From Actinocatenispora sera (lineage in GTDB: Bacteria; Actinomycetota; Actinomycetes; Mycobacteriales; Micromonosporaceae), in contig NZ_AP023354.1 of NCBI RefSeq assembly GCF_018324685.1, positions 5,766,001 through 5,830,000 of the forward strand: 64,000 nucleotides of DNA. The letters are read 5' to 3'. A program made the translations under genes and the position numbers. The notes under the pieces were generated by a model. The model saw only the letters and a program-made list of their open reading frames with translations, had not been told where the DNA came from and ran no database searches. Positions 1 to 64,000 of this stretch are shown here, piece after piece (position 1 is the first letter of the stretch; each line of letters opens with the position of its first letter).

Positions 1-247
1 CGGGGCTGCCGTGCCGGTGCCGCCAGCGGTCGTCGCGGGGCAGCAACTCGTCGAGGGCGGCGAGCAGGTCGTCGTCGGAGCCGGCGCCGGTCTCCAGGAT
101 CGCCACGCCGGCGGTGGCATGCGGGACGAACACGTGCAGCAACCCGTCGACACGCCCGGCACCGGCCAGGAATCGCTGCGCGGAATCGGTCAGGTCGGCG
201 ACGGTGGGGCTGTCCCCGGTGCGGACGGTGATCTCCTGGGAGTACAT
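1..247 (-). CDS. YjbQ/UPF0047 family protein (3' end outside window)
   Basis: Reads leftward from ATG at 245-247 and runs off the window start, so about 82 N-terminal residues are visible. The frame begins MYSQEITVRTGDSPTVADLT and contains LLHVFVPHATAGVAILE followed by an acidic run and LLPRDDRWRHRHGSP, the conserved core of the UPF0047/YjbQ family. Family members are about 130-140 aa homotrimers; some show thiamine-phosphate-synthase-like activity, but the physiological role is unsettled. It is divergent from aceE, with about 100 bases between the two starts. I infer only family membership. Confidence 0.8.
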   Translation of the reverse strand, partial: MYSQEITVRTGDSPTVADLTDSAQRFLAGAGRVDGLLHVFVPHATAGVAILETGAGSDDDLLAALDELLPRDDRWRHRHGSP

Positions 248-351
248 GCGCCGATCCTCGCCCACCGATCGGGCCCGCGTGACGCGACCCGGCGATCCGG
301 GGCAGGATGGCAGCAGTACATCACTCCACGAGAGACGACGAGGGACGACCC

Positions 352-3081
<2,730 letters not shown>

Positions 3082-3100
3082 CGTACTGTCCACAGTGGAC

Positions 3101-3130
3101 GGCCCGGCACCGCTGCGGTGCCGGGCCTTT
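3101..3130 (+). terminator. Intrinsic terminator after aceE
   Basis: A perfect 13-bp GC stem (3101-3113 with 3115-3127) is followed by TTT, starting 20 bases after the aceE stop. A second small inverted repeat, GTCCACAGTGGAC, sits just upstream at 3088-3100. The strong stem with a short T run is typical of actinobacterial terminators. Confidence 0.85.
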
Positions 3131-3194
3131 CCTGGCACCGGCCGCGCGTCGGTGGGCGTCGGGCTGTTCGAGCGGCGGCTGTGACGGGCGCGGG

Positions 3195-4070
3195 TCAGGT
3201 GTGCTCGCCGGTGATGCGGGCGATGTAGTCGGGCAGGTCGACGGTGGGCTGCCAGCCCAGCGCGCGGGCCTTGGAGGTGTCGGCCTGGCCCTGGGTGCGC
3301 TCCCCGCGCCGGGCCGGGATCAGCACGTACGGTGCACCGAACATCTGGGCGACCGACAGCAGGCTGCGCTCCTTGCCGTACCCGAGCAGGTAGCCGTCAC
3401 CGCTGCCGTGCCGGTAGCAGGTGATGATGCCCGAGACGATGTCGTCGACGTGGGTGAAGTCGCGGGTCTGGGTGCCGGGCTCGACCACGGTCAGCGGCTC
3501 GCCCTTGGCGTACTGCCGCTCGAAGATCCCGATCACCGTGGCGTAGGGGCCGTCGGTGATCTGACCCGGCCCGTACACGTTGTAGAAGTAGGTGACGACG
3601 TAGTCCAGGCCGTACCAGTCGGACACGTTGCGGATGTACTCGACGTTCTTGGCCTTGATCCACGCGTACGGGTTGAGGTTCTCGTCCTGCCCGCCGTTGC
3701 CGAACTTCGAGCTGGAGCCCGCGTACACCAGCTTGGCGCCGTGCTCCTGGGCGAGCGCGACGACCTCCTTGGTGCCGTACATGTTGTATTCCCAGACCCG
3801 GTCCGGCTCGTCGAACGACTGCGGGATGCGGGAGTACTCACCCAGGTGGAAGACCGCGTCCAGGTCGCCGCCCCGGTCGGCCCACAGCTTGCGCACGTTG
3901 ACCGTACTGTCGTGCAGGTACTCGACCCGCTCGTCGTCGACGTGGTTGGCGAGGGTTCCGGTGAAGTAGTTGTCCACCGACACGATGTGGATGTCGCCGA
4001 ACTCGGCCAGCAGCCCGCGGATGAGCCGGCTGCCGACAAACCCGGCACCGCCGGTCACCAACACCTGCAT
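3195..4070 (-). CDS. NAD-dependent epimerase/dehydratase (extended SDR)
   Basis: 291 aa from ATG at 4068-4070, preceded by GAGAGAA. The Rossmann motif GGAGFVG begins at residue 8, the NPYAWIKAKN segment supplies the YxxxK catalytic pair, and AGSSSKFGNGG gives the serine position. TQTRDFTHVDDIV is typical of nucleotide-sugar epimerases/dehydratases of the GalE/RfbB type. Likely acts on a nucleotide sugar in the cytosol; the substrate cannot be read from the sequence. It sits downstream of the L-fucose operon but is separated from it by 155 bases and a hairpin, so it is probably an independent gene. It converges with aceE. Confidence 0.85.
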   Translation of the reverse strand: MQVLVTGGAGFVGSRLIRGLLAEFGDIHIVSVDNYFTGTLANHVDDERVEYLHDSTVNVRKLWADRGGDLDAVFHLGEYSRIPQSFDEPDRVWEYNMYGTKEVVALAQEHGAKLVYAGSSSKFGNGGQDENLNPYAWIKAKNVEYIRNVSDWYGLDYVVTYFYNVYGPGQITDGPYATVIGIFERQYAKGEPLTVVEPGTQTRDFTHVDDIVSGIITCYRHGSGDGYLLGYGKERSLLSVAQMFGAPYVLIPARRGERTQGQADTSKARALGWQPTVDLPDYIARITGEHT

Positions 4071-4163
4071 GCGTTCTCTCCTGTCATCGGTGCCGGCGAG
4101 CGGCGCTGCGGCGCCCACCCCCGGTACGACCGGGCAACACGCTAGCACGCAGGCCCGATCGTC

Positions 4164-4182
4164 CCCGGCGCCCAGCGCCGGG
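4164..4182 (-). terminator. Hairpin after the L-fucose operon
   Basis: An 8-bp perfect GC stem (CCCGGCGC / GCGCCGGG) with a 3-base loop lies 43 bases beyond the stop of the last operon gene, the SDR. There is no clear T run, so termination is inferred from position. Confidence 0.45.
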
Positions 4183-4224
4183 CGTCGCCGGGCGGGGCGA
4201 TCCCGGCGCGGCGGCGCTGCGTGC

Positions 4225-4974
4225 TCAGGCGCGGGGCAGGCGGAGGCCGACCATGCCGCCGTCGACCGGCAGCGCGGTCGCGGTGGTCGAGCCGGACGCC
4301 GGCGAGGCGAGGTAGCGGATCGCCCGCGCCACCTCGTCGGCGGTGACCAGCCGGCCGATCGGCTGCCGGGCCTGCAGCCGGGCCCGCTCCCCCGCCGGGT
4401 CGTCGGTACGCGCCAGCAGCCGCGCCACCCACGGCGTGTCCACGGTGCCCGGTTCCACGCAGTTGACCCGGATCCCGTCGGCGACGAAGTCGGCGGCCAT
4501 CGCCAGCGTCATCGCGTGCACCGCCCCCTTGGTCGCCGAGTACAGCACGCGTTGCGGCAGGCCGGCGGTGGCGGCGATCGAGGACGTGTTGACGATCGCG
4601 GCGCGTTCGCTGCGCCGCAGGTACGGCAGCGCGGCCCGGGTGGCGCGGGCCACCCCGACCACGTTGACGTCCAGGTTGCGGTGCCATTCGGCGTCGTCGT
4701 TGTCCGCGACGGTGCCGACCGAGCTGATGCCGGCGTTGTTGACCAGGATGTCGATGCCGCCGAAGGCGTCCGCGACCGCCGCCATCGCCGCGTCGAGCGC
4801 CGCCCCGTCGGTCACGTCCGCAGCCACCGGCAGCACGCCGTCCGCCGGTGCACCGGGGTGCACGTCGAGCGCGCCGACCCGGGCACCGGCGGCGACGAAC
4901 GCCTCCGCGCACGCCTTGCCGATGCCGGAGCCGCCGCCGGTGACGACCGCGACGAGCCCGTCCAACTCACCCAT
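4225..4974 (-). CDS. Short-chain dehydrogenase, probable 2-keto-3-deoxy-L-fuconate dehydrogenase
   Basis: 249 aa classical SDR. It shows TGGGSGIG near residue 13, the NNAG motif in ILVNNAGISS, the catalytic serine in NTSS and YSATK as YxxxK, and ends in a typical PVDGG(M) tail. Its start is 12 bases past the AOR stop, so it is the last gene of the fucose operon. In the non-phosphorylative L-fucose route an NAD-dependent SDR oxidises 2-keto-3-deoxy-L-fuconate to the 2,4-diketo acid, the substrate of the FAH-type hydrolase encoded in the same operon. The fold and active site are seen; the substrate is inferred from the neighbours. An alternative role as L-fucose dehydrogenase is possible. Confidence 0.8.
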   Translation of the reverse strand: MGELDGLVAVVTGGGSGIGKACAEAFVAAGARVGALDVHPGAPADGVLPVAADVTDGAALDAAMAAVADAFGGIDILVNNAGISSVGTVADNDDAEWHRNLDVNVVGVARATRAALPYLRRSERAAIVNTSSIAATAGLPQRVLYSATKGAVHAMTLAMAADFVADGIRVNCVEPGTVDTPWVARLLARTDDPAGERARLQARQPIGRLVTADEVARAIRYLASPASGSTTATALPVDGGMVGLRLPRA

Positions 4975-4986
4975 GCATTCCTCCGT

Positions 4987-7170
4987 TCAGGACAGTCCGA
5001 GCCTTCTCCGCAGCCGCGTGAGGGCAGCGGCGAAGCTTTCGGGGTCGAGTACCGCGCCGGCATGCGCCCCGGTCGCCACCGGCTCGGCGTGCATCCGGTA
5101 CGGCAGCCCGTCGGGCTCGGCGACGCCGAGCGCGGCGTTGATCCGGTGCTGCCGGCGCAGCCGCTCGGCACCCAGCTCCAGCAGCGCGGCGGTGTCCGGC
5201 CGGTACCCGGTGCCGGCGGCGACCAGCTCGCCGAGCAGCGCCAGGGACAGCGGCCGGGTCGGCGTCGACGCGTACGGGCAGATTCCGTACGCATCCAGCG
5301 CGGACCACAGCGCGAGCAGCACCGCGGTGCGGTCGGCCCGACCGGCGTCCAGCCGCTGCGCCGGTTCCGGTGCGGTCAGGCCGAGTTCGCGCAGCTGCGG
5401 CCAGCAGTGCGGGGCGCCGTGCACCGGGTCGAAGTCGAGGTCGTGCTCGACCGCGTCGTAGCGCGGCCCGGTCGGCGCGGCGGCGTAGGCGAGCGCGAGG
5501 CCGGGCTGCAGCCGCGGGTCGAACGGCGGCAGCTCGACGTCTCGTACGGTCATCGCGGCGTCCGCGACGCCGAGGCGGCGGGCGAGCCGGGCGGCGCCGT
5601 CGCGCAGCGCCGTGGCGAACTCGTCGTCGCCGTGCGCGGCGGCGGCGACGAACGGCGCGGGGTCGGTACCGAAGCCGCAGCGCGGCCAGCCGGCCGGGAG
5701 CCGACCTCGTTCCGCGGCCTCGTACAGGCAGCCGAGGGTGCCACCGACCGACACCGGGTCCAGACCGGCGTCGAGGCAGGCCGCGACCGCGGCGAGCACC
5801 GTGCCGGCGTCGTCGACGCCGAGGTTGGGGCCGAGCGCCGCAACCGCCTCCTGGTGCAGCGCGACCGGCGGGCCGGCCGGCGGCGCGAAGACCTTCAGGC
5901 AGTCGGTCGGGCAGTCGGGGCACGGTGCGGCGTCGCGGTAGCGGTCCAGGAACCGCTCCGGGGCGAGGCCGTCGCCGGCCGCGGTGGCGGTGTCGGCGAA
6001 GTTGCGGCGCGCGCCGTACCCGGGTGCCGCCTCGTACGGCCAGACGCCGAAGCCGGGCGGCTCGTGCTGCCAGGCGGTGAGCGGGTTGTCCGGCTGCTCG
6101 GCCCGGTAGCGCGCGGCGATCGCGGCCAGCCCGGCCGGATCCGGGGCCGGCGGTGGCGTGCCGGGCAGGCACACGATCGCGGTGAGGTTGCGGTCGCCCA
6201 GGATCGCACCGAAGCCGAGCCGCGCCAGCGGGAAGTACCGGTCGGTGAGGATCGTCGCGGCCCGGGCGCGGCGCCGGCCGGCCGGACCGATCACCGCGAT
6301 CCCGGCCCGCACGCCGTACCGGGCCCGCAGCGTCTCGGTGGCCGCGACCGTACCGGCGTCGGCCAGCTCGGCGGCATGCGGTTGGGCGGCCCCGTGCGCT
6401 TGGGCGGCCCCGTGGAATTTGGCGGCCTCGTGCGGTTCGGCGGCCCCGTGCAGTTCGGCGGACTCGTGCAGTTCGGCGGAGCCGTTGTGCAGCACCAGGA
6501 TCGACGGCCGGGCGGCGCGCCCGGTCAGTACCAGGGTGGCGGCGCCGGCCGATCGCAGCGCGGCGCCGAACGGCCCCTCGGCGCGCGTCTCACCGACCGC
6601 ACCGGACAGCGGGGACAGCCCGATCGCGGCGACCCGCGCGGTACCGGGTGCGCCGCTGCCGGCGAGCGGGCCGGCGGCGAGGATCAGCGGTACGGCGGGG
6701 TCGAACGGGTCACGGTGACCGGCGGCGACCGCGTCGGCGAGGATGCGCAGGGCGGCGAGCGGCGCCGGCTCACCCGCCGGGTCAGGGGGCCCGGCAGCGG
6801 CTGGACCCGCGGTCCCGGGCGGGCCAGGTAGCGCGGCGATGCCGGGAGCGTCCACCCTGTCCACAGCCCCCCGGGGTTGTCCACAGCCGGCCCGCGATCC
6901 GCTGCCACGAACCGAATCGCGGGCTATCGTTGTGCCGGGGTCGCCCCCCGGGAGGGTGGGGGAAGGTGTGTCGCGCGATCCACCCCCGGCCGCCCCACAG
7001 GCCGCCGGCGCCGCCTCAACCGGCACACCCGCACCGGCCGTCCCGGCCGACAGCACGACCGACTCGGCCGTCCCGGCCGACAGCACGACCGACTCGGCCG
7101 TCCCGGCCGACAGCACGACCGACTCGGCCGTCCCGGCCGACAGGGCGGCCAGGTCGACTCTCAGCGCCAC
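4987..7170 (-). CDS. Aldehyde:ferredoxin oxidoreductase (AOR) family protein with repeat insertions
   Basis: 727 aa against about 605-620 for usual AORs. The start is GTG at 7168-7170, overlapping the fuconate dehydratase stop; it gives VALRVDL, matching the LRVDL-type N-terminus of AORs. The cluster ligands are present: CPDCPTDC (CxxCxxxC) mid-protein and the distal cysteine in DAYGICP, the DxxGxC motif that also contacts the bis-pterin tungsten/molybdenum site. [13 protein letters not shown] and SPLSGAVGE match the N-terminal pterin domain. Two stretches are foreign to the family: a roughly 90-residue insert after residue 10 built on a 10-residue repeat, and a 6-residue His/Ala/Glu repeat further on. 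AORs oxidise aldehydes to acids with ferredoxin. Here the substrate could be fucose itself or lactaldehyde; this is inference. No ferredoxin partner gene is adjacent. Confidence 0.82.
6366..6483 (-). repeat. 18-bp minisatellite inside the AOR gene
   Basis: About seven 18-bp units with the core GGCGGCCCCGTGCNNTT (plus strand), phase-locked at 18 bases. On the coding strand they give a degenerate 6-residue repeat such as HGAAEP / HEAAKF / HGAAQA. Copies differ by a few bases, so this array is older than the 30-bp array near the start of the same gene. Confidence 0.85.
7037..7140 (-). repeat. 30-bp perfect tandem repeat inside the AOR gene
   Basis: Three identical 30-bp units (7051-7080, 7081-7110, 7111-7140) and a partial fourth at 7037-7050. 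In the coding frame they give a repeated 10-residue unit containing [10 protein letters not shown]. The perfect identity suggests recent expansion, or an assembly-sensitive region. Confidence 0.95.
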
Positions 7171-8456
7171 GCCGGCCCGTCCGGGTAGCGGTAGCGGGCG
7201 ATCGACTCCGGCTTGATCTCGGTGGAGAACCCGGGTACGGCCGGCGGGACGTAACGGCCGCGGTCGATCACGGCGGGATCGACGAAGTGCTCGTGCAGGT
7301 GATCGACGTACTCGATGACCCGCCCGGTCAGCGATCCGGACACGGCGACGTAGTCGAACATCGACAGGTGCCGGACCAGCTCGCACAGTCCGACGCCGCC
7401 GGCGTGCGGGCAGACGGGTACCTCGAACTTCGCCGCAAGCAGCAGGATCGCCACGTTCTCGTTGACGCCGCCGACCCGGGCGGCGTCGATCTGCACGATG
7501 TCGACCGCCTGCGCCTGCAGCAGTTGCTTGAACATCACCCGGTTGTGTACGTGTTCGCCGGTGGCGACGAGCGTCGGTGCCACCGCGCGCCGGATCGCGG
7601 CGTGGCCGAGCACGTCGTCGGGGCTGGTCGGTTCCTCGATCCAGTACGGCTTGAACGGCGCGAGGGCCGCCATCCACTCGATCGCGGCGGGTACGTCCCA
7701 GCGCTGGTTGGCGTCGACGGCGATGGGCAGGTCGGGGCCGACGGCGGCGCGGGCGGCGGCGAACCGGCGCAGGTCGTCGTCGAGGTCGGCGCCGACCTTC
7801 AGCTTGATCTGTCCGAACCCGTCGGCGACCGCCTGCTTCGCCAGCCGGACCACCTTGTCGTCGGAGTAGCCGAGCCAGCCGGGCGAGGTGGTGTAGGCCG
7901 GGTACCCGCCGGCAAGCAGCTGGGCGGCCCGTTCCGACCGGCCGGATACCTTGTCCCGCAACAGGTCCAGCGCTTCGTCCGGGGTCAGCGCGTCGGTCAG
8001 GTAGCGCCAGTCGACGAGGTCGACGAGCTGTTCGGGGGTCATCTCGGCGAGCAGCCGCCACACCGGCTTGCCGGCACGCTTGCCGGCGAGGTCCCAGGCG
8101 GCGTTGAGGATGCCGGCCGCGGCGAGGTGCATGACACCCTTCTCCGGGCCGAGCCAGCGAAACTGCGAGTCGTGCGTCAGCCGCCGGCCGAACTCGCCGA
8201 GGTCGGCGCACAGCGCGTCGACGTCGGTACCGATCACCAGCGGCGCCAGCGCACCGATCGCCGCGCACACCACGTCGTTGCCGCGGCCGATGGTGAACGT
8301 GAACCCGTGCCCGTCGGGTACCGCCGGATCGTCGGTGCGCAGCACCACGTACGCGGCGGAGTAGTCGGGGTCGGGGTTCATCGCGTCGGAGCCGTCCAGC
8401 TCCCGCGAGGTGGGGAACCGGATGTCCACGGTGTCCACCGCGGTGATCGTCGCCAT
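7161..8456 (-). CDS. L-fuconate dehydratase (enolase superfamily)
   Basis: 431 aa, full length. It dehydrates L-fuconate to 2-keto-3-deoxy-L-fuconate with Mg2+. The enolase-superfamily catalytic elements are visible: IKLKVG (KxK), the metal ligands in [18 protein letters not shown] and ATGEHVHNR, and [10 protein letters not shown]. The N-terminus ([20 protein letters not shown]) and C-terminus ([19 protein letters not shown]) are those of fuconate dehydratases, including the human ENOSF1 type. It starts 9 bases after the stop of the upstream hydrolase gene and overlaps the AOR start. This is the most specific assignment in the operon and anchors the pathway call. Confidence 0.95.
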
Positions 8457-8465
8457 GGTGCCGCC

Positions 8466-9323
8466 TTACGCGTTGATGAGGAGCTGGCGCTGCTCGCCGA
8501 GCCCGTCGATGGACAGCCGCATCGTGTCGCCCGCCGCCAGGTACGGGAAGCGGCCGGACAGCGCGACCCCCTGCGGCGTGCCGGTGTTGATCAGGTCGCC
8601 GGGCTCGAGCACCAGGTACTGCGACAGGTGCCAGACGAGGTAGCCGACGGTGAAGATCATGTCCGCGGTGCTGGAGTCCTGCCGCGGCTCGTCGTTGACG
8701 TACGAGCGCAGCCCGAGCTGCTGCGGGTCGCCGACCTCGTCGGCGGTGACCAGCCACGGGCCGAGCGGGTTGAACGTGGCGCAGCTCTTGCCCTTGGACC
8801 ACTGGCCGCCGGACTGCTCGTTCTGGAACGCGCGCTCGGACACGTCGTTGGACACCGCGTACCCGGCGACGCACGCCAGCGCCTGCTCGGGCGAGTCCAG
8901 GTAGGACGCCGTGCGCCCGATCACCACGCCGAGCTCGACCTCCCAGTCGGTCTTGACGCTGGTGCGCGGGATCGCCACCTCGTCGTACGGGCCGACGACG
9001 GTGTTGCTGCCCTTGTAGAACAGGATCGGCACGCTCGGCGGCGCGGAGCCGGACTCGGCGGCGTGCGCGGCGTAGTTCTGCCCGATACACAGCACCGCGC
9101 CGGGCCGGGCGATCGGCGCGCCGACCCGCTGCCCGGCGATGTCCACGTCGGGCAGTTCGCCGGCGGCGTGCGCGGCACGCACCCGCTCGACGCCGCCGCC
9201 GGCAAGGAACGCGCCGTCGATGTCGGCGGTGACCGGCGTCAGGTCGAGGTGGCGCTCGTCGTCGGTGCGCAGCACCGGGCGCTCGGCGCCGGGCGCGCCG
9301 ACCCGCATCAGCTTCACGTTCAT
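8466..9323 (-). CDS. FAH-family hydrolase, probable 2,4-diketo-3-deoxy-L-fuconate hydrolase
   Basis: 285 aa; ATG at 9321-9323 overlaps the upstream stop (ATGA). The fumarylacetoacetate hydrolase fold is clear from CIGQNYAAHAAE, ILFYKGSNTVVGPYD, the metal ligands in DWEVELGVVIG, NDVSERAFQ and DLINTGTPQGV. In the L-fucose pathway this acylpyruvase cleaves the 2,4-diketo acid to pyruvate plus L-lactate, which makes sense of the divergent lutABC genes. The fold is certain; the exact substrate rests on the operon context. Confidence 0.88.
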   Translation of the reverse strand: MNVKLMRVGAPGAERPVLRTDDERHLDLTPVTADIDGAFLAGGGVERVRAAHAAGELPDVDIAGQRVGAPIARPGAVLCIGQNYAAHAAESGSAPPSVPILFYKGSNTVVGPYDEVAIPRTSVKTDWEVELGVVIGRTASYLDSPEQALACVAGYAVSNDVSERAFQNEQSGGQWSKGKSCATFNPLGPWLVTADEVGDPQQLGLRSYVNDEPRQDSSTADMIFTVGYLVWHLSQYLVLEPGDLINTGTPQGVALSGRFPYLAAGDTMRLSIDGLGEQRQLLINA

Positions 9324-10222
9324 GCCTCCAGTCGGTAGGTGGTCCGCGCGGTGGTGCCGAAGATGGCTTCGCGCTCGGTGTCGGTCGTGCCGTCGGGCAG
9401 CGCGTCGCGCAGTGCGGCGAGTACCCGGCCGTAGTCGGCGGCGGTGGTGCACACCGGCCAGTCGGAGCCGAACATCAGCCGGTCGGCGCCGAACGCCTCG
9501 ATCGCGGCGGCCACGTACGGGCGCAGGTCGTCGACGCTCCAGCTGGCCCAGTTGGCCTCGGTGACCAGCCCGGACAGCTTCGCGGTGGCGTTGGGGCAGG
9601 CGGCGAGCGGCGCGATCGCGGTACGCCACTGTGCCAAGCCGGCGGCGCCGGCGGTGATGCGCGGTTTGCCCAGGTGGTCGAGTACGAACCGCAGGTCGGG
9701 GTGGGCGGTGGCGGCGCGGGCGGCGGCCGGCAGCTGGTCGACCCGGACGACGAGGTCGAAGGCGAGGCCGCTGTCGGCCACGGCGGCGAGGCCGGCGTGC
9801 GCGGCGTCGGTGTCCAGGAAGTCGGCGTCGACGCGGCCCTGGACCTGGTCGCGGATGCCGACGAGCTTGGCGGCGCCGGCCAGCGTGCGGTAGCCGGCGA
9901 GGGTGCCCGCGAGGTCGGGGTCGGTGAGGTCGGCCCAGGCCACGACGCCGGCGATCTCCGGCGTGGCGGCGGTGATGGCGAGGTGTCGGGGTACCTCCTC
10001 GGCCCGGCAGCACCCACCCTCGACCAGCACGGTACGAGAGACGCCGTGTGCGGTGAGTTCCGCGCGCAGGTCGTCGGCGGTGAACGGGCGGCGGATCGGG
10101 GCGAGTTCCGGCGCGTCGAGCCAGCCGTACCCCTGGTCGAGATCCCAGAGGTGGTGGTGGGCGTCGATCACGACGTACCCGAACTCTGCCGCAGGGTGAT
10201 CGGATGTATCGGCCGGCGTCAC
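9320..10222 (-). CDS. Amidohydrolase, probable L-fucono-lactonase
   Basis: 300 aa from GTG at 10220-10222, overlapping the aldo-keto reductase stop as GTGA. The metal-dependent hydrolase (TIM-barrel amidohydrolase, COG3618) signature is visible: DAHHHLWD (HxH) near residue 21, VLVEGGC, FVLDHLGKP and the late FGSDWPV aspartate. Members of this group hydrolyse L-fucono-1,5-lactone and related sugar lactones to the acid, the step between the fucose dehydrogenase and fuconate dehydratase encoded either side of it. A longer frame exists upstream, but it would overlap the neighbouring coding sequence. Confidence 0.87.
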   Translation of the reverse strand: MTPADTSDHPAAEFGYVVIDAHHHLWDLDQGYGWLDAPELAPIRRPFTADDLRAELTAHGVSRTVLVEGGCCRAEEVPRHLAITAATPEIAGVVAWADLTDPDLAGTLAGYRTLAGAAKLVGIRDQVQGRVDADFLDTDAAHAGLAAVADSGLAFDLVVRVDQLPAAARAATAHPDLRFVLDHLGKPRITAGAAGLAQWRTAIAPLAACPNATAKLSGLVTEANWASWSVDDLRPYVAAAIEAFGADRLMFGSDWPVCTTAADYGRVLAALRDALPDGTTDTEREAIFGTTARTTYRLEA

Positions 10223-11208
10223 GGCGTCGGTACCCCTTCCCGCAGCAGATTCTCCGCCTTCAGCTCGGACCATAGCGCGGAAGGGATCGGATGTGTGAAC
10301 ATGGCTGCGTTCTCTTCGATCTCCGCCACACTGCGCGCACCGATCGCCACGGAGGCCACCGCCGGATGCCCGAACGGGAACTGGATCGCCGCGGCGGCAA
10401 GCGGCACCTGGTGCCGGGCGCACACCGCGCCGATTCGCCGGGCCCGCGCCACCAGCTCGGCCGACGCCGGCACGTAGTCGAACGTGGCGCCCGGCCGCGG
10501 GTCGGCCAGCAGCCCGGAGTTGTACACCCCGCCGGCGATGATCGCGATGCCCTTCGCCGCGGCGACCGGCAGCAGGTCGGCCAGGCCGCCCTGGTCGAGC
10601 AGGCTGTAGCGGCCGGCCAGCAGGAAGCAGTCGAAGTCGCCGTCGCGCGCGAAGTCGGTCAGCATCGCCGACTGGTTCATCCCGGCACTGACCGCGCCGA
10701 TCACCCCCTGCTCGCGCAGGTCGTGCAGGGCCCGGTACGCACCGTCCAGCGCGGCCGGGTAGTGGTCGTCCGGGTCGTGGATGTGTGCGATGTCGATCCG
10801 GTCCACGCCGAGCCGGCGCAGGCTGTCGTCGATGCTGCGCAGCGTCGCGTCGTAGGAGAAGTCGAACACCGGCTCCATCCCCGAGTCCTCGACGTAGAAG
10901 TCCTGCGCCACGGCGTTGGCAGCGGTACCGCGCGGCACCAGCATCCGGCCGACCTTGGTGGCGAGCACGTACCCGTCGCGGTCGAGCCCGGCGAGTCCGC
11001 GACCGAGGCGGCGTTCGGCCAGGCCGGCGCCGTACAGCGGGGCGGTGTCGAACAGCCGCAGGCCCAGGTCGAAGGCCCGGCGGACGGTGTCGACGGCGGC
11101 CTCGTCGCCGACCGCGTCGTACAGCCCGCCGAGCGGTGCCGTGCCCAGCCCGAGCCGGGTGACCTGCAGGTTCGTGCGGCCGAGCCGGATGGTGCCGGTC
11201 GGGTCCAT
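10219..11208 (-). CDS. Aldo-keto reductase, probable L-fucose (D-threo-aldose) 1-dehydrogenase
   Basis: 329 aa from ATG at 11206-11208 with a strong GAGGAGGAAAG RBS. AKR catalytic residues are in place: Asp and Tyr in LFDTAPLYGAG, Lys in LATKVGR and His in DIAHIHDPDDHY. Full-length matches to the D-threo-aldose 1-dehydrogenase group are expected from GLGTAPLGGLYDAV and AAAIQFPFGHPAV. It would oxidise L-fucose to the lactone with NAD(P)+. It is the first gene of the leftward operon, 30 bases from the divergent operator. The fold is seen; the substrate comes from context. Confidence 0.88.
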   Translation of the reverse strand: MDPTGTIRLGRTNLQVTRLGLGTAPLGGLYDAVGDEAAVDTVRRAFDLGLRLFDTAPLYGAGLAERRLGRGLAGLDRDGYVLATKVGRMLVPRGTAANAVAQDFYVEDSGMEPVFDFSYDATLRSIDDSLRRLGVDRIDIAHIHDPDDHYPAALDGAYRALHDLREQGVIGAVSAGMNQSAMLTDFARDGDFDCFLLAGRYSLLDQGGLADLLPVAAAKGIAIIAGGVYNSGLLADPRPGATFDYVPASAELVARARRIGAVCARHQVPLAAAAIQFPFGHPAVASVAIGARSVAEIEENAAMFTHPIPSALWSELKAENLLREGVPTP

Positions 11209-11236
11209 GCTTTCCTCCTCGTGCCGGTGCCGGCAG

Positions 11237-11248
11237 ATCCTATAGGAT
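11237..11248. promoter_or_regulatory. 12-bp palindromic operator over two divergent -10 elements
   Basis: ATCCTATAGGAT is a perfect palindrome midway between the divergent aldo-keto reductase and GntR genes. It resembles operators of FadR/FCD-type GntR regulators. TAGGAT, a good actinobacterial -10, occurs on both strands within it (11243-11248 on plus, 11242-11237 on minus). A single dimer of the adjacent GntR protein could therefore block both promoters. Binding is inferred. Confidence 0.7.
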
Positions 11249-11254
11249 TTTGCC

Positions 11255-11284
11255 GTGACGACCATCCTGGACCGGCCCCGGTGA
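11255..11284 (+). CDS. Possible 9-codon leader ORF coupled to the GntR gene
   Basis: GTG at 11255 lies 6 bases after the plus-strand TAGGAT -10, so it would sit at or next to the transcript 5' end (leaderless). It reads VTTILDRPR and its TGA overlaps the GntR GTG as GTGA. The GntR start has no clear RBS of its own, so translation could be coupled. Tentative. Confidence 0.35.
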   Translation: MTTILDRPR

Positions 11285-11958
11285 GCCCGCCGGCGCGGCG
11301 CACCACGCTGGTCGACGACGTGTACGAGTCGGTCAAGGCCCAGCTGATGGACCTGGTGATCGAGCCGGGCGCCCGGGTCAACATCGAAGCGCTGGCGCGC
11401 GACCTGGCGGTCTCCCCCACCCCGGTCCGCGAGGCGCTGGCGCGGCTGGAGTCCGACGGGCTGGTGCGCAAGCGGGCCATGTCCGGCTACACCGCGAGCC
11501 CGTTGCTGACCGCGGCGGAGTTCGAGCAGCTGTGCCAGCTGCGCGCGCTGCTGGAGGTGCCGGCGGCGCGGTTGGCGGCGGACCACCCCCACGCGGCGGC
11601 GCGGGCGGCGCTGACCGCGGCGGTGACACCGCCGTCGGCCGAGATCGACCCGAGCAACTACCGCCGGTACGCGCCGTTCACCGCGCACGACGCCGCCTTC
11701 CACGACCGGCTCGCCCGGCTGTCCGGCAACCCGATGCTCGCCGATGCCATCGGCCGGCTGCATGCCCACCTGCACCTGCACCGGCTGTACCTGCCGGCCG
11801 GGCCGGCCACCGACACGGTCGCCGAGCACCGCGCGGTGGCGGCCGCGATCGCCGCCGGTGAGCCGGCCGCGGCGGCCGCCGCGATGACCGAACACCTGAC
11901 CGCGACCCGCGCGCGGCATATCGTCGCGTTCAGCACCACCGAGACCGGCAAGGAGTGA
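11281..11958 (+). CDS. GntR-family regulator with FCD domain
   Basis: 225 aa from GTG at 11281. The N-terminal winged helix has the GntR signature (VNIEALARDLAVSPTPVREAL, LESDGLV). The C-terminal FCD domain shows the metal-binding Asp/His pattern in AHDAAFHDRLARLSGN, HLHLHRL and AEHRAV. It is the first gene before lutABC and is divergent from the fucose enzymes across a palindromic operator, so it probably represses both until a pathway intermediate appears. It could be named a fucose- or lactate-responsive regulator, but the effector is unknown. Confidence 0.9.
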   Translation: MSPPARRTTLVDDVYESVKAQLMDLVIEPGARVNIEALARDLAVSPTPVREALARLESDGLVRKRAMSGYTASPLLTAAEFEQLCQLRALLEVPAARLAADHPHAAARAALTAAVTPPSAEIDPSNYRRYAPFTAHDAAFHDRLARLSGNPMLADAIGRLHAHLHLHRLYLPAGPATDTVAEHRAVAAAIAAGEPAAAAAAMTEHLTATRARHIVAFSTTETGKE

Positions 11959-11962
11959 GCCA

Positions 11963-12693
11963 GTGCGGATCGGTCTGTTCGTCACCTGCGTCAACGACCT
12001 GATGTACCCGGGCACCGGGCAGGCGGTGGTCTCCATCCTGCGGCGGCTCGGGCACGACGTCGACTTCCCGGCCGCGCAGACCTGCTGCGGCCAGATGCAC
12101 GCCAACTCCGGCTACCGGGCCGAGACGATGCCGCTGCTGCGCCGGTTCGTCGACGTCTTCGAGCCGTACCAGGCGATCGTCGCGCCGTCCGGCTCGTGCG
12201 CGGCGATGGTGCGCGAGTCGTACCCCCGGCTGGCCGCCGACGATCCCGCCCTCGCCGCACGCGTCGCCGCCCTCGCCCCCGGGTGTACGAGCTGTCCGAG
12301 CTGCTGGTCGACGTGCTCGGCGTGACCGAGCTGGGCGCCGAGTTCCCGCACCGGGTCACCTACCACCCGACCTGCCACGGGCTGCGGATGCTGGGGCTGG
12401 GCGACAAACCGCTGCGGCTGCTGCGCTCGGTGGCCGGCATCCGGCTGGTCGAGCTGGACGCGGCCGAGCAGTGCTGCGGCTTCGGCGGTACGTTCGCGCT
12501 GAAGAACCCGGACGTGTCGACCGCGATGCTCGCCGACAAGGCCCGGCACGTGCTCGACACCGACGCCGAGGTCCTCGCCGCCGCCGACAACTCCTGCCTG
12601 GCGCACATCGCCGGCGGCCTGACCCGGATGCGCACCGGGGTGCGCGCCATGCACTACGCCGAGATCCTCGCCACCACCGGAGGTACCCGATGA
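11963..12693 (+). pseudogene. lutA: LutA-type (Fe-S) lactate utilisation subunit, interrupted by a frameshift
   Basis: GTG start 4 bases after the GntR stop, with AAGGAG upstream. Codons up to about 12280 encode the first CCG domain (FVTCVND, QTCCGQMHANSG, PSGSCAAM). The reading then continues as RVYELSELLVDVLG one frame over and holds the second CCG domain (YHPTCHGLRM, EQCCGFGGTFA, DNSCLAHIAGG). Restoring one C in the five-C run at 12276-12280 rejoins the frames as LAPRVYELSEL with nothing missing (about 243 aa). The gene is otherwise intact and conserved, so either a sequencing error or a very recent mutation. LutA would be one of the Fe-S subunits of L-lactate oxidation. Confidence 0.88.
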
Positions 12694-12758
12694 GGCGCAC
12701 CGGCACGACCAGCACCGCACCGAGGTCCCGCCCGGTACCGAAGGGAGCACGCCGATGA
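12690..12758 (+). CDS. Micro-ORF bridging lutA and lutB (22 aa)
   Basis: ATG at 12690 overlaps the lutA stop (ATGA), has a near-perfect GGAGGT RBS five bases upstream, and its own TGA overlaps the lutB ATG (ATGA). It reads MRRTGTTSTAPRSRP and is Arg/Thr/Pro-rich with no recognisable domain. It fills the whole 61-base gap between lutA and lutB, so it may serve mainly to carry ribosomes from one gene to the next. The RBS and overlaps are seen; function is unknown. Confidence 0.45.
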   Translation: MRRTGTTSTAPRSRPVPKGARR

Positions 12759-14557
12759 GCGTCGATCCTCGAGGTAGGCGGCTGCTTCCGGTGCTGCCGC
12801 ACGGATCCGGACACCTGGCGCCGCCGCAACCGTTCCCGCAGCGGGCCCGGGCCGCGGTGGCCGACCCGCAGTTGCGGGCCAACATCCGGCGCGCCACCCG
12901 CACCATCCGCGACAAGCGCGCCGCCGCGGTGTCCGAAGTGGACGACTGGGAGCAGTTGCGGGAGGCCGGCCGCACCATCAAACGCCGGGTCGCCCGGCAC
13001 CTGCCGGAGCTGCTGGAGCGCTTCGAGCAGGCGGCGATCGCGGCCGGCGCCACCGTGCACTGGGCCCGCGACGCCGTCGAGGCCAACCGGATCGTCACCG
13101 ACCTGGTCCGGGCCACCGGCAGCGACGAGGTGGTCAAGGTCAAGTCGATGGTCACCCAGGAGATCGAGCTCAACGACGCCCTGCAGCGCGCCGGCATCAC
13201 CGCGTACGAAACGGATCTGGCCGAGCTGATCGTCCAGCTCGACGAGGGCGAGCAGTCGCACATCCTGGTCCCGGCCATCCACTACAACCGGGCCGAGATC
13301 CGGGAGATCTTCCGCCGCGAGATGCCCGACGCGCCGGCCGACCTCACCGACGAGCCGGCGGTACTAGCCGAGGCAGCGCGGCGCCACCTGCGGCGCAAGT
13401 TCCTGTCCACGAAGGTGGCGATCTCCGGCGCGAACTTCGCGGTCGCCGACACCGGCAGCCTGGTGGTGCTGGAGTCCGAGGGCAACGGCCGGATGTGCCT
13501 GACCCTGCCGGAGACGCTGATCAGCGTGGTCGGGATCGAGAAGCTGGTACCCAGCTTCGCCGACCTGGAGGTGTTCCTGCAGCTGCTGCCGCGCAGCTCG
13601 ACCGCGGAGCGGATGAACCCGTACACCTCGGTGTGGACCGGCAGCACGCCCGGCGACGGGCCGAGCGACGTGCACGTCGTGCTGCTGGACAACGGCCGGT
13701 CGGCGACGCTCGCGGACACCGTGGGACGGCAGGCGCTCGCCTGCATCCGCTGTTCGGCCTGCCTCAACGTCTGCCCGGTGTACGAGCGGACCGGTGGGAT
13801 CGCCTACGGCTCGGTCTATCCCGGCCCGATCGGCGCGATCATCTCGCCGCAGCTGACCGGCGTGGCCGCGAACAAGTCCCTGCCGTACGCCTCGTCGCTG
13901 TGCGGCGCCTGCTACGAGGTCTGCCCGGTCAAGATCGACATTCCGGAGGTGCTGGTCCACCTGCGGCAGTCCGGTGTGGACGGTGCCCGGGATCGCCCCT
14001 CGGCCGAGCGCACTGCGATGCGCACCCTGTCCTGGGTGATGTCCGACCAGCGCCGGTACGAGAACGCGCTGCGCGCGGCGCGCATCTCCACCGGCCCGAT
14101 CGCCTCGGTCACCGGCCGCGGCCGGCGCCGGCGCCCGGGCGGCCCCGCCGGCAGCCTCGCGCACCTGCCGTGGCCGCTGTCGGCCTGGACCACCTCCCGG
14201 GACGCGCCGCTACCGGCCCGCCAGTCGTTCCGGGACTGGTGGCGCGGCCAGGCCAGCGGACCAGGACGTCCGACACCAGACGCCGCGGGCGCGGCCCGAC
14301 CGCAGGCGGACCCGGGCATCGACCGCGATCCCGGTGCCGCACGGCCGGGTCCCGGTGCCGCACCGCCTGATTCCGGTGCGGCACGACCGGATCCCGGTGC
14401 GGCACCGCCTGATTCCGGTGCGGCACGACCGGATCCCGGTGCGGCACCGCCTGATTCCGGTGCGGCACGACCGGATCCAGGTGCGGCACGGCCGGATTCC
14501 GGTGCGGCACGGCCGGATTCCGGTGCGGCACGGCCGAAGGAGGGCGGCGATGAGTGA
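12755..14557 (+). CDS. lutB: LutB iron-sulfur lactate utilisation subunit with a repetitive C-terminal tail
   Basis: 600 aa, longer than the usual 470-490. The N-terminal LUD domain is clear (VVKVKSMVTQEIELNDAL, GANFAVADTGSLVVLE, PETLISVVGIEKLVPS). Two ferredoxin-type clusters follow: CIRCSACLNVCPVY and CGACYEVCPVKI, separated as in LutB. After about residue 500 the protein becomes an Ala/Pro/Asp repeat not typical of the family, encoded by a 21-bp minisatellite. ATG at 12755 follows an AAGGGAG RBS. It forms the core of the membrane-associated L-lactate oxidation complex with LutA and LutC, and would use the L-lactate made by the fucose pathway. Confidence 0.95.
   Translation: MSVDPRGRRLLPVLPHGSGHLAPPQPFPQRARAAVADPQLRANIRRATRTIRDKRAAAVSEVDDWEQLREAGRTIKRRVARHLPELLERFEQAAIAAGATVHWARDAVEANRIVTDLVRATGSDEVVKVKSMVTQEIELNDALQRAGITAYETDLAELIVQLDEGEQSHILVPAIHYNRAEIREIFRREMPDAPADLTDEPAVLAEAARRHLRRKFLSTKVAISGANFAVADTGSLVVLESEGNGRMCLTLPETLISVVGIEKLVPSFADLEVFLQLLPRSSTAERMNPYTSVWTGSTPGDGPSDVHVVLLDNGRSATLADTVGRQALACIRCSACLNVCPVYERTGGIAYGSVYPGPIGAIISPQLTGVAANKSLPYASSLCGACYEVCPVKIDIPEVLVHLRQSGVDGARDRPSAERTAMRTLSWVMSDQRRYENALRAARISTGPIASVTGRGRRRRPGGPAGSLAHLPWPLSAWTTSRDAPLPARQSFRDWWRGQASGPGRPTPDAAGAARPQADPGIDRDPGAARPGPGAAPPDSGAARPDPGAAPPDSGAARPDPGAAPPDSGAARPDPGAARPDSGAARPDSGAARPKEGGDE
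14331..14536 (+). repeat. 21-bp minisatellite in the lutB 3' end
   Basis: Ten units, spaced exactly 21 bases apart, each beginning with or close to CCGGTGC (14331, 14352, 14373 and so on to 14520). They encode the heptad GAARPDP/GAAPPDS, with the two versions alternating in the middle so that a 42-bp superunit is visible. In frame throughout and ending just before the lutC RBS. Confidence 0.95.
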
Positions 14558-15209
14558 GGCGCGCGCCGAGATCATGGCCCGGCTGCGGACGGCGCTGCGC
14601 GACGTGCCCGCCGACGAAGCGATCGAGGACGCACCGGTGGCCCGCGACTACCGGCGGGACGGCACCGGCGCCGACCCGGCGCGGCTGCGCGACCTGCTCG
14701 CCGACCGGGTCGCGGACTACCGCGCCACCGTGCACCGCTGTGGCGCCGACGAGCTGGCAACCACCGTCCGCACGATCCTCGCCGGGCACGAGACCGCGAC
14801 CCTGCTCGTTCCGCACGACCTGCCGGACGACTGGCACGCCGGGTACACCGGCACGATCTACCGCGACTCGGCGAACTTCCCGTACCCGCTGGCCACCCTC
14901 GACGCGACCGACACCGTACTGACCGGCTGCGCGGTGGCGATCGCCGAGACCGGCACGCTGGTGCTGGACGCCGGGATGGCGCAGGGCCGACGCGCGATCA
15001 CCCTGGTACCCGACCATCACGTCTGCGTGGTCGGCGCCGACCAGGTCGTCGGTACGGTGCCCGAGGCGCTGGCCCGGCTGGATCCGGTGCGGCCGTTGAC
15101 GTTCGTCGCGGGCCCGTCGGCCACCAGCGACATCGAGTTCGACCGGGTCGAGGGCGTGCACGGGCCTCGCCACCTCGACGTGGTCCTGCTGCACGGAGCC
15201 CCGGGCTAG
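14550..15209 (+). CDS. lutC: LutC lactate utilisation subunit (LUD domain)
   Basis: 219 aa; ATG at 14550 overlaps lutB by 8 bases, with a GAAGGAGG RBS inside the end of lutB. The single LUD domain shows LLVPHDLPDDW, TGCAVAIAETGTLVLDAG, ITLVPDHHVCVV and the late GPSATSDIEFDRVEGVHGP, the standard LutC end. It completes the lutABC set for L-lactate to pyruvate oxidation. A short hairpin (15249-15267) follows. Confidence 0.95.
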   Translation: MSEARAEIMARLRTALRDVPADEAIEDAPVARDYRRDGTGADPARLRDLLADRVADYRATVHRCGADELATTVRTILAGHETATLLVPHDLPDDWHAGYTGTIYRDSANFPYPLATLDATDTVLTGCAVAIAETGTLVLDAGMAQGRRAITLVPDHHVCVVGADQVVGTVPEALARLDPVRPLTFVAGPSATSDIEFDRVEGVHGPRHLDVVLLHGAPG

Positions 15210-15248
15210 CCCGCGTCGCCGCGAACGCCGGGTCGCCACCGACACCCG

Positions 15249-15267
15249 GGCGGCGCTGGGCGCCGCC
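15249..15267. terminator. Hairpin between convergent lutC and tetR
   Basis: An 8-bp stem (GGCGGCGC / GCGCCGCC) with a 3-base loop in the 77-base gap between the convergent lutC and tetR-type genes; it could serve both directions. No T run. Confidence 0.45.
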
Positions 15268-15286
15268 GTCGTACGGTCGTGCCGGC

Positions 15287-15934
15287 TCAGCGGGGTGCGG
15301 CGAGGACGTTCTCGATGAAGGCGATCAGGTCGGCGACGTCGGCGTCGAACTCGGCGTCGAGGTCGAGTGGGCGGTCCAGTTCGGCGCCGAGTTGGTGGTG
15401 CGCGGGCAGCTCGTCGGCGGGTAGCTGGGCGCGGCGGGCCGGCAGCGGGAGGCTGCCGCCGGCGAACCGGCCACCCTGCTCGCTGACCGCGAAGCCGAGC
15501 ACGAACGTCGAGAGCATCCGTTCGGCGCGGGCGATCTCCGCGGGCGGCACCCCGGCGTCGAGCAGCAGCTGGTAGAGGAAGTCGATCACCTGGACCGAGT
15601 CGGCGGTGACCGCCGGGCGGTCGAACAGCAGCGCGAACGCGGTCGGGTGGCGCCGGGCACTCTCCCGGGCGGCCTGCGCGAACCCGGCGAACCGCTCCGG
15701 CCAGGACAGCCCGCCGGCCGGCATCGGCAGGTCGGTGACCAGCAGCTCGACCAGCCCGTCGAGCATGTCCTGCTTGCTGCCGACGTGTGGGTACAGCGCC
15801 ATCGGCGTGACGCCGACGCGCTGCGCCACGGCCCGCATGGACACGGCGGCGAGGCCCCGCTCGTCGGCCAGGGCCAGCGCCTCGGTCAGGATCTCGCGCC
15901 GTCGATCGGTCATCTCGACACCGTAGATCATCAT
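15287..15934 (-). CDS. TetR-family regulator
   Basis: 215 aa from ATG at 15932-15934, preceded by the purine-rich GGGAAGGGAAGAG; an alternative start (MTDRRREIL) is 21 bases in. The N-terminal HTH reads ILTEALALADERGLAAVSMR, AVAQRVGVTPMALYPHVGSK. The C-terminal half is the variable ligand domain, similar to TetR_C members next to multidrug exporters. It is divergent from an ABC exporter, with repeated GTAGATCAT sites between them, so it likely represses both itself and the exporter. Confidence 0.9.
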   Translation of the reverse strand: MMIYGVEMTDRRREILTEALALADERGLAAVSMRAVAQRVGVTPMALYPHVGSKQDMLDGLVELLVTDLPMPAGGLSWPERFAGFAQAARESARRHPTAFALLFDRPAVTADSVQVIDFLYQLLLDAGVPPAEIARAERMLSTFVLGFAVSEQGGRFAGGSLPLPARRAQLPADELPAHHQLGAELDRPLDLDAEFDADVADLIAFIENVLAAPR

Positions 15935-15997
15935 CTCTTCCCTTCCCGCCGGACTCGCTATACAGTGTAGATCATCGCCTTATACATCGTAGATCAT
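15923..15997. promoter_or_regulatory. Three GTAGATCAT sites in the tetR-ABC intergenic region
   Basis: GTAGATCAT occurs at 15923-15931 (overlapping the tetR start), 15967-15975 and 15989-15997. The last two are embedded in a 17-bp direct repeat, TATAC(A/-)...GTAGATCAT, set 22 bases apart, i.e. two helical turns. AT-rich for this genome. Probable binding sites of the adjacent TetR protein. Confidence 0.6.
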
Positions 15998-16012
15998 TTA
16001 CGGGAGACAGCC

Positions 16013-16876
16013 ATGCTGCACGCCACCGGCCTGACCAAGCGGTACGGGTCGACCACCGCCCTGGCCGGCCTCGACCTGACGGTCGGTCCCGGCGAGATCG
16101 TCGGCCTGATCGGCCACAACGGGGCCGGCAAGACCACCTTCGTGGAGATCACCGCCGGCCTGACCCGGCCGGACGCCGGCACCGTCGAGATCGCCGGCAT
16201 CGACGCCGTCCGGCACCCCGCCGCGGCCCGCCGGCACCTGGGTCTCGCCCCGCAGCACCTCGCGCTCTACCCGAGCGCCAGCGTGCGACAGAACCTCACC
16301 GTCTTCGGCGGCCTCGCCGGCCTGCGCCGCCGCGCGCTGCGTGCCGCGATCGACGAGGTCGCCACCGCCACCGAACTGACCGACGTGCTCGACCGGCCGG
16401 TCGGACTGCTGTCCGGAGGCCAGCAGCGGCGCACCCAGACCGCGACGGCGCTGCTGCACCGCCCCGCCGTGCTGCTGCTCGACGAGCCGACCGTCGGCGC
16501 CGACCCGCAAACCCGGCAGGCGATGCTCGCCGTGGTCCGGCAGCGCGCCGACGCCGGCGTCGCCGTCTGCTACACCACTCACTACCTGCCCGAACTCGAC
16601 GAGCTGGGCGCCACCCTCGCGGTGCTGCGGGCCGGCCGCGTGATCGCCCGCGGCACCCGCGACGAGCTGCTCACCGGGCTGCCGGGCGAGCTGCTGCTCG
16701 GCTACACCGACGGCACCGAACGCCGCATCAGCAGTACCGATCCGCGCGCCGAGCTCGCCGCCGCCGTCACCGACCCGACCCGTACCGCCGGGCTGTCCAC
16801 CGTGGACATCCGGCGCCCCTCGCTGGACGACCTCTACCACGCACTGAGCCAGGAGGCCCACCATGTCGCTGCCTGA
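16013..16876 (+). CDS. ABC transporter ATP-binding protein (drug-export type)
   Basis: 287 aa with Walker A GHNGAGKTT, Q-loop APQHLALYP, signature LLSGGQQRR, Walker B VLLLDEPTVGAD and the H-loop in CYTTHYLPE. The N-terminal TGLTKRYG and the C-terminal roughly 70-residue extension are those of the CcmA/DrrA multidrug and antibiotic resistance subfamily. It powers the two-gene exporter with the overlapping permease gene downstream. Likely controlled by the divergent TetR protein. The transported compound is unknown. Confidence 0.93.
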   Translation: MLHATGLTKRYGSTTALAGLDLTVGPGEIVGLIGHNGAGKTTFVEITAGLTRPDAGTVEIAGIDAVRHPAAARRHLGLAPQHLALYPSASVRQNLTVFGGLAGLRRRALRAAIDEVATATELTDVLDRPVGLLSGGQQRRTQTATALLHRPAVLLLDEPTVGADPQTRQAMLAVVRQRADAGVAVCYTTHYLPELDELGATLAVLRAGRVIARGTRDELLTGLPGELLLGYTDGTERRISSTDPRAELAAAVTDPTRTAGLSTVDIRRPSLDDLYHALSQEAHHVAA

Positions 16877-17627
16877 CCGCACATACCGCGTCGCCGTGCT
16901 GCTGCGTCACAACCTCGTCCTGGTCGCCCGCGACCCCGGCCACCTCATCGCCTACCTGGTGATGCCGATGGTGCTGATGGCGGTCCAGGCGCCGCTGTAC
17001 CAGCGGGCGCTGCGCGGCGTCGCTGGTACCACCCAGGTGGTGTCCGGGATGCTGGTGATGTTCTCGCTGCTCGCGCTGTCGATCGTGGGCAACGCGGTGC
17101 TCGCCGAACGCACCTGGCGCACCTGGGACCGGCTGCGCGCCACTCCCGCCGGCGCCGGCGAGCTGATGGTCGGCAAGGCCGCCGCGGTCTTCGCCGTCCT
17201 GCTGCTGCAACAGCTGGTACTGCTCGGCTTCGGCGCCGGGGTGCTCCGGCTGCGGCTGGGCCCGCAGCCGGCGCTGCTCGCGGTACCGGTGCTGTGCTGG
17301 GGTGCCGCGCTGCTCGCCGGCGGCGCCGCGCTGGCCGTCGTGGTCCGCGGGCACGGGCAGCTGTCCGCGGCGTGTGACGTCGGCGGCCTCCTGCTGGCCG
17401 GGCTCGGTGGCGCGCTCGCCCCGCTGTCCGCGATGCCGGGCTGGGCGCGGGCGGTCGCGCCGGTCTCCCCCGGGTACTGGGCAATGGGCGGGCTGCACGC
17501 CGCGCTGGCCGGTGACGTCGCCGGCACCGTACGAGACGCCGCGGTACTGCTCGCCCTGGCGGTCGCGGCCGGCGCCGTCGTCGCGGTCCGGATGCGCCGC
17601 GGCTGGACCCGCACGGCGCTGCTGTGA
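16863..17627 (+). CDS. ABC-2 type permease
   Basis: 254 aa; ATG at 16863 lies inside the end of the ATPase gene (14-base overlap), indicating translational coupling. About six hydrophobic segments are visible (LIAYLVMPMVLMA, VVSGMLVMFSLLALSIVG, AVFAVLLLQQLVLLGF, LLAVPVLCWGAALLAGG, DVGGLLLAGLGGALAPLS, AVLLALAVAAGAVVAV). The ERTWRTWDRLRATPAGAGELMVGK motif is typical of ABC-2 drug exporters. It forms the membrane channel for the preceding ATPase. Confidence 0.9.
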   Translation: MSLPDRTYRVAVLLRHNLVLVARDPGHLIAYLVMPMVLMAVQAPLYQRALRGVAGTTQVVSGMLVMFSLLALSIVGNAVLAERTWRTWDRLRATPAGAGELMVGKAAAVFAVLLLQQLVLLGFGAGVLRLRLGPQPALLAVPVLCWGAALLAGGAALAVVVRGHGQLSAACDVGGLLLAGLGGALAPLSAMPGWARAVAPVSPGYWAMGGLHAALAGDVAGTVRDAAVLLALAVAAGAVVAVRMRRGWTRTALL

Positions 17628-17657
17628 CGCAGGCGGCGCCGACCGCGGACGGCGGCG

Positions 17658-17691
17658 ACGGGTCCGCGGGCCGCTCAGCCCGCGGACCCGT
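17658..17691. terminator. Bidirectional terminator between the ABC permease and merR
   Basis: Perfect 14-bp stem ACGGGTCCGCGGGC (17658-17671) with its complement at 17678-17691, loop of six. It lies 30 bases after the permease stop; its right arm is inside the end of the convergent merR gene. Confidence 0.75.
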
Positions 17692-18052
17692 CGCGCAGCG
17701 AGCGGTAGTAGGCGATCTTGCCCTGGATGTGCCGGCGGCGGGCGGTGAGCACCTCGATCCGCTCACCGAGCTGGGCGTCGTGCTCGACCAGCAGGTCGAT
17801 GCGCTCGTCCACGGTGCCCTCGCCGGCGCGGACCAGGTCGGCGAAGGTGCGCAGGGCGGCGATCGGCATCCCGGTCTCGCGCAGGCAGCGGACCAAGTCG
17901 AGCAGCTCGACGTCGGCACTGCGGTACCGCCGGTGCCCGCTCGTCGAGCGCTCGACCACGCCGAGCACGCCGGCGCGTTCGTAGTAGCGGAGGGTGTCGT
18001 GGCTGACGTCGAAACGCGCCGCCACCTCGCCGGGTGTCAGGTACTCGCTCAC
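17675..18052 (-). CDS. MerR-family regulator
   Basis: 125 aa from GTG at 18050-18052. The HTH is classic MerR (YLTPGEVAARFDVSHDTLRYYERAGVL, GHRRYRSADVELL), followed by a coiled-coil dimerisation helix (EHDAQLGERIEVLTARRRHIQGKI). There are no conserved metal-binding cysteines, so it is not a metal sensor of the MerR/ZntR kind. I prefer 18052 to the upstream ATG at 18079 because the palindromic operator and -10 lie between them; the transcript would begin at about the GTG, i.e. leaderless. Probably autoregulated; no partner gene is obvious. Confidence 0.88.
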   Translation of the reverse strand: MSEYLTPGEVAARFDVSHDTLRYYERAGVLGVVERSTSGHRRYRSADVELLDLVRCLRETGMPIAALRTFADLVRAGEGTVDERIDLLVEHDAQLGERIEVLTARRRHIQGKIAYYRSLRDGSAG

Positions 18053-18058
18053 CCGCCG

Positions 18059-18089
18059 AGGATCCCACCTGGAGTGCACTCCAGGTCAA
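18059..18089 (-). promoter_or_regulatory. MerR-type promoter with 20-bp palindrome
   Basis: The perfect palindrome ACCTGGAGTGCACTCCAGGT spans 18067-18086. On the minus strand TTGACC (-35, 18089-18084) and GATCCT (-10, 18064-18059) flank it with a 19-base spacer, the over-long spacing that MerR proteins correct by DNA distortion. The GTG of the merR gene is 6 bases past the -10. Confidence 0.8.
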
Positions 18090-18256
18090 CCCGCAACGCT
18101 CCGCGGGCACCGTGTGGCGCAGGCTACGCAACCGGCGATCGGACGGTGGCGTGTTGTGGCAGCAGCACCGCCACCCACACGGGAGCTCTACGGGATGAAT
18201 GCGCCTGGAATCGCGGTACGTCCGACCTCGGCGTCGGCCGCACTGACGCGCACCCC

Positions 18257-18262
18257 TAGGCT
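18257..18262 (+). promoter_or_regulatory. -10 element of a leaderless sigma factor gene
   Basis: TAGGCT with exactly 7 bases to GTG at 18270. This is the arrangement of leaderless actinobacterial transcripts and decides the start of the ECF sigma gene. Confidence 0.6.
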
Positions 18263-18269
18263 ACGGGTG

Positions 18270-18788
18270 GTGAGTGCCACGGATTCCGCGTCGAGTGCAG
18301 AGCGCAGCTTCGACGAGTTCTACGCGGCCAACGTTCGCGGCATAACGGTGCAGATCTACGCATACTTCGGCAACATCTCCGACGCCCAGGACGTGGTGCA
18401 GGAGGCGTTCTGCCGGGCGTACCCGCGCTGGGAGACGCTGCGCGGCTACGACGACCCGGTCGCCTGGGTGCGCCGGGTCGCCTGGAACCTCGCCACCAGC
18501 AAGTGGCGACGGATGCGGACCGCGATGAAGTTCGCCCGCAAGCAGCGCGAGGAGCACATCCCCGGCCCGGGCCCGGACCACGTCGCCCTCACCGAGGCGC
18601 TGCGTACCCTGCCCGACCGGCAGCGCCGTGCGGTGGTGTTGCATTATCTGGCCGATCAGAGCGTCGCGGAGATCGCCGAACGCGAGGGGGTCGCCCCCGG
18701 CACCGTCAAGTCCTGGCTGTACCGGGCCCGCAACGCACTCGCCGAACGACTCACCGACACACCCAGCGGGGAGGTGAACGATGCCTGA
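18270..18788 (+). CDS. ECF RNA polymerase sigma factor (SigE-like group)
   Basis: 172 aa. Region 2 is visible as FDEFYAANVRGITVQIYAYFGN..DAQDVVQEAFCRAYPRW, and region 4 as ALRTLPDRQRRAVVLHYLADQSVAEIAEREGVAPGTVKSWLYRAR. I chose GTG 18270 for the -10 spacing; an in-frame ATG at 18195 would add 25 residues lacking conservation. The gene downstream overlaps its end and encodes a membrane protein that could be its anti-sigma factor. The regulon is unknown. Confidence 0.9.
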   Translation: MSATDSASSAERSFDEFYAANVRGITVQIYAYFGNISDAQDVVQEAFCRAYPRWETLRGYDDPVAWVRRVAWNLATSKWRRMRTAMKFARKQREEHIPGPGPDHVALTEALRTLPDRQRRAVVLHYLADQSVAEIAEREGVAPGTVKSWLYRARNALAERLTDTPSGEVNDA

Positions 18789-19593
18789 CACAGACCCGGA
18801 CGACGACCGCGAGCTGCGCGCCGCGTTCGACAGCCTCCGTACCGCCGCCCTGCACGACCTGCCCGCACCGAGCGCCGACGCGGTCCGGCAGGCGGCCCGA
18901 CACCGCCGGCAGATGCACCGGGTCGTGGTCGCCGCGACCGCCGGCCTGGTGCTGGTCCTCGGCGGTGGCGGCGCGTTGCTCGCCACCCAGCAGGGCCGCC
19001 CTCCACAGCACGTGACCGCGGCGAGCTCGCCGTCGAGCGCGCATCGCACCACCGCCGCTCCCGGCGACACCGCGTCGCCCGGCGACACGACCCGGCCGAG
19101 CGAACCCACCGGCAGCACCGGACCCGGCGGTGTCCCCACGCCCGGCGCCGGGTCGATGGCCGTGTCGGTCGGTTCCGGCCCGGTCGCCGTGACCGGACCC
19201 GGCCACGACACGCAGGTGACCGTGACCATCCGCAACACCGGCACCGAGCCGATCGCGAACGCGGTCGTGTCGATCCTGCCGCAGGACGGGTGGTCGGTGC
19301 ACGACGGCGGCGCCTGCACCGTCGACGGCTGCCAGCTCGGCACGCTGCACGACCTGGCCCCCGGCGCCCAGCGCACCGTCACCGGCACCCTGTCGTACCT
19401 GCGGACGTTCACCTCGGCGGAGCCGGCCGGCGGCACCGTCACCGTCACCGCGCAGGACGACCGCGGCGGCACGCTCGGTACCGTCTCCCAGCCGTTCCAG
19501 GTCGACACCGGCGCCTCGCCGACACCCAGCAGCGGTGTCACGCCGTCCGAGCCGTCCTCCTCCCCCAGCCCCACCCCCACCCCGAACGACTGA
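18781..19593 (+). CDS. Single-pass membrane protein, possible anti-sigma partner, with extracytoplasmic Ig-like domain
   Basis: 270 aa; ATG at 18781 overlaps the sigma gene by 8 bases. The cytosolic N-terminus (about 45 residues, acidic start, ALHDLPAPSADAVRQAARHRRQ) resembles partners of SigE-type sigma factors; one TM helix follows (VVVAATAGLVLVLGGGGALLA). Outside, a Ser/Thr/Pro-rich linker leads to a CARDB/DUF11-like beta domain (VTVTIRNTGTEPIANAVVS, GTLSYLRTF), then a Ser/Pro tail. No zinc-binding HxxxCxxC anti-sigma motif is visible, so the anti-sigma role rests on operon position only. Confidence 0.75.
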   Translation: MPDTDPDDDRELRAAFDSLRTAALHDLPAPSADAVRQAARHRRQMHRVVVAATAGLVLVLGGGGALLATQQGRPPQHVTAASSPSSAHRTTAAPGDTASPGDTTRPSEPTGSTGPGGVPTPGAGSMAVSVGSGPVAVTGPGHDTQVTVTIRNTGTEPIANAVVSILPQDGWSVHDGGACTVDGCQLGTLHDLAPGAQRTVTGTLSYLRTFTSAEPAGGTVTVTAQDDRGGTLGTVSQPFQVDTGASPTPSSGVTPSEPSSSPSPTPTPND

Positions 19594-19721
19594 ACGACCG
19601 CTGCGGCCGGAGCATCCTCGACACTGGAACACCCGCCACCGCGGCGCGGACGCCGAGCCGCCGGTGGCTGCATGACGGCAAACGGGTGACCGCCCGCTTC
19701 TGACAGTCGGCCGGGACACCG

Positions 19722-20333
19722 TCAGCCGGTGGGCCAGACGACGGTGTCGAGGAAGTGCTCGATCGCGGTGGCGACCACCGCGTGCGCGGCCAGGCTCGCG
19801 GCGAGCGGTCCGGGCAGCAGCATGCCGTGATCGGCGCCCGGGATCTCGGCGACGTGCGGGGTCAGCCGGCGCGCCTCGGCGCCGTCCCAGGCCTCGTCCT
19901 CGGTACCGCCGACGAGCAGGAACGGTGCCTCGCTGCGGCCCAGTTCGGCGACCACCCGCGGGGTGTGCAGCAGCGGGGTCAGCCAGATCGCCGGCAGCCC
20001 GCGGTCGGCCGCGACGGAGGCGGCACGGGTACCGAGCGACTTGCCGACCAGCACCGTGGCGGCGCCGGGCAGGCTCTTCTCCACCCGGGCGAGGGCGTCG
20101 CTGACCTGGCCGCACACCCAGGCCTCGGACTCTGCGCTGGTCAGCCACGCGCGGGTGCCGGCCTGGTCGAGTTCGGGGGCGGTCCAGCGGACCGGCTCCA
20201 CGTACCCGTCGCGCACCTCGACCGCCTCCTGCGCGAAGTACAGCAGCGGTGACTCGACGGGGTAGCTGCGGCCGGGAACCAGGACAGCGGCCCGGGAAAC
20301 GCCCCCGGAAGCCGAGTCGGACGTATCAGTCAT
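19722..20333 (-). CDS. Small alpha/beta hydrolase
   Basis: 203 aa from ATG at 20331-20333. The nucleophile elbow is VGKSLGTRAA (GxSxG), a late Asp lies in VGGTEDEAWD and the histidine in PGADHGMLLPG, giving a complete triad. It resembles short hydrolases of the dienelactone-hydrolase/KANL3-like group. TAGGTT is placed exactly 7 bases before the ATG on the minus strand (20346-20341), so the message is probably leaderless. Substrate unknown; a cytosolic esterase/thioesterase is plausible. Confidence 0.8.
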   Translation of the reverse strand: MTDTSDSASGGVSRAAVLVPGRSYPVESPLLYFAQEAVEVRDGYVEPVRWTAPELDQAGTRAWLTSAESEAWVCGQVSDALARVEKSLPGAATVLVGKSLGTRAASVAADRGLPAIWLTPLLHTPRVVAELGRSEAPFLLVGGTEDEAWDGAEARRLTPHVAEIPGADHGMLLPGPLAASLAAHAVVATAIEHFLDTVVWPTG

Positions 20334-20711
20334 AACTGGGAACCTATCGCCCGACCGAGCACCGCCGCGACCCCGATCCGCAGCGCACCCCCTCCGCACC
20401 GTCACCCAACCAGGGCCATCGCCCCGTTGATCAAGGGAACGCGACACAACGTCCCAGGGCTCCGCGAACCGATCCCTTGATCAACGCGGGCGGGCCTTGA
20501 TCAACGACACCGGGCCTTGATCAACGACGCCGGGCGGGGCTTGATCGACGCGGGCGGGCGCGTGATCGACGCGGGCGGGCGCGTGATCGACGCGGGCGGG
20601 CGCGTGATCGACGCGGGCGGGGCTTGATCGACGCGGGCGGGTGCGTGATCGACAGGACGGGAGGCGGGCTGCGCGGCGGCGGCCTCGGTACGACGTGGCA
20701 GGCTGCACGGT
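20334..20711. other. Gene-free region with TGATC tandem array upstream of fasR
   Basis: The 378 bases between the divergent hydrolase and fasR contain the leaderless promoter of the hydrolase at the left edge, the tandem TGATC-containing array (20474-20655) and, 8 bases before the fasR GTG, a possible CAGGCT -10. I see no coding potential beyond shadow frames over the repeats. Confidence 0.7.
20474..20655 (+). repeat. Tandem array of about nine 20-24-bp units centred on TGATC(A/G)AC
   Basis: TTGATCAACG or GTGATCGACG recurs at roughly 20-24-base intervals from 20477 to 20650, separated by GCGGGCGGGCG. An outlying copy, TTGATCAA, is at 20428. The first units carry the palindrome TTGATCAA; later ones are near-identical GTGATCGACGCGGGCGGGCG. 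It lies directly upstream of fasR, and a lone GGTTGATCAGAACC is in the fasR-fabD gap (22161-22174). Possible multi-site operator or simple minisatellite. Confidence 0.85.
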
Positions 20712-22118
20712 GTGAGCAGTACAGCGGACCGGCCAGACGAGGCGCAGCCCCGCGACGGGGACGCCGCCGACCCGCCGACCCGCGCGACCGGCAGGGCGAG
20801 GCCAGGCGGCGTCGCGCTGGAGGCGACCCTGCGCCGGATCGAACGGGCGGCCGGCGGGCTCGCCGCCGAGAGCGTCGCCCGGATGGACGCGACGCTGCCG
20901 TGGTTCCGCGAGCTCAGCGCCGACCGGCGCAGCTGGGTGATGCTGATCTGCCAGTCCGGCGTCAACTCGTTCGCCGCCTGGACCCGGGATCCGGCCAAGC
21001 CGCCGGAGTTCGGCGACGAGGTGTTCGCCGGCGCGCCGCGCGAGCTGGCCCGGTCCATCTCGCTGCAGCACACGGTCGCGCTGATCAAGGTGACCATCGA
21101 CGTGGTCGAGGAGCGGGTACCGGAGCTCGCCGCGCCGGGCGAGGAGTCGGCGCTGGCCGAGGCGCTGCTGCGGTTCTCCCGCGAGGTCGCGTTCGCCTCC
21201 GCCCGGGTGTACGCGCGGGCCGCCGAGTCGCGCGGTGCCTGGGACGCCCGGTTGCAGGCGATGCTGGTCGATGCGCTGCTGCGGGGCGAGGTCGGTGACG
21301 CGATGGCCAGCCGGGCCGCCGCGCTGGGCTGGTCGGACGCGACGCCGGTCGCGGTGGCGGTGGGCCGCTCCCCCGCCGGCGACGCCACCTCGGTACTGCA
21401 CGGGCTGCACCGCACCGCGCGCCGGATCGGCGTCGAGGTGCTGGGTGGGGTACACGGCAACCGGCTGGTCGCCGTGCTCGGTGGCGCGCCGGACCCGGTG
21501 GCGGCGACCGCGAAGCTGCTGGAGGACTTCGGCGACGGGCCGGTGGTGGTCGGCCCGGCGGTGCCGTCGCTGGACGAGGCCACCGAGTCGGCGCGGGCCG
21601 CGATCGCCGGGTACCGGGCGGCGCACACGTGGCCGGGCGCGCCGCGCCCGGTGTCGGCCGGTGACCTGCTGCCGGAGCGGGCGCTGGCCGGCGACCCGGA
21701 GGCGCGCCGGCTGCTGCGCACCGACGTGTACGGGGCGCTGCAGCGGGCCGGTGACCTGCTGGACACGCTGGACGCGTTCTTCGCCGCCGGCGGCGTGCTG
21801 GAGTCCACCGCCCGCGCCCTGTACGTGCACCCCAACACCGTCCGGTACCGGCTGCGCCGGATCGCCGATCTGACCGGGTTCACCGCGACGGCGCCGCGGG
21901 ACTCGTTCGCGCTGCGGGTGGCGCTGGTGGTGGGCCGGTTGGACCAGGCGGCGCCGCGGCCGCCGCTGCCCGCGCCGGCGCTGGCCGACGGCAGTACCGG
22001 CGGATCGACACTACCCAGCGCGTCAGAAACCGGCACGGACAGCGACGTACCGGATGGTCAGGCGACACAACTCACAGCGCCGCCGGAGGACCCGCGTACC
22101 GCCAATCACGCGGGTTGA
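20712..22118 (+). CDS. fasR: FasR-like PucR-family regulator of fatty acid synthesis
   Basis: 468 aa from GTG at 20712. The C-terminus has the PucR-type HTH (LYVHPNTVRYRLRRIADLTG) preceded by a GGDEF-like/CdaR-like region; the N-terminal helical part (WVMLICQSGVNSFAAW, ISLQHTVALIKVTIDVVEERV) matches FasR. FasR binds long-chain acyl-CoA and activates the fab operon immediately downstream. A low-complexity C-terminal tail of about 50 residues is extra. The start lacks an RBS but has CAGGCT 7 bases upstream, so it may be leaderless. Confidence 0.9.
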   Translation: MSSTADRPDEAQPRDGDAADPPTRATGRARPGGVALEATLRRIERAAGGLAAESVARMDATLPWFRELSADRRSWVMLICQSGVNSFAAWTRDPAKPPEFGDEVFAGAPRELARSISLQHTVALIKVTIDVVEERVPELAAPGEESALAEALLRFSREVAFASARVYARAAESRGAWDARLQAMLVDALLRGEVGDAMASRAAALGWSDATPVAVAVGRSPAGDATSVLHGLHRTARRIGVEVLGGVHGNRLVAVLGGAPDPVAATAKLLEDFGDGPVVVGPAVPSLDEATESARAAIAGYRAAHTWPGAPRPVSAGDLLPERALAGDPEARRLLRTDVYGALQRAGDLLDTLDAFFAAGGVLESTARALYVHPNTVRYRLRRIADLTGFTATAPRDSFALRVALVVGRLDQAAPRPPLPAPALADGSTGGSTLPSASETGTDSDVPDGQATQLTAPPEDPRTANHAG

Positions 22119-22211
22119 ACGCTCGTTTTGTTGACTCTCCACAACGTCCGTGGTCGGGTTTGGTTGATCAGAACCGGTCGCGAAGGGCGCGGGATCGGTC
22201 AGAGTCGACGC
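22119..22211 (+). promoter_or_regulatory. fasR-fabD intergenic region, probable fab operon promoter
   Basis: The 93-base gap is AT-richer than its surroundings and contains TTGTTGACTCTCCACAA (TTGT/ACAA arms, 22128-22144) and GGTTGATCAGAACC (22161-22174). FasR is known to bind just upstream of fabD in actinobacteria, so one of these may be its site. Confidence 0.45.
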
Positions 22212-23165
22212 GTGCTCGCGATACTCGCCCCCGGACAGGGGTCGCAAAAGCCCGGCTTCCTGGCGCCGTGGCTCGACGTGGACGGCGTCGAGGCCCGGCT
22301 GCGCTGGCTGTCCACCGCCGCCGGCGCCGATCTGGTGCACCTGGGTACCGCGGCCGACGCCGACGAGATCAAGGACACCGCGCGCACCCAGCCGCTGCTG
22401 GTCGCCGCCGGGCTGGTCGCCGCCGAGCAGCTGCCGCTGGCGGGTGTCTCGGTCGTCGCCGGGCACTCCATCGGTGAGCTGACCGCCGCCGCCGTCGCCG
22501 GTGCGTTGAGCGCCGAGTCGGCGATGCTGTTCGCCGGCGTGCGCGGTCGCGAGATGGCCGCCGCCTGCGCGATCGAGCCGACCGGGATGAGCGCCGTGCT
22601 CGGTGGCGAGCCGGACGAGGTCGCCGCCGCGATCGAGGCCGCCGGGCTGACCCCGGCCAACCGCAACGGCGCCGGCCAGATCGTCGCCGCCGGCTCGCTG
22701 CCGGAGCTGGAGAAGTTCGCCGCCGAGCCGCCGGCCGGTACCCGGGTGCGGCCGCTCGCGGTCGCCGGCGCGTTCCACACCCGGTACATGGCGCCGGCCG
22801 AGGAGGCGCTGCAGCGTCTCGCCGACGGCATCACCGTGCGCGACCCGCAGCGGCGGCTGCTGTCCAATGCCGACGGCACCGCGGTCGGCTCCGGTACCGA
22901 GCTGGTTCGCCGGCTGGTCCGCCAGGTCACCAGCTCGGTGCGCTGGGACCTGTGCCTCGCGACGCTGGCCGACCTGGGCGTCACAGCGGTGCTCGAACTG
23001 CCGCCGGCCGGCACGCTGTCCGGCCTGGTCAAGCGGGAACTCAAGAGCCGCGGCGTGCCCGAGATCGTCACCCTCAACACCCCGGACGACCTGCCCGCCG
23101 CTCGGGACCTGATCGCACGGCACGGCGAGCCGGCCCGCTTCGCCGAGACGGGAGACAACGCATGA
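22212..23165 (+). CDS. fabD: Malonyl-CoA:ACP transacylase
   Basis: 317 aa from GTG at 22212, giving VLAILAPGQGSQKPGFL. The nucleophile motif GHSIGE is at about residue 90, the conserved Arg is in GVRGREMAAAC and the catalytic His in VAGAFHTRYMAPA. Transfers malonate from CoA to acyl carrier protein for type II fatty acid synthesis. First gene of the fab operon; its stop overlaps fabH as ATGA. An upstream TTG-initiated extension is unlikely because the PGQGSQ motif belongs near the N-terminus. Confidence 0.96.
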   Translation: MLAILAPGQGSQKPGFLAPWLDVDGVEARLRWLSTAAGADLVHLGTAADADEIKDTARTQPLLVAAGLVAAEQLPLAGVSVVAGHSIGELTAAAVAGALSAESAMLFAGVRGREMAAACAIEPTGMSAVLGGEPDEVAAAIEAAGLTPANRNGAGQIVAAGSLPELEKFAAEPPAGTRVRPLAVAGAFHTRYMAPAEEALQRLADGITVRDPQRRLLSNADGTAVGSGTELVRRLVRQVTSSVRWDLCLATLADLGVTAVLELPPAGTLSGLVKRELKSRGVPEIVTLNTPDDLPAARDLIARHGEPARFAETGDNA

Positions 23166-24127
23166 TCACCCCCGGAGGACCAGCCCGCGGCACCAAGATC
23201 GTCGCGATGGGTCACTACCAGCCGGCGAAGGTGCTCACCAACGAGGACCTGACCCGCATCGTGGACACCACCGACGAGTGGATCACCTCGCGGGTGGGTA
23301 TCAAGGAACGCCGGGTCGCGGAGAACGAGACGGTGGCCGACATGGCCACCGCCGCCGCCGGGAAGGCGCTCGCCAACGCCGGCCTCACCCCGTACGACAT
23401 CGACCAGGTCATCGTGGCCACCTGCTCGTCGATCGACCGGTGCCCGAACGTGGCCTGCCGGGTGGCGAACAACCTCGGCATCACCGCACCGGCGGCGTTC
23501 GACCTCAACACCGGCTGCTCCGGCTTCGAGTACGCGCTCGCCACCGCCGACCACGCGATCCGGGCCGGCGCGGCCCGGCGGGCGCTGGTGATCGGCGCGG
23601 AGAAGCTCACCGACGTCACCGACTACACCGACCGCACCTCGTGCATCCTGTTCGGCGACGCTGCGGGGGCCGCGGTGGTCGAGGCGGTCGCCGACGACGA
23701 GGAACCCGGCGTCGGCCCGGTGTTGTGGGGTTCGGACCCGAGCAAGGGCTCGGTGCTGACCATCGAGGGGCGCCGCGGCTACATCAAGCAGGACGGGCCG
23801 ACGGTGTTCCGCTGGACCCAGACCGAGCTGCCCAAGCTCATCGCGGAGACCTGCCGGCGGGCCGGTGTCGAGCCGTCCGAGCTGGGCGGATTCGTCGCGC
23901 ACCAGGCGAACCTGCGGATCATCGAGCCGCTGGCGAAGAAGCTCGGCGCCACCAACGCGGTGGTCGCCCGCGACATCGTCGAGTCGGGCAACACCTCGGC
24001 CGCGTCCGTACCGCTGGCGCTGTCGAAGCTGATCGAGCGCGGCGAGCTCACCTCCGGTGTGCCGGTGCTGCTGTTCGGCTTCGGCGGCGGGCTCACCTAC
24101 GCGGGGCAGGTCGTGCGCTGCCCGTAA
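23162..24127 (+). CDS. fabH: 3-oxoacyl-ACP synthase III
   Basis: 321 aa. The catalytic triad is complete: Cys in NTGCSGFEYAL, His in VAHQANLRI and Asn in ESGNTSAASVP. WITSRVGIKERR and the final GFGGGLTYAG are family signatures. It primes fatty acid synthesis by condensing acyl-CoA (often branched in actinomycetes) with malonyl-ACP. ATG overlaps the fabD stop, so the two are translationally coupled. Confidence 0.96.
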   Translation: MITPGGPARGTKIVAMGHYQPAKVLTNEDLTRIVDTTDEWITSRVGIKERRVAENETVADMATAAAGKALANAGLTPYDIDQVIVATCSSIDRCPNVACRVANNLGITAPAAFDLNTGCSGFEYALATADHAIRAGAARRALVIGAEKLTDVTDYTDRTSCILFGDAAGAAVVEAVADDEEPGVGPVLWGSDPSKGSVLTIEGRRGYIKQDGPTVFRWTQTELPKLIAETCRRAGVEPSELGGFVAHQANLRIIEPLAKKLGATNAVVARDIVESGNTSAASVPLALSKLIERGELTSGVPVLLFGFGGGLTYAGQVVRCP

Positions 24128-24235
24128 CCGAATTTCGCAGCCGTCGCCGACCCGACACCCCGGGTACGGCACCATGAGACGTCGGGTGCGGCGAAAGGCG
24201 CCGCGACACCCGGCAGGACAAGGAAGGAACACCGC

Positions 24236-24478
24236 ATGACCCGCGACGAGATTCGCACCGGCCTGGCCGACATCCTGGAAGAGGTGGCCGGCGTGGACAA
24301 GTCCGACGTCGCCGACGAGAAGTCGTTCACCGAGGAGCTGGACGTCGACTCGCTGTCGATGGTGGAGGTCGTGGTCGCCGCCGAGGAGAAGTTCGGCGTG
24401 AAGATCCCCGACGACGAGGTCCCGAACCTGAAGACCGTCGGCGACGCGGTCACCTACATCGAGAAGAACGCGGCCTGA
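24236..24478 (+). CDS. acpP: Acyl carrier protein
   Basis: 80 aa, acidic, with the phosphopantetheine serine in VDSLSMVEVV and the downstream helix KFGVKIPDDEV. Strong RBS AAGGAAGGA. It carries growing acyl chains for FabH and FabF. 108 bases separate it from fabH; a repeat hairpin starts immediately after its stop. Confidence 0.97.
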   Translation: MTRDEIRTGLADILEEVAGVDKSDVADEKSFTEELDVDSLSMVEVVVAAEEKFGVKIPDDEVPNLKTVGDAVTYIEKNAA

Positions 24479-24480
24479 GA

Positions 24481-24553
24481 GGCTGTTGGGGAACGTCATG
24501 ATCGGCTGCGCGGGCCTCGCTCGCTCGCTGGATCCGAGGTCCCCCCGACAGCC
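24481..24553 (+). repeat. Hairpin repeat element, copy A (after acpP)
   Basis: An imperfect inverted repeat: GGCTGTTGGGGAAC (24481-24494) pairs with GTCCCCCCGACAGCC (24539-24553), allowing a G-U pair. It shares the core GGGGAACNTCATGATCGGC and the closing GGTCCCCC(C)GACAG with copy B at 43090-43147, but has a longer middle with CTCGCTCGCTCGCTGG. It begins 3 bases after the acpP stop. Confidence 0.75.
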
Positions 24554-24565
24554 GCTACCCGCACC

Positions 24566-24600
24566 GACAGGATGGCCGGCCGCCGGACCGCCATCCTGTC
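24566..24600 (+). terminator. Hairpin in the acpP-fabF gap
   Basis: Perfect 11-bp stem GACAGGATGGC (24566-24576) / GCCATCCTGTC (24590-24600) with a GC-rich loop. No T run. It could attenuate between abundant acpP message and fabF, or stabilise the acpP 3' end. Confidence 0.5.
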
Positions 24601-24672
24601 CGTGTTGCACGGCTGGTACACCGGTCGCACAGGCAGACCGGTGACGATCGAAATGCTGGAGGCGACATCACG

Positions 24673-25908
24673 ATGACGAGCCACTCCACGCCGGAAGTGG
24701 TAGTCACCGGGCTCGGCGCGACGACACCCCTCGGCGGGGACGTCGCGTCCACCTGGGAGGCCATGGTCGCCGGCCGCTCCGGCATCCGGGCCCTGGATGC
24801 CGACTGGGCGGCCGAGCTGCCGGTGCGCATTGCCGGACTGATGGTCGACGACCCGACCAACCACATCGACCGGGTGAAGGCCCGCCGGATGGACCGTTCC
24901 GAGCAGGCGGCGCTGGTCGCCGCGCGGCAGGCCTGGCGCGACGCCGGGCTGGACGAGGACGATCCGGACCGGGAGCGGGTCGCGGTCAGCGTCGGTACCG
25001 GCATCGGCGGCGCCCGCACCCTGGTCGATCAGCACGATCGGCTGCTCGCCAAGGGCCCGCGCCTGGTCAGCCCGCACACGGTGCCGATGCTGATGCCGAA
25101 CGGCCCGGCCGCGTACGTCGGGCTGGAGTTCCACGTGCTCGGCGGGGTGCACTCGGCGGCCAGCGCCTGCGCGACCTCCTCGGAGGCCATCGCGCTGGGG
25201 CTGGACATCATCCGGTCCGGCCGGGCCGACGTGGTGCTCGCCGGCGGTACCGAGGCGGTGGCGTTCCCGCTGCCGATCGCCGGGTTCGCGGCGATGCGGG
25301 CGATGTCGACCCGCAACGACGAGCCGACCCGGGCGTCCCGCCCGTTCGACAAGGGCCGGGACGGGTTCGTGCTCGGCGAGGGCGCCGGCGTGGTGGTCCT
25401 GGAGCGCGCCGACCGGGCCGCCGCCCGTGGCGCCACGGTGTACGCGCGGCTCGCCGGCGCGGCGCTGACCTCCGACGGGTACGACATCGTGCAGCCGGAC
25501 CCGGAGGGCACCCAGCAGGCCCGGGCGATGCGGCTGGCGATCGCCGACGCGGGCCTGTCGCCGGCCGACATCGCGCACGTCAACGCGCACGCCACCTCGA
25601 CCCCGATCGGCGACATGGGGGAGATCGCGGCGATCCGCAAGGCGGTCGGCGAGCAGCCGGTGGTCACCTCGACCAAGTCGATGACCGGGCACCTGCTCGG
25701 CGCGGCCGGCGCGATCGAGTCGATCGCGACGATCCTCGCGGTACGAGACGGCGTCGTGCCGCCGACGATCAACCTGGACGACCCGGACGACGAGCTGACC
25801 CTCGACGTCGCGGCGAACGTCGCCCGCCGGATGGAGGTTCCGGCCGCGCTGAACAACTCGTTCGGCTTCGGCGGGCACAACTGCGCGCTCTGTTTCCAGC
25901 GCGTGTAG
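24673..25908 (+). CDS. fabF: 3-oxoacyl-ACP synthase II
   Basis: 411 aa. Catalytic Cys in ASACATSSEA, two His in NAHATSTPIGD and KSMTGHLLGAAG, and the Lys of the latter are present; the end NNSFGFGGHNCAL is standard. It elongates acyl-ACP chains. Last gene of the fab cluster, 194 bases after acpP across two hairpins, and followed by a strong terminator. Confidence 0.96.
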   Translation: MTSHSTPEVVVTGLGATTPLGGDVASTWEAMVAGRSGIRALDADWAAELPVRIAGLMVDDPTNHIDRVKARRMDRSEQAALVAARQAWRDAGLDEDDPDRERVAVSVGTGIGGARTLVDQHDRLLAKGPRLVSPHTVPMLMPNGPAAYVGLEFHVLGGVHSAASACATSSEAIALGLDIIRSGRADVVLAGGTEAVAFPLPIAGFAAMRAMSTRNDEPTRASRPFDKGRDGFVLGEGAGVVVLERADRAAARGATVYARLAGAALTSDGYDIVQPDPEGTQQARAMRLAIADAGLSPADIAHVNAHATSTPIGDMGEIAAIRKAVGEQPVVTSTKSMTGHLLGAAGAIESIATILAVRDGVVPPTINLDDPDDELTLDVAANVARRMEVPAALNNSFGFGGHNCALCFQRV

Positions 25909-25924
25909 CTCTCGCGCGAGCACG

Positions 25925-25956
25925 GCGGCCCCGTCCGGGACAATGGACGGGGCCGC
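25925..25956 (+). terminator. Terminator after fabF
   Basis: Perfect 12-bp stem GCGGCCCCGTCC (25925-25936) / GGACGGGGCCGC (25945-25956), loop of eight, 17 bases after the fabF stop. An in-frame ATG for the next gene (25943) lies in the loop, which argues for the later start at 25979. Confidence 0.75.
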
Positions 25957-25978
25957 TGTGCGCTACCCGGGAGTCTCG

Positions 25979-26740
25979 ATGAAACGCGTCGACTACGACG
26001 GACCCATCCACCGCGACTATCACGCCAGCCGAGCCCTCGGCGAGGAGACGAGCCGGGCGTGGCTGGAGCTGTTCGACACGATCCTGCCCGCCCGCCGGCC
26101 GCTGTCCGGGCTGGACCTCGGCTCCGGTACGGGCCGGTTCTCGCCGCTGCTCGCCGAGGCGTTCGGGCCGGTCACCGGGGTCGAGCCGGCGGACGCGATG
26201 CGGGCGGTCGCGACGCGCGAGTCGGCCCATCCGCTGGTCCGGTACGTCGCCGGTTCGGCCACCGCGATCCCGGCCGCCGGCGGCGAGTTCGACTACGGGC
26301 TGCTGTTTCTGGTGTGGCATCACGTGGCGGACAAGGACGCGGCCGCGCGCGAGATCGCCCGGGTGCTGCGGCCGGGCGGCACGCTGCTGGTACGCGCGCA
26401 GTTCAGCGACCGGATGCCGGACATCTGGTGGCTGCGGCACTTCCCGGGCGGGCTGGAGCTCGACGCCCGGATGTACCGGCCGCTGGCCGCCGAGATCGAG
26501 ACGTTCGAGGCGGCCGGCTTCGCGGCGCGGCCGGACCTGCGGATGGTGCGCGACCCGTCCACGCAGACCAGGGCGCAGCGGCTGGCCCGGCTGCGGCATC
26601 GGTCCATGTCGGTGTTCCAGCACATGTCCGAGGAGCAGATCGCGGCCGGCTTCGCGTCGCTGCAACGCGAGGTCGACGCCGACCCGGGTGCCGCCGAGCC
26701 GACGGCGGAGGCGACCGTACTCGTCCTGACCCGCAGCTGA
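25979..26740 (+). CDS. Class I SAM-dependent methyltransferase
   Basis: 253 aa from ATG at 25979 with a GGGAG RBS. Motif I is LDLGSGTGRFSPLLAEAFG, the acidic residue is in TGVEPADAM, and motif post-I/II FDYGLLFLVWHHVAD and the motif III VLRPGGTLLVR follow. This is the Methyltransf_11 type. The substrate is not apparent. It is alone, convergent with the symporter gene. Confidence 0.88.
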   Translation: MKRVDYDGPIHRDYHASRALGEETSRAWLELFDTILPARRPLSGLDLGSGTGRFSPLLAEAFGPVTGVEPADAMRAVATRESAHPLVRYVAGSATAIPAAGGEFDYGLLFLVWHHVADKDAAAREIARVLRPGGTLLVRAQFSDRMPDIWWLRHFPGGLELDARMYRPLAAEIETFEAAGFAARPDLRMVRDPSTQTRAQRLARLRHRSMSVFQHMSEEQIAAGFASLQREVDADPGAAEPTAEATVLVLTRS

Positions 26741-26796
26741 GCCCGGGTGGCTGAGCCGCGGTGGCCGTGTCCACGGTGGACGGAGCCACCCTCCGG

Positions 26797-28305
26797 TCAG
26801 CTGCCGGCGGCCGGTGCGGCGGCGGGCTCGGCCGGCTCGTCGGCGTCGTCGTGATCGACCGCGGCGAGCATCTCGTCGGTACCGGGGCTGCGTTCGGAGG
26901 CGAGCAGCCCGAGCCCGACGTAGACCACCAGCGAGGTCAGGATCGGCGTGGCGACCACGACCACCTGGCTGGACGGGATCACGTAGTAGACCAGTACGTA
27001 GGCAGCCAGGCCAAGGGCCCAGGAGGCGATCGCGGCGCGCGACCCGCTGTGCCGGAACCACGGCAGCATGCCGAGCAGCAGCGGGATGGAGATCGGTCCC
27101 ATCAGCGCGGCGACCCAGGACACCACGATCGCGAGGACCCCGCCGAGGTTCGCCGACTGGGTGGCGACCAGCATGCTCAGCGCCACGAACACCACGGTGA
27201 CCACCCGCGCGGTGGTGAGGCTGCCGCGGTGGGCGCGATGTCGCAGCCGGCTGGTGATCACCGGCAGCATGTCGCGGGTGACCACCGACGAGATCGCGTT
27301 CGCGTCGGACGAGGCCATCGCCATGGTGTGCGAGAACATCCCCGCCAGGACCAGCCCGATCAGCCCGTGCGGCAGGAACGTGGAGGCCATCACCGCGTAC
27401 GAGGTGGTCGCGTCGGAGACGTGCACCAGCAGCGGCGAGGCGAACATCGGGAACATCAGCACGATCGGCCACAGCAGGTAGAGCAGCGAGGAGAGACGGG
27501 CGGTGCGGCGGGCGGCCGGCGCGCCCTCGGCCGCCATGTACCGCTGCGCCAGGTTCCACATCCCGCCGTTGTACTCGATGGTCTTCTCCAGCACGTACAC
27601 CAGCAGGAACACGGTGGTGTACTTGGAGGTGGTGGGTGACAGGTGGCCGGCGGGCAGCTGGCCCCACATGGTCCAGATCGCGGAGATGCCGCCGAGCTTG
27701 CCGAGCACGACGACGATCATCACGATCGCGGCGATGGCCTGGATGACGAACTGGCCGAAGTCGGTGAGCGCGTCGGCCCACAGCCCGCCGGCGGTGCAGT
27801 AGACCAGGGTGATCGCGCCGGTGATCAGGATGCCCCAGGTCAGCGGCACCCCGGCGAACACGTGGAGCACCACCGAGATGGCCGCCCACTTGCTCGCCAC
27901 GTCGAACACCTTGAGCAGCGCGCCGCTCCAGGCGAGCAGCTGCTGGGTCGTCACGTTGTACCGCCGGGCGAGGAACTCCAGCGGCGAGGCGACCTTGTAC
28001 CTGCTGCGCAGCCGGTTCCACCGCGGTGCGAACAGCCAGCTGCCGATGCCGACGCCGATCCCGATGGTGGCGAAGCCCCAGAAGTAGATGGTGATGCCGT
28101 CGGTGTAGGCGACCCCGGCGTACGCGACGAACAGCACCGCGCTGTAGCCGGACATGTGGTGGGAGATGCCGGCGAGCCACCATGGCATCCGGCCGCCGGC
28201 GGTGAAGTAGTCGCTGACGTTGCCGATGCGCCGGTGCGACCACAGTCCGATCAGCACCATGACGCCGAAGTAGCCGGCGAGGACCGTCCAGTCGAGTGCG
28301 TGCAC
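26797..28305 (-). CDS. Sodium:solute symporter (SSS family)
   Basis: 502 aa with about 13 hydrophobic helices. Family signatures include DYFTAGGRMPWWLAGISHHMSGYSA near the N-terminus (split below as two motifs DYFTAGGRMP and HHMSGYSA), ASKWAAISVVLH and MAMASSDANAISSVVTRD. An acidic Ala/Pro tail ends the protein. GTG at 28303-28305 has GAGGGTGG upstream; another GTG 27 bases earlier is possible. Likely imports an organic acid or sugar with Na+. It is divergent from an IclR regulator, which probably controls it; a uronate-dehydrogenase-like gene follows that regulator, so a uronate or similar acid is a reasonable guess. Confidence 0.9.
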   Translation of the reverse strand: MHALDWTVLAGYFGVMVLIGLWSHRRIGNVSDYFTAGGRMPWWLAGISHHMSGYSAVLFVAYAGVAYTDGITIYFWGFATIGIGVGIGSWLFAPRWNRLRSRYKVASPLEFLARRYNVTTQQLLAWSGALLKVFDVASKWAAISVVLHVFAGVPLTWGILITGAITLVYCTAGGLWADALTDFGQFVIQAIAAIVMIVVVLGKLGGISAIWTMWGQLPAGHLSPTTSKYTTVFLLVYVLEKTIEYNGGMWNLAQRYMAAEGAPAARRTARLSSLLYLLWPIVLMFPMFASPLLVHVSDATTSYAVMASTFLPHGLIGLVLAGMFSHTMAMASSDANAISSVVTRDMLPVITSRLRHRAHRGSLTTARVVTVVFVALSMLVATQSANLGGVLAIVVSWVAALMGPISIPLLLGMLPWFRHSGSRAAIASWALGLAAYVLVYYVIPSSQVVVVATPILTSLVVYVGLGLLASERSPGTDEMLAAVDHDDADEPAEPAAAPAAGS

Positions 28306-28466
28306 GATTCCACCCTCTTCGGGGTTGTCCACATATCTGAACGACGTCTGAGCTGTGAACCAATGTCGTGTACGAGAATCCTGCCGGAGAAGCTAGTGTG
28401 GGGTCGCGTGCCTGTCAATGCGCATGTACGCACGATTGCGGGCAGGCCGCCCAGGAGAGGAGCGCC

Positions 28467-29297
28467 ATGGCACGGCAGGTACGGGACACGGCACCGACCC
28501 GCGCCGGCAGCACGACGGCCGGCGACACGGTGGATGCCGGCGCGGGGGTCAAGTCGGCCCGGCGGGCGATCGAGCTGCTCGAGACGTTCGCCGCCGACCG
28601 CGCCTGGACCTCGCTGTCGGACCTGCACGCCCGCACCGGGGTGCCCCGCTCCAGCCTGCACGGCCTGCTGCGCACCCTGCACGACCTGGGCTGGATCGAG
28701 TCCGACGAGGGCGGTACGAGGTTCCGGCTCGGGGTGCGCGCGCTGATCTGCGGCACCGCGTACCTCGACCGCGACCCCGCCCTGCCGTACGTGACCGACG
28801 CGCTGGAGCGGCTGCGCGAGCGGTCCGGGTTCACCACGCACTACGCGCGGCGCCGCGGGGACGAGGTGGTGTACCTGGAGACGCGAGAGTCGCGGCACTC
28901 GGTGCACCTGATCTCCCGGGTCGGCCGCACGCTGCCGGCGCACGCCACCGCGCTGGGCAAGGCGCTGCTCGCCGAGCTGACCGACGACGAGATCGCCCGG
29001 CTGCTACCGGCCCGGCTGCCGGCGCTGACCGAGCACACCGTCACCAGCCGGGACGCGCTGTGCGCCGAGCTCGCCGGCATCCGCGCCCGGGGGTACGCGA
29101 CCGAGTCCGAGCAGGGCACGCCCGGGGTGGCGTGCGCCGCCGTCGCGATCGGCTACCGCATCCCCGCCACCGACGCGTTGAGCTGCTCGATGCCGGTCGA
29201 CAAGGCCACCGACGCCACGGTACGGCGGGTCTGCGCGCTACTGCGGGAGATCACCGAGGAACTCGGCGCCCAGCTGCGCCGCGCCGGCATCCGCTGA
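28467..29297 (+). CDS. IclR-family regulator
   Basis: 276 aa from ATG at 28467 with AGGAGAGGAG upstream. Winged helix at residues 30-90 (SARRAIELLETFA, DLHARTGVPRSSLHGLLRTL, GWIE) and a C-terminal GAF-like effector domain (HLISRVGRTLPAHATALGKALLAEL, ARGYATESEQGTPGVACAAVAI). Divergent from the SSS symporter and followed by an epimerase-type gene. The 161-base gap to the symporter holds TGCGCATGTACGCA, an inverted repeat that might be its site. Ligand unknown. Confidence 0.9.
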   Translation: MARQVRDTAPTRAGSTTAGDTVDAGAGVKSARRAIELLETFAADRAWTSLSDLHARTGVPRSSLHGLLRTLHDLGWIESDEGGTRFRLGVRALICGTAYLDRDPALPYVTDALERLRERSGFTTHYARRRGDEVVYLETRESRHSVHLISRVGRTLPAHATALGKALLAELTDDEIARLLPARLPALTEHTVTSRDALCAELAGIRARGYATESEQGTPGVACAAVAIGYRIPATDALSCSMPVDKATDATVRRVCALLREITEELGAQLRRAGIR

Positions 29298-29367
29298 CCC
29301 GACCCGCCGCTCGATCCGGCACGAGTCCGCAGAACCCTTGTCCCGCAACCGAAAGGATGCATCTCTC

Positions 29368-30180
29368 GTGACCGAGACGGTACTTGTCACCGGCGCCGCC
29401 GGTACCATCGGCCGGCTGATGCGGCCCCGGCTGGCCCGGCCCGGCCGGGTGCTGCGGCTGCTGGACCGGGTCGAGCAGCCGCCCGCCGGCCCGGACGAGC
29501 AGGTCGAGCTCGTCACCGCCTCGGTGACCGATCCGGCCGCGATGACCGCGGCGTGCCGCGGCGTCGCGGCGGTGATCCATCTCGGTGGGATCAGCCGGGA
29601 GGCGCCGTGGGAGCAGATCCTCGCGGTCAACATCGACGGGACCCGGACCGTCCTGGAGGCCGCCCGGCTCGCCGGCGTACGGCGGGTGATCCTCGCGTCC
29701 AGCAACCACGCGGTCGGGATGCGAGCGGTCGCCGAGGCCGGCGCGGCCGGCGTTCCGGGCGACGCGACGCCGCGGCCGGACACGTACTACGGCGTGAGCA
29801 AGGCCGCGATGGAGGCGCTGGGCAGCCTGTACCACGACCGGTTCGGGCTGGACGTGGTGTGCATCCGGATCGGCTCCTGCTTTCCGGAACCGCCGGGCGT
29901 CCGCGGCCTCGCGACCTGGCTGTCGCCGGACGACGGGGCCCGGCTGTTCGAGGCGTGCCTGAGCGCACCGAGCCCGGGGTTCCGGGTGGTGTGGGGCGCC
30001 TCGGCGAACACCCGCGGGCACTACTCGCTGGCCGAGGCGCGGGCGCTCGGCTACTCCCCGCGCGACGACGCGGAACGCTTCGCCGAGAAGATCCTCGCCG
30101 AGTCGTCCCCGGCGCCCGGCGACGAGCTGCTCGGCGGCGGCTTCACCACCACCCCGGTCGGCGAGCCCAACCCGCTCTGA
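29368..30180 (+). CDS. NAD-dependent epimerase family protein, uronate-dehydrogenase-like
   Basis: 270 aa from GTG at 29368. GAAGTIGRLM is the Rossmann motif, ASSNHAVGM gives the serine position, and YYGVSKAAME the YxxxK pair. SSNHAVG and the RIGSCFPEP segment are characteristic of uronate dehydrogenases, which oxidise galacturonate/glucuronate to the aldarate lactone. Immediately follows iclR (70 bases). Its last 130 bases are also open on the other strand as the end of the LysR frame. Confidence 0.82.
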   Translation: MTETVLVTGAAGTIGRLMRPRLARPGRVLRLLDRVEQPPAGPDEQVELVTASVTDPAAMTAACRGVAAVIHLGGISREAPWEQILAVNIDGTRTVLEAARLAGVRRVILASSNHAVGMRAVAEAGAAGVPGDATPRPDTYYGVSKAAMEALGSLYHDRFGLDVVCIRIGSCFPEPPGVRGLATWLSPDDGARLFEACLSAPSPGFRVVWGASANTRGHYSLAEARALGYSPRDDAERFAEKILAESSPAPGDELLGGGFTTTPVGEPNPL

Positions 30181-31400
30181 CCATCCACAGTGGACAGTTC
30201 GGCGGCGGCGGCCAGCGCCGCGAGCAGCGCGGTGACCGCCGGCGGGTCCGGCGGCGCCCCGTAGCTGACCGCCCACACGGTACGCAGCCAGCCCGGCACC
30301 GCGACCGCCGACACCGCCGGGTGCCGGTGCGCGGCGAGCGCCAGTCCGGGCAGCGTCGCCACCCCGACGCCCGCCGCGACCAGCCGCTGCACCGCGACGT
30401 AGTCGTCGGTGGTGAACGCGATGTCGGGGACGAACCCGGCCACGCCGCACCGGCGCAGCAGGTCGGCGCGACACCGCTCGCAACCGGCGATCCACCGCGC
30501 GTTCCGGTAGTCCGTGAGCTGCGTCCCGCCGACTTCCGCCGTGATCAGCCACATCGGCTCGACCAACAGCTCGGTACTGCGCAGGTCCGCGCCACGCAGG
30601 TCCCCGTCACCCGGCCCGGCGCGCCCGGCCCGGGACGAACCCGCGGTACCGGCGCCGGCGGTACCACCGGTACGGTGCCGGCGCGGACCGTCGGCCGCGG
30701 CGTGCCGCTCGCCGCCCACACCGGAGTCGCCGGGCTCGGCTGGCTCAGCGGGGTAGCTGGGCTCCGCGGACTCAGCGGCGTGGCCGGAGTTGGCGGGGTC
30801 GGCGGGGTCGGCGGGCTCGGCAGGGGCCGTGGGATCGGTGGGCTCGGCAGGCACGGCGGGGGCCGCAGAGCCGGCGGGGCCGGCGGGGGCCGCAGAGCCG
30901 GCGGGGCCGGCGGGGGCCGCAGAGCCGGCGGGGGCCGCCGGGTCGGCGGGGTAGCCGAAGACGACCGCGACGTCGACCTCGCCGGAGCGCAGCAGCCGCA
31001 GCGCCGCCGGCGGCTCGGCCTCGACCAGCGAGACCTCCAGGCCGGGCACGTCGGCCGCGAGCGCGCCGAGCGCGGCCGGCACGAAGGTACCGAGCGCGGA
31101 CGGGAACGCGGCCAGCCGGACCCGGCCGGCGGCGAGCCCGGTGAGCGCCGCGACCTCGCGTTCGGCGGTGTCGAGCCGGCCCAGGATCTCCTCGGCGCGG
31201 GCAGCGAGCAGCCGGCCGGCCTCGGTGAGCCGGATGCCGCGGCCGACCCGCTGGGTCAGTACCGCGCCGGTCTCGGCCTCCAGCCGGGCCAGGTGATGGC
31301 TGACCGACGCCTGCGCGTAGTGCAGCGCCTCGGCCGCCGCGGTCACCGACCCGTGGCGTGCCACCGCGGCCAGTACCCGGAGTCGGGGCACGGAGAGCAT
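30051..31400 (-). CDS. LysR-family regulator with low-complexity insertion and antisense 3' overlap
   Basis: 449 aa; typical LysR proteins are about 300. The N-terminal HTH is standard (LRVLAAVARHGSVTAAAEALHYAQASVSHHLARLE). The effector domain is split: VRLAAFPSALGTFVPAAL..VVFGYPAD, then about 110 residues of Ala/Pro/Gly/Glu repeats, then LLVEPMWLITAEVGG..VATLPGLAL. The frame continues about 50 residues past the usual end, over the 3' end of the convergent epimerase gene. Divergent from the threonine-dehydratase-like gene and likely its regulator. Whether the protein folds with the insert is uncertain. Confidence 0.82.
   Translation of the reverse strand: MLSVPRLRVLAAVARHGSVTAAAEALHYAQASVSHHLARLEAETGAVLTQRVGRGIRLTEAGRLLAARAEEILGRLDTAEREVAALTGLAAGRVRLAAFPSALGTFVPAALGALAADVPGLEVSLVEAEPPAALRLLRSGEVDVAVVFGYPADPAAPAGSAAPAGPAGSAAPAGPAGSAAPAVPAEPTDPTAPAEPADPADPANSGHAAESAEPSYPAEPAEPGDSGVGGERHAAADGPRRHRTGGTAGAGTAGSSRAGRAGPGDGDLRGADLRSTELLVEPMWLITAEVGGTQLTDYRNARWIAGCERCRADLLRRCGVAGFVPDIAFTTDDYVAVQRLVAAGVGVATLPGLALAAHRHPAVSAVAVPGWLRTVWAVSYGAPPDPPAVTALLAALAAAAELSTVDGQSGLGSPTGVVVKPPPSSSSPGAGDDSARIFSAKRSASSRGE
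30861..30941 (-). repeat. 27-bp minisatellite inside the LysR gene
   Basis: GGCCGCAGAGCCGGCGGGG-type units start at 30861, 30888 and 30915 (period 27, the third one truncated). They encode the AAPAGPAGS-like repeat in the middle of the LysR effector domain. Shorter GGCTCGGCGGGGTCGGCGGG-like repeats extend leftward to about 30780. Confidence 0.85.
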
Positions 31401-31483
31401 TGCCGAAATCTATCAACGTCGTCGATGGGTGTGGACGAAAGCTGACATTGGACCGATCGGTGCGTCGTGGCGAGACTGGCGGC

Positions 31484-32428
31484 ATGGATCTCAACGACGT
31501 ACTGCGAGCCGGCCGGGCGATCGCCGGGCTGCTGCCGCCGACCCCGGCCTGGTCGTACCCGCTGCTGGACGAGGTGACCGGGGCGCGGGTGGTGGTCAAG
31601 CACGAGCAGGTCCAGCCGACCGGCGCGTTCAAGGTACGCGGTGGTCTGGCGCTGCTCGCCGGGATGTCGGTCGCCGACCGGGCCCGCGGTGTCGTCACCT
31701 ACTCGACCGGCAACCACGCCCAGTCGATCGCGTACGCCTGCCGGCGGTTCGGCGCGCCGTGCCGGATCGTGATGCCCGCCGACCCCAACCCGACCAAGCT
31801 CGCCGCGGTCGAGGCGCTCGGTGCGCGGGCCGACTGCCACGGCGCGGACCTGACCGCGGCGCAACGGTACGCGGCGGCCACCGCGGACGGTATGCGGCTG
31901 GTCGGGCCGGCCCACGAGGAGGATCTGATCGCCGGCGTCGGCACCGCCTACACCGAGCTGTTCACCGCGCACCCCGAGCTCGACGCGCTGCTGGTACCGG
32001 TCGGCGGCGGCTCCGGCGCCGCCGCGGCCGGCGTGGTCGCCGCGGCCCTGGCGCCGCACTGCGCGGTGATCGGCGTGCAGTCGGAGGCCTCCCCCGCCGC
32101 GCACGACTCGTGGCGCGCCGGCGAGCCGGTCGAGGCGCCGAACCGTACCGCCGCGGAGGGGTTGGCCACCGGCAGCGGGTTCCCCCTGACCCAGCGGCTG
32201 CTGCGCGCCCACCTGCGCGACTTCGTCCTGGTCAGCGACGAGCAGCTGCGCGCCGCCCAGCACGTGCTGCTGACCCGGGCGCACACGCTCGCGGAGGCGG
32301 CCGGCGCCGCCGGCCTCGCCGCGCTGCTGGCCGACCCGGACCGGTACGCAGGTCGCCGGGTCGGCATCGTCGTCACCGGCGGCAACGCCAGCCCGGCCGA
32401 ACTGTCCGCCGTCCTCGCCCGTCCGTGA
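31484..32428 (+). CDS. PLP-dependent threonine/serine dehydratase-like enzyme
   Basis: 314 aa. The PLP lysine is in TGAFKVRGG, the substrate loop in YSTGNHAQS and the phosphate-binding loop in PVGGGSGAAAA; no C-terminal ACT regulatory domain, so it is the catabolic or racemase-like type. It probably deaminates threonine/serine or a hydroxy-amino acid. Divergent from LysR with 83 bases between starts. Confidence 0.88.
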   Translation: MDLNDVLRAGRAIAGLLPPTPAWSYPLLDEVTGARVVVKHEQVQPTGAFKVRGGLALLAGMSVADRARGVVTYSTGNHAQSIAYACRRFGAPCRIVMPADPNPTKLAAVEALGARADCHGADLTAAQRYAAATADGMRLVGPAHEEDLIAGVGTAYTELFTAHPELDALLVPVGGGSGAAAAGVVAAALAPHCAVIGVQSEASPAAHDSWRAGEPVEAPNRTAAEGLATGSGFPLTQRLLRAHLRDFVLVSDEQLRAAQHVLLTRAHTLAEAAGAAGLAALLADPDRYAGRRVGIVVTGGNASPAELSAVLARP

Positions 32429-32479
32429 GGCCTCGCGGCGCAGCCTGACCCCGACCGGGCGACGCGTCCACCGGGCGGG

Positions 32480-34195
32480 TCAGCAGGCGGAGCGGGGCAG
32501 GCCGGGCACGTCGACCGGGGAGCGGCCGGGCGCGGCCGCCTTCCCGGCGAGGACGTCGGCGACGGCCCCCATCGACTCCTTCGTGGCACCGAAACTGGCC
32601 AGCACGGTCGGCGAGTGCACCTTCGCGGCCAGGTACGGCTCGTCCATCGCCACTGTCACCGCGGCGTCCGGCGCCAGGTCGGCGGTGGTGTCGCCGTACC
32701 CGGTCAGGGCGACCTGGGTGCCGCCGGAGTCGCCGACCGACACCCCGTCGGCGCGCAGCGCGGCGGCGAGCCAGGCCCGCTTCTGCTCGGTACCGCCGGT
32801 CAGCCGCACCGTGCCGGACACCAGCGGGCCCGAGCAGCGGCCCCGCAGTACGGTCATCGCCGCGGCGGCCACCTGCTGCGCCACCTTCTCGTGCCCGGCG
32901 CTGTGCACCGTGGACGCCGCCGGCTGGCCGAACCTCGCCAGCCGCGCCCGCAGCGTCAGTACCCGCCGGGCCGCCTCGACCAGCCGGGAGCGCGGCAGCT
33001 GACCGGACTTGAGCGCGGCCAGCAGCCCGTGCTGGGCGGCGGTCAGGTTCGGCGGCTCCAGCAGCAGGTCGTTGCCGGCGAGCAGGGCGTGCACCGCGGC
33101 CTGCCCACCGTCGTACCGGTCGGTGATCGGCGCCATGTTGAGCGCATCCGAGACCACCACCCCGTCGTAGTGCAGCTGGCCGCGCAGCACGTCGTGCAGG
33201 AGCTTGTGGGACAGCGTGGCGGGCACCCCGGGGTCGATCGACTGCACGTCCAGGTGTCCGGCCATGATCAGCCAGCTGCCGGCCCGGATCGCCGCCTCGA
33301 ACGGGGGCAGATCCTGCGCGTCGAGCTGCGCCCGGCTCTGCGTCAGCACCGGCATCGCCCGGTGGCTGTCGGTACTGGTGTGGCCGTGGCCCGGGAAGTG
33401 CTTGGGGCTGGCCGCGACCCCGGCGCTCTGCAGCCCACCGACCGCGGCGGACACCTGGCCGGCGACGGCGGTCGGGTCCGAGCCGAACGAGCGCGACCCG
33501 ATCACCGTGTTGCCCGGCCCGCCGAGCACGTCGGCGTCCGGCGCGAAGTCGACGTTGACGCCGAGCGCGGCGAGCTCGGACCCGGCCATCGCCCAGGCCG
33601 TACGGGTCAGCTTCGCGTCGTGCGCCGCGCCGACGCCCAACCCGGTCGGCAGAGGGCTGATCCCGGTACCGATCCGCAGCACCGTACCGAACTCCTGGTC
33701 GGTACCGATCAGCATCGGCAGCCCGGCGGTGCGGCCCGCCTGCTGCAGCCCGCCGGTCAGCCGCCGCACCTGCCCCGGGGTGGCGATGTTGCTGGTCGGA
33801 TTGGTCTGCGCGGTCGGGTCGCCGGCGCCGCCGCCCTCGTTGACGAGCATCAACCCGCCCAGGTGGTACCTGCGGACGAGCTGCGCCGGGGTGTCGGCGC
33901 CGGCGATGCTCCGGTTGTGCGCGGCGGACTGCTTGGACACCGAGTCGGCCCGGTAGCCGTACGCCACCGGCATCAGCACCTGGCCGACCAGCTCGGCGTC
34001 CGACAGGTGCCGGACCAGGTACGCGGCCTGCTCGGCCGGATCGCCGGACGGGGTCGGGGTCGGCGCGGTGGACCGGCCGGGGTGGTCGCCGCCACCGGAA
34101 CCGCCGTCGGAGCCGCAGCCGGCGGCGCACAGCAGGCCGGCCAGCACGGCGGCGGCCACGGACAACGACCGGGAGGTACGGGAGGGACGGGTCAC
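32480..34195 (-). CDS. Glycoside hydrolase family 3 lipoprotein (NagZ-like)
   Basis: 571 aa. A lipoprotein signal is visible: Arg-containing start, hydrophobic stretch and lipobox LCAAGC. The GH3 NagZ signature KHFPGHGHTSTDSH and the nucleophile in VVSDALNMAPI are intact, along with IGTDQEFGTVLR. It likely removes beta-N-acetylglucosamine residues from cell wall fragments or chitooligosaccharides at the outer face of the membrane. GTG at 34193-34195 is chosen; GTG 12 bases upstream is an alternative. An extra C-terminal domain follows the barrel. Confidence 0.88.
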   Translation of the reverse strand: MTRPSRTSRSLSVAAAVLAGLLCAAGCGSDGGSGGGDHPGRSTAPTPTPSGDPAEQAAYLVRHLSDAELVGQVLMPVAYGYRADSVSKQSAAHNRSIAGADTPAQLVRRYHLGGLMLVNEGGGAGDPTAQTNPTSNIATPGQVRRLTGGLQQAGRTAGLPMLIGTDQEFGTVLRIGTGISPLPTGLGVGAAHDAKLTRTAWAMAGSELAALGVNVDFAPDADVLGGPGNTVIGSRSFGSDPTAVAGQVSAAVGGLQSAGVAASPKHFPGHGHTSTDSHRAMPVLTQSRAQLDAQDLPPFEAAIRAGSWLIMAGHLDVQSIDPGVPATLSHKLLHDVLRGQLHYDGVVVSDALNMAPITDRYDGGQAAVHALLAGNDLLLEPPNLTAAQHGLLAALKSGQLPRSRLVEAARRVLTLRARLARFGQPAASTVHSAGHEKVAQQVAAAAMTVLRGRCSGPLVSGTVRLTGGTEQKRAWLAAALRADGVSVGDSGGTQVALTGYGDTTADLAPDAAVTVAMDEPYLAAKVHSPTVLASFGATKESMGAVADVLAGKAAAPGRSPVDVPGLPRSAC

Positions 34196-34428
34196 GGCGG
34201 TTAGCACACCAGCCGGACGATCGCGGGATCCCACCGGGGTCGCCGCACCCGATCCGACCTCGGTGGAGACCCCGGCGCGGCGACCGGGCTCGGCCCGGCC
34301 CGGCCCGCACCCCGGATCCCCGCGGATCGGATCCGCGGCGGCGGCACCCGGGCGTTGCGGCACGCACGGCGGCCAGACAGCACGGTACGGCCGGCCCACG
34401 GCGGGGACCGGCCGTACCGCGAGGTGCC

Positions 34429-34920
34429 TCAGCCGACCTGGGTCAGCCAGGTGACCGGCGCGCCGTCGCCGGCGTGCCGGTACGGCTCCAGCTCGGTGTC
34501 CCAGGATGCACCGAGCAGCCGCTCCAGCCCGTGCGCGAGCGCCTCGGGGCCGGCCGCGGTGGCCAGCAGCGAGCGCAGCCTGTCCTCCGGCACCACGATG
34601 TCGCCGTTGGCACTGACCGAGGCGCGGAAGATGCCGCGACCCGGCGCGTACATGATGCGTTCGCCGTCGACGCCGGGGCTCGGCTCCTCGGTCACCTCGA
34701 ACCGCAGCATCGCCCACTGCCGGAGGGCAGCGGCAAGCTCCGACCCGGTCCCGGCCCGACCGGACCACGAGCACTCCGCCCGCACGGTGGTCGGATCGGC
34801 GGGCTGCTGGGTCCACTCCAGTCGAACCGGCGTGCCCAGCACACGCGCGATGGCCCACTCGACGTGCGGGCACACGGCAGGCGGGCTCGAATGGACGTAC
34901 ACGACGCCTCTAGTCGGCAC
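34429..34920 (-). CDS. DUF3145 family protein
   Basis: 163 aa from GTG. It starts MPTRGVVYVHSSPPAVCPHVEW, the hallmark of the actinobacterial DUF3145 family, and keeps LRFEVTEEPSPG and GASWDTELEPYRHAG. Its role is unknown; in many actinomycetes the gene lies in the same broad region as the fab cluster. 227 bases upstream of it (toward the GH3 gene) look empty. Confidence 0.9.
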   Translation of the reverse strand: MPTRGVVYVHSSPPAVCPHVEWAIARVLGTPVRLEWTQQPADPTTVRAECSWSGRAGTGSELAAALRQWAMLRFEVTEEPSPGVDGERIMYAPGRGIFRASVSANGDIVVPEDRLRSLLATAAGPEALAHGLERLLGASWDTELEPYRHAGDGAPVTWLTQVG

Positions 34921-35315
34921 GATCGACCTCCCGGTTGACGAGGTGCGCCTTCCCCCGCGTCCTCGCTCTGCCAGGTGGTCGGAAACATGATGACTTGTGG
35001 CACTGGCGTTGCGCCAGCGTTCTGCGGATTTTGATGATGTGGTTGTCTGCCGGCGGGTGGAAACGCTAGCGGAGTCGGGTTCGGCGGGCGGGCCGAATGG
35101 TAGCCGGAGTGGTCAAGATGACCCGGCGGTGCCCCATCCCGACCGAGCCGGTGCCGTACCGCATCGGATACGCTGGGATGTGGACGGGGTCGCGCGCCGA
35201 CGCTGTCCCCATCAGGTTGAGTGTTCAGCCCCCCGGCTCGGCGCTCAGCGACCCGACAGCATCGCCCGGCGGTGATCCGCCGCGTGGCGATCGAGGAGTG
35301 CAAGGAGTTCCACGC
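34921..35315. other. Gene-free region between DUF3145 and a small conserved gene
   Basis: 395 bases with clearly lower GC than the rest of the window in its first 120 bases (for example ATTTTGATGATGTGGTTG), consistent with two divergent promoters. A small hairpin CTGGCGTTGCGCCAG lies at 35003-35017. No further gene seen. Confidence 0.6.
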
Positions 35316-35639
35316 GTGGCCCAGTCAAAGACCGCACGCGCCTCGGTTCGCGCCGGCCAGGCGTCCGGTGGCGCCCTCAGCGTGCTCGGCGAGTACAAGT
35401 ACCTGATCCCGCTCAACGGCGGCAAGAACGTCTACGTGCGCAACCTGCTGAACGGCAAGACCACCCGGCTGCGCACCGACTCGGACAAGTTCGTCGACGA
35501 GGTCAAGTCGCTGGCCGAGGGCGGGCACGGCACCAAGATCAAGGCCGAGCTCGAGGGCCTGCAGGTCGCCTTCCCCGACCACGGTTGGGACGTGACCACC
35601 AAGCGGCTGGTCGACGCCGGCGTCTTCGGTGAAGCCTGA
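35316..35639 (+). CDS. Conserved small actinobacterial protein of unknown function
   Basis: 107 aa from GTG at 35316, preceded by an AAGGAG RBS at the correct distance. It contains EYKYLIPLNGGKNVYVRNLL and TDSDKFVDEVKSLAEGG and ends DAGVFGEA. No domain that I recognise; basic N-terminus, no signal peptide. It is followed by a very strong terminator, so it is monocistronic and possibly well expressed. Confidence 0.75.
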   Translation: MAQSKTARASVRAGQASGGALSVLGEYKYLIPLNGGKNVYVRNLLNGKTTRLRTDSDKFVDEVKSLAEGGHGTKIKAELEGLQVAFPDHGWDVTTKRLVDAGVFGEA

Positions 35640-35682
35640 TCCACCCGGTCCGCGCCCGACCCGGTCGGCGCTGACGTCGCAA

Positions 35683-35720
35683 GCCACGATGCCCCGGTGC
35701 CCGCACCGGGGCATCGTGGC
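35683..35720 (+). terminator. Strong hairpin terminator
   Basis: Perfect 18-bp stem GCCACGATGCCCCGGTGC (35683-35700) / complement (35703-35720) with a 2-base spacer; no T run. 43 bases after the upstream stop. Confidence 0.8.
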
Positions 35721-35869
35721 GTCCGGCCGCGGCGGCACCGTTCGGGTGACCCGCCGGTACCGGAGCGGGTCGCCCCGTGCGGTGCCCGGCGACCGGGCTG
35801 CGACGTTCGACGTGAGACGGGCCGACTCGGGCGGTTCCGCCGGTGCGTGCAGTGACTACTGTGATCCGG

Positions 35870-36424
35870 GTGGACACACCCCTTCCCGAATTCGTCAACT
35901 GGCCGACGTTCCCGTTCAGCGGTTCACTCACGGTGCGTCCGCTGGAACCGCCGGCCCTGCCCGAGCCGCCGCGGGACGGCGAGGAGATCGCCAACTGCCG
36001 GGCCTGCCAGGCCCACGACGATGCGTACATCTGGGTCGACGAGCGCTGGCGGGTCAAGGCCACCGACCAGCCGCCCGGCCTGCCTCTGGTGCTCTACCTG
36101 GAACCGCGCATGCACCTCGACCTGGGCGACCTGCCCAACCTGGAGGCCGCCGAGCTCGGCCTGCTGACGGTACGCATCGAGCGGGCGATGCGCTCGCTGC
36201 CGGGCGTGGCCCGGGTGCACGTCAACCGGTGGGGCGACGGCGCCGCACACCTGCACTTCTGCTTCCTGGCCCGGCCGGCCGGTGCGCTGCAGCTGCGCGG
36301 CTCGTTCCTGTCGATGTGGGACGACATCCTGCCGCCCATCAGCACGCACGACTGGCGGGAGAACCAGTCGTTCGTGGCGGCCTGGCTGGCCGACCAGGGC
36401 GGCACCTCGATGCTCGCCTCCTGA
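35870..36424 (+). CDS. HIT-like protein (histidine-triad fold)
   Basis: 184 aa from GTG at 35870, chosen because TACTGT (35857-35862) is exactly 7 bases upstream, the leaderless pattern; earlier in-frame GTGs lie upstream of or inside that -10. CRACQAHDDAYIWVDERW at residues 40-60 and the degenerate triad GAAHLHFCFLARP match HIT-family proteins common in actinobacteria. Probably binds a nucleotide; catalytic histidines are incomplete. Convergent with the calcium-repeat gene. Confidence 0.72.
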   Translation: MDTPLPEFVNWPTFPFSGSLTVRPLEPPALPEPPRDGEEIANCRACQAHDDAYIWVDERWRVKATDQPPGLPLVLYLEPRMHLDLGDLPNLEAAELGLLTVRIERAMRSLPGVARVHVNRWGDGAAHLHFCFLARPAGALQLRGSFLSMWDDILPPISTHDWRENQSFVAAWLADQGGTSMLAS

Positions 36425-36483
36425 CCGCCGGGCCGCCCGCGGCACCGGCGAAGGCACTGCCGGCGGGCCGCATCCGAACACGA

Positions 36484-36516
36484 CGGAGGCGCACCGCGTA
36501 CCGCGGTGCGCCTCCG
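36484..36516. terminator. Bidirectional terminator
   Basis: Perfect 15-bp stem CGGAGGCGCACCGCG (36484-36498) / complement (36502-36516), 3-base loop, in the gap between two convergent genes. Confidence 0.8.
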
Positions 36517-36554
36517 GACGGACAGGGGCGCGAGTGCCCGGTGTCGCGGTCGGC

Positions 36555-37058
36555 TCAGGCGCCGGTCGCGAACGGGTTGGTCGCCCCGTCGGTGGTGTAG
36601 TGCACGGTGTCGAACGTGCCGTCGTGGTCGGTGTCGGTCGCCACCGCGTCGACGTGCCCGTCGTGGTCGGTGTCCGCGGCCACCTCGTCGATCTTGCCGT
36701 CGTAATTGCTGTCCACGCCGACCTCGTCGACCCGGCCGTCGTAGTTGCTGTCGACCGCCATCTCGTCCGGCGAGCCGTCGCCGTTGGTGTCCACGCTCCA
36801 GGTGTCGGCCCGGCCGTCGGCGTTGGTGTCCATCTCGCCGTGGTCGGGCGAGCCGTCACCGTTGGCGTCCCAGTCGACCTGGTCGACCTTGCCGTCGCCG
36901 TCGGAGTCGTACTCCCAGGTGTCCGTGCGGCCGTCGCCGTTGGAGTCGAGATCCACCTGGTCGGCGTAACCGTCGTGGTTGGCGTCGATGACGTCGGCGC
37001 TGGAACCATCGGTGTACTCGACCTGGATGTCGTCGTGGCCGGTGTCGAAGTCGCTCAT
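36555..37058 (-). CDS. Cytosolic protein made of ten 13-residue calcium-binding-like repeats
   Basis: 167 aa, extremely acidic. After a 22-residue head (MSDFDTGHDDIQVEYTDGSS) it consists of about ten units of the pattern DxNxDGxxDxxxx, e.g. DSNGDGRTDTWEY, DANGDGSPDHGEM, DTNADGRADTWSV, DSNYDGRVDEVGV. These resemble the calcium-binding loops of EF-hands, dockerins and thrombospondin type 3 repeats, strung at a 39-bp period. There is no signal peptide or TM helix, so it would act in the cytosol or be exported another way. Possible calcium buffer; function unknown. Confidence 0.8.
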   Translation of the reverse strand: MSDFDTGHDDIQVEYTDGSSADVIDANHDGYADQVDLDSNGDGRTDTWEYDSDGDGKVDQVDWDANGDGSPDHGEMDTNADGRADTWSVDTNGDGSPDEMAVDSNYDGRVDEVGVDSNYDGKIDEVAADTDHDGHVDAVATDTDHDGTFDTVHYTTDGATNPFATGA

Positions 37059-37240
37059 CGGGGATCCCCCAGGTTGTCCTATGCGGCGCCCTCGTGCACC
37101 GCGTTGGACGTAACCCTAGGTGAGCCGCACAACCACCGGATCACCGATTCGTGCCAGCACCCGTACCGGTCGTTCCGGTGCCGGAGCGCCGGCTCGGTCG
37201 GCGCCGGATCACCGGCGCGCTCCGGTGTCGGCCCGCCGGC

Positions 37241-37897
37241 TCAGCCCGGTGCCGGCCCGTCGGCCAGGCCGAGTTCGCGGGCGAGCACGGCGGCCTGGGC
37301 CCGGTTACGCAGCGACAGCTTCGCCAGTACCCGGTGTACGTGCGTCTTCGCGGTGGGCTCGGCGATGCCCAGCGCGGCGGCGAGCTCGGCGTTGGACGCG
37401 CCGCGGCCGAGCTGCACCAGTACCTGCCGCTCGCGCGGGGTCAGCTCGGCGAGTTCCGGTGGCGCGGCCGGCGCCGCCGGCCGGGCGGCGAATGCGGCGA
37501 TCAGCCGCCGGGTCACGCCCGGCGCGACCATCCCGTCGCCGGCGGCCACCACCCGTACCGCGTCCACCAACTGCTGCGGGTCGGCGTCCTTGAGCAGGTA
37601 GCCGGCGGCACCGGCGCGCAGCGCGCCGAACACCAGCCGGTCGGTGTCGAACGTGGTCAGCACCAGGACCTCGGTGAGCGCTTCGGCGCTCAGTACCCGG
37701 GTGGCCTCGATGCCGTCGACGCCGGGCATCCGGATGTCCATCACCGTCACGTCCGGGCGCAGCTCGCGGGCGAGCGCGATCGCCTCGGCGCCGTCGCCGG
37801 CGGCTCCCACGACGGTCAGGTCGGCCTCGGCCGCCAGGATCATCGACAGGCCGGCGCGCACGGTCGGCTGGTCCTCGGCGATCAGGACCCGGATCAC
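37241..37897 (-). CDS. NarL/FixJ-type response regulator
   Basis: 218 aa. Receiver domain: [11 protein letters not shown] (acidic pair), phosphoacceptor Asp in [10 protein letters not shown], Thr in VLTTFD and Lys in LLKDA. LuxR-type HTH at the C-terminus ([37 protein letters not shown]). GTG overlaps the histidine kinase stop, so the pair is co-translated. Target genes are not identified; no adjacent ABC transporter is present. Confidence 0.93.
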
Positions 37898-39105
37898 GAC
37901 GCGGCCTCCGGCGCGCGCAGCGGCAGGCTGGCCCGTACCGCCCAGCGGGTGCCGTCCGGGCCGGCGGTCAGGGTGCCGCCGAGCAGGGTCGCCCGCTCGC
38001 GCATGCCGATCAGGCCGGCCCCGGAGCCGGGTACCGCCGGGTCCGGGTCGGCGCCGGCCAGCGGACTTTCCACCTGGACGGTGACGGCGGCGGCGGTGCG
38101 GCCCAGGCGTACCTCGACGGGACCGGGGCCGGCGTGCTTGAGCGCGTTGGTGAGCGCCTCCTGCACGATCCGGTAGCCGGCCAGATCGACCGCGGTGGGC
38201 AGGGCGGTGCGGTCCGCCTCGGTGAGCTGGTCGTGCAGGGTGACGGCGAGGCCGGCGGCGTCGACCAGCTGCGCGACGCCGGCGAGGCCCGGCCGGGTGA
38301 CCGACGGCTCGTCGGCGCCGGACTCGCGCAGCAGTCCGATCATCGCGCGCATCTCGGTCAGCCCCTGCACGCTGTTGTCCCGGGCCAGCTGTACCGCCTC
38401 GCGCAGCGCCGGCGCCGAGTCGCCGGCGACCCGCAGCGCGGCGGCCGAGCCGACCGCGATGGCGGTGAGGTGGCCGGCGATCACGTCGTGCAGTTCTCGG
38501 GCCATCGCGGCCCGTTCGGCGGCAACCGCGGCGCGGTGGTCCAGTTCGGTCAGCCGGGCCAGCTGGCGGGCATGTTCGCGATGCTCGGCGAGCTGGTCGC
38601 GGTGCACGCGCACGACCGCGCCGGTGGTGGCCGGTAGGACGGTCACCAGGGTGGCGGTCATCCCGATCGCGACGCCGGCCTGCAGCGCGAGCCGCCAGCT
38701 CTGTCCGTCGGCCCGCAGTACCGCCAGCAGCACCACCAGCGCCGCGAGCGAGACGACCACGGAGCCGCCGAGCAGCCACCGGCCGGCGCCGCGCGGCCCG
38801 TAGACGCAGGCCGCGTAGACGAGGTCGAAGAACACCTGCCAGGTACTGATGGAGCCGCCGAGCAGCAGGTCCGCGGTGACCGCGGCGACCCCGACGGCGA
38901 GCGCGAGCAGCGGCGCGGTACTGCGGAGCAGGTCCGCGCCGACGATCGCGCAGAACGGGATCAGCAGCAGGGCCAGTCGGGCGTTCGGCTCGTACAGCCC
39001 GACCGCGAACAGTACGGCACCGACCGCGGCGCACGCCGCGGCCGAGCCCACGTCGCGCCGCGGCGGCAGGCGCCGCGGCCACCATCCGGTCACCGCCATC
39101 ACCAC
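37894..39105 (-). CDS. Histidine kinase (HisKA_3, DesK-like)
   Basis: 403 aa. About five to six TM helices in the first 160 residues, no large extracellular domain, then the dimerisation box [20 protein letters not shown] with the phosphoacceptor His, and an ATPase domain with NALKHAG (N box) and [13 protein letters not shown] (G box). It phosphorylates the response regulator encoded next. A membrane-stress or cell-envelope signal is plausible for this architecture. ATG 6 bases inside is an alternative start. Confidence 0.9.
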
Positions 39106-39220
39106 ATCTCAACATCACCCGGCCGCGGCGCGGGCGGGCCCCGCCGTACATCGTTCGGATCATGCCGGGTTCGGCTGGTGCGACGATGCGGTACCGGTTC
39201 GCGGTCGAGACGCTGGTCTG

Positions 39221-39844
39221 GTGCTGTTCGCGGTGATCGTGGGATGCGAGATCGGGTTCTGGCTGCTCGTCGGCGCCGGACTGGCCTGCCGGTACCTGCT
39301 GCGCCGGCGCCGGGCGAGCACCGTGCTGCTGGCCGCGGTACCGGTGCTGGACCTGGTGCTGCTGATCGCCACCGTGGCCGACCTGCTGGCCAGGCACGCG
39401 GTGGCGGGGCCGCAGCACGGCCTGGCCGCGGTGTACCTGGGTGGCACGGTGGTGTTCGGCCGCGGCATGGTGCGGTGGGCGGACCGCTGGTTCGCGTACC
39501 GGTTCGCCGGTGGGCCGCGGCCACCGAAGCTGCCGAAGTCCGGCCCGGTGCGCGCCCGGTACGAGTGGCGGGAGTGGGGCAAGGCGGTGCTCGCCGGCGC
39601 GATCGCCGCCGCGCTGCTCGGGCTGATGGCCCTGGTACTGGGTGATCTGCACCGATCGGCGGCGCTGCTGTCCTGGTTGCCCCGGATCGGACTGGTGCTG
39701 GCGATCTGGCTGATCTGGCCGCTGACGACCGTCCCTGGTGCGCTGCGCGGCGCCGGCGTCCCCGCCGCGGAACCGGACGAGAGGGACGGACGGTCGCAGT
39801 CCGCCACGAATCCGGAGCGCGGTGACCGGTCCGGATCGCGCTGA
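39221..39844 (+). CDS. Integral membrane protein of unknown function
   Basis: 207 aa from GTG at 39221, the first in-frame start. Four to five hydrophobic segments (LFAVIVGCEIGFWLLVGAGLA, VLLAAVPVLDLVLLIATVADLL, KAVLAGAIAAALLGLMALVLGD, IGLVLAIWLIWPLTT) with an intervening basic loop containing YRFAGGPRPPKLPK and RARYEWREWGK. Similar proteins occur across actinomycetes without assigned function. The start is uncertain: no clear RBS. Confidence 0.65.
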   Translation: MLFAVIVGCEIGFWLLVGAGLACRYLLRRRRASTVLLAAVPVLDLVLLIATVADLLARHAVAGPQHGLAAVYLGGTVVFGRGMVRWADRWFAYRFAGGPRPPKLPKSGPVRARYEWREWGKAVLAGAIAAALLGLMALVLGDLHRSAALLSWLPRIGLVLAIWLIWPLTTVPGALRGAGVPAAEPDERDGRSQSATNPERGDRSGSR

Positions 39845-39952
39845 GGCACCCAGGCTGTTCCCAGCTCGCCGGCAGGCTCGCTCCATCCAACCGTCGTAGC
39901 CTCGGCCGAGAGGGGCACCGAGCCGGAGCCCCGGACGAACGGGGAGGTCGGG

Positions 39953-40321
39953 ATGGGGTTGCGAGCGCGGCTGCGCCGCCTGTTCGCGCCGTCGGACCCG
40001 CGCGGCATCCGGTCGGCCGGACAGATCCGCGCCCACCGCGGCGGATACCAGTCGATGCTCGACCGGGAGGCGACCCCGACCGATCTGGACGAGCTGCGCG
40101 AGTTCGTCGCGACCCGCACCGGCGTGGAGTTCTACCTGGAGCCGGAGACGACCGCCACCGACACCACGGTCGCCGCGGTCGCCGCCGACGGCGAGTGGAT
40201 CCGGCGCCGCGTCGGTTCGGCCCGAGTGGCCAGCCGGCTCGCGACCGAGCTGCACATCCCGCTGTACGACGCGGGCGTGCTCGGCTATCCGGCCGCGATG
40301 CGCCGCTACAAGCGCAGCTGA
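39953..40321 (+). CDS. Conserved hypothetical protein
   Basis: 122 aa, ATG with a GGGGAGG RBS. Basic N-terminus (MGLRARLRRLFAPSDPRG), then TDLDELREFVATRTGVEFYLEPE and a C-terminal YDAGVLGYPAAMRRYKR. Soluble, mixed alpha/beta composition. I recognise no domain; the last 50 residues contain the pattern WIRRRVGSARVASRLATELHIPLYDA split over a helix and strand. Expressed alone. Confidence 0.7.
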   Translation: MGLRARLRRLFAPSDPRGIRSAGQIRAHRGGYQSMLDREATPTDLDELREFVATRTGVEFYLEPETTATDTTVAAVAADGEWIRRRVGSARVASRLATELHIPLYDAGVLGYPAAMRRYKRS

Positions 40322-40503
40322 CCGCGGTCCCGCGGCCATCCGCCGCCGCGCTGCCGCCGGCCCGCCGGGGCCTCGCCGCGGGCAGAATCCACCTCCGCCA
40401 CCGGGGCCAGGCGGTTCTACGATCGAGAGGTAATCCCACAGATCCGTTGCGGCGTACGCCGTGCCTGCGCCACGGCGTACGCCGGTCGTAGCGGAGGTGC
40501 TGG

Positions 40504-41658
40504 ATGACCCCAGGCAACAGCGAACCGGCGCCGGACACGACCCGGTGGTCTGATCCCACCGGCCCGGTGGTGGCGGTTGTCGTCCTGGCGGCGGAGCCGT
40601 CGCCGGCACACCGGCCGGTGGAGGCGACCCCGGTCGGCGGGCGACTGCTGCTCGACCGGACGGTACGGATCCTGCACGCGGCCGGCGTGCGCCGGGTGCT
40701 GGTGGCCGCCGGCCGGCGCTCCGGTGACCTGGTGGCCGGGCTGGTCACCCGGCACGCGCCCCCGGCCGAGCCGTGCCCACCGCCCGCCGACCTGCCGCCC
40801 GGCCGGTACCTGCTGGTCGGTGCGGCCGCGGTGTTCGACGCGGAGACCGTGCGCGATCTGGCCGAGCGGACCGGCGTGCGGTGCACCGACACGACGCTCG
40901 CGGTGGTCGACGCCGGTACCGCCCGGGAGGTACTCGCGGCGGACGCCACGGATGCGGCACTGGACGCGGTCGCCGGGCTGGTGTTGCGGCCGGCGGCCGG
41001 GTTCGCGACGACGCTCGGCGGCGACCGGGACGTCCGCCGGGTGCACCGCGCGCTGTGGCACCGGTACGGGTCGAAGCCCAGCGACGGGCTCGTCTGCCGG
41101 TACCTGAACCGGCCGCTGTCGCGGCCGGTGACGCTGCTGCTGGCCCGTACCGGGGTGTGGCCGGACCTGCTCAGCGGCCTGAGCTTCGCGGTCGCGGTGA
41201 CCGGCGCCGCGGTGATCGGGTTCGGCGGCCGGTGGTGGACGATGCTGCTCGGCGGCGTGCTGGTCCAGGCCGGCAACGCGCTGGACGGGGTGGACGGCGA
41301 GGTGGCCCGGATCGGGCTGCGGACCTCGCGGCGCGGCGCGCTGCTGGACACGATCCTGGACCGCTACGCCGACCTCGCCGTCATCGCGGGGCTGGTGCTC
41401 GCGGCCGGCGGGCGGCCGGTCGACTGGGCGTTCGGGTTCGTGGCGGGCGCCGGCAGCCTGCTCGTGTCGTACCTCAACGTGCTGGCGCCGGGTGCGCCGC
41501 AGCGGCTGCTGCGCCGCGACGTCCGGCTGCTGCTGTGTGCGGTGGCCGCCGCGGTGTCCGCGCCGCTGGCCGGCCTCGTCGCGCTCGCCGTGCTGGTCAA
41601 CGCCGACGCCGCCCGGGTGTTCGCCCTGGTGTTGCGGCGCGCGCCGGGCAGCCGCTGA
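40504..41658 (+). CDS. CDP-alcohol phosphatidyltransferase with N-terminal nucleotidyltransferase-like domain
   Basis: 384 aa. Residues 1-175 look like a sugar-nucleotidyltransferase Rossmann domain (VVVLAAEPSPAHRP, LDRTVRILHAAGVRRVLVAAG), but the GxGTR loop is missing. Residues 185-384 are a polytopic CDP-alcohol phosphotransferase with the catalytic signature DGVDGEVAR..GALLDTILD. The two-domain order recalls bifunctional inositol-phosphate cytidylyltransferase/di-myo-inositol-phosphate synthases. Likely a membrane enzyme for an inositol- or glycerol-type phospholipid or phosphodiester; the N-terminal half may have lost activity. Confidence 0.82.
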   Translation: MTPGNSEPAPDTTRWSDPTGPVVAVVVLAAEPSPAHRPVEATPVGGRLLLDRTVRILHAAGVRRVLVAAGRRSGDLVAGLVTRHAPPAEPCPPPADLPPGRYLLVGAAAVFDAETVRDLAERTGVRCTDTTLAVVDAGTAREVLAADATDAALDAVAGLVLRPAAGFATTLGGDRDVRRVHRALWHRYGSKPSDGLVCRYLNRPLSRPVTLLLARTGVWPDLLSGLSFAVAVTGAAVIGFGGRWWTMLLGGVLVQAGNALDGVDGEVARIGLRTSRRGALLDTILDRYADLAVIAGLVLAAGGRPVDWAFGFVAGAGSLLVSYLNVLAPGAPQRLLRRDVRLLLCAVAAAVSAPLAGLVALAVLVNADAARVFALVLRRAPGSR

Positions 41659-41769
41659 CCGCCGCTCCCCCGGGTCGCCACGGATCGTGGGCTTGCCGGC
41701 GGGAGACCGTACCGGCCGGGCCCGGAGGGACCCGGCCGGTGGATTCGGTCGTGACCGGCGCACCGGCCG

Positions 41770-41831
41770 GTGGATCAGCGGGCGACGATGCCCATGAATC
41801 AGTCGGTGGATCAGCGGGCGACGATGCCCAG
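41770..41831. repeat. 26-bp direct repeat at the 3' end of the phosphodiester glycosidase gene
   Basis: GTGGATCAGCGGGCGACGAT followed by GCCCA occurs at 41770 and again at about 41806, a 36-base period. The second copy covers the last codons and stop of the glycosidase gene; the first is a duplicate just beyond it. Two weaker copies of CCGGTGGAT lie further left (from 41731). Confidence 0.8.
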
Positions 41832-43064
41832 TCCGTTGGCGACCGGGCGCTCCGCCGCGCCGGTGGGCAGCTTGTTCACCAGCGTGACCTCGTCGCTGCC
41901 GGGCAGCCGGGCGGCGCAGGTGGTGGAGCCGCCACCGTCGAGGTTCATGCCGTCGGCCGCTCCGAAGCCGGCGAGCAGGTCGGCTTCCTCGGCCAGCGTC
42001 AGCCCGCTGCCGGACTCGGCCAGCCCGTCGGTCGTCATCAGGTACAGCGTGCGCCCGTCGGCGCTGATCCCGGCCCCGGTGCGGGTCGCCGCGACCTTGT
42101 CGTCGACGCCGGTGATCGTGGCTCCGTCGCGCATGATCGGGGCACCGCCCACCGCGACCCGGAACGGCACCTGCGCGCCGGTCAGCCGGTACGAGACGTG
42201 CACCGGCTCACCGACGTGCAGCCCGCGCAGCGTGTCCGCGCCGGCCTCCCGGCCGACCAGGACGGTGCTGCCGGCCGGGATCGCACCCGCACCGGGCGCG
42301 TCGGCGACCGCGGTGACCCGGCCGTGCCGGATGGTCACCTCGGCGGTGTCGGTACTGCACGGGTCGCCACGCCTGGTGTCACTGCCGCACACCGCCCGCT
42401 CCCGCGAGGTGGCGCCCCAGGCGCTGGTGAACGCGTCGATGCCGCCCTCGGCGACCGCGTACTGGTTGAGCCCGGCCAGCGCGTACCGGTGGCCGGGGGT
42501 GACGATGCTGCCGGCCAGGGTGAGGGTGCCAAGGCGGGCCCGGCCGTCGACGCCGACGCCAATCACATCCCGGGTGGAGGTACCCGGCGCCATCGCCGGG
42601 CCGAACCGCTGCTTGTCCGGCACCGCCGCCTTGATCGCGCGGCCGCCGTCGACTTCGGGGCCGTCGGAGGAGCCGGTGGCGGCGACGCCCGGGTGCTGCG
42701 ACTCGTCGATGTTGAAGTAGTCCGCGTTGACGCCGGCGACCGCGTGCGCGTCGGCGGTCATGCCGGACACCGTCTCGCGCTGGGCCACCGCGTCCGGGCG
42801 CAGCAGGCGTACCGACACGTGCGGGTCGGCGAGGTCGGCGGTGATCAGCTCGCCGGTGACCGTGCCGTGCGAGGCGGTGGCCTGGAAGGTCGCCAGGGTG
42901 ACCCCGGACGCGAGCCGCTGGGTACCGGTGAGCTGGACGTCGCCGACCGCGGCGGCCGGGGTGACTGCCGCGGGTGCCGCGACCGCGGACGCCGGTACGG
43001 CGAGCGCGAGCCCGGCCGCGGCGAGCCCGGCCGCGAGCCATCGGTGGGACCGGATGCGGGGCAT
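41811..43064 (-). CDS. Secreted phosphodiester glycosidase family protein (NAGPA/DUF2233)
   Basis: 417 aa with a Sec signal peptide (basic start, LAAGLAAAGLALAVPASAVAAPA, cleavage near residue 30). VAGVNADYFN, AVGGAPIMRDG, TGAGISADGRTLYLMTTDG and the signature DGMNLDGGGSTTCA identify the NAGPA-type fold, which hydrolyses GlcNAc-1-phosphodiesters on glycoconjugates such as wall teichoic acid. Exported, probably acting on cell-wall polymers. No linked biosynthesis genes. Confidence 0.87.
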   Translation of the reverse strand: MPRIRSHRWLAAGLAAAGLALAVPASAVAAPAAVTPAAAVGDVQLTGTQRLASGVTLATFQATASHGTVTGELITADLADPHVSVRLLRPDAVAQRETVSGMTADAHAVAGVNADYFNIDESQHPGVAATGSSDGPEVDGGRAIKAAVPDKQRFGPAMAPGTSTRDVIGVGVDGRARLGTLTLAGSIVTPGHRYALAGLNQYAVAEGGIDAFTSAWGATSRERAVCGSDTRRGDPCSTDTAEVTIRHGRVTAVADAPGAGAIPAGSTVLVGREAGADTLRGLHVGEPVHVSYRLTGAQVPFRVAVGGAPIMRDGATITGVDDKVAATRTGAGISADGRTLYLMTTDGLAESGSGLTLAEEADLLAGFGAADGMNLDGGGSTTCAARLPGSDEVTLVNKLPTGAAERPVANGLGIVAR

Positions 43065-43089
43065 GGAAGTCTCCGTCCTTGTCGATGAA

Positions 43090-43147
43090 GAGACTGTCGG
43101 GGGACCTTCGATCGAGCGGGCCGATCATGAGGTTCCCCGACAGTCTC
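43090..43147 (-). repeat. Hairpin repeat element, copy B
   Basis: Arms AGACTGTCGGGGGACC (43091-43106) and GGTTCCCCGACAGTCT (43131-43146) pair with one mismatch around a 24-base loop. Read on the minus strand the element contains GGGGAACCTCATGATCGGC, matching copy A after acpP. It lies 26 bases upstream of the glycosidase start, so it would be in that gene's 5' leader or promoter. Confidence 0.8.
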
Positions 43148-43279
43148 TGGGATGGATCTCAGCACCGATGGACGTGTCCGGTCAAGATCGACCATGGGCA
43201 CGGGCCGTGACGTTTCGCCGCCTGGAACCGGATAAGGCGGGAGAATATCGGTGAAGTACCCGTGGCTTCGGAGGTAGGA

Positions 43280-43639
43280 ATGATTGGAATTCAGGACATC
43301 TCACAGTGGAAAGGTGCGCCTGTCGTAGGTCCAGCAGGCGGGAAGATCGGCACGCTGGAGTCGGTCTACGTGGACGCGGCCTCGGACGAGCCGATGTTCG
43401 CCGCGGTCCGGCTGGGCATGCCGGGGATGCGCAAGATCGCGCTGGTACCGCTGGACGGCGCCCGGGTGGGCCGCAACGACCTGCAGGTGCCGTACGACAA
43501 GGGGCAGATCAAGAACTCGCCGACGCTCGGCGTGGACGAGGAGTTGCCGGCCGAGCGCGAGCCGGAGATCTACGCCCACTACCGACTGGGCTACACCCCG
43601 GCGCCGACGTCGTCCGGGCGCCGGCTGGCCCGCCGCTGA
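43280..43639 (+). CDS. PRC-barrel domain protein
   Basis: 119 aa from ATG at 43280, which has GGAGG at the right distance; GTG at 43262 is an alternative. WKGAPVVGPAGGKIGTLESVYVD and the following VRLGMPGMRKIALVPLDGARV form a PRC-barrel, and RNDLQVPYDKGQIKNSPTL is the usual extension. Stand-alone PRC-barrel proteins are common in actinobacteria, with roles from RNA metabolism to stress; none can be assigned here. Confidence 0.85.
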   Translation: MIGIQDISQWKGAPVVGPAGGKIGTLESVYVDAASDEPMFAAVRLGMPGMRKIALVPLDGARVGRNDLQVPYDKGQIKNSPTLGVDEELPAEREPEIYAHYRLGYTPAPTSSGRRLARR

Positions 43640-43660
43640 CCCCGGCGGGCCGCGCCGGGG

Positions 43661-45759
43661 TCAGCCGTACGCGATGTGGTGCGAGGGCTTGTGGAAGCCG
43701 CGGATCGGCTGGCCGGACAGGTCGGTGAGCATCGTCTTCGCGACGGCGACGTCCACCGAGCTGGAGATGCCGGCGCCGACCGAGTCCCACGGATTGTCGG
43801 GCGTGCAGGCGGTGGCGGCCGCGGCGATCTGCGGGGTGAACCCGACGAACGACTCCGTCGCGTTGGTCTCCGAGCTACCGGTCTTGCCGCCGAGCGGCCG
43901 GGAGCCGAACATCTTCCCGACCTCGGGGCGGTGCCCCCGTTGCACTTGTGGTAGAAGCCCTGCTGGCCCACCGGGCAGCGGGCGGCGTCGGTGGCGGCCC
44001 GCGCCACGTCCTTGGAGACCGCGCGATGGCACTGCGGCTTCGCCGCGTCCGACGCGTGCCCCCGGGCGTCCACGATGGACTTCACCGGCAGTTCCTTGCA
44101 GTAGATGCCCTCGGCGGCCACCGTGGCGTACGCGTTGGCGAGGTCCAGCGGGGTGGTCTGCGCGACGCCGAGGGTGAACGCGCCCCAGCCGTTCGACCGG
44201 CCCTTGGAGGCGTACACCGCGTCGCTGTGCGCACGGAACTTGATGCCGAGCCGCTTGGCCATGTTGACCGCCTTCTCGGCGCCGATCTTCTGCTCCAGCC
44301 AGACGAAGTAGGTGTTGACCGAGCGGCCGTAGCCGTCCCACATGGTCCGGTAGCCGTCCATCCACTTCGGGTTGTCGTTGACCGGTGAGTAGTAGCCGTT
44401 CCCGGCGATGTAGTTGGTGCGCAGCGGGCTGGGCGCGTGGAAACCGGTGTCCAGCGGCAGCCCGGACTCCAGCGCGGCGAGCATGGTGAACATCTTGAAC
44501 GTCGACCCGGTCTGGTACCCGTTGACGTCACCGCCACCGGCGATCAGCTGGTCGACGGTGTTCGGCCGGTTCTTCATCCCGGCCGGGTTCTTCTTCAGGC
44601 TGTAGTCGCGGTTGACCGACATCGCCACCACCCGGCCGGTGTGCGGCTCGATTGCGGCGATCGGCAGCGCCTTGGTGTTGGTCTTCGAGTACACCGCGAG
44701 CGAGGCCTTGCGGGCCGACGCCTGCACCTTCGGGTCCATCGACGTGACGATCTTGTACCCGCCGGTGCGCAGCGTGTTCTCCCGCGCCGCCGAGGTCGCA
44801 CCGAACTGCTTCTGCTGGTCCCACCACTGCACGAACCAGTCGCAGAAGAAGCCCCAGTCCCGGTGCTTGCTCGGAACCTCGGTGCAGCCGTTCGGCGTGC
44901 TCGACGGGCGCAGCCCGATCGGCGCCGCCTTGGCCCGCTTCGCCTCCGCCTTGCTGATGTAGTGCAGCTTGGCCATCGAGTCCAGCACGTACGAGCGGCG
45001 TACCAGGGCGGCCTTGCGCCCGGCCGGGCCGGACTCCGGGTCGAACGCGTCCGGCGACTTGACCACCCCGGCGAGCAGCGCGGCCTGCGGCAGCGTCAGC
45101 TTGTCCGGCGTGGTGTCGAAGTAGACCTTCGACGCCGCGACGATCCCGTACGCCTGGTGGCCGAAGTAGACGATGTTCAGGTAGCCCTGCATGATCTGCT
45201 TCTTGGACAGCTTGCGCTCCAGCGCCAGCGCGTAGCGCATCTCCTGGATCTTGCGGGCCATCGACTGCTCGGTCGCGGCGTGTAGCTCCTGCGGCGTCTT
45301 CGCCGAGTAGATCCGCACGTTGCGCACGTACTGCATGGTCAGCGTCGACGCGCCCTCGGAGACCTGCCCGGCGCTGCGGTTGGCCAGCAGCGCCCGCATC
45401 ACGCCGCGCGGATCGACGCCGTGGTGCCGGTAGAACCTGGTGTCCTCGGCGGCCACGATCGCGCGCTGCATCACCGTGGGGACGTGGTCGATCGTGGTGG
45501 GCGTCCGGTTGTCCGAGTAGAACGTGGTGATCAGCGTCTTGCCGTCGTTCGCGTACAGGTAGGAGTTCTGCGGCGGCGGGGGGATCTTCAGCTGGTCGGA
45601 CTCGTTGGTGAACACACCGGTACCCGACTTGACCGCGAGGCCGCTGATGCCGAAGCCCGGGAAGGCCAACAGCGCGACCACGATGCCGGCCAGAACACCG
45701 CACACCAACAGCGAAGCCAGGTCACCCAGCAGCGAATTCTGTCGACGCACCAACACCAC
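43661..45759 (-). pseudogene. Class A penicillin-binding protein, interrupted by a frameshift near its 3' end
   Basis: About 699 aa when repaired. N-terminal TM helix; GT51 transglycosylase motifs EDTRFYRHHGVD, EGASTLTMQYVRN and RKIQEMRYALALERKLSK; transpeptidase motifs STFK (GSTFKMFT) and SVN. After FYHKCNGGTA the frame shifts: EVGKMFGSRPLGGKTGSSET, carrying the essential KTG motif, continues in another frame to 43661. Adding one base at about 43925 restores it. The intact remainder suggests a sequencing error or a recent loss. The product would polymerise and cross-link peptidoglycan outside the membrane. Confidence 0.88.
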
Positions 45760-46040
45760 CCTCGTCCCGCCACGGAGGTGTAAACGATCTCCCCTACCCA
45801 GAATGGCACAGAACCGGATCAGCCCGACGATCCGCCATGCCGGTCATCCTTGATCATCGATGCTTTTTGCCCGGCACGGGCGAGGATCCGGGAATCTCAC
45901 CGGTAAAGAGTCGCCGACGCATACGCCGAGTGAGCGGGAGCGTGGGCGACGGCGAACCAGCCTGAACCAGGACACAAACGACCCCCGATGCGGAGTGCAT
46001 CGGGGGTCGCTTCGCGTCTGGTGTTACCCAGGCCCGTGGC
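45760..46040. other. Gene-free region between the PBP and cold-shock genes
   Basis: About 280 bases holding the PBP promoter region on the left, including a lone CTTGATCATCGATG, and the cspA terminator hairpin on the right (45979-46009). Nothing else seen. Confidence 0.6.
45979..46009 (-). terminator. Terminator of the cold-shock gene
   Basis: Perfect 13-bp stem CGACCCCCGATGC / GCATCGGGGGTCG with a 5-base loop; on the minus strand it is followed by TTTGTG. Lies 31 bases beyond the cspA stop. Confidence 0.8.
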
Positions 46041-46244
46041 TCAGATGCCGCGGACGCGCTCGGCCTGCGGGCCCTTCGCGCCCTGCGTCACGTCGAACTC
46101 GACGCGCTGGTTCTCCTCGAGGTTCCGGTAGCCGGAGCCCTCGATGGCGGAGAAGTGGACGAACACGTCCGGCTCGCCGCCGTCCGGCGTGATGAAGCCG
46201 AAGCCCTTGTCCGGGTTGAACCACTTGACCGTACCCTGTGCCAT
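46041..46244 (-). CDS. cspA: Cold-shock protein
   Basis: 67 aa, full length. RNP1 KGFGFI and RNP2 VFVHFSAI are intact, with GTVKWFN at the start. Single-stranded nucleic-acid-binding chaperone. AAGGAGAGTC RBS. Monocistronic between its own terminator and a long leader region. Confidence 0.97.
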
Positions 46245-46629
46245 GACTCTCCTTGTGGTAGCTACTCGGCCGCCGCGCGGACGACCGCCTTGTTGCGGCG
46301 GGAGCCGATCGACCCTTCGGAGAGATCTTCCCGAAAAACGAGACGCCCCGCTGTCACAAATCCCGCGTGCGCATCAAACGTTCGGGGAAACTACGACTGC
46401 AACGCCAAAAGGATACACGACTCGGAGCCGTTCGGGGCCGTACCGGCGTGCCGTGGACCACGCCCGGTTACTCGACCGGGACCGGTGGCCGCGCTTCCCG
46501 CTGGCCTGGGCCGATGACGCCGTTACTCTCGAAGGGAGGCCGGTGCGTTGCCGTTGGGCGCCCGGCCCCGGCCGCACGGGCCGCCGTTGCAGGTGGCCGC
46601 TCACCACCCACGCGGGAAGGAGCGGACTC
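46245..46629. other. Gene-free region between cspA and a small divergent gene
   Basis: 385 bases. The part next to cspA is relatively AT-rich (around 46325-46410) and would form its promoter and a long 5' untranslated region, as is usual for cold-shock genes. I see no convincing gene; a long plus-strand open frame across it lacks an RBS and conserved residues. Confidence 0.55.
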
Positions 46630-46851
46630 ATGCTCGATGTGGAGATCGAACTCGTCGGCGGACCCCGGGACGGGGAACGCATCACGGTGCCGCTGACCGA
46701 TCCGGTACCAGCCCCGCACCTGGAGATGACCACGGTGGACAGCACCGTGGACGGACTGCCCGACATCTGGCGGTTGAACTACCGCCGCGACGACGCACCC
46801 ACCGACGACGCCGTCTGGCGCTACCGGTTCCTGTCCACCCAACGCGGTTGA
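46630..46851 (+). CDS. Small conserved actinobacterial protein
   Basis: 73 aa from ATG at 46630, with GGGAAGGAG seven bases upstream. MLDVEIELVGGPRDGERITV is a pattern seen in several small actinobacterial proteins; the C-terminus carries DIWRLNYRRD and VWRYRFLS. No signal peptide or TM helix. Function unknown. Confidence 0.65.
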   Translation: MLDVEIELVGGPRDGERITVPLTDPVPAPHLEMTTVDSTVDGLPDIWRLNYRRDDAPTDDAVWRYRFLSTQRG

Positions 46852-46852
46852 G

Positions 46853-48169
46853 CTAGCTGTTCGACCCTGCCGCCGGCGGCTCCTCGTCGCCGGCGGCAGC
46901 ATGTTCGCCCACCGACCCGGACTCACCACCGGCGGCAGCGTGCTCCGGCCCAGAACCGGACTCGTCACCGGCGGCGGGGCGGCCCGTCCCGGGCTCCTCG
47001 TCGATGGCGGCCTGCGCCTCCGCGGCGTCGGCCAGCCGGTTCAGCCGGCCCAGCTCGGCGCCGACGACGACCAGCATCAGCACGTCCACCAGCACCGACA
47101 CGGTCGCCACGAACTGGGTCACGTCGAACTCGAAGACGCGGGTGAACAACAGGTTCACCAGCAGGCTGCGGTGGAACCAGGTGAACCCGCGCAGCCGGTC
47201 GTGGCGCAGCAGCCGCCACCCGCCGATCACCAGCACCAGGCACGTGACCGTCGAGGCGAGCCCCAGTACCAGCGGGATCGGGCCGGGCGCGCCCCGCCAG
47301 ACCGCGCCGGCCGGGCCGTCCAGCCGGCCCACCAGCCGGACACCGAACTGTGCACCCGAGTACGCGATCTGGGCCAGCAGCACGGCCACCGTGATGGTCG
47401 GCAGCGCCTGCGCGATCCGCCCCTGACCGTGCACCTCGCGCCGGGCCCACAGCCGCAACCTGGCCAGCAGCCGGTGCGGGTCGACGAACCGCAGCGGGTC
47501 GAACAGTTCCACCGGGTCGTCGGGTACCGCGCCGATCAGCGCCCGCGCCTCGGCCCGGCCCGGCGCCCGACCGGCCCGGTGCAGCTGGCGGCCGGCCGCG
47601 GCCCGGCGACGCGGGGTGAACCCGCCGACCACGCCGGCGACCGCCTGGTCGACCGCCGCCGCCAGGTGCTCGGAGGGATGGTGCGGCCGGCGCCCGTGCA
47701 GCGCGTGCACCAGCAGCACCAGGACCACCACCAGCACGTACATGATCGCCGTCGCTGGCCGGTAGAAGTAGTCGTTGTCGCTGGTGACGAACTTGCCCAC
47801 CTCGTCGATGAACAGCCCGATGCCGATACCGGCGAGCACCGAGGCGAGCGGCCGGATCACCGGCCCGACGAACGACAGCAGCAGGACCAGGCCGACGATC
47901 ATCAGCAGCCCGCCCCACAGCACGTGCGCGATGTGCAGGCCACCGCCGCCGACCTGCGGGTACCCGGCCAGCGCCAGGCCACCGCGGACCAGCAGCACCG
48001 TGCTGACCGCGGCGACCAGCATCGCGGTCAGGTGCGCGGTGGCCTGCGGGTCGCGGGGCAGGCCACGCACCAGCAACCACCGGGACAGTCCCCGGCCCGG
48101 CAGCTGGGTCAGCCCGGACTCCGGCGTGGCCTGCGGCGTTGCGGCGGGTTCGGGGTCGTTCGGCGGCAT
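46853..48169 (-). CDS. Polytopic membrane protein of unknown function
   Basis: 438 aa from ATG at 48167-48169. TAGGGT lies exactly 7 bases upstream on the minus strand (48182-48177), so the message is probably leaderless; this favours the ATG over an in-frame GTG 9 bases earlier. About eight hydrophobic segments, with GIGIGLFIDEVGKFVTSDNDYFYRPA as a conserved-looking reentrant motif, a basic cytosolic loop (PRRRAAAGRQLHRAGRAPGR) and a Gly/Glu/Ser-rich tail with a repeated AAAGxESGS motif. Similar proteins are found in actinomycetes without a known role. Confidence 0.75.
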   Translation of the reverse strand: MPPNDPEPAATPQATPESGLTQLPGRGLSRWLLVRGLPRDPQATAHLTAMLVAAVSTVLLVRGGLALAGYPQVGGGGLHIAHVLWGGLLMIVGLVLLLSFVGPVIRPLASVLAGIGIGLFIDEVGKFVTSDNDYFYRPATAIMYVLVVVLVLLVHALHGRRPHHPSEHLAAAVDQAVAGVVGGFTPRRRAAAGRQLHRAGRAPGRAEARALIGAVPDDPVELFDPLRFVDPHRLLARLRLWARREVHGQGRIAQALPTITVAVLLAQIAYSGAQFGVRLVGRLDGPAGAVWRGAPGPIPLVLGLASTVTCLVLVIGGWRLLRHDRLRGFTWFHRSLLVNLLFTRVFEFDVTQFVATVSVLVDVLMLVVVGAELGRLNRLADAAEAQAAIDEEPGTGRPAAGDESGSGPEHAAAGGESGSVGEHAAAGDEEPPAAGSNS

Positions 48170-48214
48170 GGCGGACACCCTACGAAAGCCGGCGGCGCGG
48201 CGCAGGCCCGGGCC

Positions 48215-48898
48215 TCAGGGCCGACGGAACCAGATCATCGGGTTGTGCGTACCCGGATGCACCGGGTCACCGAAGCCCAGGTCGGCCCGGCACTCCTGCA
48301 GCCGCCGGTACTGCCCCGGCGCGCGCTTCGCGGCCGCGGTGAAGTACCCGGCGCCGGCGTCGCGCAGGTAGCGCAGCAGCACCGAACCCTCCGAGTACGG
48401 CTTGGCCCGCCGGCCGTGGAACACGTCGTGCACGCTGACCGGGGTGGCGGCCGGGACCGCCGGCAGCAGCCGGTCCAGGTACCAGCGGGCGAACCGGGCC
48501 GAGTGCGCGGCGTCCAGGAACAGGTAGTCGATCCCGTCCGGCAGGGTCTGCTCCCGCACGTCACCGGCGACGAACCGCCAGCGCCCGTCGGCGAGCTCCA
48601 CCGGTACGTTGCGGCGGGCGTTCTCGATCCGGTCGTAGCTGGTCAGCGTGCCGGTCTCGTTGTCCCGCAGGGCGCGCAGCAGCCAGCTGGTGGACCAGCC
48701 GTGCAGGCAGCCGATCTCCACCACCCGCGCCGGCCGCTCCTGGCGGATCAGCAGGTAGGTCAGTTCGGCCTCGATGTCGTCGAGCTGCGCCCGCATGCCC
48801 GGCCGGTCGGCGAGCAGCCGCCGCTGCTCCTCCCGTACCGCCCGCAGTGGTTCGTGGTGTTTGACGTAGAGCTGTACCGCGTCGTCGATCGTCAGCAC
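48215..48898 (-). CDS. Class I SAM-dependent methyltransferase (Methyltransf_24-like)
   Basis: 227 aa from GTG at 48896-48898. EIGCLHGWSTSWLLRAL is motif I, LTSYDRIENARRNVP gives the acidic ligand, and DYLFLDAAHSARFARWYLD is motif IV, as in CmcI/Methyltransf_24 enzymes. HNPMIWFRRP ends the protein. Probably O-methylates a sugar or small molecule; a sugar or wall-component substrate would fit the family. A membrane-protein gene lies downstream. Confidence 0.82.
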   Translation of the reverse strand: MLTIDDAVQLYVKHHEPLRAVREEQRRLLADRPGMRAQLDDIEAELTYLLIRQERPARVVEIGCLHGWSTSWLLRALRDNETGTLTSYDRIENARRNVPVELADGRWRFVAGDVREQTLPDGIDYLFLDAAHSARFARWYLDRLLPAVPAATPVSVHDVFHGRRAKPYSEGSVLLRYLRDAGAGYFTAAAKRAPGQYRRLQECRADLGFGDPVHPGTHNPMIWFRRP

Positions 48899-49174
48899 GA
48901 CCGCTTCGCCCCCTTCGTACCGCCGGTCTGGCCGTTGACGGCGTGACGGTAGGAGCGCGCCCGGGTCCGGTACGTCCCGCGGCGGAACCAGAACCGACCC
49001 CCTACCCCGGCGGGACGTGACGCGGCCGCGTCCCACCCCGGCGGGACATGCCGGACATCGGCACCGACCGGCGGGGACCGGGCCGTCATCGGTACCGCCG
49101 GGGCGCCCGGCAGCGTGATCACGCTGGTTGACACGACCGGCTATGTTGGCCCGAAAACACGACGGAGGGCATCG
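48899..49174. other. Divergent promoter region of the PknG signalling operon
   Basis: Between the methyltransferase gene and the first micro-ORF of the signalling operon. No gene; contains a 16-bp palindrome and a promoter-like TATGTT. Confidence 0.6.
49111..49147 (+). promoter_or_regulatory. Palindrome and putative promoter of the glnX-pknG operon
   Basis: CAGCGTGATCACGCTG (49111-49126) is a perfect 16-bp palindrome, followed by TTGACA (49128-49133) and TATGTT (49142-49147). The palindrome would cover the -35 region of a promoter using TATGTT as its -10. Likely operator for an unidentified regulator. Confidence 0.5.
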
Positions 49175-49297
49175 ATGCTGGGCAGCACGTCGGGCACGGG
49201 CCGAACGGGCCAGGCCGGGATCCGTGTCCGCGCCACCGGCCGGCGCACGGTGGGCACCGATGGGTCGGTGCGGCTCGACGGGTCGGTGCCGCGATGA
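49175..49297 (+). CDS. Micro-ORF (40 aa) leading the glnX operon
   Basis: ATG at 49175 with a GGAGGG RBS; the product MLGSTSGTGRTGQAGIRVRA and so on is Gly/Thr/Arg-rich without a domain. Its TGA overlaps the glnX ATG (ATGA), and glnX has no strong RBS of its own. This suggests translational coupling, with the micro-ORF as entry point for ribosomes. Confidence 0.5.
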   Translation: MLGSTSGTGRTGQAGIRVRATGRRTVGTDGSVRLDGSVPR

Positions 49298-50619
49298 CGC
49301 TCGCTCCGACCGCGCCGGCGTCCCCGGCGCCGGCCGTCGACCCGACCCGGCCGGGCCTCGCCGCCCTGGCCCGCACCACCCCGGGCCGGTTGACCACCCT
49401 GCTGGCCCTGCTCGTCGTGCTCGGCCTGGCCTTCGGGGCCGCCATGGTCGTCGGCGTGCAGCAGCGCGGTGGCCGGCTCGACGAGGTGCGTTCGCACTCC
49501 GGTCCGCTGACCGTGCAGGCCCAGCAGCTCTACCGGTCGCTGTCCGACGCGGACGCGACGGCGGCCTCCGCGTTCCTCGCCGGCGGCGTCGAGTCGGCCA
49601 GCGCCGCCCGCCGCTACCAGCAGGACATCGCCGAGGCGGGCAAGGCGCTCGCCACCGCCAGCAACGCCGCCGGTGCGAACGCACGGGTGGTGCAGCAGCT
49701 CACCAGCCAGCTGCCGGTGTACACCGGCCTGGTCGAGACCGCCCGGGTCTACAACCGGCTCGGCATCCCGCTCGGCGCCGCCTACCTGCGCGAGGCGTCC
49801 GGCCTGATGCGCGACAAGCTGCTGCCGGCGGCCAAGTCGCTGTACCAGGCGGAGACCGCGCGGCTCGCCGACGACCGCTCGGCGGCGGCCGGGTTCCCCT
49901 GGGTCGCGATCCCGGTGGGGTTGCTGCTGCTGGCCGGTCTGGTGGTCGGGCAGGTCTACCTGAGCCGGCGCACCAACCGGGTGTTCAACCGCGGGCTGCT
50001 GGTCGGCTGCGCGGCGGCGGTGGTGGCGCTGCTGTGGCTCACCGTCTCGTGGGGTGCGCTGGCGAGCCATCTCGGCTCGGCCCGGGACCACGGCTCGGCG
50101 CAGGTCGAGGCGTACGCGCAGATCCGGCTCACCGCGCTGCAGGCCCGGGCGGACGAGTCGCTGACCCTGGTCGCCCGCGGCAACGGCGCGTCGTTCGAGC
50201 GAGACTTCCGGCAGCGGATGACCGACCTGGTCGGGTCGGACGGCAAGGGCGGCCTGATCGGTGCGGCCCGCAGCGGCGCGGACGACGCCCAGCGCCGGCA
50301 GCTCGACGCGGTCCGCAAGGACGTCACCGACTGGCAGGCGGCGCACGCCAAGGTGCGCTCCCTCGACGACGGCGGACAGTATCCCCAGGCGGTGAAGGTC
50401 GCGATCGGTTCCGGCCCGGGCAGCGCGGCCGACGCGTTCGGCAGTCTCGACCGGCACGCCGCGGGCGCGATCGAGGCGGCCAACGCGCGGTTCACCGACC
50501 AGGCCAGCGCCGCGGCGTCCAGCCAGACCGGTGCCGCGATCGGGCTCGGCGTGCTCGCCGCGCTGTGCGTGGTCGGCACCGCGATCGGCCTGCAGCGCCG
50601 GGTCGCGGAGTACCGATGA
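49294..50619 (+). CDS. glnX: GlnX-like transmembrane sensor
   Basis: 441 aa, the length of mycobacterial GlnX. Four TM segments: about residues 33-55, 203-226, 233-256 and 412-432. Two extracytoplasmic helical domains of about 145 residues lie between them, resembling four-helix-bundle chemoreceptor sensor domains. The next genes encode a GlnH-like binding lipoprotein and a PknG kinase, the same trio as in mycobacteria, where GlnX relays the GlnH amino-acid signal across the membrane to PknG. Function by analogy and synteny. Confidence 0.85.
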   Translation: MTLAPTAPASPAPAVDPTRPGLAALARTTPGRLTTLLALLVVLGLAFGAAMVVGVQQRGGRLDEVRSHSGPLTVQAQQLYRSLSDADATAASAFLAGGVESASAARRYQQDIAEAGKALATASNAAGANARVVQQLTSQLPVYTGLVETARVYNRLGIPLGAAYLREASGLMRDKLLPAAKSLYQAETARLADDRSAAAGFPWVAIPVGLLLLAGLVVGQVYLSRRTNRVFNRGLLVGCAAAVVALLWLTVSWGALASHLGSARDHGSAQVEAYAQIRLTALQARADESLTLVARGNGASFERDFRQRMTDLVGSDGKGGLIGAARSGADDAQRRQLDAVRKDVTDWQAAHAKVRSLDDGGQYPQAVKVAIGSGPGSAADAFGSLDRHAAGAIEAANARFTDQASAAASSQTGAAIGLGVLAALCVVGTAIGLQRRVAEYR

Positions 50620-50660
50620 GAAACGGGTGGGCGCGCGACAGCGCCGGAGTCGCGGCGAGT

Positions 50661-50748
50661 CCCATTTGTTCGCTGGCAAGGCGGAGGTGCGAGGGCATAC
50701 CGGTGTCGTATGCGCTCGTGCCGACAACGCGGCCAGCGAGCAAATGGG
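50661..50748. repeat. 88-base imperfect palindrome between glnX and glnH
   Basis: Outer arms CCCATTTGTTCGCTGGC (50661-50677) and GCCAGCGAGCAAATGGG (50732-50748) pair with one G-U type mismatch. Inner arms GAGGGCATAC (about 50691-50700) and GTATGCGCTC pair with one mismatch. The whole could fold as a long two-stage hairpin. It is in frame with glnH, with no stop codon, so it could also be read as a long N-terminal extension from ATG 50616. Confidence 0.8.
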
Positions 50749-50807
50749 GCCGGCGCGGCCCGGCAGACTATCGTGCACCAACCCGTAAGACGAGGGAGGG
50801 CACGCCG

Positions 50808-51776
50808 GTGCGGCGACGGGTGCGGGGTTTGCTCGCGGCGGGTGTGGCGGTGACGGCCCTGCTGGTCGTGGCGGGATGCGGGGCCTCGACGCTGCCGGAC
50901 GCCGGCCGGCCGGCGGCGCCGCCGCAGCCGGTCGGGGTGCAGGATCCGGCGAAGATCCCGGACGCCGAGCCGCAGGACACCTCCTGCGCCGCCGACAGCT
51001 ACCGCCCGCACGGATCGCCGGCCGACATGATGCACGGGTCGGCGGTGTCCCGGATCAAGGAGCGTGGCCGGCTGGTGGTCGGCGTCGACCAGAACACCTA
51101 CCTGTTCGGCTTCCGCGATCAGGACAACGACCTCAAGGGTTTCGACATCGACATGCTGCGCGAGGTGGCGCGGGCGATCTTCGGTGACCCGAACAAGATC
51201 CAGTTCAAGGTGATCACCTCCGCGCAGCGCATCCCGGTGCTGCAGAAGCACCAGGTCGACCTGGTGGCCGACGTGATGACCGTCAACTGCGAGCGGTGGA
51301 AGCAGGTGGCGTTCTCGTCGGTCTACTTCGACGCCGGGCAGCGGGTCCTGGTGCCGTCCGGTTCCACCGCGACGAAGCTCGGTGATCTCGGCGGCAAGAA
51401 GGTCTGCGCGGCGAAGGGGTCGACGTCGATCCGGGCGATCGCGGCCAACCCGGCGAAGCCGGTCCCGGTCGCGGTGGACGACTGGACCGACTGCCTGGTG
51501 ATGCTGCAGCAGCGGCAGGTCGCCGCCATCTCGACCGACGACACCATCCTCGCCGGGCTGAAGAAGCAGGACCCGAACACGAAGGTGGTCGGCCCCAAGT
51601 TCACCGACGAGCCGTACGGGATCGCGGCGAACCTCGACGACGTCGACCTGGTCCGGTTCGTCAACGGGGTGCTGGCGAAGATCCGCGGTGACGGTACCTG
51701 GAAGAAGCGCTACGACCAGTGGTTGACGGTGCTCGGTCCGGCGCCGAAGCCGCCGGCCGCCACGTACCGGGACTGA
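50808..51776 (+). CDS. glnH: GlnH-like amino-acid-binding lipoprotein
   Basis: 322 aa from GTG at 50808 with GAGGGAGGG upstream. Signal peptide MRRRVRGLLAAGVAVTALLV with lipobox VAGC. The periplasmic-binding-protein type 2 fold is clear: GRLVVGVDQNTYLFGFRD, LKGFDIDMLREVARAIFG, DLVADVMTVNCERWKQVAFS, DEPYGIAANLDDVDLVRFVNGVL. Expected ligands are glutamate or aspartate. With no ABC permease genes nearby it is probably a sensor, not a transport component. An in-frame ATG at 50616 would bury the signal peptide and is unlikely. Confidence 0.9.
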   Translation: MRRRVRGLLAAGVAVTALLVVAGCGASTLPDAGRPAAPPQPVGVQDPAKIPDAEPQDTSCAADSYRPHGSPADMMHGSAVSRIKERGRLVVGVDQNTYLFGFRDQDNDLKGFDIDMLREVARAIFGDPNKIQFKVITSAQRIPVLQKHQVDLVADVMTVNCERWKQVAFSSVYFDAGQRVLVPSGSTATKLGDLGGKKVCAAKGSTSIRAIAANPAKPVPVAVDDWTDCLVMLQQRQVAAISTDDTILAGLKKQDPNTKVVGPKFTDEPYGIAANLDDVDLVRFVNGVLAKIRGDGTWKKRYDQWLTVLGPAPKPPAATYRD

Positions 51777-51781
51777 CCGCG

Positions 51782-53005
51782 ATGGCCACTGCACCACTGC
51801 GGCGCGAGGAGGCCGACCAGCGGCTGACCGCGATCGGTGAGGAGTACGACCGGCTCGCCGCTTCGATGTACGCGCTGGACTCCGATCCGGCGCTGCGCTG
51901 GCTGCGTGCCGGCGGCGCCACCGGCGCGACCGCCGAGCGGCTGGCCGACCTGCCGCAGCGGGTCAGCGTGCTGTGGGCACACTTCAGCGTCGCCGGCGAC
52001 CTGCTCGACGCCGCCCGGGCGGTACGGGCGAGGCGCGGCCGCCCGTCCGACGACGACCTGGCGGAGTTGGCCGCGCTGCTGCGGGAGCCGATGGTGGCGT
52101 TGGACGCCGCGGGGCTGCCGGCCGACGGCACCGGCAACCCGGTGGCCCGGCGGCTGTGCCTGGTCGACCTGATCCCGATGGTGGTCGTGGACGCCGCCGC
52201 GGCCGGCAAGCGGCTGGCCGCCGTGCGAGGGGCGTTGACCGCGCTGACCGACCTGGTGTCCCCGACCGCCGACGCCGTCGACGAGGTCACCACTCTGGCC
52301 GCCGAGTTCGGCCTGACCGACCTGGCCCGGCCGCTGATCGCCGAGCTGGACGCGGTGCGCGGCCCGGCGCTCGCCGATCCGCTCACCGCGGCGCCGGACG
52401 GGACCCCGACCGCGGCGGTCACCGGTCGGCTCGGCCGGCTCGACGAGTCCGTGGCGGCGGCCCGGCGCCGGCTGTCCGGGCTGGTCGCGCTGCGCGACGA
52501 CTACGCCGGACGCCGGTCGGGCTGGACCGCCTCGCTGACCGCGCTGGCCGAGGCGGAGCAGGCGGCCGGTGCCGCGTACCGGGCGGCGGCGGCGAAGATC
52601 GCCGATCCCGGCCTGCCCCCCGTGCCGGCCGCGGCGGAGCAGTTGCGGAGCCGGCTGGCGAACCTGGACGAGCTGCACCGCGGCGCGGCCTGGCCGGCGC
52701 TCGCCGACGCCGTCGCGTCGACCGAGCGCGAGATCGCCGCGGCCGCCGACCGGGCCCGCGAGCTGCGCTCGGCGGCGGACGGGCTGCTCGCCCGGCGCGA
52801 GGAGCTGCGCGGCCGGCTCGCCGCCTACCGGGCGAAGGCCGCCGCGCTGGGCCGGCTGGAGGACACCGACGTGGCCCGGCGGTACTCGGCGGCCGAGCGG
52901 CTGCTCTACACCGCGCCGTGCGACCTGCCGGCCGCCACCCGCGCCGTGTACGGCTACCAGCAGGCGCTGTCCGAGCTGGTACGGCAGCGGGAGGGCTCGG
53001 CATGA
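51782..53005 (+). CDS. Coiled-coil protein of the PknG operon
   Basis: 407 aa, nearly all helical and Ala/Arg/Glu-rich, with long coiled-coil-forming stretches (for example EADQRLTAIGEEYDRLAASM, TEREIAAAADRARELRSAAD and GLLARREELRGRLAAYRAKA). No signal peptide or TM helix. It starts 5 bases after glnH and is followed by a micro-ORF and then pknG. Probably a cytosolic scaffold or linker between the membrane sensor and the kinase; that role is inference. Confidence 0.78.
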   Translation: MATAPLRREEADQRLTAIGEEYDRLAASMYALDSDPALRWLRAGGATGATAERLADLPQRVSVLWAHFSVAGDLLDAARAVRARRGRPSDDDLAELAALLREPMVALDAAGLPADGTGNPVARRLCLVDLIPMVVVDAAAAGKRLAAVRGALTALTDLVSPTADAVDEVTTLAAEFGLTDLARPLIAELDAVRGPALADPLTAAPDGTPTAAVTGRLGRLDESVAAARRRLSGLVALRDDYAGRRSGWTASLTALAEAEQAAGAAYRAAAAKIADPGLPPVPAAAEQLRSRLANLDELHRGAAWPALADAVASTEREIAAAADRARELRSAADGLLARREELRGRLAAYRAKAAALGRLEDTDVARRYSAAERLLYTAPCDLPAATRAVYGYQQALSELVRQREGSA

Positions 53006-53085
53006 GGACGCGGCAGCGACCGGATCGTGGCTGTCGCGCGGACCAGCGCCTGGTGGGCGTTCCGACGAAGGAGGAAAGGCCATGA
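53002..53085 (+). CDS. Micro-ORF (27 aa) bridging the coiled-coil gene and pknG
   Basis: ATG at 53002 overlaps the upstream stop (ATGA) after a GGGAGGG RBS; its TGA overlaps the pknG ATG at 53082. Product MRTRQRPDRGCRADQRLVGV and so on, Arg-rich. It spans the full 77-base gap, the same design as the lutA-lutB bridge. The pknG RBS lies inside it. Confidence 0.45.
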   Translation: MRTRQRPDRGCRADQRLVGVPTKEERP

Positions 53086-55709
53086 GTCAGGCGCCGTGCC
53101 AGCAGCCGGGATGCACCGGCCGCTACGCCCCGGACGGCTACTGCGACCAGTGCGGGTCGAAGGCACCTGCCCGGCCGCCGAGCCAGCGCACCCCCGCGCC
53201 GGCAGCCGCACCGTACGTGGGTGCGCCGCCGGTCGCCGCGAACGTGCCGGCCGGCGTGGGCGGCGGCGGGCTGCCGGCGGGCTGGCCCGCCGGGGCGAGC
53301 TGCCAGCAGCCGGGCTGTGCCGGCCACTACGCCGCGGACGGCTACTGCGACCAGTGCGGGTCGAAGGCGGCCGCTCCCCCGCCCCCGGTGCCCGACCCGG
53401 CCCGGCCCACCTCCGGCCCGCCGGCCCCCGGCGGCGGGGTGCCCGGGCCGGCGTTCCGCCAACCCGGGACGCCGGTGTCGCAGCCGTTGCCCAGCGGGCC
53501 GAGCGTGCCGACCGGCGCGATGACCGGCGGCTGGCGCCCGACCGGTGCCACCGCCGGGTTCGCCGGCCGTACCGGGGCCGGGCTCGGTGGCGCGTCCAGC
53601 CTGGGTACCCGCAGCAGCCGCAGCCGGGCCACGGCGCGCGGCGGGCTCGGCGCCGGGCTGGTCGACGTGCCGCCGGTGCCGCTGCGCGACCCGACCACGG
53701 CGGTGATGACCGACCCGAAGGTGTCGGAGTCGCGCCGCTACTGCAGCAAGTGCGACCAGCCGGTCGGGCGCTCGCGGGACGGCCAGCCGGGGCGGGCGGA
53801 GGGCTTCTGCCCGCAGTGCGGTACCGAGTTCTCGTTCCTGCCCGGGCTCACCGCCGGCGAGGTGGTCGACAACCGGTACGAGATCCTCGGCTGCCTCGCC
53901 TACGGCGGGCTCGGCTGGATCTACCTGGCCCGGGACCGGCACGTCTCGGAGGGCGGGGCGGACCGCTGGGTGGTGTTGAAGGGCCTGATCAACACCGGCG
54001 ACCCGGACGCGATGGAGTCCGCCGTCGCGGAACGCCGGTTCCTGGTCGAGGTCGACCACCCGAACATCGTCAAGATCCACGACTTCGCCCGGCACCCGGA
54101 CCCCCGGACCGGCGAGCTGATCGGCTACATCGTGATGGAGTACGTCGGCGGGCAGTCGCTGAAGGACCTCGCGATGGACCACCGCGACGAAGTCGGGCAG
54201 CGCGCCTCGCTGCCGTTGCCGCAGGTCCTCGCGTACGGGCTGGAGATCCTGCCGGCGCTGGGCTACCTGCACGGTCGCGGGCTGGTGTTCTGCGACTTCA
54301 AGCCGGACAACGTGATCCAGGCCGAGGAGCAGCTGAAGCTGATCGACCTGGGTGCGGTGCGCCGGCTCGAGGACCCGGACGGGGCGATCTACGGCACCCC
54401 CGGCTACCAGGCGCCGGACGTGGCGACCCGCGGCCCGTCGGTGGAGTCCGACCTGTACACGGTGGGCCGGACACTCGCCGTGCTCAGCTTCACCTTCACC
54501 GGCTTCTCCAGCAGGTACGCCAAGTCGCTGCCGACGCCGGCGGAGATCCCGCTGTTCGCCCAGGAGCCGTCGTTCCACCGGCTGCTCGCCCGGGCCACCC
54601 ATCCGGAGCCGGAGCGGCGCTTCGCGTCCGCGGCGGAGATGGCCGACCAGCTGCTCGGGGTGCTGCGGGAGGTGCTGTCGGCATCGGACGGGATCCCCCG
54701 GCCGTCGATGTCGACGCTGTTCACCGCCGAGCGTCGGCCGTTCGGGACGGCCGCCGGCGACGTGCCCGCAGGCGACGGCCGGCTCGACGGCCGGGAGGTG
54801 GTGCGGTGCCTGCCGCTGCCGCTGGTCGACCCGGCGGACCCGGCCGCGGCGTTCCTCGCCACCGTCGACGCGTCCGCGCCGGCCGAGGCGATCCAGGCGA
54901 TGCGGCAGGCTCCGGCCCGCACCGTCGAGGTGTCGTACCGGGTCGTCCGGGCGCTGATCGAGACCCGTGACGTGCCGGCGGCGCGGGCCGAGCTGGGCCG
55001 GCTCGCCACCCCGGACGCCGACTGGCGGTACGACTGGCATCGCGGCCTGCTCGGCCTCGCCGCCGGGGCACCCCAGGAGGCGCTCGCCGCGTTCGAGGCG
55101 GTGGCCGCGGCGCTGCCGGGCGAGCCGGCGGCGCTGCTGGCCGAGGCGGTGGCGGCGGAGCTGTCCGGCCACGCCGACCTGGCGCTGGCCCGGTACGCCC
55201 GGGTGTGGCGGGTCGACCACGGGTACGTCAGCGCCGCGTTCGCGGTGTCCCGGCTGCTGCTCGCTGGCCGCGACCGGCAGGGCGCGATCGCGGTGCTGGA
55301 CGAGGTGCCCGACTCGTCCAGCCGGCACACCCCGGCGCAGATCGCGGCGATCCGGGCCCGCCTGGACCGCTCCGCCGGCGCGCGTACCGAGGCCGACCTG
55401 GTCGACGCCGCGGCCCGGCTGGAGAAGCTCGGACTGGACTCCGGTACGCACGCGCAGCTGTCGGTGGAGATCTTCACCGCGGCGCTGGAATGGCTGGGCA
55501 TCCCCGCCGACGCGGCACCCGGTACGCCGCCCGGCCGGCCGCCGCAGCAGACCACGGGTAGCGTGCTCGGCCGGCGGCTGGTGGAGCGCGAGCTGCGGCT
55601 CGGGCTGGAGACCGGTTACCGTGCCCTGGCCAGTCTCGAACGCACCCCGCTGGCGCGGTACGCGCTGGTCGACCGCGCGAACGCGGTCCGGCCGAGGACG
55701 CTCGTCTAG
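53082..55709 (+). CDS. pknG: PknG-type serine/threonine protein kinase
   Basis: 875 aa, ATG with GAAGGAGGAAAGG. Order: two tandem zinc-ribbon-like modules at residues 5-30 and 73-98 (CQQPGC..DGYCDQCGSK), a Pro/Gly-rich linker, a rubredoxin-like module (RYCSKCDQPVGR..EGFCPQCGTEF) at about 220-255, a kinase domain from about 260 (LAYGGLGWIYLARDR, WVVLKGL, FCDFKPDN, KLIDLGA), then a TPR-rich C-terminus. HRD replaced by FCD and DFG by DLG are normal for PknG. It probably phosphorylates an FHA-domain regulator of glutamate/TCA metabolism in response to GlnH/GlnX. Confidence 0.95.
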   Translation: MSQAPCQQPGCTGRYAPDGYCDQCGSKAPARPPSQRTPAPAAAPYVGAPPVAANVPAGVGGGGLPAGWPAGASCQQPGCAGHYAADGYCDQCGSKAAAPPPPVPDPARPTSGPPAPGGGVPGPAFRQPGTPVSQPLPSGPSVPTGAMTGGWRPTGATAGFAGRTGAGLGGASSLGTRSSRSRATARGGLGAGLVDVPPVPLRDPTTAVMTDPKVSESRRYCSKCDQPVGRSRDGQPGRAEGFCPQCGTEFSFLPGLTAGEVVDNRYEILGCLAYGGLGWIYLARDRHVSEGGADRWVVLKGLINTGDPDAMESAVAERRFLVEVDHPNIVKIHDFARHPDPRTGELIGYIVMEYVGGQSLKDLAMDHRDEVGQRASLPLPQVLAYGLEILPALGYLHGRGLVFCDFKPDNVIQAEEQLKLIDLGAVRRLEDPDGAIYGTPGYQAPDVATRGPSVESDLYTVGRTLAVLSFTFTGFSSRYAKSLPTPAEIPLFAQEPSFHRLLARATHPEPERRFASAAEMADQLLGVLREVLSASDGIPRPSMSTLFTAERRPFGTAAGDVPAGDGRLDGREVVRCLPLPLVDPADPAAAFLATVDASAPAEAIQAMRQAPARTVEVSYRVVRALIETRDVPAARAELGRLATPDADWRYDWHRGLLGLAAGAPQEALAAFEAVAAALPGEPAALLAEAVAAELSGHADLALARYARVWRVDHGYVSAAFAVSRLLLAGRDRQGAIAVLDEVPDSSSRHTPAQIAAIRARLDRSAGARTEADLVDAAARLEKLGLDSGTHAQLSVEIFTAALEWLGIPADAAPGTPPGRPPQQTTGSVLGRRLVERELRLGLETGYRALASLERTPLARYALVDRANAVRPRTLV
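53097..53368 (+). repeat. Internal duplication: two 68-bp zinc-ribbon units in pknG
   Basis: 53097-53164 and 53301-53368 are near-identical at the DNA level and encode the same CxxxGC..CDQCGSK module, with a 136-base Pro/Ala-rich spacer. A recent duplication of the kinase N-terminal metal-binding module. Confidence 0.85.
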
Positions 55710-55717
55710 GAGGACAC

Positions 55718-56722
55718 GTGGTTATCGCGCAGACGATCGACTGCCCGGCCTGCGGGGCGCCCGCGTCCGCCGGGTTCCGGTTCTGCGAGGCGTGCGGAAC
55801 GCCGCTGCACGGTGTACCGGTGCCGCCGGCCGCGGCCGAGTGGGTCTCGTCGTCGACCGCGCCGCAGCGGTGCGAGGCGTGCGGGCACACCGCGTTCACC
55901 TCGGACGGGTACTGCGGGCAGTGCGGCCAGCGCGGTCCGACCGGCCCGGACCACAGCGAGTTCGACCTCGGGCCGGTCGCCGGGGTCAGTGACATCGGGC
56001 ACCGGCACGAGCGCAACGAGGATGCCTTCGCGCTGGGTACCCTGCCGGGCACGCCGCTGGTCGTGGTGTGCGACGGGGTGTCCTCGTCGTCGCGCGGCGA
56101 CGCCGCCTCGCACGCGGCGGTGGACGCCGCGCTGCCGGTGCTGCGGACCGCCCTGACCGAGGGCTCGCACCCGGAACGGGCGATCGCCCGGTCGGTGCAC
56201 GCGGCCCGCGAGGCCGTCACCGCGGTCGCCGGGCCGGACCACGGCAACCCGCCGAGCTGCACGTTCGTCGCCGCGGTGGTGTCCTCCGGCTCGATCACCG
56301 TCGGCTGGGTCGGCGACAGCCGCGCGTACTGGCTGCCCGACCGTGGCGCGCCGCGCTGCGTGACCGTGGACGACTCGCTGGCGAACGAGCTGATCGCGTC
56401 CGGGATGCCCGCCGACGAGGCGCACGCCCAGCCGCACTCCGGTGCGCTGGTGCGCTGGATCGGGGTGGACGCCGACGACGGCCCGCCGAAGGTGCGCACG
56501 TTCACGCCGGAGGGCCCGGGGCGGCTGATCGTGTGCAGCGACGGGCTGTCCCGCTACCGTTCGGCGCCGGAGGCACTGGCGTCGTCCACCCCGGCCGGGC
56601 CATCGCTCGCGGTGGCCCGGCACCTGACCCAGCTGGCCCTGGATGCCGGCGGCGTCGACAACATCACCGTCGTGGTCGTGCCGTACCCGCCGGCGGCACC
56701 GGCCGAAGGGAGCGCCCAGTGA
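55718..56722 (+). CDS. PP2C-type protein phosphatase with N-terminal zinc ribbons
   Basis: 334 aa from GTG at 55718 (AGGAGGACAC RBS). Two zinc-ribbon modules at the N-terminus (CPACGAPASAGFRFCEACG and CEACGHTAF..YCGQCG), then PP2C motifs: SDIGHRHERNEDAFALG, VVVCDGVSSSSRGD, VGWVGDSRAYW, SDGLSRYR and DNITVVVV, with the metal-binding aspartates present. Soluble. Encoded 8 bases after pknG, so it most likely reverses phosphorylation by PknG on shared substrates. Confidence 0.93.
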   Translation: MVIAQTIDCPACGAPASAGFRFCEACGTPLHGVPVPPAAAEWVSSSTAPQRCEACGHTAFTSDGYCGQCGQRGPTGPDHSEFDLGPVAGVSDIGHRHERNEDAFALGTLPGTPLVVVCDGVSSSSRGDAASHAAVDAALPVLRTALTEGSHPERAIARSVHAAREAVTAVAGPDHGNPPSCTFVAAVVSSGSITVGWVGDSRAYWLPDRGAPRCVTVDDSLANELIASGMPADEAHAQPHSGALVRWIGVDADDGPPKVRTFTPEGPGRLIVCSDGLSRYRSAPEALASSTPAGPSLAVARHLTQLALDAGGVDNITVVVVPYPPAAPAEGSAQ

Positions 56723-58005
56723 GCCCGCAGTCCGGTTTCACCGCCGAGGTTTATCAGAACCCCTATCTCGCCGCCGGTGCCGAGACGGTCGACGCGGTGA
56801 TCACGGTGACCGCCGGTGAGGGCGGCGCGGCGCCGGCCCCGGCCGGTACCCCGAGCGCGGCCGAGGCGATCATGATCGACTGCTCCGGCTCGATGGGGTA
56901 CCCGCGCAGCCGGATGACCGAGGCGATCAAGGCGACCGGTGTCGCGGTGGACACGCTGCGCGACGGCGTGCTGTTCGCCGTCATCGCCGGCCGCAGCCGG
57001 GCCGAGCAGGTCTACCCGAGCAGCGGCATGGTGGCCGCATCGGCCGACACCCGGGCGGCGGCGAAGCGCGCCATCGGCGGGCTGACCCCCAGCGGCGGTA
57101 CCGCGATGGGGAGCTGGCTGGCGCTGGCCAACAGGCTGTTCGCCCAGGTACCGGCGCAGGTCAAGCACGGGATCATGCTCACCGACGGGCGAAACCAGCA
57201 CGAGACGCCGGAGGCGCTGCGGCAGGTACTGGCCGAGTGCGAGGGCAGGTTCAGCTGTGACTGCCGCGGCGTCGGCGAGGACTGGGCGGCAAACGAGCTG
57301 CGCACCATCGCCTCGGCGCTGCTGGGCAGCGCGGACGGCCTGGAGGAGCCGGCGGAGCTGCCGGCCGCGTTCCGGGCGATGACCGAGCAGGCGATGGACA
57401 AGTCGGTCGCCGACGTCAAGCTGCGGCTGTGGACCCCGGCCGGCTCCACGATCCGGTTCGTCAAGCAGGTCTTCCCCCAGGTGGAGGAGCTGACCGGGCG
57501 CCGGGTCGCGGTGAGCGACCGGATCGGCGAGTACCCGACCGGCGCCTGGGGGGCGGAGAGCCGCGACTACCACGTCTCGGTGCAGGTACCGCCGGGCACG
57601 CTCGGCGAGGAGCGGCTCGCCGCCCGGGTGAGCCTGGTCTCGGACGACAGCGTGATCGCGCAGTCGCTGGTGCTGGCCCGGTGGACCGAGGACGACGCGC
57701 TGTCCACCCAGATCAACGACCGGGTCGCGCACTACACCGGGCAGGCGGAGCTGGCCGAGGTGATCCAGCAGGGGCTGGAGGCGCGGGAGGCCGGCGACGA
57801 CGCCACCGCGACCGCCAAGCTCGGCCGGGCGGTGCAGCTGGCCGACGAGTCCGGCCACGAGCAGACCGCGAAGCTGCTGCGCCGGGTGGTCGACGTCGAG
57901 GACGCGGCGACCGGCACGGTCCGGCTGCGCCGGGACGCCTCCTCGCTGGACGCCGAGCTGACCAACGTCCGATCCACCAAGACGATCCGGGTCAAGCGGT
58001 CCTGA
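56719..58005 (+). CDS. von Willebrand factor A domain protein
   Basis: 428 aa; GTG overlaps the phosphatase stop as GTGA. The VWA MIDAS is complete: MIDCSGSMG, Thr in PSGGTAMGSW and the Asp in LTDGRNQHE. The C-terminal half (LRLWTPAGSTIRFVKQVFPQ and AGDDATATAKLGRAVQLADE) is a beta-domain and a helical region. No TM helix. VWA proteins with AAA ATPases form chaperone-like pairs (as MoxR/VWA do); an AAA gene lies three genes downstream. Confidence 0.9.
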   Translation: MSPQSGFTAEVYQNPYLAAGAETVDAVITVTAGEGGAAPAPAGTPSAAEAIMIDCSGSMGYPRSRMTEAIKATGVAVDTLRDGVLFAVIAGRSRAEQVYPSSGMVAASADTRAAAKRAIGGLTPSGGTAMGSWLALANRLFAQVPAQVKHGIMLTDGRNQHETPEALRQVLAECEGRFSCDCRGVGEDWAANELRTIASALLGSADGLEEPAELPAAFRAMTEQAMDKSVADVKLRLWTPAGSTIRFVKQVFPQVEELTGRRVAVSDRIGEYPTGAWGAESRDYHVSVQVPPGTLGEERLAARVSLVSDDSVIAQSLVLARWTEDDALSTQINDRVAHYTGQAELAEVIQQGLEAREAGDDATATAKLGRAVQLADESGHEQTAKLLRRVVDVEDAATGTVRLRRDASSLDAELTNVRSTKTIRVKRS

Positions 58006-58087
58006 CGGGCGGCACAGCCCGCGCGGCCGGCACCCGGTGACGGGGCCGGCACGACCGGCCGGTACGGATTCGAAAGGCTGCATGCAC

Positions 58088-59215
58088 ATGCCGACCTGCC
58101 CGAACGGACACACCTCGGCCGACGCCGACTACTGCGACGAGTGCGGCGCGGCGATCGGTGGTGCGGCGGCGTCCTCCGGGGCGGCCACCGCGGTGGCAAC
58201 CGAGGAGCCGGCCGCGCCGGCCACGCAGACCTGCCCGCAGTGCGGCGCGACCCGTACCGGGCGGTTCTGCGAGGTGGACGGGTACGACTTCGTGGCCGCC
58301 GACCTGCGCGGCGACCAGCCGGCGACCGGTGCCGGCGGTGCCGGTGGTGCCGGTGGTGCCGGTGGCGGTGCCGGTTCGGGGACGGGCGATCCGGCGCCCG
58401 GCTCCGACGGCGCCGCGTCGCCGGGGCCCGCGCCGGACGCGACGACCGGGTCGGGACCGGACGCCGCGGCACCGTCCGCCGGCGAGGGGCCGACCGGCGG
58501 CGCGGCCGATGGCCCCGGCGCCGGCACCAACGCCCCCGGTGCCGACGGCGCGGCCACGAACGACGCGGACCTGACCGGCGCGGGGCCCGCCGGTGCCGGT
58601 TCGGGCACCGACGCGGGCGGTACCGACTCCAGCAGTGCCAACGCACGCAATGCCGGCGCGGGCAGTACCGATGCGGACGGTGCCAGCGCGGACGGTGCCG
58701 GCTCGGGTGGTGCCGGCTCGGGCGGTGCCGGCTCGAGCGGTGCCAAGGCAGGCGGCCCCGGGGCAGGCGGCGCCGCGGCGGGCGGTGGCGGTACCGGCGA
58801 CGCGGCGACGCGTACCCGGTGGCGGCTCGCGGTGCGCGCCGACCACGACTATCACCTGCGGGTGCTCGCGATGAACGGACCGGACGCCGAGCAGATGGAG
58901 TTCCCGAAGTTCGCCCCGGAGCGGCAGTTCGCGCTGCAGGACGATCAGGTGCTGGTGGGCCGGGCCAGCCGCTCCCGCGGCATCGACCCGCAGATCGACC
59001 TGACCGGCCCACCCGAGGACCCGGGCGTGTCCCGTTCCCACGCGATGCTGGTGCGCGGCGCCGACGGGTGGGCGTTGGTCGACCTGGACTCCGCAAACGG
59101 CACCTACCTGAACGGCTCGGACGAACCCATTGCGGCGAACCGGCCGGTACCGCTGCGCGACGGCGACCGGATCCACCTCGGCGCCTGGACCACGCTGCAG
59201 CTGATCGCCGGCTGA
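58088..59215 (+). CDS. FHA-domain protein with zinc ribbons and long Gly/Ala-rich linker
   Basis: 375 aa from ATG at 58088 (a second ATG at 58082 and a GTG at 58037 are in frame). N-terminal zinc ribbons CPNGHTSADADYCDECG and CPQCGATRTGRFCEVDG, then about 165 residues of Gly/Ala/Ser/Asp linker encoded by minisatellites, then an FHA domain at 260-375 (LVGRASRSRG, PGVSRSHAMLV, DLDSANGTYLNG). The domain is a phosphothreonine reader; the natural partner is a PknG-phosphorylated protein, and by analogy with GarA/OdhI it may be the kinase's own target. No conserved ETTS motif is seen. Confidence 0.9.
   Translation: MPTCPNGHTSADADYCDECGAAIGGAAASSGAATAVATEEPAAPATQTCPQCGATRTGRFCEVDGYDFVAADLRGDQPATGAGGAGGAGGAGGGAGSGTGDPAPGSDGAASPGPAPDATTGSGPDAAAPSAGEGPTGGAADGPGAGTNAPGADGAATNDADLTGAGPAGAGSGTDAGGTDSSSANARNAGAGSTDADGASADGAGSGGAGSGGAGSSGAKAGGPGAGGAAAGGGGTGDAATRTRWRLAVRADHDYHLRVLAMNGPDAEQMEFPKFAPERQFALQDDQVLVGRASRSRGIDPQIDLTGPPEDPGVSRSHAMLVRGADGWALVDLDSANGTYLNGSDEPIAANRPVPLRDGDRIHLGAWTTLQLIAG
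58328..58790 (+). repeat. Linker minisatellites of the FHA protein
   Basis: 9-bp GGTGCCGGT units around 58328-58375 and three 15-bp units GGTGCCGGCTCGGGT (58694, 58709, 58724) within a longer Gly/Ala-coding stretch. They lengthen the flexible linker in frame. Confidence 0.8.
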
Positions 59216-59218
59216 TCG

Positions 59219-60727
59219 GTGCCGTCCACCGACCGCGCCGAGCTGGACCGGGTGCAGACGCAGCTGGACCTGGGCCGGGTCACCGCCGCGCGGGAGCTGG
59301 TAGGCACTTACCTGGCCCGGCACCCCGACGACGCCCGCGGCCTGTGCCTGCTGGCCCTGTGCGAGGAGCGAGTCCGCGCCAACGACGCGATGCTCGCCGC
59401 CGCCGAGCGCGCCTGCACCGCCGATCCGCGGCTGGAGTGGGCGCACCGGTTGCGGGCGCAGGCGCTGATACTGCTCGACCGCCCGGCCGAGGCGGTGACC
59501 GCGGCCGGCGCTGCGGTACGGCTCGCACCGGACCGCTGGCAGTGCCACGCGACGATGGCCTTCGCGACCAGCGCGCGACCCGGCCGCCGCGCCGTGCCGC
59601 TCGCCGCGGCCGCCGAGGCGGTCCGGCTGGCGCCCGACCAGGCCGAGGCACACCACGCGCGCGGACTGGTCCTGCAGGCCAGTGGCCGGCTGGGCGCGGC
59701 CCGGCGCAGCTATCTCCAGGCGCTGCGGCTGGCTCCGCAGCATGCCGGCGCGATGCAACAGCTCGGCCGCATCGCCGAGCGGCGCGGGCAGGCCGGCACC
59801 GCGCTGCGGTACTTCGGTGCGGCCGCGGCGGCCGCCCCGGCGGGCACCGCCGGCGCCACCCACCTGCGCCGCATCCTGCTGCGGATCGCCGGATTGGCCT
59901 GGGCGACCGCGGCGATGCTGACCATCGTCCTGGTGTTCGGCCGGTACCCGCTCGCCTGGCTGGTCGCCGCCGCGCTGGCCGGTGGGTACCTCATGTGGGC
60001 CAGGCGGGCGCTGCGCGCGCTGCCGGCACCGGCGCGGGCGGCGGCGCGGGGCTGGTTGCGTACCGACGCGCGGTTGCTGGTGCGCGTGCTCGGCACCGGT
60101 CTGCTGGTGGCGGTCGCGGTGGCGGTGGGAGTCGTGTCCGCGGTGTACGACGCCCCGGCGCACGGCGCGGTGTTGCTGCTGTCGCTGGCCGGCTGGATCG
60201 TGGCGCTGCTGGCGAGCGCGCTCACGATCGTCGGTGCCGACCTGATCGCCCACCGGCGCCGCCCGGTCACCGACGTCGGCGATCCGACCAGCCCGGACGG
60301 TGCCGGCACCCGCCTGCTGTTCCAGGTGTACTGGGCGAGCTGCGTACTGGCGGCGGTGCTGTGGGCACCGGCGTTCCTGCTCGGTGCCGACCAGATGACC
60401 CGGGCCGCGCTGGGCGTCGCCGCCAGCGTCGGGTTCCTCGGCTGGTTCCGGTGGTGGCTGCGCCGGGAACGGCTGGCGCGGCGCCGGTCGGTCGCCCCGA
60501 TCTGGGCCCGGCTGGCCCGGCTCGCGCCGTTCTTCGCGATCGGCCGACTGGCGAACCTGGTGTTCGCGGTGGCGGTGGTCCTGGTTCCCGGCTCGTACCG
60601 GGGGCTGCTGGTCGGTAGCGCGGTGGCGCCCGGCATGCTGATCCCGGTCGGCCTGCTGATCCAGGCGGTGCGGCTGGTCGGCTGGATTCGGTCGGCGGCC
60701 CGTGGGCAGTCCGAGATCGTGAGGTGA
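59219..60727 (+). CDS. TPR-containing membrane protein
   Basis: 502 aa from GTG at 59219, 4 bases after the FHA gene stop. Residues 1-215 are TPR-like helices (RAQALILLDRPAEAVTAAGA, ARGLVLQASGRLGAARRSYL). Residues 220-500 hold about eight TM helices with basic loops. Probably anchors the phosphatase/FHA/AAA module to the membrane; inference. Not a transporter family I recognise. Confidence 0.8.
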   Translation: MPSTDRAELDRVQTQLDLGRVTAARELVGTYLARHPDDARGLCLLALCEERVRANDAMLAAAERACTADPRLEWAHRLRAQALILLDRPAEAVTAAGAAVRLAPDRWQCHATMAFATSARPGRRAVPLAAAAEAVRLAPDQAEAHHARGLVLQASGRLGAARRSYLQALRLAPQHAGAMQQLGRIAERRGQAGTALRYFGAAAAAAPAGTAGATHLRRILLRIAGLAWATAAMLTIVLVFGRYPLAWLVAAALAGGYLMWARRALRALPAPARAAARGWLRTDARLLVRVLGTGLLVAVAVAVGVVSAVYDAPAHGAVLLLSLAGWIVALLASALTIVGADLIAHRRRPVTDVGDPTSPDGAGTRLLFQVYWASCVLAAVLWAPAFLLGADQMTRAALGVAASVGFLGWFRWWLRRERLARRRSVAPIWARLARLAPFFAIGRLANLVFAVAVVLVPGSYRGLLVGSAVAPGMLIPVGLLIQAVRLVGWIRSAARGQSEIVR

Positions 60728-60730
60728 CCG

Positions 60731-62086
60731 GTGACCGATCCTGATCTGCTGGCCAGCCTGGCCGCCGCCGTGCAGGCCAGGCCGGACGACCTGCCATTGC
60801 GGTTGCATCTGGCCGAGCTGCTGCTCGCCGCCGACCGGCCGGACGACGCGCTGACGCAGCTGAGCGCGGCGCTTGCCCAGGACCCGGCCGACGAGCGGAC
60901 GCGCACGCTGATGCGCCGCGCCCTGTCCGCTCCCGGGCCGGCGTCCGGCGGCTCCGTACCCGCCGGCGCGTCCGGCCCCGCGGCGGCCGGGCCGGCGCCG
61001 GGTGGCGCGGAGTCCGATCCGGGGCCCGACGCCGCGGGGCCGGACGATGCGGCGGTGGAGCCAGTGCCGGACCGGACGGGTACGGCTGGGGTGGGTCCGG
61101 GCGCTGCGAGCCTGGGCGAGGTGGACTGGGGCGCGTACGAGTCCGAGCTGCGCGGGGTGGCGGCGCCGCGATTCAGCACCGAGGGGAGCGACGACGACGG
61201 GGCGGACCGGGCCTTCGACGTTGAGCCGTCCGCGGTCCGGCTGGCCGACGTGGGCGGCATGGTCGAGGTCAAGCAGCGACTGGAGCTGGCGTTCCTGGCG
61301 CCGCTGCGCAACCCGGAGCTGCGCCGGCTGTACGCGAAGAACCTGCGCGGCGGCCTCCTGCTCTACGGCCCGCCCGGCTGCGGCAAGACGTTCCTGGCCC
61401 GGGCGCTGGCGGGTGAGCTGGGCGCGGGTTTCCTGTCGGTGTCCGCGGCGGACGTGCTGGACCGATGGCTGGGCAGTTCGGAGCGCAACGTGCACGAGGT
61501 GTTCCGTTCCGCCCGGCGGCACGCCCCGTGCGTGGTCTTCCTGGACGAGGTGGACGCGCTGGCGGTCCAGCGCAGCAAGGCCGGAGCCGCCATGCGCGCC
61601 ACCGTCAACCAGCTGCTGGCCGAACTGGACGGGCTGGGCAGCGACAACGACGGGGTGTTCGTGCTCGCCGCCACCAACGCGCCGTGGGACGTCGACACCG
61701 CGCTGCGCCGGCCGGGCCGGTTGGACCGGATGGCGCTGGTGCTGCCGCCGGACGTGCCGGCCCGGGAGGCGATCCTGACCTACCACCTGCGGGACCGGCC
61801 GATCGCCGGCATCGACCTGCGCCGGCTCGTCGCGGCCACCGACGGGTTCTCCGGTGCGGATCTGGCGCACCTGTGCCAGAGCGCGGCCGAGTACGCGATG
61901 CACGACTCGCTGGCCAGCGGGGTGGCCCGGATGATCGGGCCGGCCGACTTCGACCGCGCGCTGCGCGAGGTGCGCCCGTCGACCGGTCCGTGGCTGGAGG
62001 CCGCCCGCAACACCGTACTGTTCGCCAACTCCGGCGGCGAGTACGACGAGCTGGCCGGCTATCTCCAGCGCCGCCGCCTGCTCTGA
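60731..62086 (+). CDS. AAA ATPase of the FtsH/CDC48 class with TPR N-terminus
   Basis: 451 aa from GTG at 60731. N-terminal TPR-like pair (LLLAADRPDDALTQLSAALA), an acidic Pro/Gly linker to about residue 130, then the ATPase: Walker A GPPGCGKT at about 213, Walker B VVFLDEVDAL, second region of homology ATNAPWDVDTALRRPGRLDR with the arginine fingers, and a lid domain (GFSGADLAHLCQ). No protease domain or TM helix, so an unfoldase/remodelling enzyme. It closes the operon; pairing with the VWA protein is likely. Confidence 0.9.
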   Translation: MTDPDLLASLAAAVQARPDDLPLRLHLAELLLAADRPDDALTQLSAALAQDPADERTRTLMRRALSAPGPASGGSVPAGASGPAAAGPAPGGAESDPGPDAAGPDDAAVEPVPDRTGTAGVGPGAASLGEVDWGAYESELRGVAAPRFSTEGSDDDGADRAFDVEPSAVRLADVGGMVEVKQRLELAFLAPLRNPELRRLYAKNLRGGLLLYGPPGCGKTFLARALAGELGAGFLSVSAADVLDRWLGSSERNVHEVFRSARRHAPCVVFLDEVDALAVQRSKAGAAMRATVNQLLAELDGLGSDNDGVFVLAATNAPWDVDTALRRPGRLDRMALVLPPDVPAREAILTYHLRDRPIAGIDLRRLVAATDGFSGADLAHLCQSAAEYAMHDSLASGVARMIGPADFDRALREVRPSTGPWLEAARNTVLFANSGGEYDELAGYLQRRRLL

Positions 62087-62240
62087 CGCGGCCGGCCGGG
62101 CCCGGCGCCGGTGGCTGGCCGCGTCGCCGAACCGGCCACGGGAACGGCACCGGACCCGTCGCGCAGTTCGGCGGACCGGAAAGTCTCAGCGGGACAGGAA
62201 ATCGGGGTACGCGCGGGCCAGGATGGGCTTGATCGACCGC

Positions 62241-63437
62241 TCAGCGGTAGGTGCGGCCCTTCCAGGCGGCGCCGCGACCGCGGTGGTGCGCGATCGCGGA
62301 CTGAACCGTCATCGCCGCGTACAGCAAACCGGTGGCCGGCAGGGCCAGCGCGGCGATCGCCGGCTGCCGGTAGTAGCGCAGCATCGGCAGGTACGTCGCG
62401 GCCATCAGCAACCAGGCCGCCGCGCCGAACCCGGCGAGCAGCCATCGCGCGCTCGCCACGCCGACCACGGTGGCCGCCACCGGCACCGCGAACAGCAGTG
62501 CCAGGCCGAGCACCGTACCGGCGAGCAACGCGAGGTTGTGCCGCAGCTGGGCGTACGCGCTGCGGGCCACCATCCGCCACAGCGAGCCCAGCGTCGGGTA
62601 CGGCCGGACCGAGTCGGTGGCATCGGCCAGGCCGAGCCAGATTCGGCCGCCGGCCCGCGCCACGCTGCGGGCCAGCGACACGTCGTCGATGACCGCGCCG
62701 CGGATCGCCGCCACTCCCCCGGCGGCGGCGAGCGCGTCGGCCCGTACCAGGGTGCAGCCGCCGGCCGCGGCGGCGGTCCGCGCGGACGGACGGTTCACCC
62801 AGCGGAACGGGTAGAGCAGCGCGAAGAAGTAGACGAACGCGGGCACCACCAGCCGCTCGGCGATCGAGACGGCCCGCAGCCGCGCCATCTGCGACACCAG
62901 GTCGAGCCGGTGCCCCTGCGCGGCCGCGACCAGCGCGGTCAGCGAGCCCGGCCGGTGCGCGATGTCCGCATCGGTCAACAACAGGTACTCGGCGGCGGCC
63001 GGCTCGGCGGCAGTGGCGGCGGCGACGCCGGCGCGCAGTGCCCAGAGCTTGCCGGTCCAGCCGGGCGCCGGTTCGCCCGGCGCCAGGACCCGCAGCGGCA
63101 GCCGCGCGGTCGGTGCGGCGGCCAGCTTCGCGGCCAGCGCGGCGGTGCCGTCGGTGGAGTTGTCGTCGACCAGCAGCACCCGGGCCGGGCCCGGATAGTG
63201 CTGCGCGAGCAGGCTGGGCAGGCTGTCGGCGAGCACCGCCGCCTCGTCTCGGGCCGGCACCACCGCGACCACGGCGGGCCAGCGCGCCGGCGGGTCGGTG
63301 GGCGGCGGCAGCCGCTGGTCGGTACGCCAGAAGCCGCCGCGCGCCACCGCGAGCCACAGCCAGGCCGCGAGCGCCACCGCCGCCAGCACGGTCAGGACCG
63401 CGACGATCACCGACAACACGGCGAGCAGCGTACGCAT
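62241..63437 (-). CDS. Glycosyltransferase family 2, HpnB-like
   Basis: 398 aa. N-terminal TM helix (LLAVLSVIVAVLTVLAAVALAAWLW, split LLAVLSVIVAVL and AAVALAAWLW), GT-A fold with VVPARDEAAVLADSLPSLLA, DDNSTDGTA, LTDADIAHRPG, IDDVSLARSVARAGG, then two or three C-terminal TM helices. TGKLWALRAG and the domain order match the hopene-associated HpnB group. Expected to modify a lipid at the membrane. No other hopanoid genes are nearby, so the pathway link is uncertain. Confidence 0.85.
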   Translation of the reverse strand: MRTLLAVLSVIVAVLTVLAAVALAAWLWLAVARGGFWRTDQRLPPPTDPPARWPAVVAVVPARDEAAVLADSLPSLLAQHYPGPARVLLVDDNSTDGTAALAAKLAAAPTARLPLRVLAPGEPAPGWTGKLWALRAGVAAATAAEPAAAEYLLLTDADIAHRPGSLTALVAAAQGHRLDLVSQMARLRAVSIAERLVVPAFVYFFALLYPFRWVNRPSARTAAAAGGCTLVRADALAAAGGVAAIRGAVIDDVSLARSVARAGGRIWLGLADATDSVRPYPTLGSLWRMVARSAYAQLRHNLALLAGTVLGLALLFAVPVAATVVGVASARWLLAGFGAAAWLLMAATYLPMLRYYRQPAIAALALPATGLLYAAMTVQSAIAHHRGRGAAWKGRTYR

Positions 63438-63504
63438 CCACGATCGACACGATTCGTTGGGTACCGTACGTGATCATCACATCGCAATGAGGAGTGGTGC
63501 ATCG

Positions 63505-64000
63505 ATGCGTCGGGTCACCATGGTCGCCGCCGGGCTGTTCACCGCGCTGCTGGTCGCCGCGCTACCGACCGCGGGAGCGAGCGCCGGTGGCGGGCAGTCC
63601 ACCCTCGTCTCGACGGATCCGGTGGCCTGGACGCCGAACGTGCTCGACGGCACCGTGTACGCGGTTGCCGTGGTCGGCGACGAGGCGATCGTCGGCGGCG
63701 ACTTCCACCGGGTCGCCAGCGCCGACGGCAGCATCGAGGTGACCCGCGACGGCCTGTTCGCGTTCCGGCTCGGCACCGGCGCGATCTCCACTCGCTTCGC
63801 ACCGCGGCCCAACGGCACCGTCCGGGCGCTCGCCGCCGGCCCGGACGGCACCGTGTACGTCGGTGGCTCGTTCACCGAGCTCGCCGGCGGCGCACACCAC
63901 GGCCTGGCGCGACTGTCGGTCGCCGACGGTACCGCCTCGCCCGAGTTCACCGCCGGCATCGACACCGGCACCGTCTTCACCCTCGCCGCCGACGGCCCCA
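63505..64000 (+). CDS. Secreted beta-propeller/repeat protein (3' end outside window)
   Basis: Open to the window end. ATG with an AATGAGGAG RBS, then a Sec signal peptide (RRVTMVAAGLFTALLVAALP, TAGASA). Mature part has repeated VYVGGSFTELAGGAHHGLARL-like segments, about 40-50 residues apart (for example AIVGGDFHRVASADG and VYVGGSFTEL), typical of WD/delta-60-type propellers in actinobacterial exported proteins, often with PKD domains further on. Function unknown. Confidence 0.8.
   Translation, partial: MRRVTMVAAGLFTALLVAALPTAGASAGGGQSTLVSTDPVAWTPNVLDGTVYAVAVVGDEAIVGGDFHRVASADGSIEVTRDGLFAFRLGTGAISTRFAPRPNGTVRALAAGPDGTVYVGGSFTELAGGAHHGLARLSVADGTASPEFTAGIDTGTVFTLAADGP

Follow-up and report, generated by a model that had tools for sequence, protein, structure and literature searches.

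The window analyzed here, a stretch of 64,000 nucleotides from Actinocatenispora sera, carries on its reverse strand an uninterrupted open reading frame (positions 4987–7170) encoding a 727-residue oxidoreductase of the aldehyde:ferredoxin oxidoreductase (AOR)/tungsten oxidoreductase (WOR) family. Its GTG start codon (7170–7168) lies within the gene for a fuconate dehydratase-type enolase superfamily protein (FucD; 7161–8456), the two genes overlapping by 10 nt with the stop codon counted, and an SDR gene (4225–4974) begins 12 nt past the AOR stop, which is the arrangement that the original prediction had described. The SDR is likely a 2-keto-3-deoxy-L-fuconate dehydrogenase, its substrate and that of FucD being assigned by context. 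Also on the reverse strand are an FAA hydrolase, likely acting on 2,4-diketo-3-deoxy-L-fuconate (8466–9323; NCBIfam NF053535 at 279.8 bits, under the cut-off of 500), an Amidohydro_2 protein that is likely the L-fuconolactonase (9320–10273; start codon uncertain), and an aldo-keto reductase (AKR; 10222–11208) that by sequence similarity is likely an L-fucose dehydrogenase. Judged by family and similarity, these five genes (FucD, AKR, lactonase, FAA hydrolase and SDR) constitute an oxidative L-fucose cluster, and the neighbors of the AOR gene cover the other pathway steps, as had been proposed. In its commonly described form, the oxidative L-fucose pathway is not known to include an AOR. A divergent run on the forward strand (12196–15209) encodes part of LutA together with LutB and LutC, for L-lactate utilization. 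A 21-bp tandem repeat of 10 copies (14327–14536) at the overlap of the LutB and LutC frames is an in-frame expansion like the repeats in the AOR gene.

The protein belongs to the AOR/WOR superfamily, as is evident from its two domains, its fold, four cluster cysteines and an equivalent of Asp489 of the Pyrococcus furiosus AOR. The Pfam domains AFOR_N (E = 3.2e-37) and AFOR_C (E = 1.4e-40) are both found, the latter match being the single one in a profile search of the A. sera genome, and the AFOR_N alignment begins at profile position 33, leaving the first 32 profile positions unmatched. An AlphaFold2 model built from 24 aligned sequences has a mean pLDDT of 78.6 and a pTM of 0.80, the majority of its core blocks scoring over 85, and a Foldseek search of the PDB gave nine matches at E < 0.001, all of them AOR-family chains (target TM 0.69–0.82; 19–24% identity); PDB entry 9q1t matched by sequence alone. 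The first strand (residues 2–6) is modelled confidently, and residues 18–132 are disordered (pLDDT < 50). Here lies an insert of about 122 residues (residues ∼10–131; 6778–7143, reverse strand) that A. rupis and Catellatospora lack and that contains a 30-bp tandem repeat in 3.6 copies (7035–7143) located by repeat search. An additional in-frame tandem repeat, of 18 bp in 5.7 copies (6377–6479), has no counterpart seen in the aligned relatives. That the insert is a dispersed repeat element is not supported, as the A. sera genome holds the insert itself and two weak partial matches. In one relative (G050; L051, 8100–8330) the start-side frame of the AOR fails to cross the insert, and a later start, damage and an assembly slip are indistinguishable as causes.

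The Fe-S cluster ligands of the P. furiosus enzyme are conserved in the window AOR, as the original prediction had anticipated. The motif CPDCPTDC (5899–5922, reverse strand) provides Cys417, Cys420 and Cys424, equivalent to the cluster ligands Cys288, Cys291 and Cys295, and the motif DAYGIC (5278–5295, reverse strand) provides Asp626, equivalent to Asp489, and Cys631, the equivalent of Cys494 and fourth cluster ligand. The predicted cofactors of the enzyme are a bis-pterin center with tungsten or molybdenum and one [4Fe-4S] cluster. The pterin cofactor can probably be made, since moaA was above the cut-off in all 15 genomes queried, although moaA is a common gene. The description of the protein as a full AOR with CxxCxxxC and DxxGxC motifs stands as far as both motifs, both domains and the fold are concerned, and requires qualification on three counts: the N-terminal insert together with the unmatched start of AFOR_N, the loss of Asp338 (the first Asp of an upstream DxxGLD motif in the P. 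furiosus AOR) and the replacement of three of the four second-shell residues.

These four residues, Thr243, Glu313, Tyr427 and His448, are described in two reviews as varying little in most aldehyde-oxidizing members of the family (PMC13328260; PMC12096430), and three of them, Thr243, Tyr427 and His448, are given roles in a proposed mechanism of aldehyde oxidation (PMC12096430). By alignment, the window AOR lacks the complete set. Phe374 (6049–6051) occupies the position of Thr243 and Phe550 (5521–5523) that of Tyr427, Glu441 (5848–5850), the equivalent of Glu313, is the sole residue retained, and the position of His448 is Tyr in one alignment and a gap in another, the alignment around it not being unique. 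In the region where other AORs have His448 there is instead a 13-residue signature, GPRY(D/E)xxEHDxDF (5431–5469, reverse strand), which in the window reads GPRYDxxEHDLDF. The same pattern holds across an actinobacterial clade represented by 33 rows, two pairs of which are identical sequences and from which the genome G010 was left out. Position 243 is Phe in 32 rows and Tyr in one, so that Thr is replaced throughout; position 313 is Glu in all 33; position 427 has Phe in 31 rows, the other two, both mycobacterial, having Tyr; and position 448 is Tyr in all 33 in the wider-tree alignment and a gap in the other, for which "not His" is the safe statement. The signature, also written GPRY..(V/I/L)EHD.DF, is present in 33/33 clade rows and in 0/23 other rows, which have Thr243 in 17 cases and His448 in 17 and include one haloarchaeal row that lacks the cluster cysteines. 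Since the second shell of the clade is rebuilt, plain aldehyde oxidation cannot be assumed. All of the actinobacterial subfamily shares the rebuilding, a hint of a redox step in sugar breakdown that has yet to be described. A differently altered second shell (Asn/Leu/Glu/His/Tyr at positions 243/312/313/427/448) is found in six of the 23 other rows, from the same phylum (f52 genomes; L126–L131).

The fucose-cluster AORs of the Micromonosporaceae form their own clade, a point that the original prediction had proposed to check (16 rows, 100/100; tree 1), and are joined next by those of the Streptosporangiales (99/99) and then by those of Mycobacterium (100/100). Tree 1 gave a long-branch warning where the canonical actinobacterial AORs join the subfamily, and this join is gone in the wider tree 2, in which the subfamily is recovered with 33 rows (100/100) and the canonical actinobacterial AORs are a separate clade. 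A quick tree 3 with extra mycobacterial rows, supported by SH-aLRT values only, agrees. Tree 1 omits L025 (incomplete), L043, L044 and a partial P. furiosus row; tree 2 omits L031, L032, L034, L036–L041, L046 and YdhV, and drew on 13 of the 19 phylum loci other than that of the window (one, L140, yielded no open reading frame) and on 4 of the 25 listed plasmid matches; and tree 3 omits 11 further named rows.

The prediction that the AOR–FucD gene pair would recur was borne out, and with it the suggested tie of the AOR to fucose use: FucD lies near the AOR in 16 of 17 loci from Micromonosporaceae and in one of four mycobacterial loci, as against 0/13 in Streptosporangiales and 0/4 canonical loci. 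In the Micromonosporaceae, 13 of 121 genomes and 4 of 44 genera have a PF01314 match, and FucD (E 1e-100) occurs in 97 of the 121, including all 13 with an AOR, so that most FucD-bearing genomes of the family are without one. Counted with six query genes at a minimum of 40% identity within 7 kb, in a table that leaves out G515 (37% identity), the 17 AOR loci have FucD in 16 cases, AKR in 16, SDR in 15, FAA hydrolase in 13, LutB in 11 and lactonase in 10, some of the stretches stopping short of the lactonase. The order FucD-AOR-SDR is seen in Actinocatenispora and in five of the six Actinoplanes-type loci, A. solisilvae having no SDR within 7 kb, and none of these six has LutB within that distance. 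Catellatospora has the order lutABC-AKR-AOR with FucD-SDR divergent, and in six loci of this genus the AKR directly adjoins the AOR. The AOR is present in five of the seven FucD-bearing Catellatospora genomes listed, and the two without it retain lutABC-AKR, FucD, SDR, FAA hydrolase and lactonase, from which it follows that the AOR is dispensable for retention of the pathway. A different arrangement, lutBC-AOR with a 4-nt overlap of lutC and AOR, occurs in G042 (L048, 6238–8552), where an α-L-fucosidase gene lies about 6 kb away and none of the other fucose-pathway query genes, including FucD and AKR, is within 7 kb.

Outside the Micromonosporaceae, at E 1e-60, an AOR relative is found in 4 of 248 Mycobacterium genomes, one of which (G1081) encodes within about 15 kb the AOR, the lactonase, an FAA-hydrolase-family gene, FucD (62%), an ABC transporter for sugars, GntR, AKR (51%), FAH (63%) and SDR (59%); its AOR (L154, 7459–9336) has 36% identity to that of the window, carries the clade motif and has its fourth cluster Cys replaced by Ser. 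Just past this AOR come two genes of the phage integrase family. The other three mycobacteria have an AKR beside the AOR, truncated in G1038 where the contig stops, a β-eliminating lyase after it and no FucD within 7 kb; in two mycobacterial loci the AKR is the immediate neighbor. The order AKR-AOR-β-eliminating lyase is covered by L009, L010, L155 and L156, with an amino acid permease nearby in L009. In the family of G417, to which the Streptosporangiaceae belong, 17 of 200 genomes gave an AOR match at E 1e-60, and stretches were taken for twelve (two plus ten; G628, G604 and G670 were left out). The 13 Streptosporangiales loci, two of which, L008 and L050, are limited by short flanks or an incomplete AOR, and among which the AORs of L008 and L015 are identical to two others, include four with a fuconolactonase-type amidohydrolase at ≥40% identity within 7 kb and nine with none of the six query genes on these terms. 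Among the nine, an amidohydrolase is adjacent at 37% in L114 and 3.9 kb away at 39% in L015. In Streptosporangiaceae the next gene with the orientation of the AOR encodes such an amidohydrolase in L114, L121 and L122, and in L116 it is the nearest same-strand gene; some Streptosporangiales loci have an SDR and an E1-α-type gene instead. A scan for the ferredoxin-type motif CxxCxxCxxxC within 7 kb of the 33 clade AORs, which would miss ferredoxins with other motifs and in which the flanks of L008 and L156 are short, returned, LutB aside, just very short frames or frames overlapping other genes, and this is also the result for the window.

The core of the AOR is under purifying selection and the insert under little constraint. 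When A. sera is paired with A. comari and with G050, omega is 0.75 and 0.58 for the insert versus 0.24 and 0.27 for the core, and it reaches 0.51 for the core versus the more distant A. rupis. Omega of the AOR exceeds that of FucD in 11 of 12 pairs and that of the SDR in 11 of 11. Several AORs from Winogradskya and Actinoplanes (L011, L012, L014, L026 and L027) are only ∼500–575 residues long and lack the domain-2 helices. That they are pseudogenes is supported neither by their omega values (0.165 and 0.199) nor by the modelled fold of L012 (pLDDT 81, pTM 0.87), and they are possibly the smallest members of the AOR family. In G010 (L025/L053), an in-frame loss covers two of the four cluster cysteines.

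Replacement of the AKR by the AOR can be rejected. All 15 queried genomes, which were chosen as AOR-bearing, have an AKR homologue, including G1081, in which a stretch of 18 kb had seemed to contain none and the gene lies in the same cluster, 8.6 kb from the AOR. The positions that we take to be the catalytic tetrad of the AKR are intact in 22 of 22 aligned loci, with and without an AOR, and so there is no sign that one enzyme takes the place of the other. A relaxed AKR in AOR-bearing Catellatospora was also considered and set aside, the tetrad being intact with and without the AOR despite omega values of 0.34–0.55 in places.

We propose, with a probability of about 0.4, that the window AOR oxidizes C1 of the aldose and serves the oxidative (non-phosphorylated) L-fucose pathway as an optional, accessory enzyme. 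The genes for sugar C1 oxidation, AKR and lactonase, are its most recurrent company, across three families, and as the AKR tetrad is intact in all loci, a parallel, ferredoxin-linked oxidation of C1 is the most economical role. Working alongside the NAD(P)-dependent AKR/lactonase route, the AOR would turn the aldose, in its open-chain or its cyclic hemiacetal form, into the lactone or acid. Glu441 would serve as the base, a ferredoxin would receive the electrons by way of the [4Fe-4S] cluster, and a polar, polyhydroxylated substrate would be accommodated by the remodelled pocket (Phe374, Gln440, Phe550 and GPRYDxxEHDLDF). The gene, its fold, the cluster ligands, the clade, the changed second shell, the recurrent clustering and the purifying selection on the core are observed; metal, substrate, acceptor and direction are inferred. 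Against C1 oxidation are the AKR and lactonase already present, the former in 15/15 queried genomes, the two Catellatospora genomes that keep the cluster without an AOR, the nine of 13 Streptosporangiales loci without query genes, the three of four mycobacterial loci with a β-eliminating lyase and no FucD within 7 kb, the replaced Thr243, Tyr427 and His448, the lack of a ferredoxin-type gene nearby in the motif scan, and the core omega of 0.51 versus A. rupis. The altered pocket could equally mean a reaction other than C1 oxidation. A broader proposal, which we regard as possible though doubtful, is that the clade is a tungsten- or molybdenum-dependent, oxygen-tolerant sugar dehydrogenase subfamily, marked by Phe/Gln/Glu/Phe and GPRY(D/E)xxEHDxDF, that would oxidize aldoses in aerobic actinobacteria and couple L-fucose use to low-potential carriers beside the NAD(P) route.

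The lactate genes suggest another substrate, a short pathway-linked aldehyde, most simply L-lactaldehyde, which the AOR would oxidize to L-lactate for conversion to pyruvate by LutABC. The AOR follows lutC in G042, with an α-L-fucosidase nearby and neither FucD nor AKR within 7 kb, is the last gene of the run lutA-lutB-lutC-AKR-AOR in Catellatospora, and in three mycobacteria adjoins the β-eliminating (threonine-aldolase-type) lyase, a possible source of aldehyde. However, the clusters hold the SDR and FAA-hydrolase branch, and this branch of the fucose pathway gives lactate directly; moreover, LutB is missing within 7 kb of the AOR in 6 of the 17 loci from Micromonosporaceae, every one of them Actinoplanes-type, and substitutions affect the second-shell residues that simple-aldehyde enzymes have. 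Such a role is unlikely, if well worth keeping in view. The same replacements (Thr243 in 33/33, Tyr427 in 31/33, and His448 by Tyr in one alignment and by a gap in another) would suit some other reaction of two electrons, such as a reduction or the redox conversion of a sugar acid or keto acid, for which a Class V WOR reported to have no aldehyde activity (PMC13328260) is a precedent. We think this rather unlikely, given that Glu313 and the cluster are retained, that the Tyr, His, Asp and Glu of the new motif could substitute for the lost residues, and that no low-potential donor system is recognized beside the gene among its neighbors or in the CxxCxxCxxxC scan.

That the gene is decaying, with little or no catalytic role, would account for the in-frame repeats and insert in Actinocatenispora, the discontinuous start-side frame of G050, the cysteine losses in G010 and G1081, and an omega above those of FucD and SDR that reaches 0.51 in the core versus A. 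rupis. It is nonetheless decidedly unlikely, as the core is constrained versus near species where the insert is not, the shortened forms have low omega and one is modelled well, and the signature is kept in all 33 clade rows (G010 not included). Finally, the optional presence of the gene, in 13 of 121 genomes of the family, might be that of a hitchhiker with no tie to fucose, but similar company in differing orders (FucD-AOR-SDR, lut-AKR-AOR with divergent FucD, and mycobacterial lactonase-AOR) in two families renders this very improbable.

Compared with AOR sensu stricto (P. furiosus 1aor, the electron-bifurcating AOR 9mqx, Clostridium autoethanogenum 9g7j and Aromatoleum 8c0z), the window AOR shares the fold, the four cluster cysteines and the equivalents of Asp489 and Glu313 at 21–24% identity in structural alignment, and differs in the replaced equivalents of Thr243, Tyr427, His448 and Arg182, the loss of Asp338, the interrupted N-terminus and the sugar cluster around it. 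The statement that AORs are best known from strict anaerobes is dated, in that BmWOR, a Class I WOR of clade 83, was purified from the obligate aerobe Brevibacillus massiliensis, and is described in passages of PMC9424855 as a single subunit with ferredoxin as acceptor and a preference for aromatic and other food aldehydes; its likeness to the window AOR is drawn from that description. Class I appears to be defined by a large subunit without partner subunit genes; the named neighbors of the window AOR are sugar and lactate genes, and LutB was the one ferredoxin-type gene given by the CxxCxxCxxxC scan. An aerobic tungsten oxidoreductase is thus already known (PMC9424855), and what is new is the changed second shell and the GPRY(D/E)xxEHDxDF motif of the clade. 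The subfamily may sit unnamed inside the published tree of 92 WOR clades, only five of which include a member whose physiological role has been defined, according to PMC13328260, whose main text makes no mention of actinobacteria, mycobacteria, fucose or sugar. Our literature search, outside of which fell subscription papers and supplementary tables, found nothing that joins the AOR family to fucose in actinobacteria or fuconate to a ferredoxin oxidoreductase. The subfamily recurs in a catabolic setting, bears a sharp signature in its active site and is carried by named type strains, so that its role is testable, and if the sugar reading is true, a metal-pterin step would be added to aerobic sugar breakdown and the second-shell set of the aldehyde-oxidizing members would be replaceable as a block.

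The canonical actinobacterial AORs belong to the same phylum and superfamily as the window AOR and retain, in the 11 rows compared (L030–L040, with L041 excluded), Thr243, Tyr427 and His448 in 11/11 and Glu313 in 10/11, with Gln in L036. Four canonical loci were searched for the six fucose and lactate genes, and none had any within 7 kb of the AOR, although the stretch for one of them (G173) stops 0.7 kb past the AOR. Unlike the window AOR, all four are adjoined by a large Fe-S protein, a long open reading frame with CxxCxxCxxxC motifs that is perhaps a dehydrogenase subunit taking the electrons of the AOR; in L056–L059 this frame contains two such motifs.
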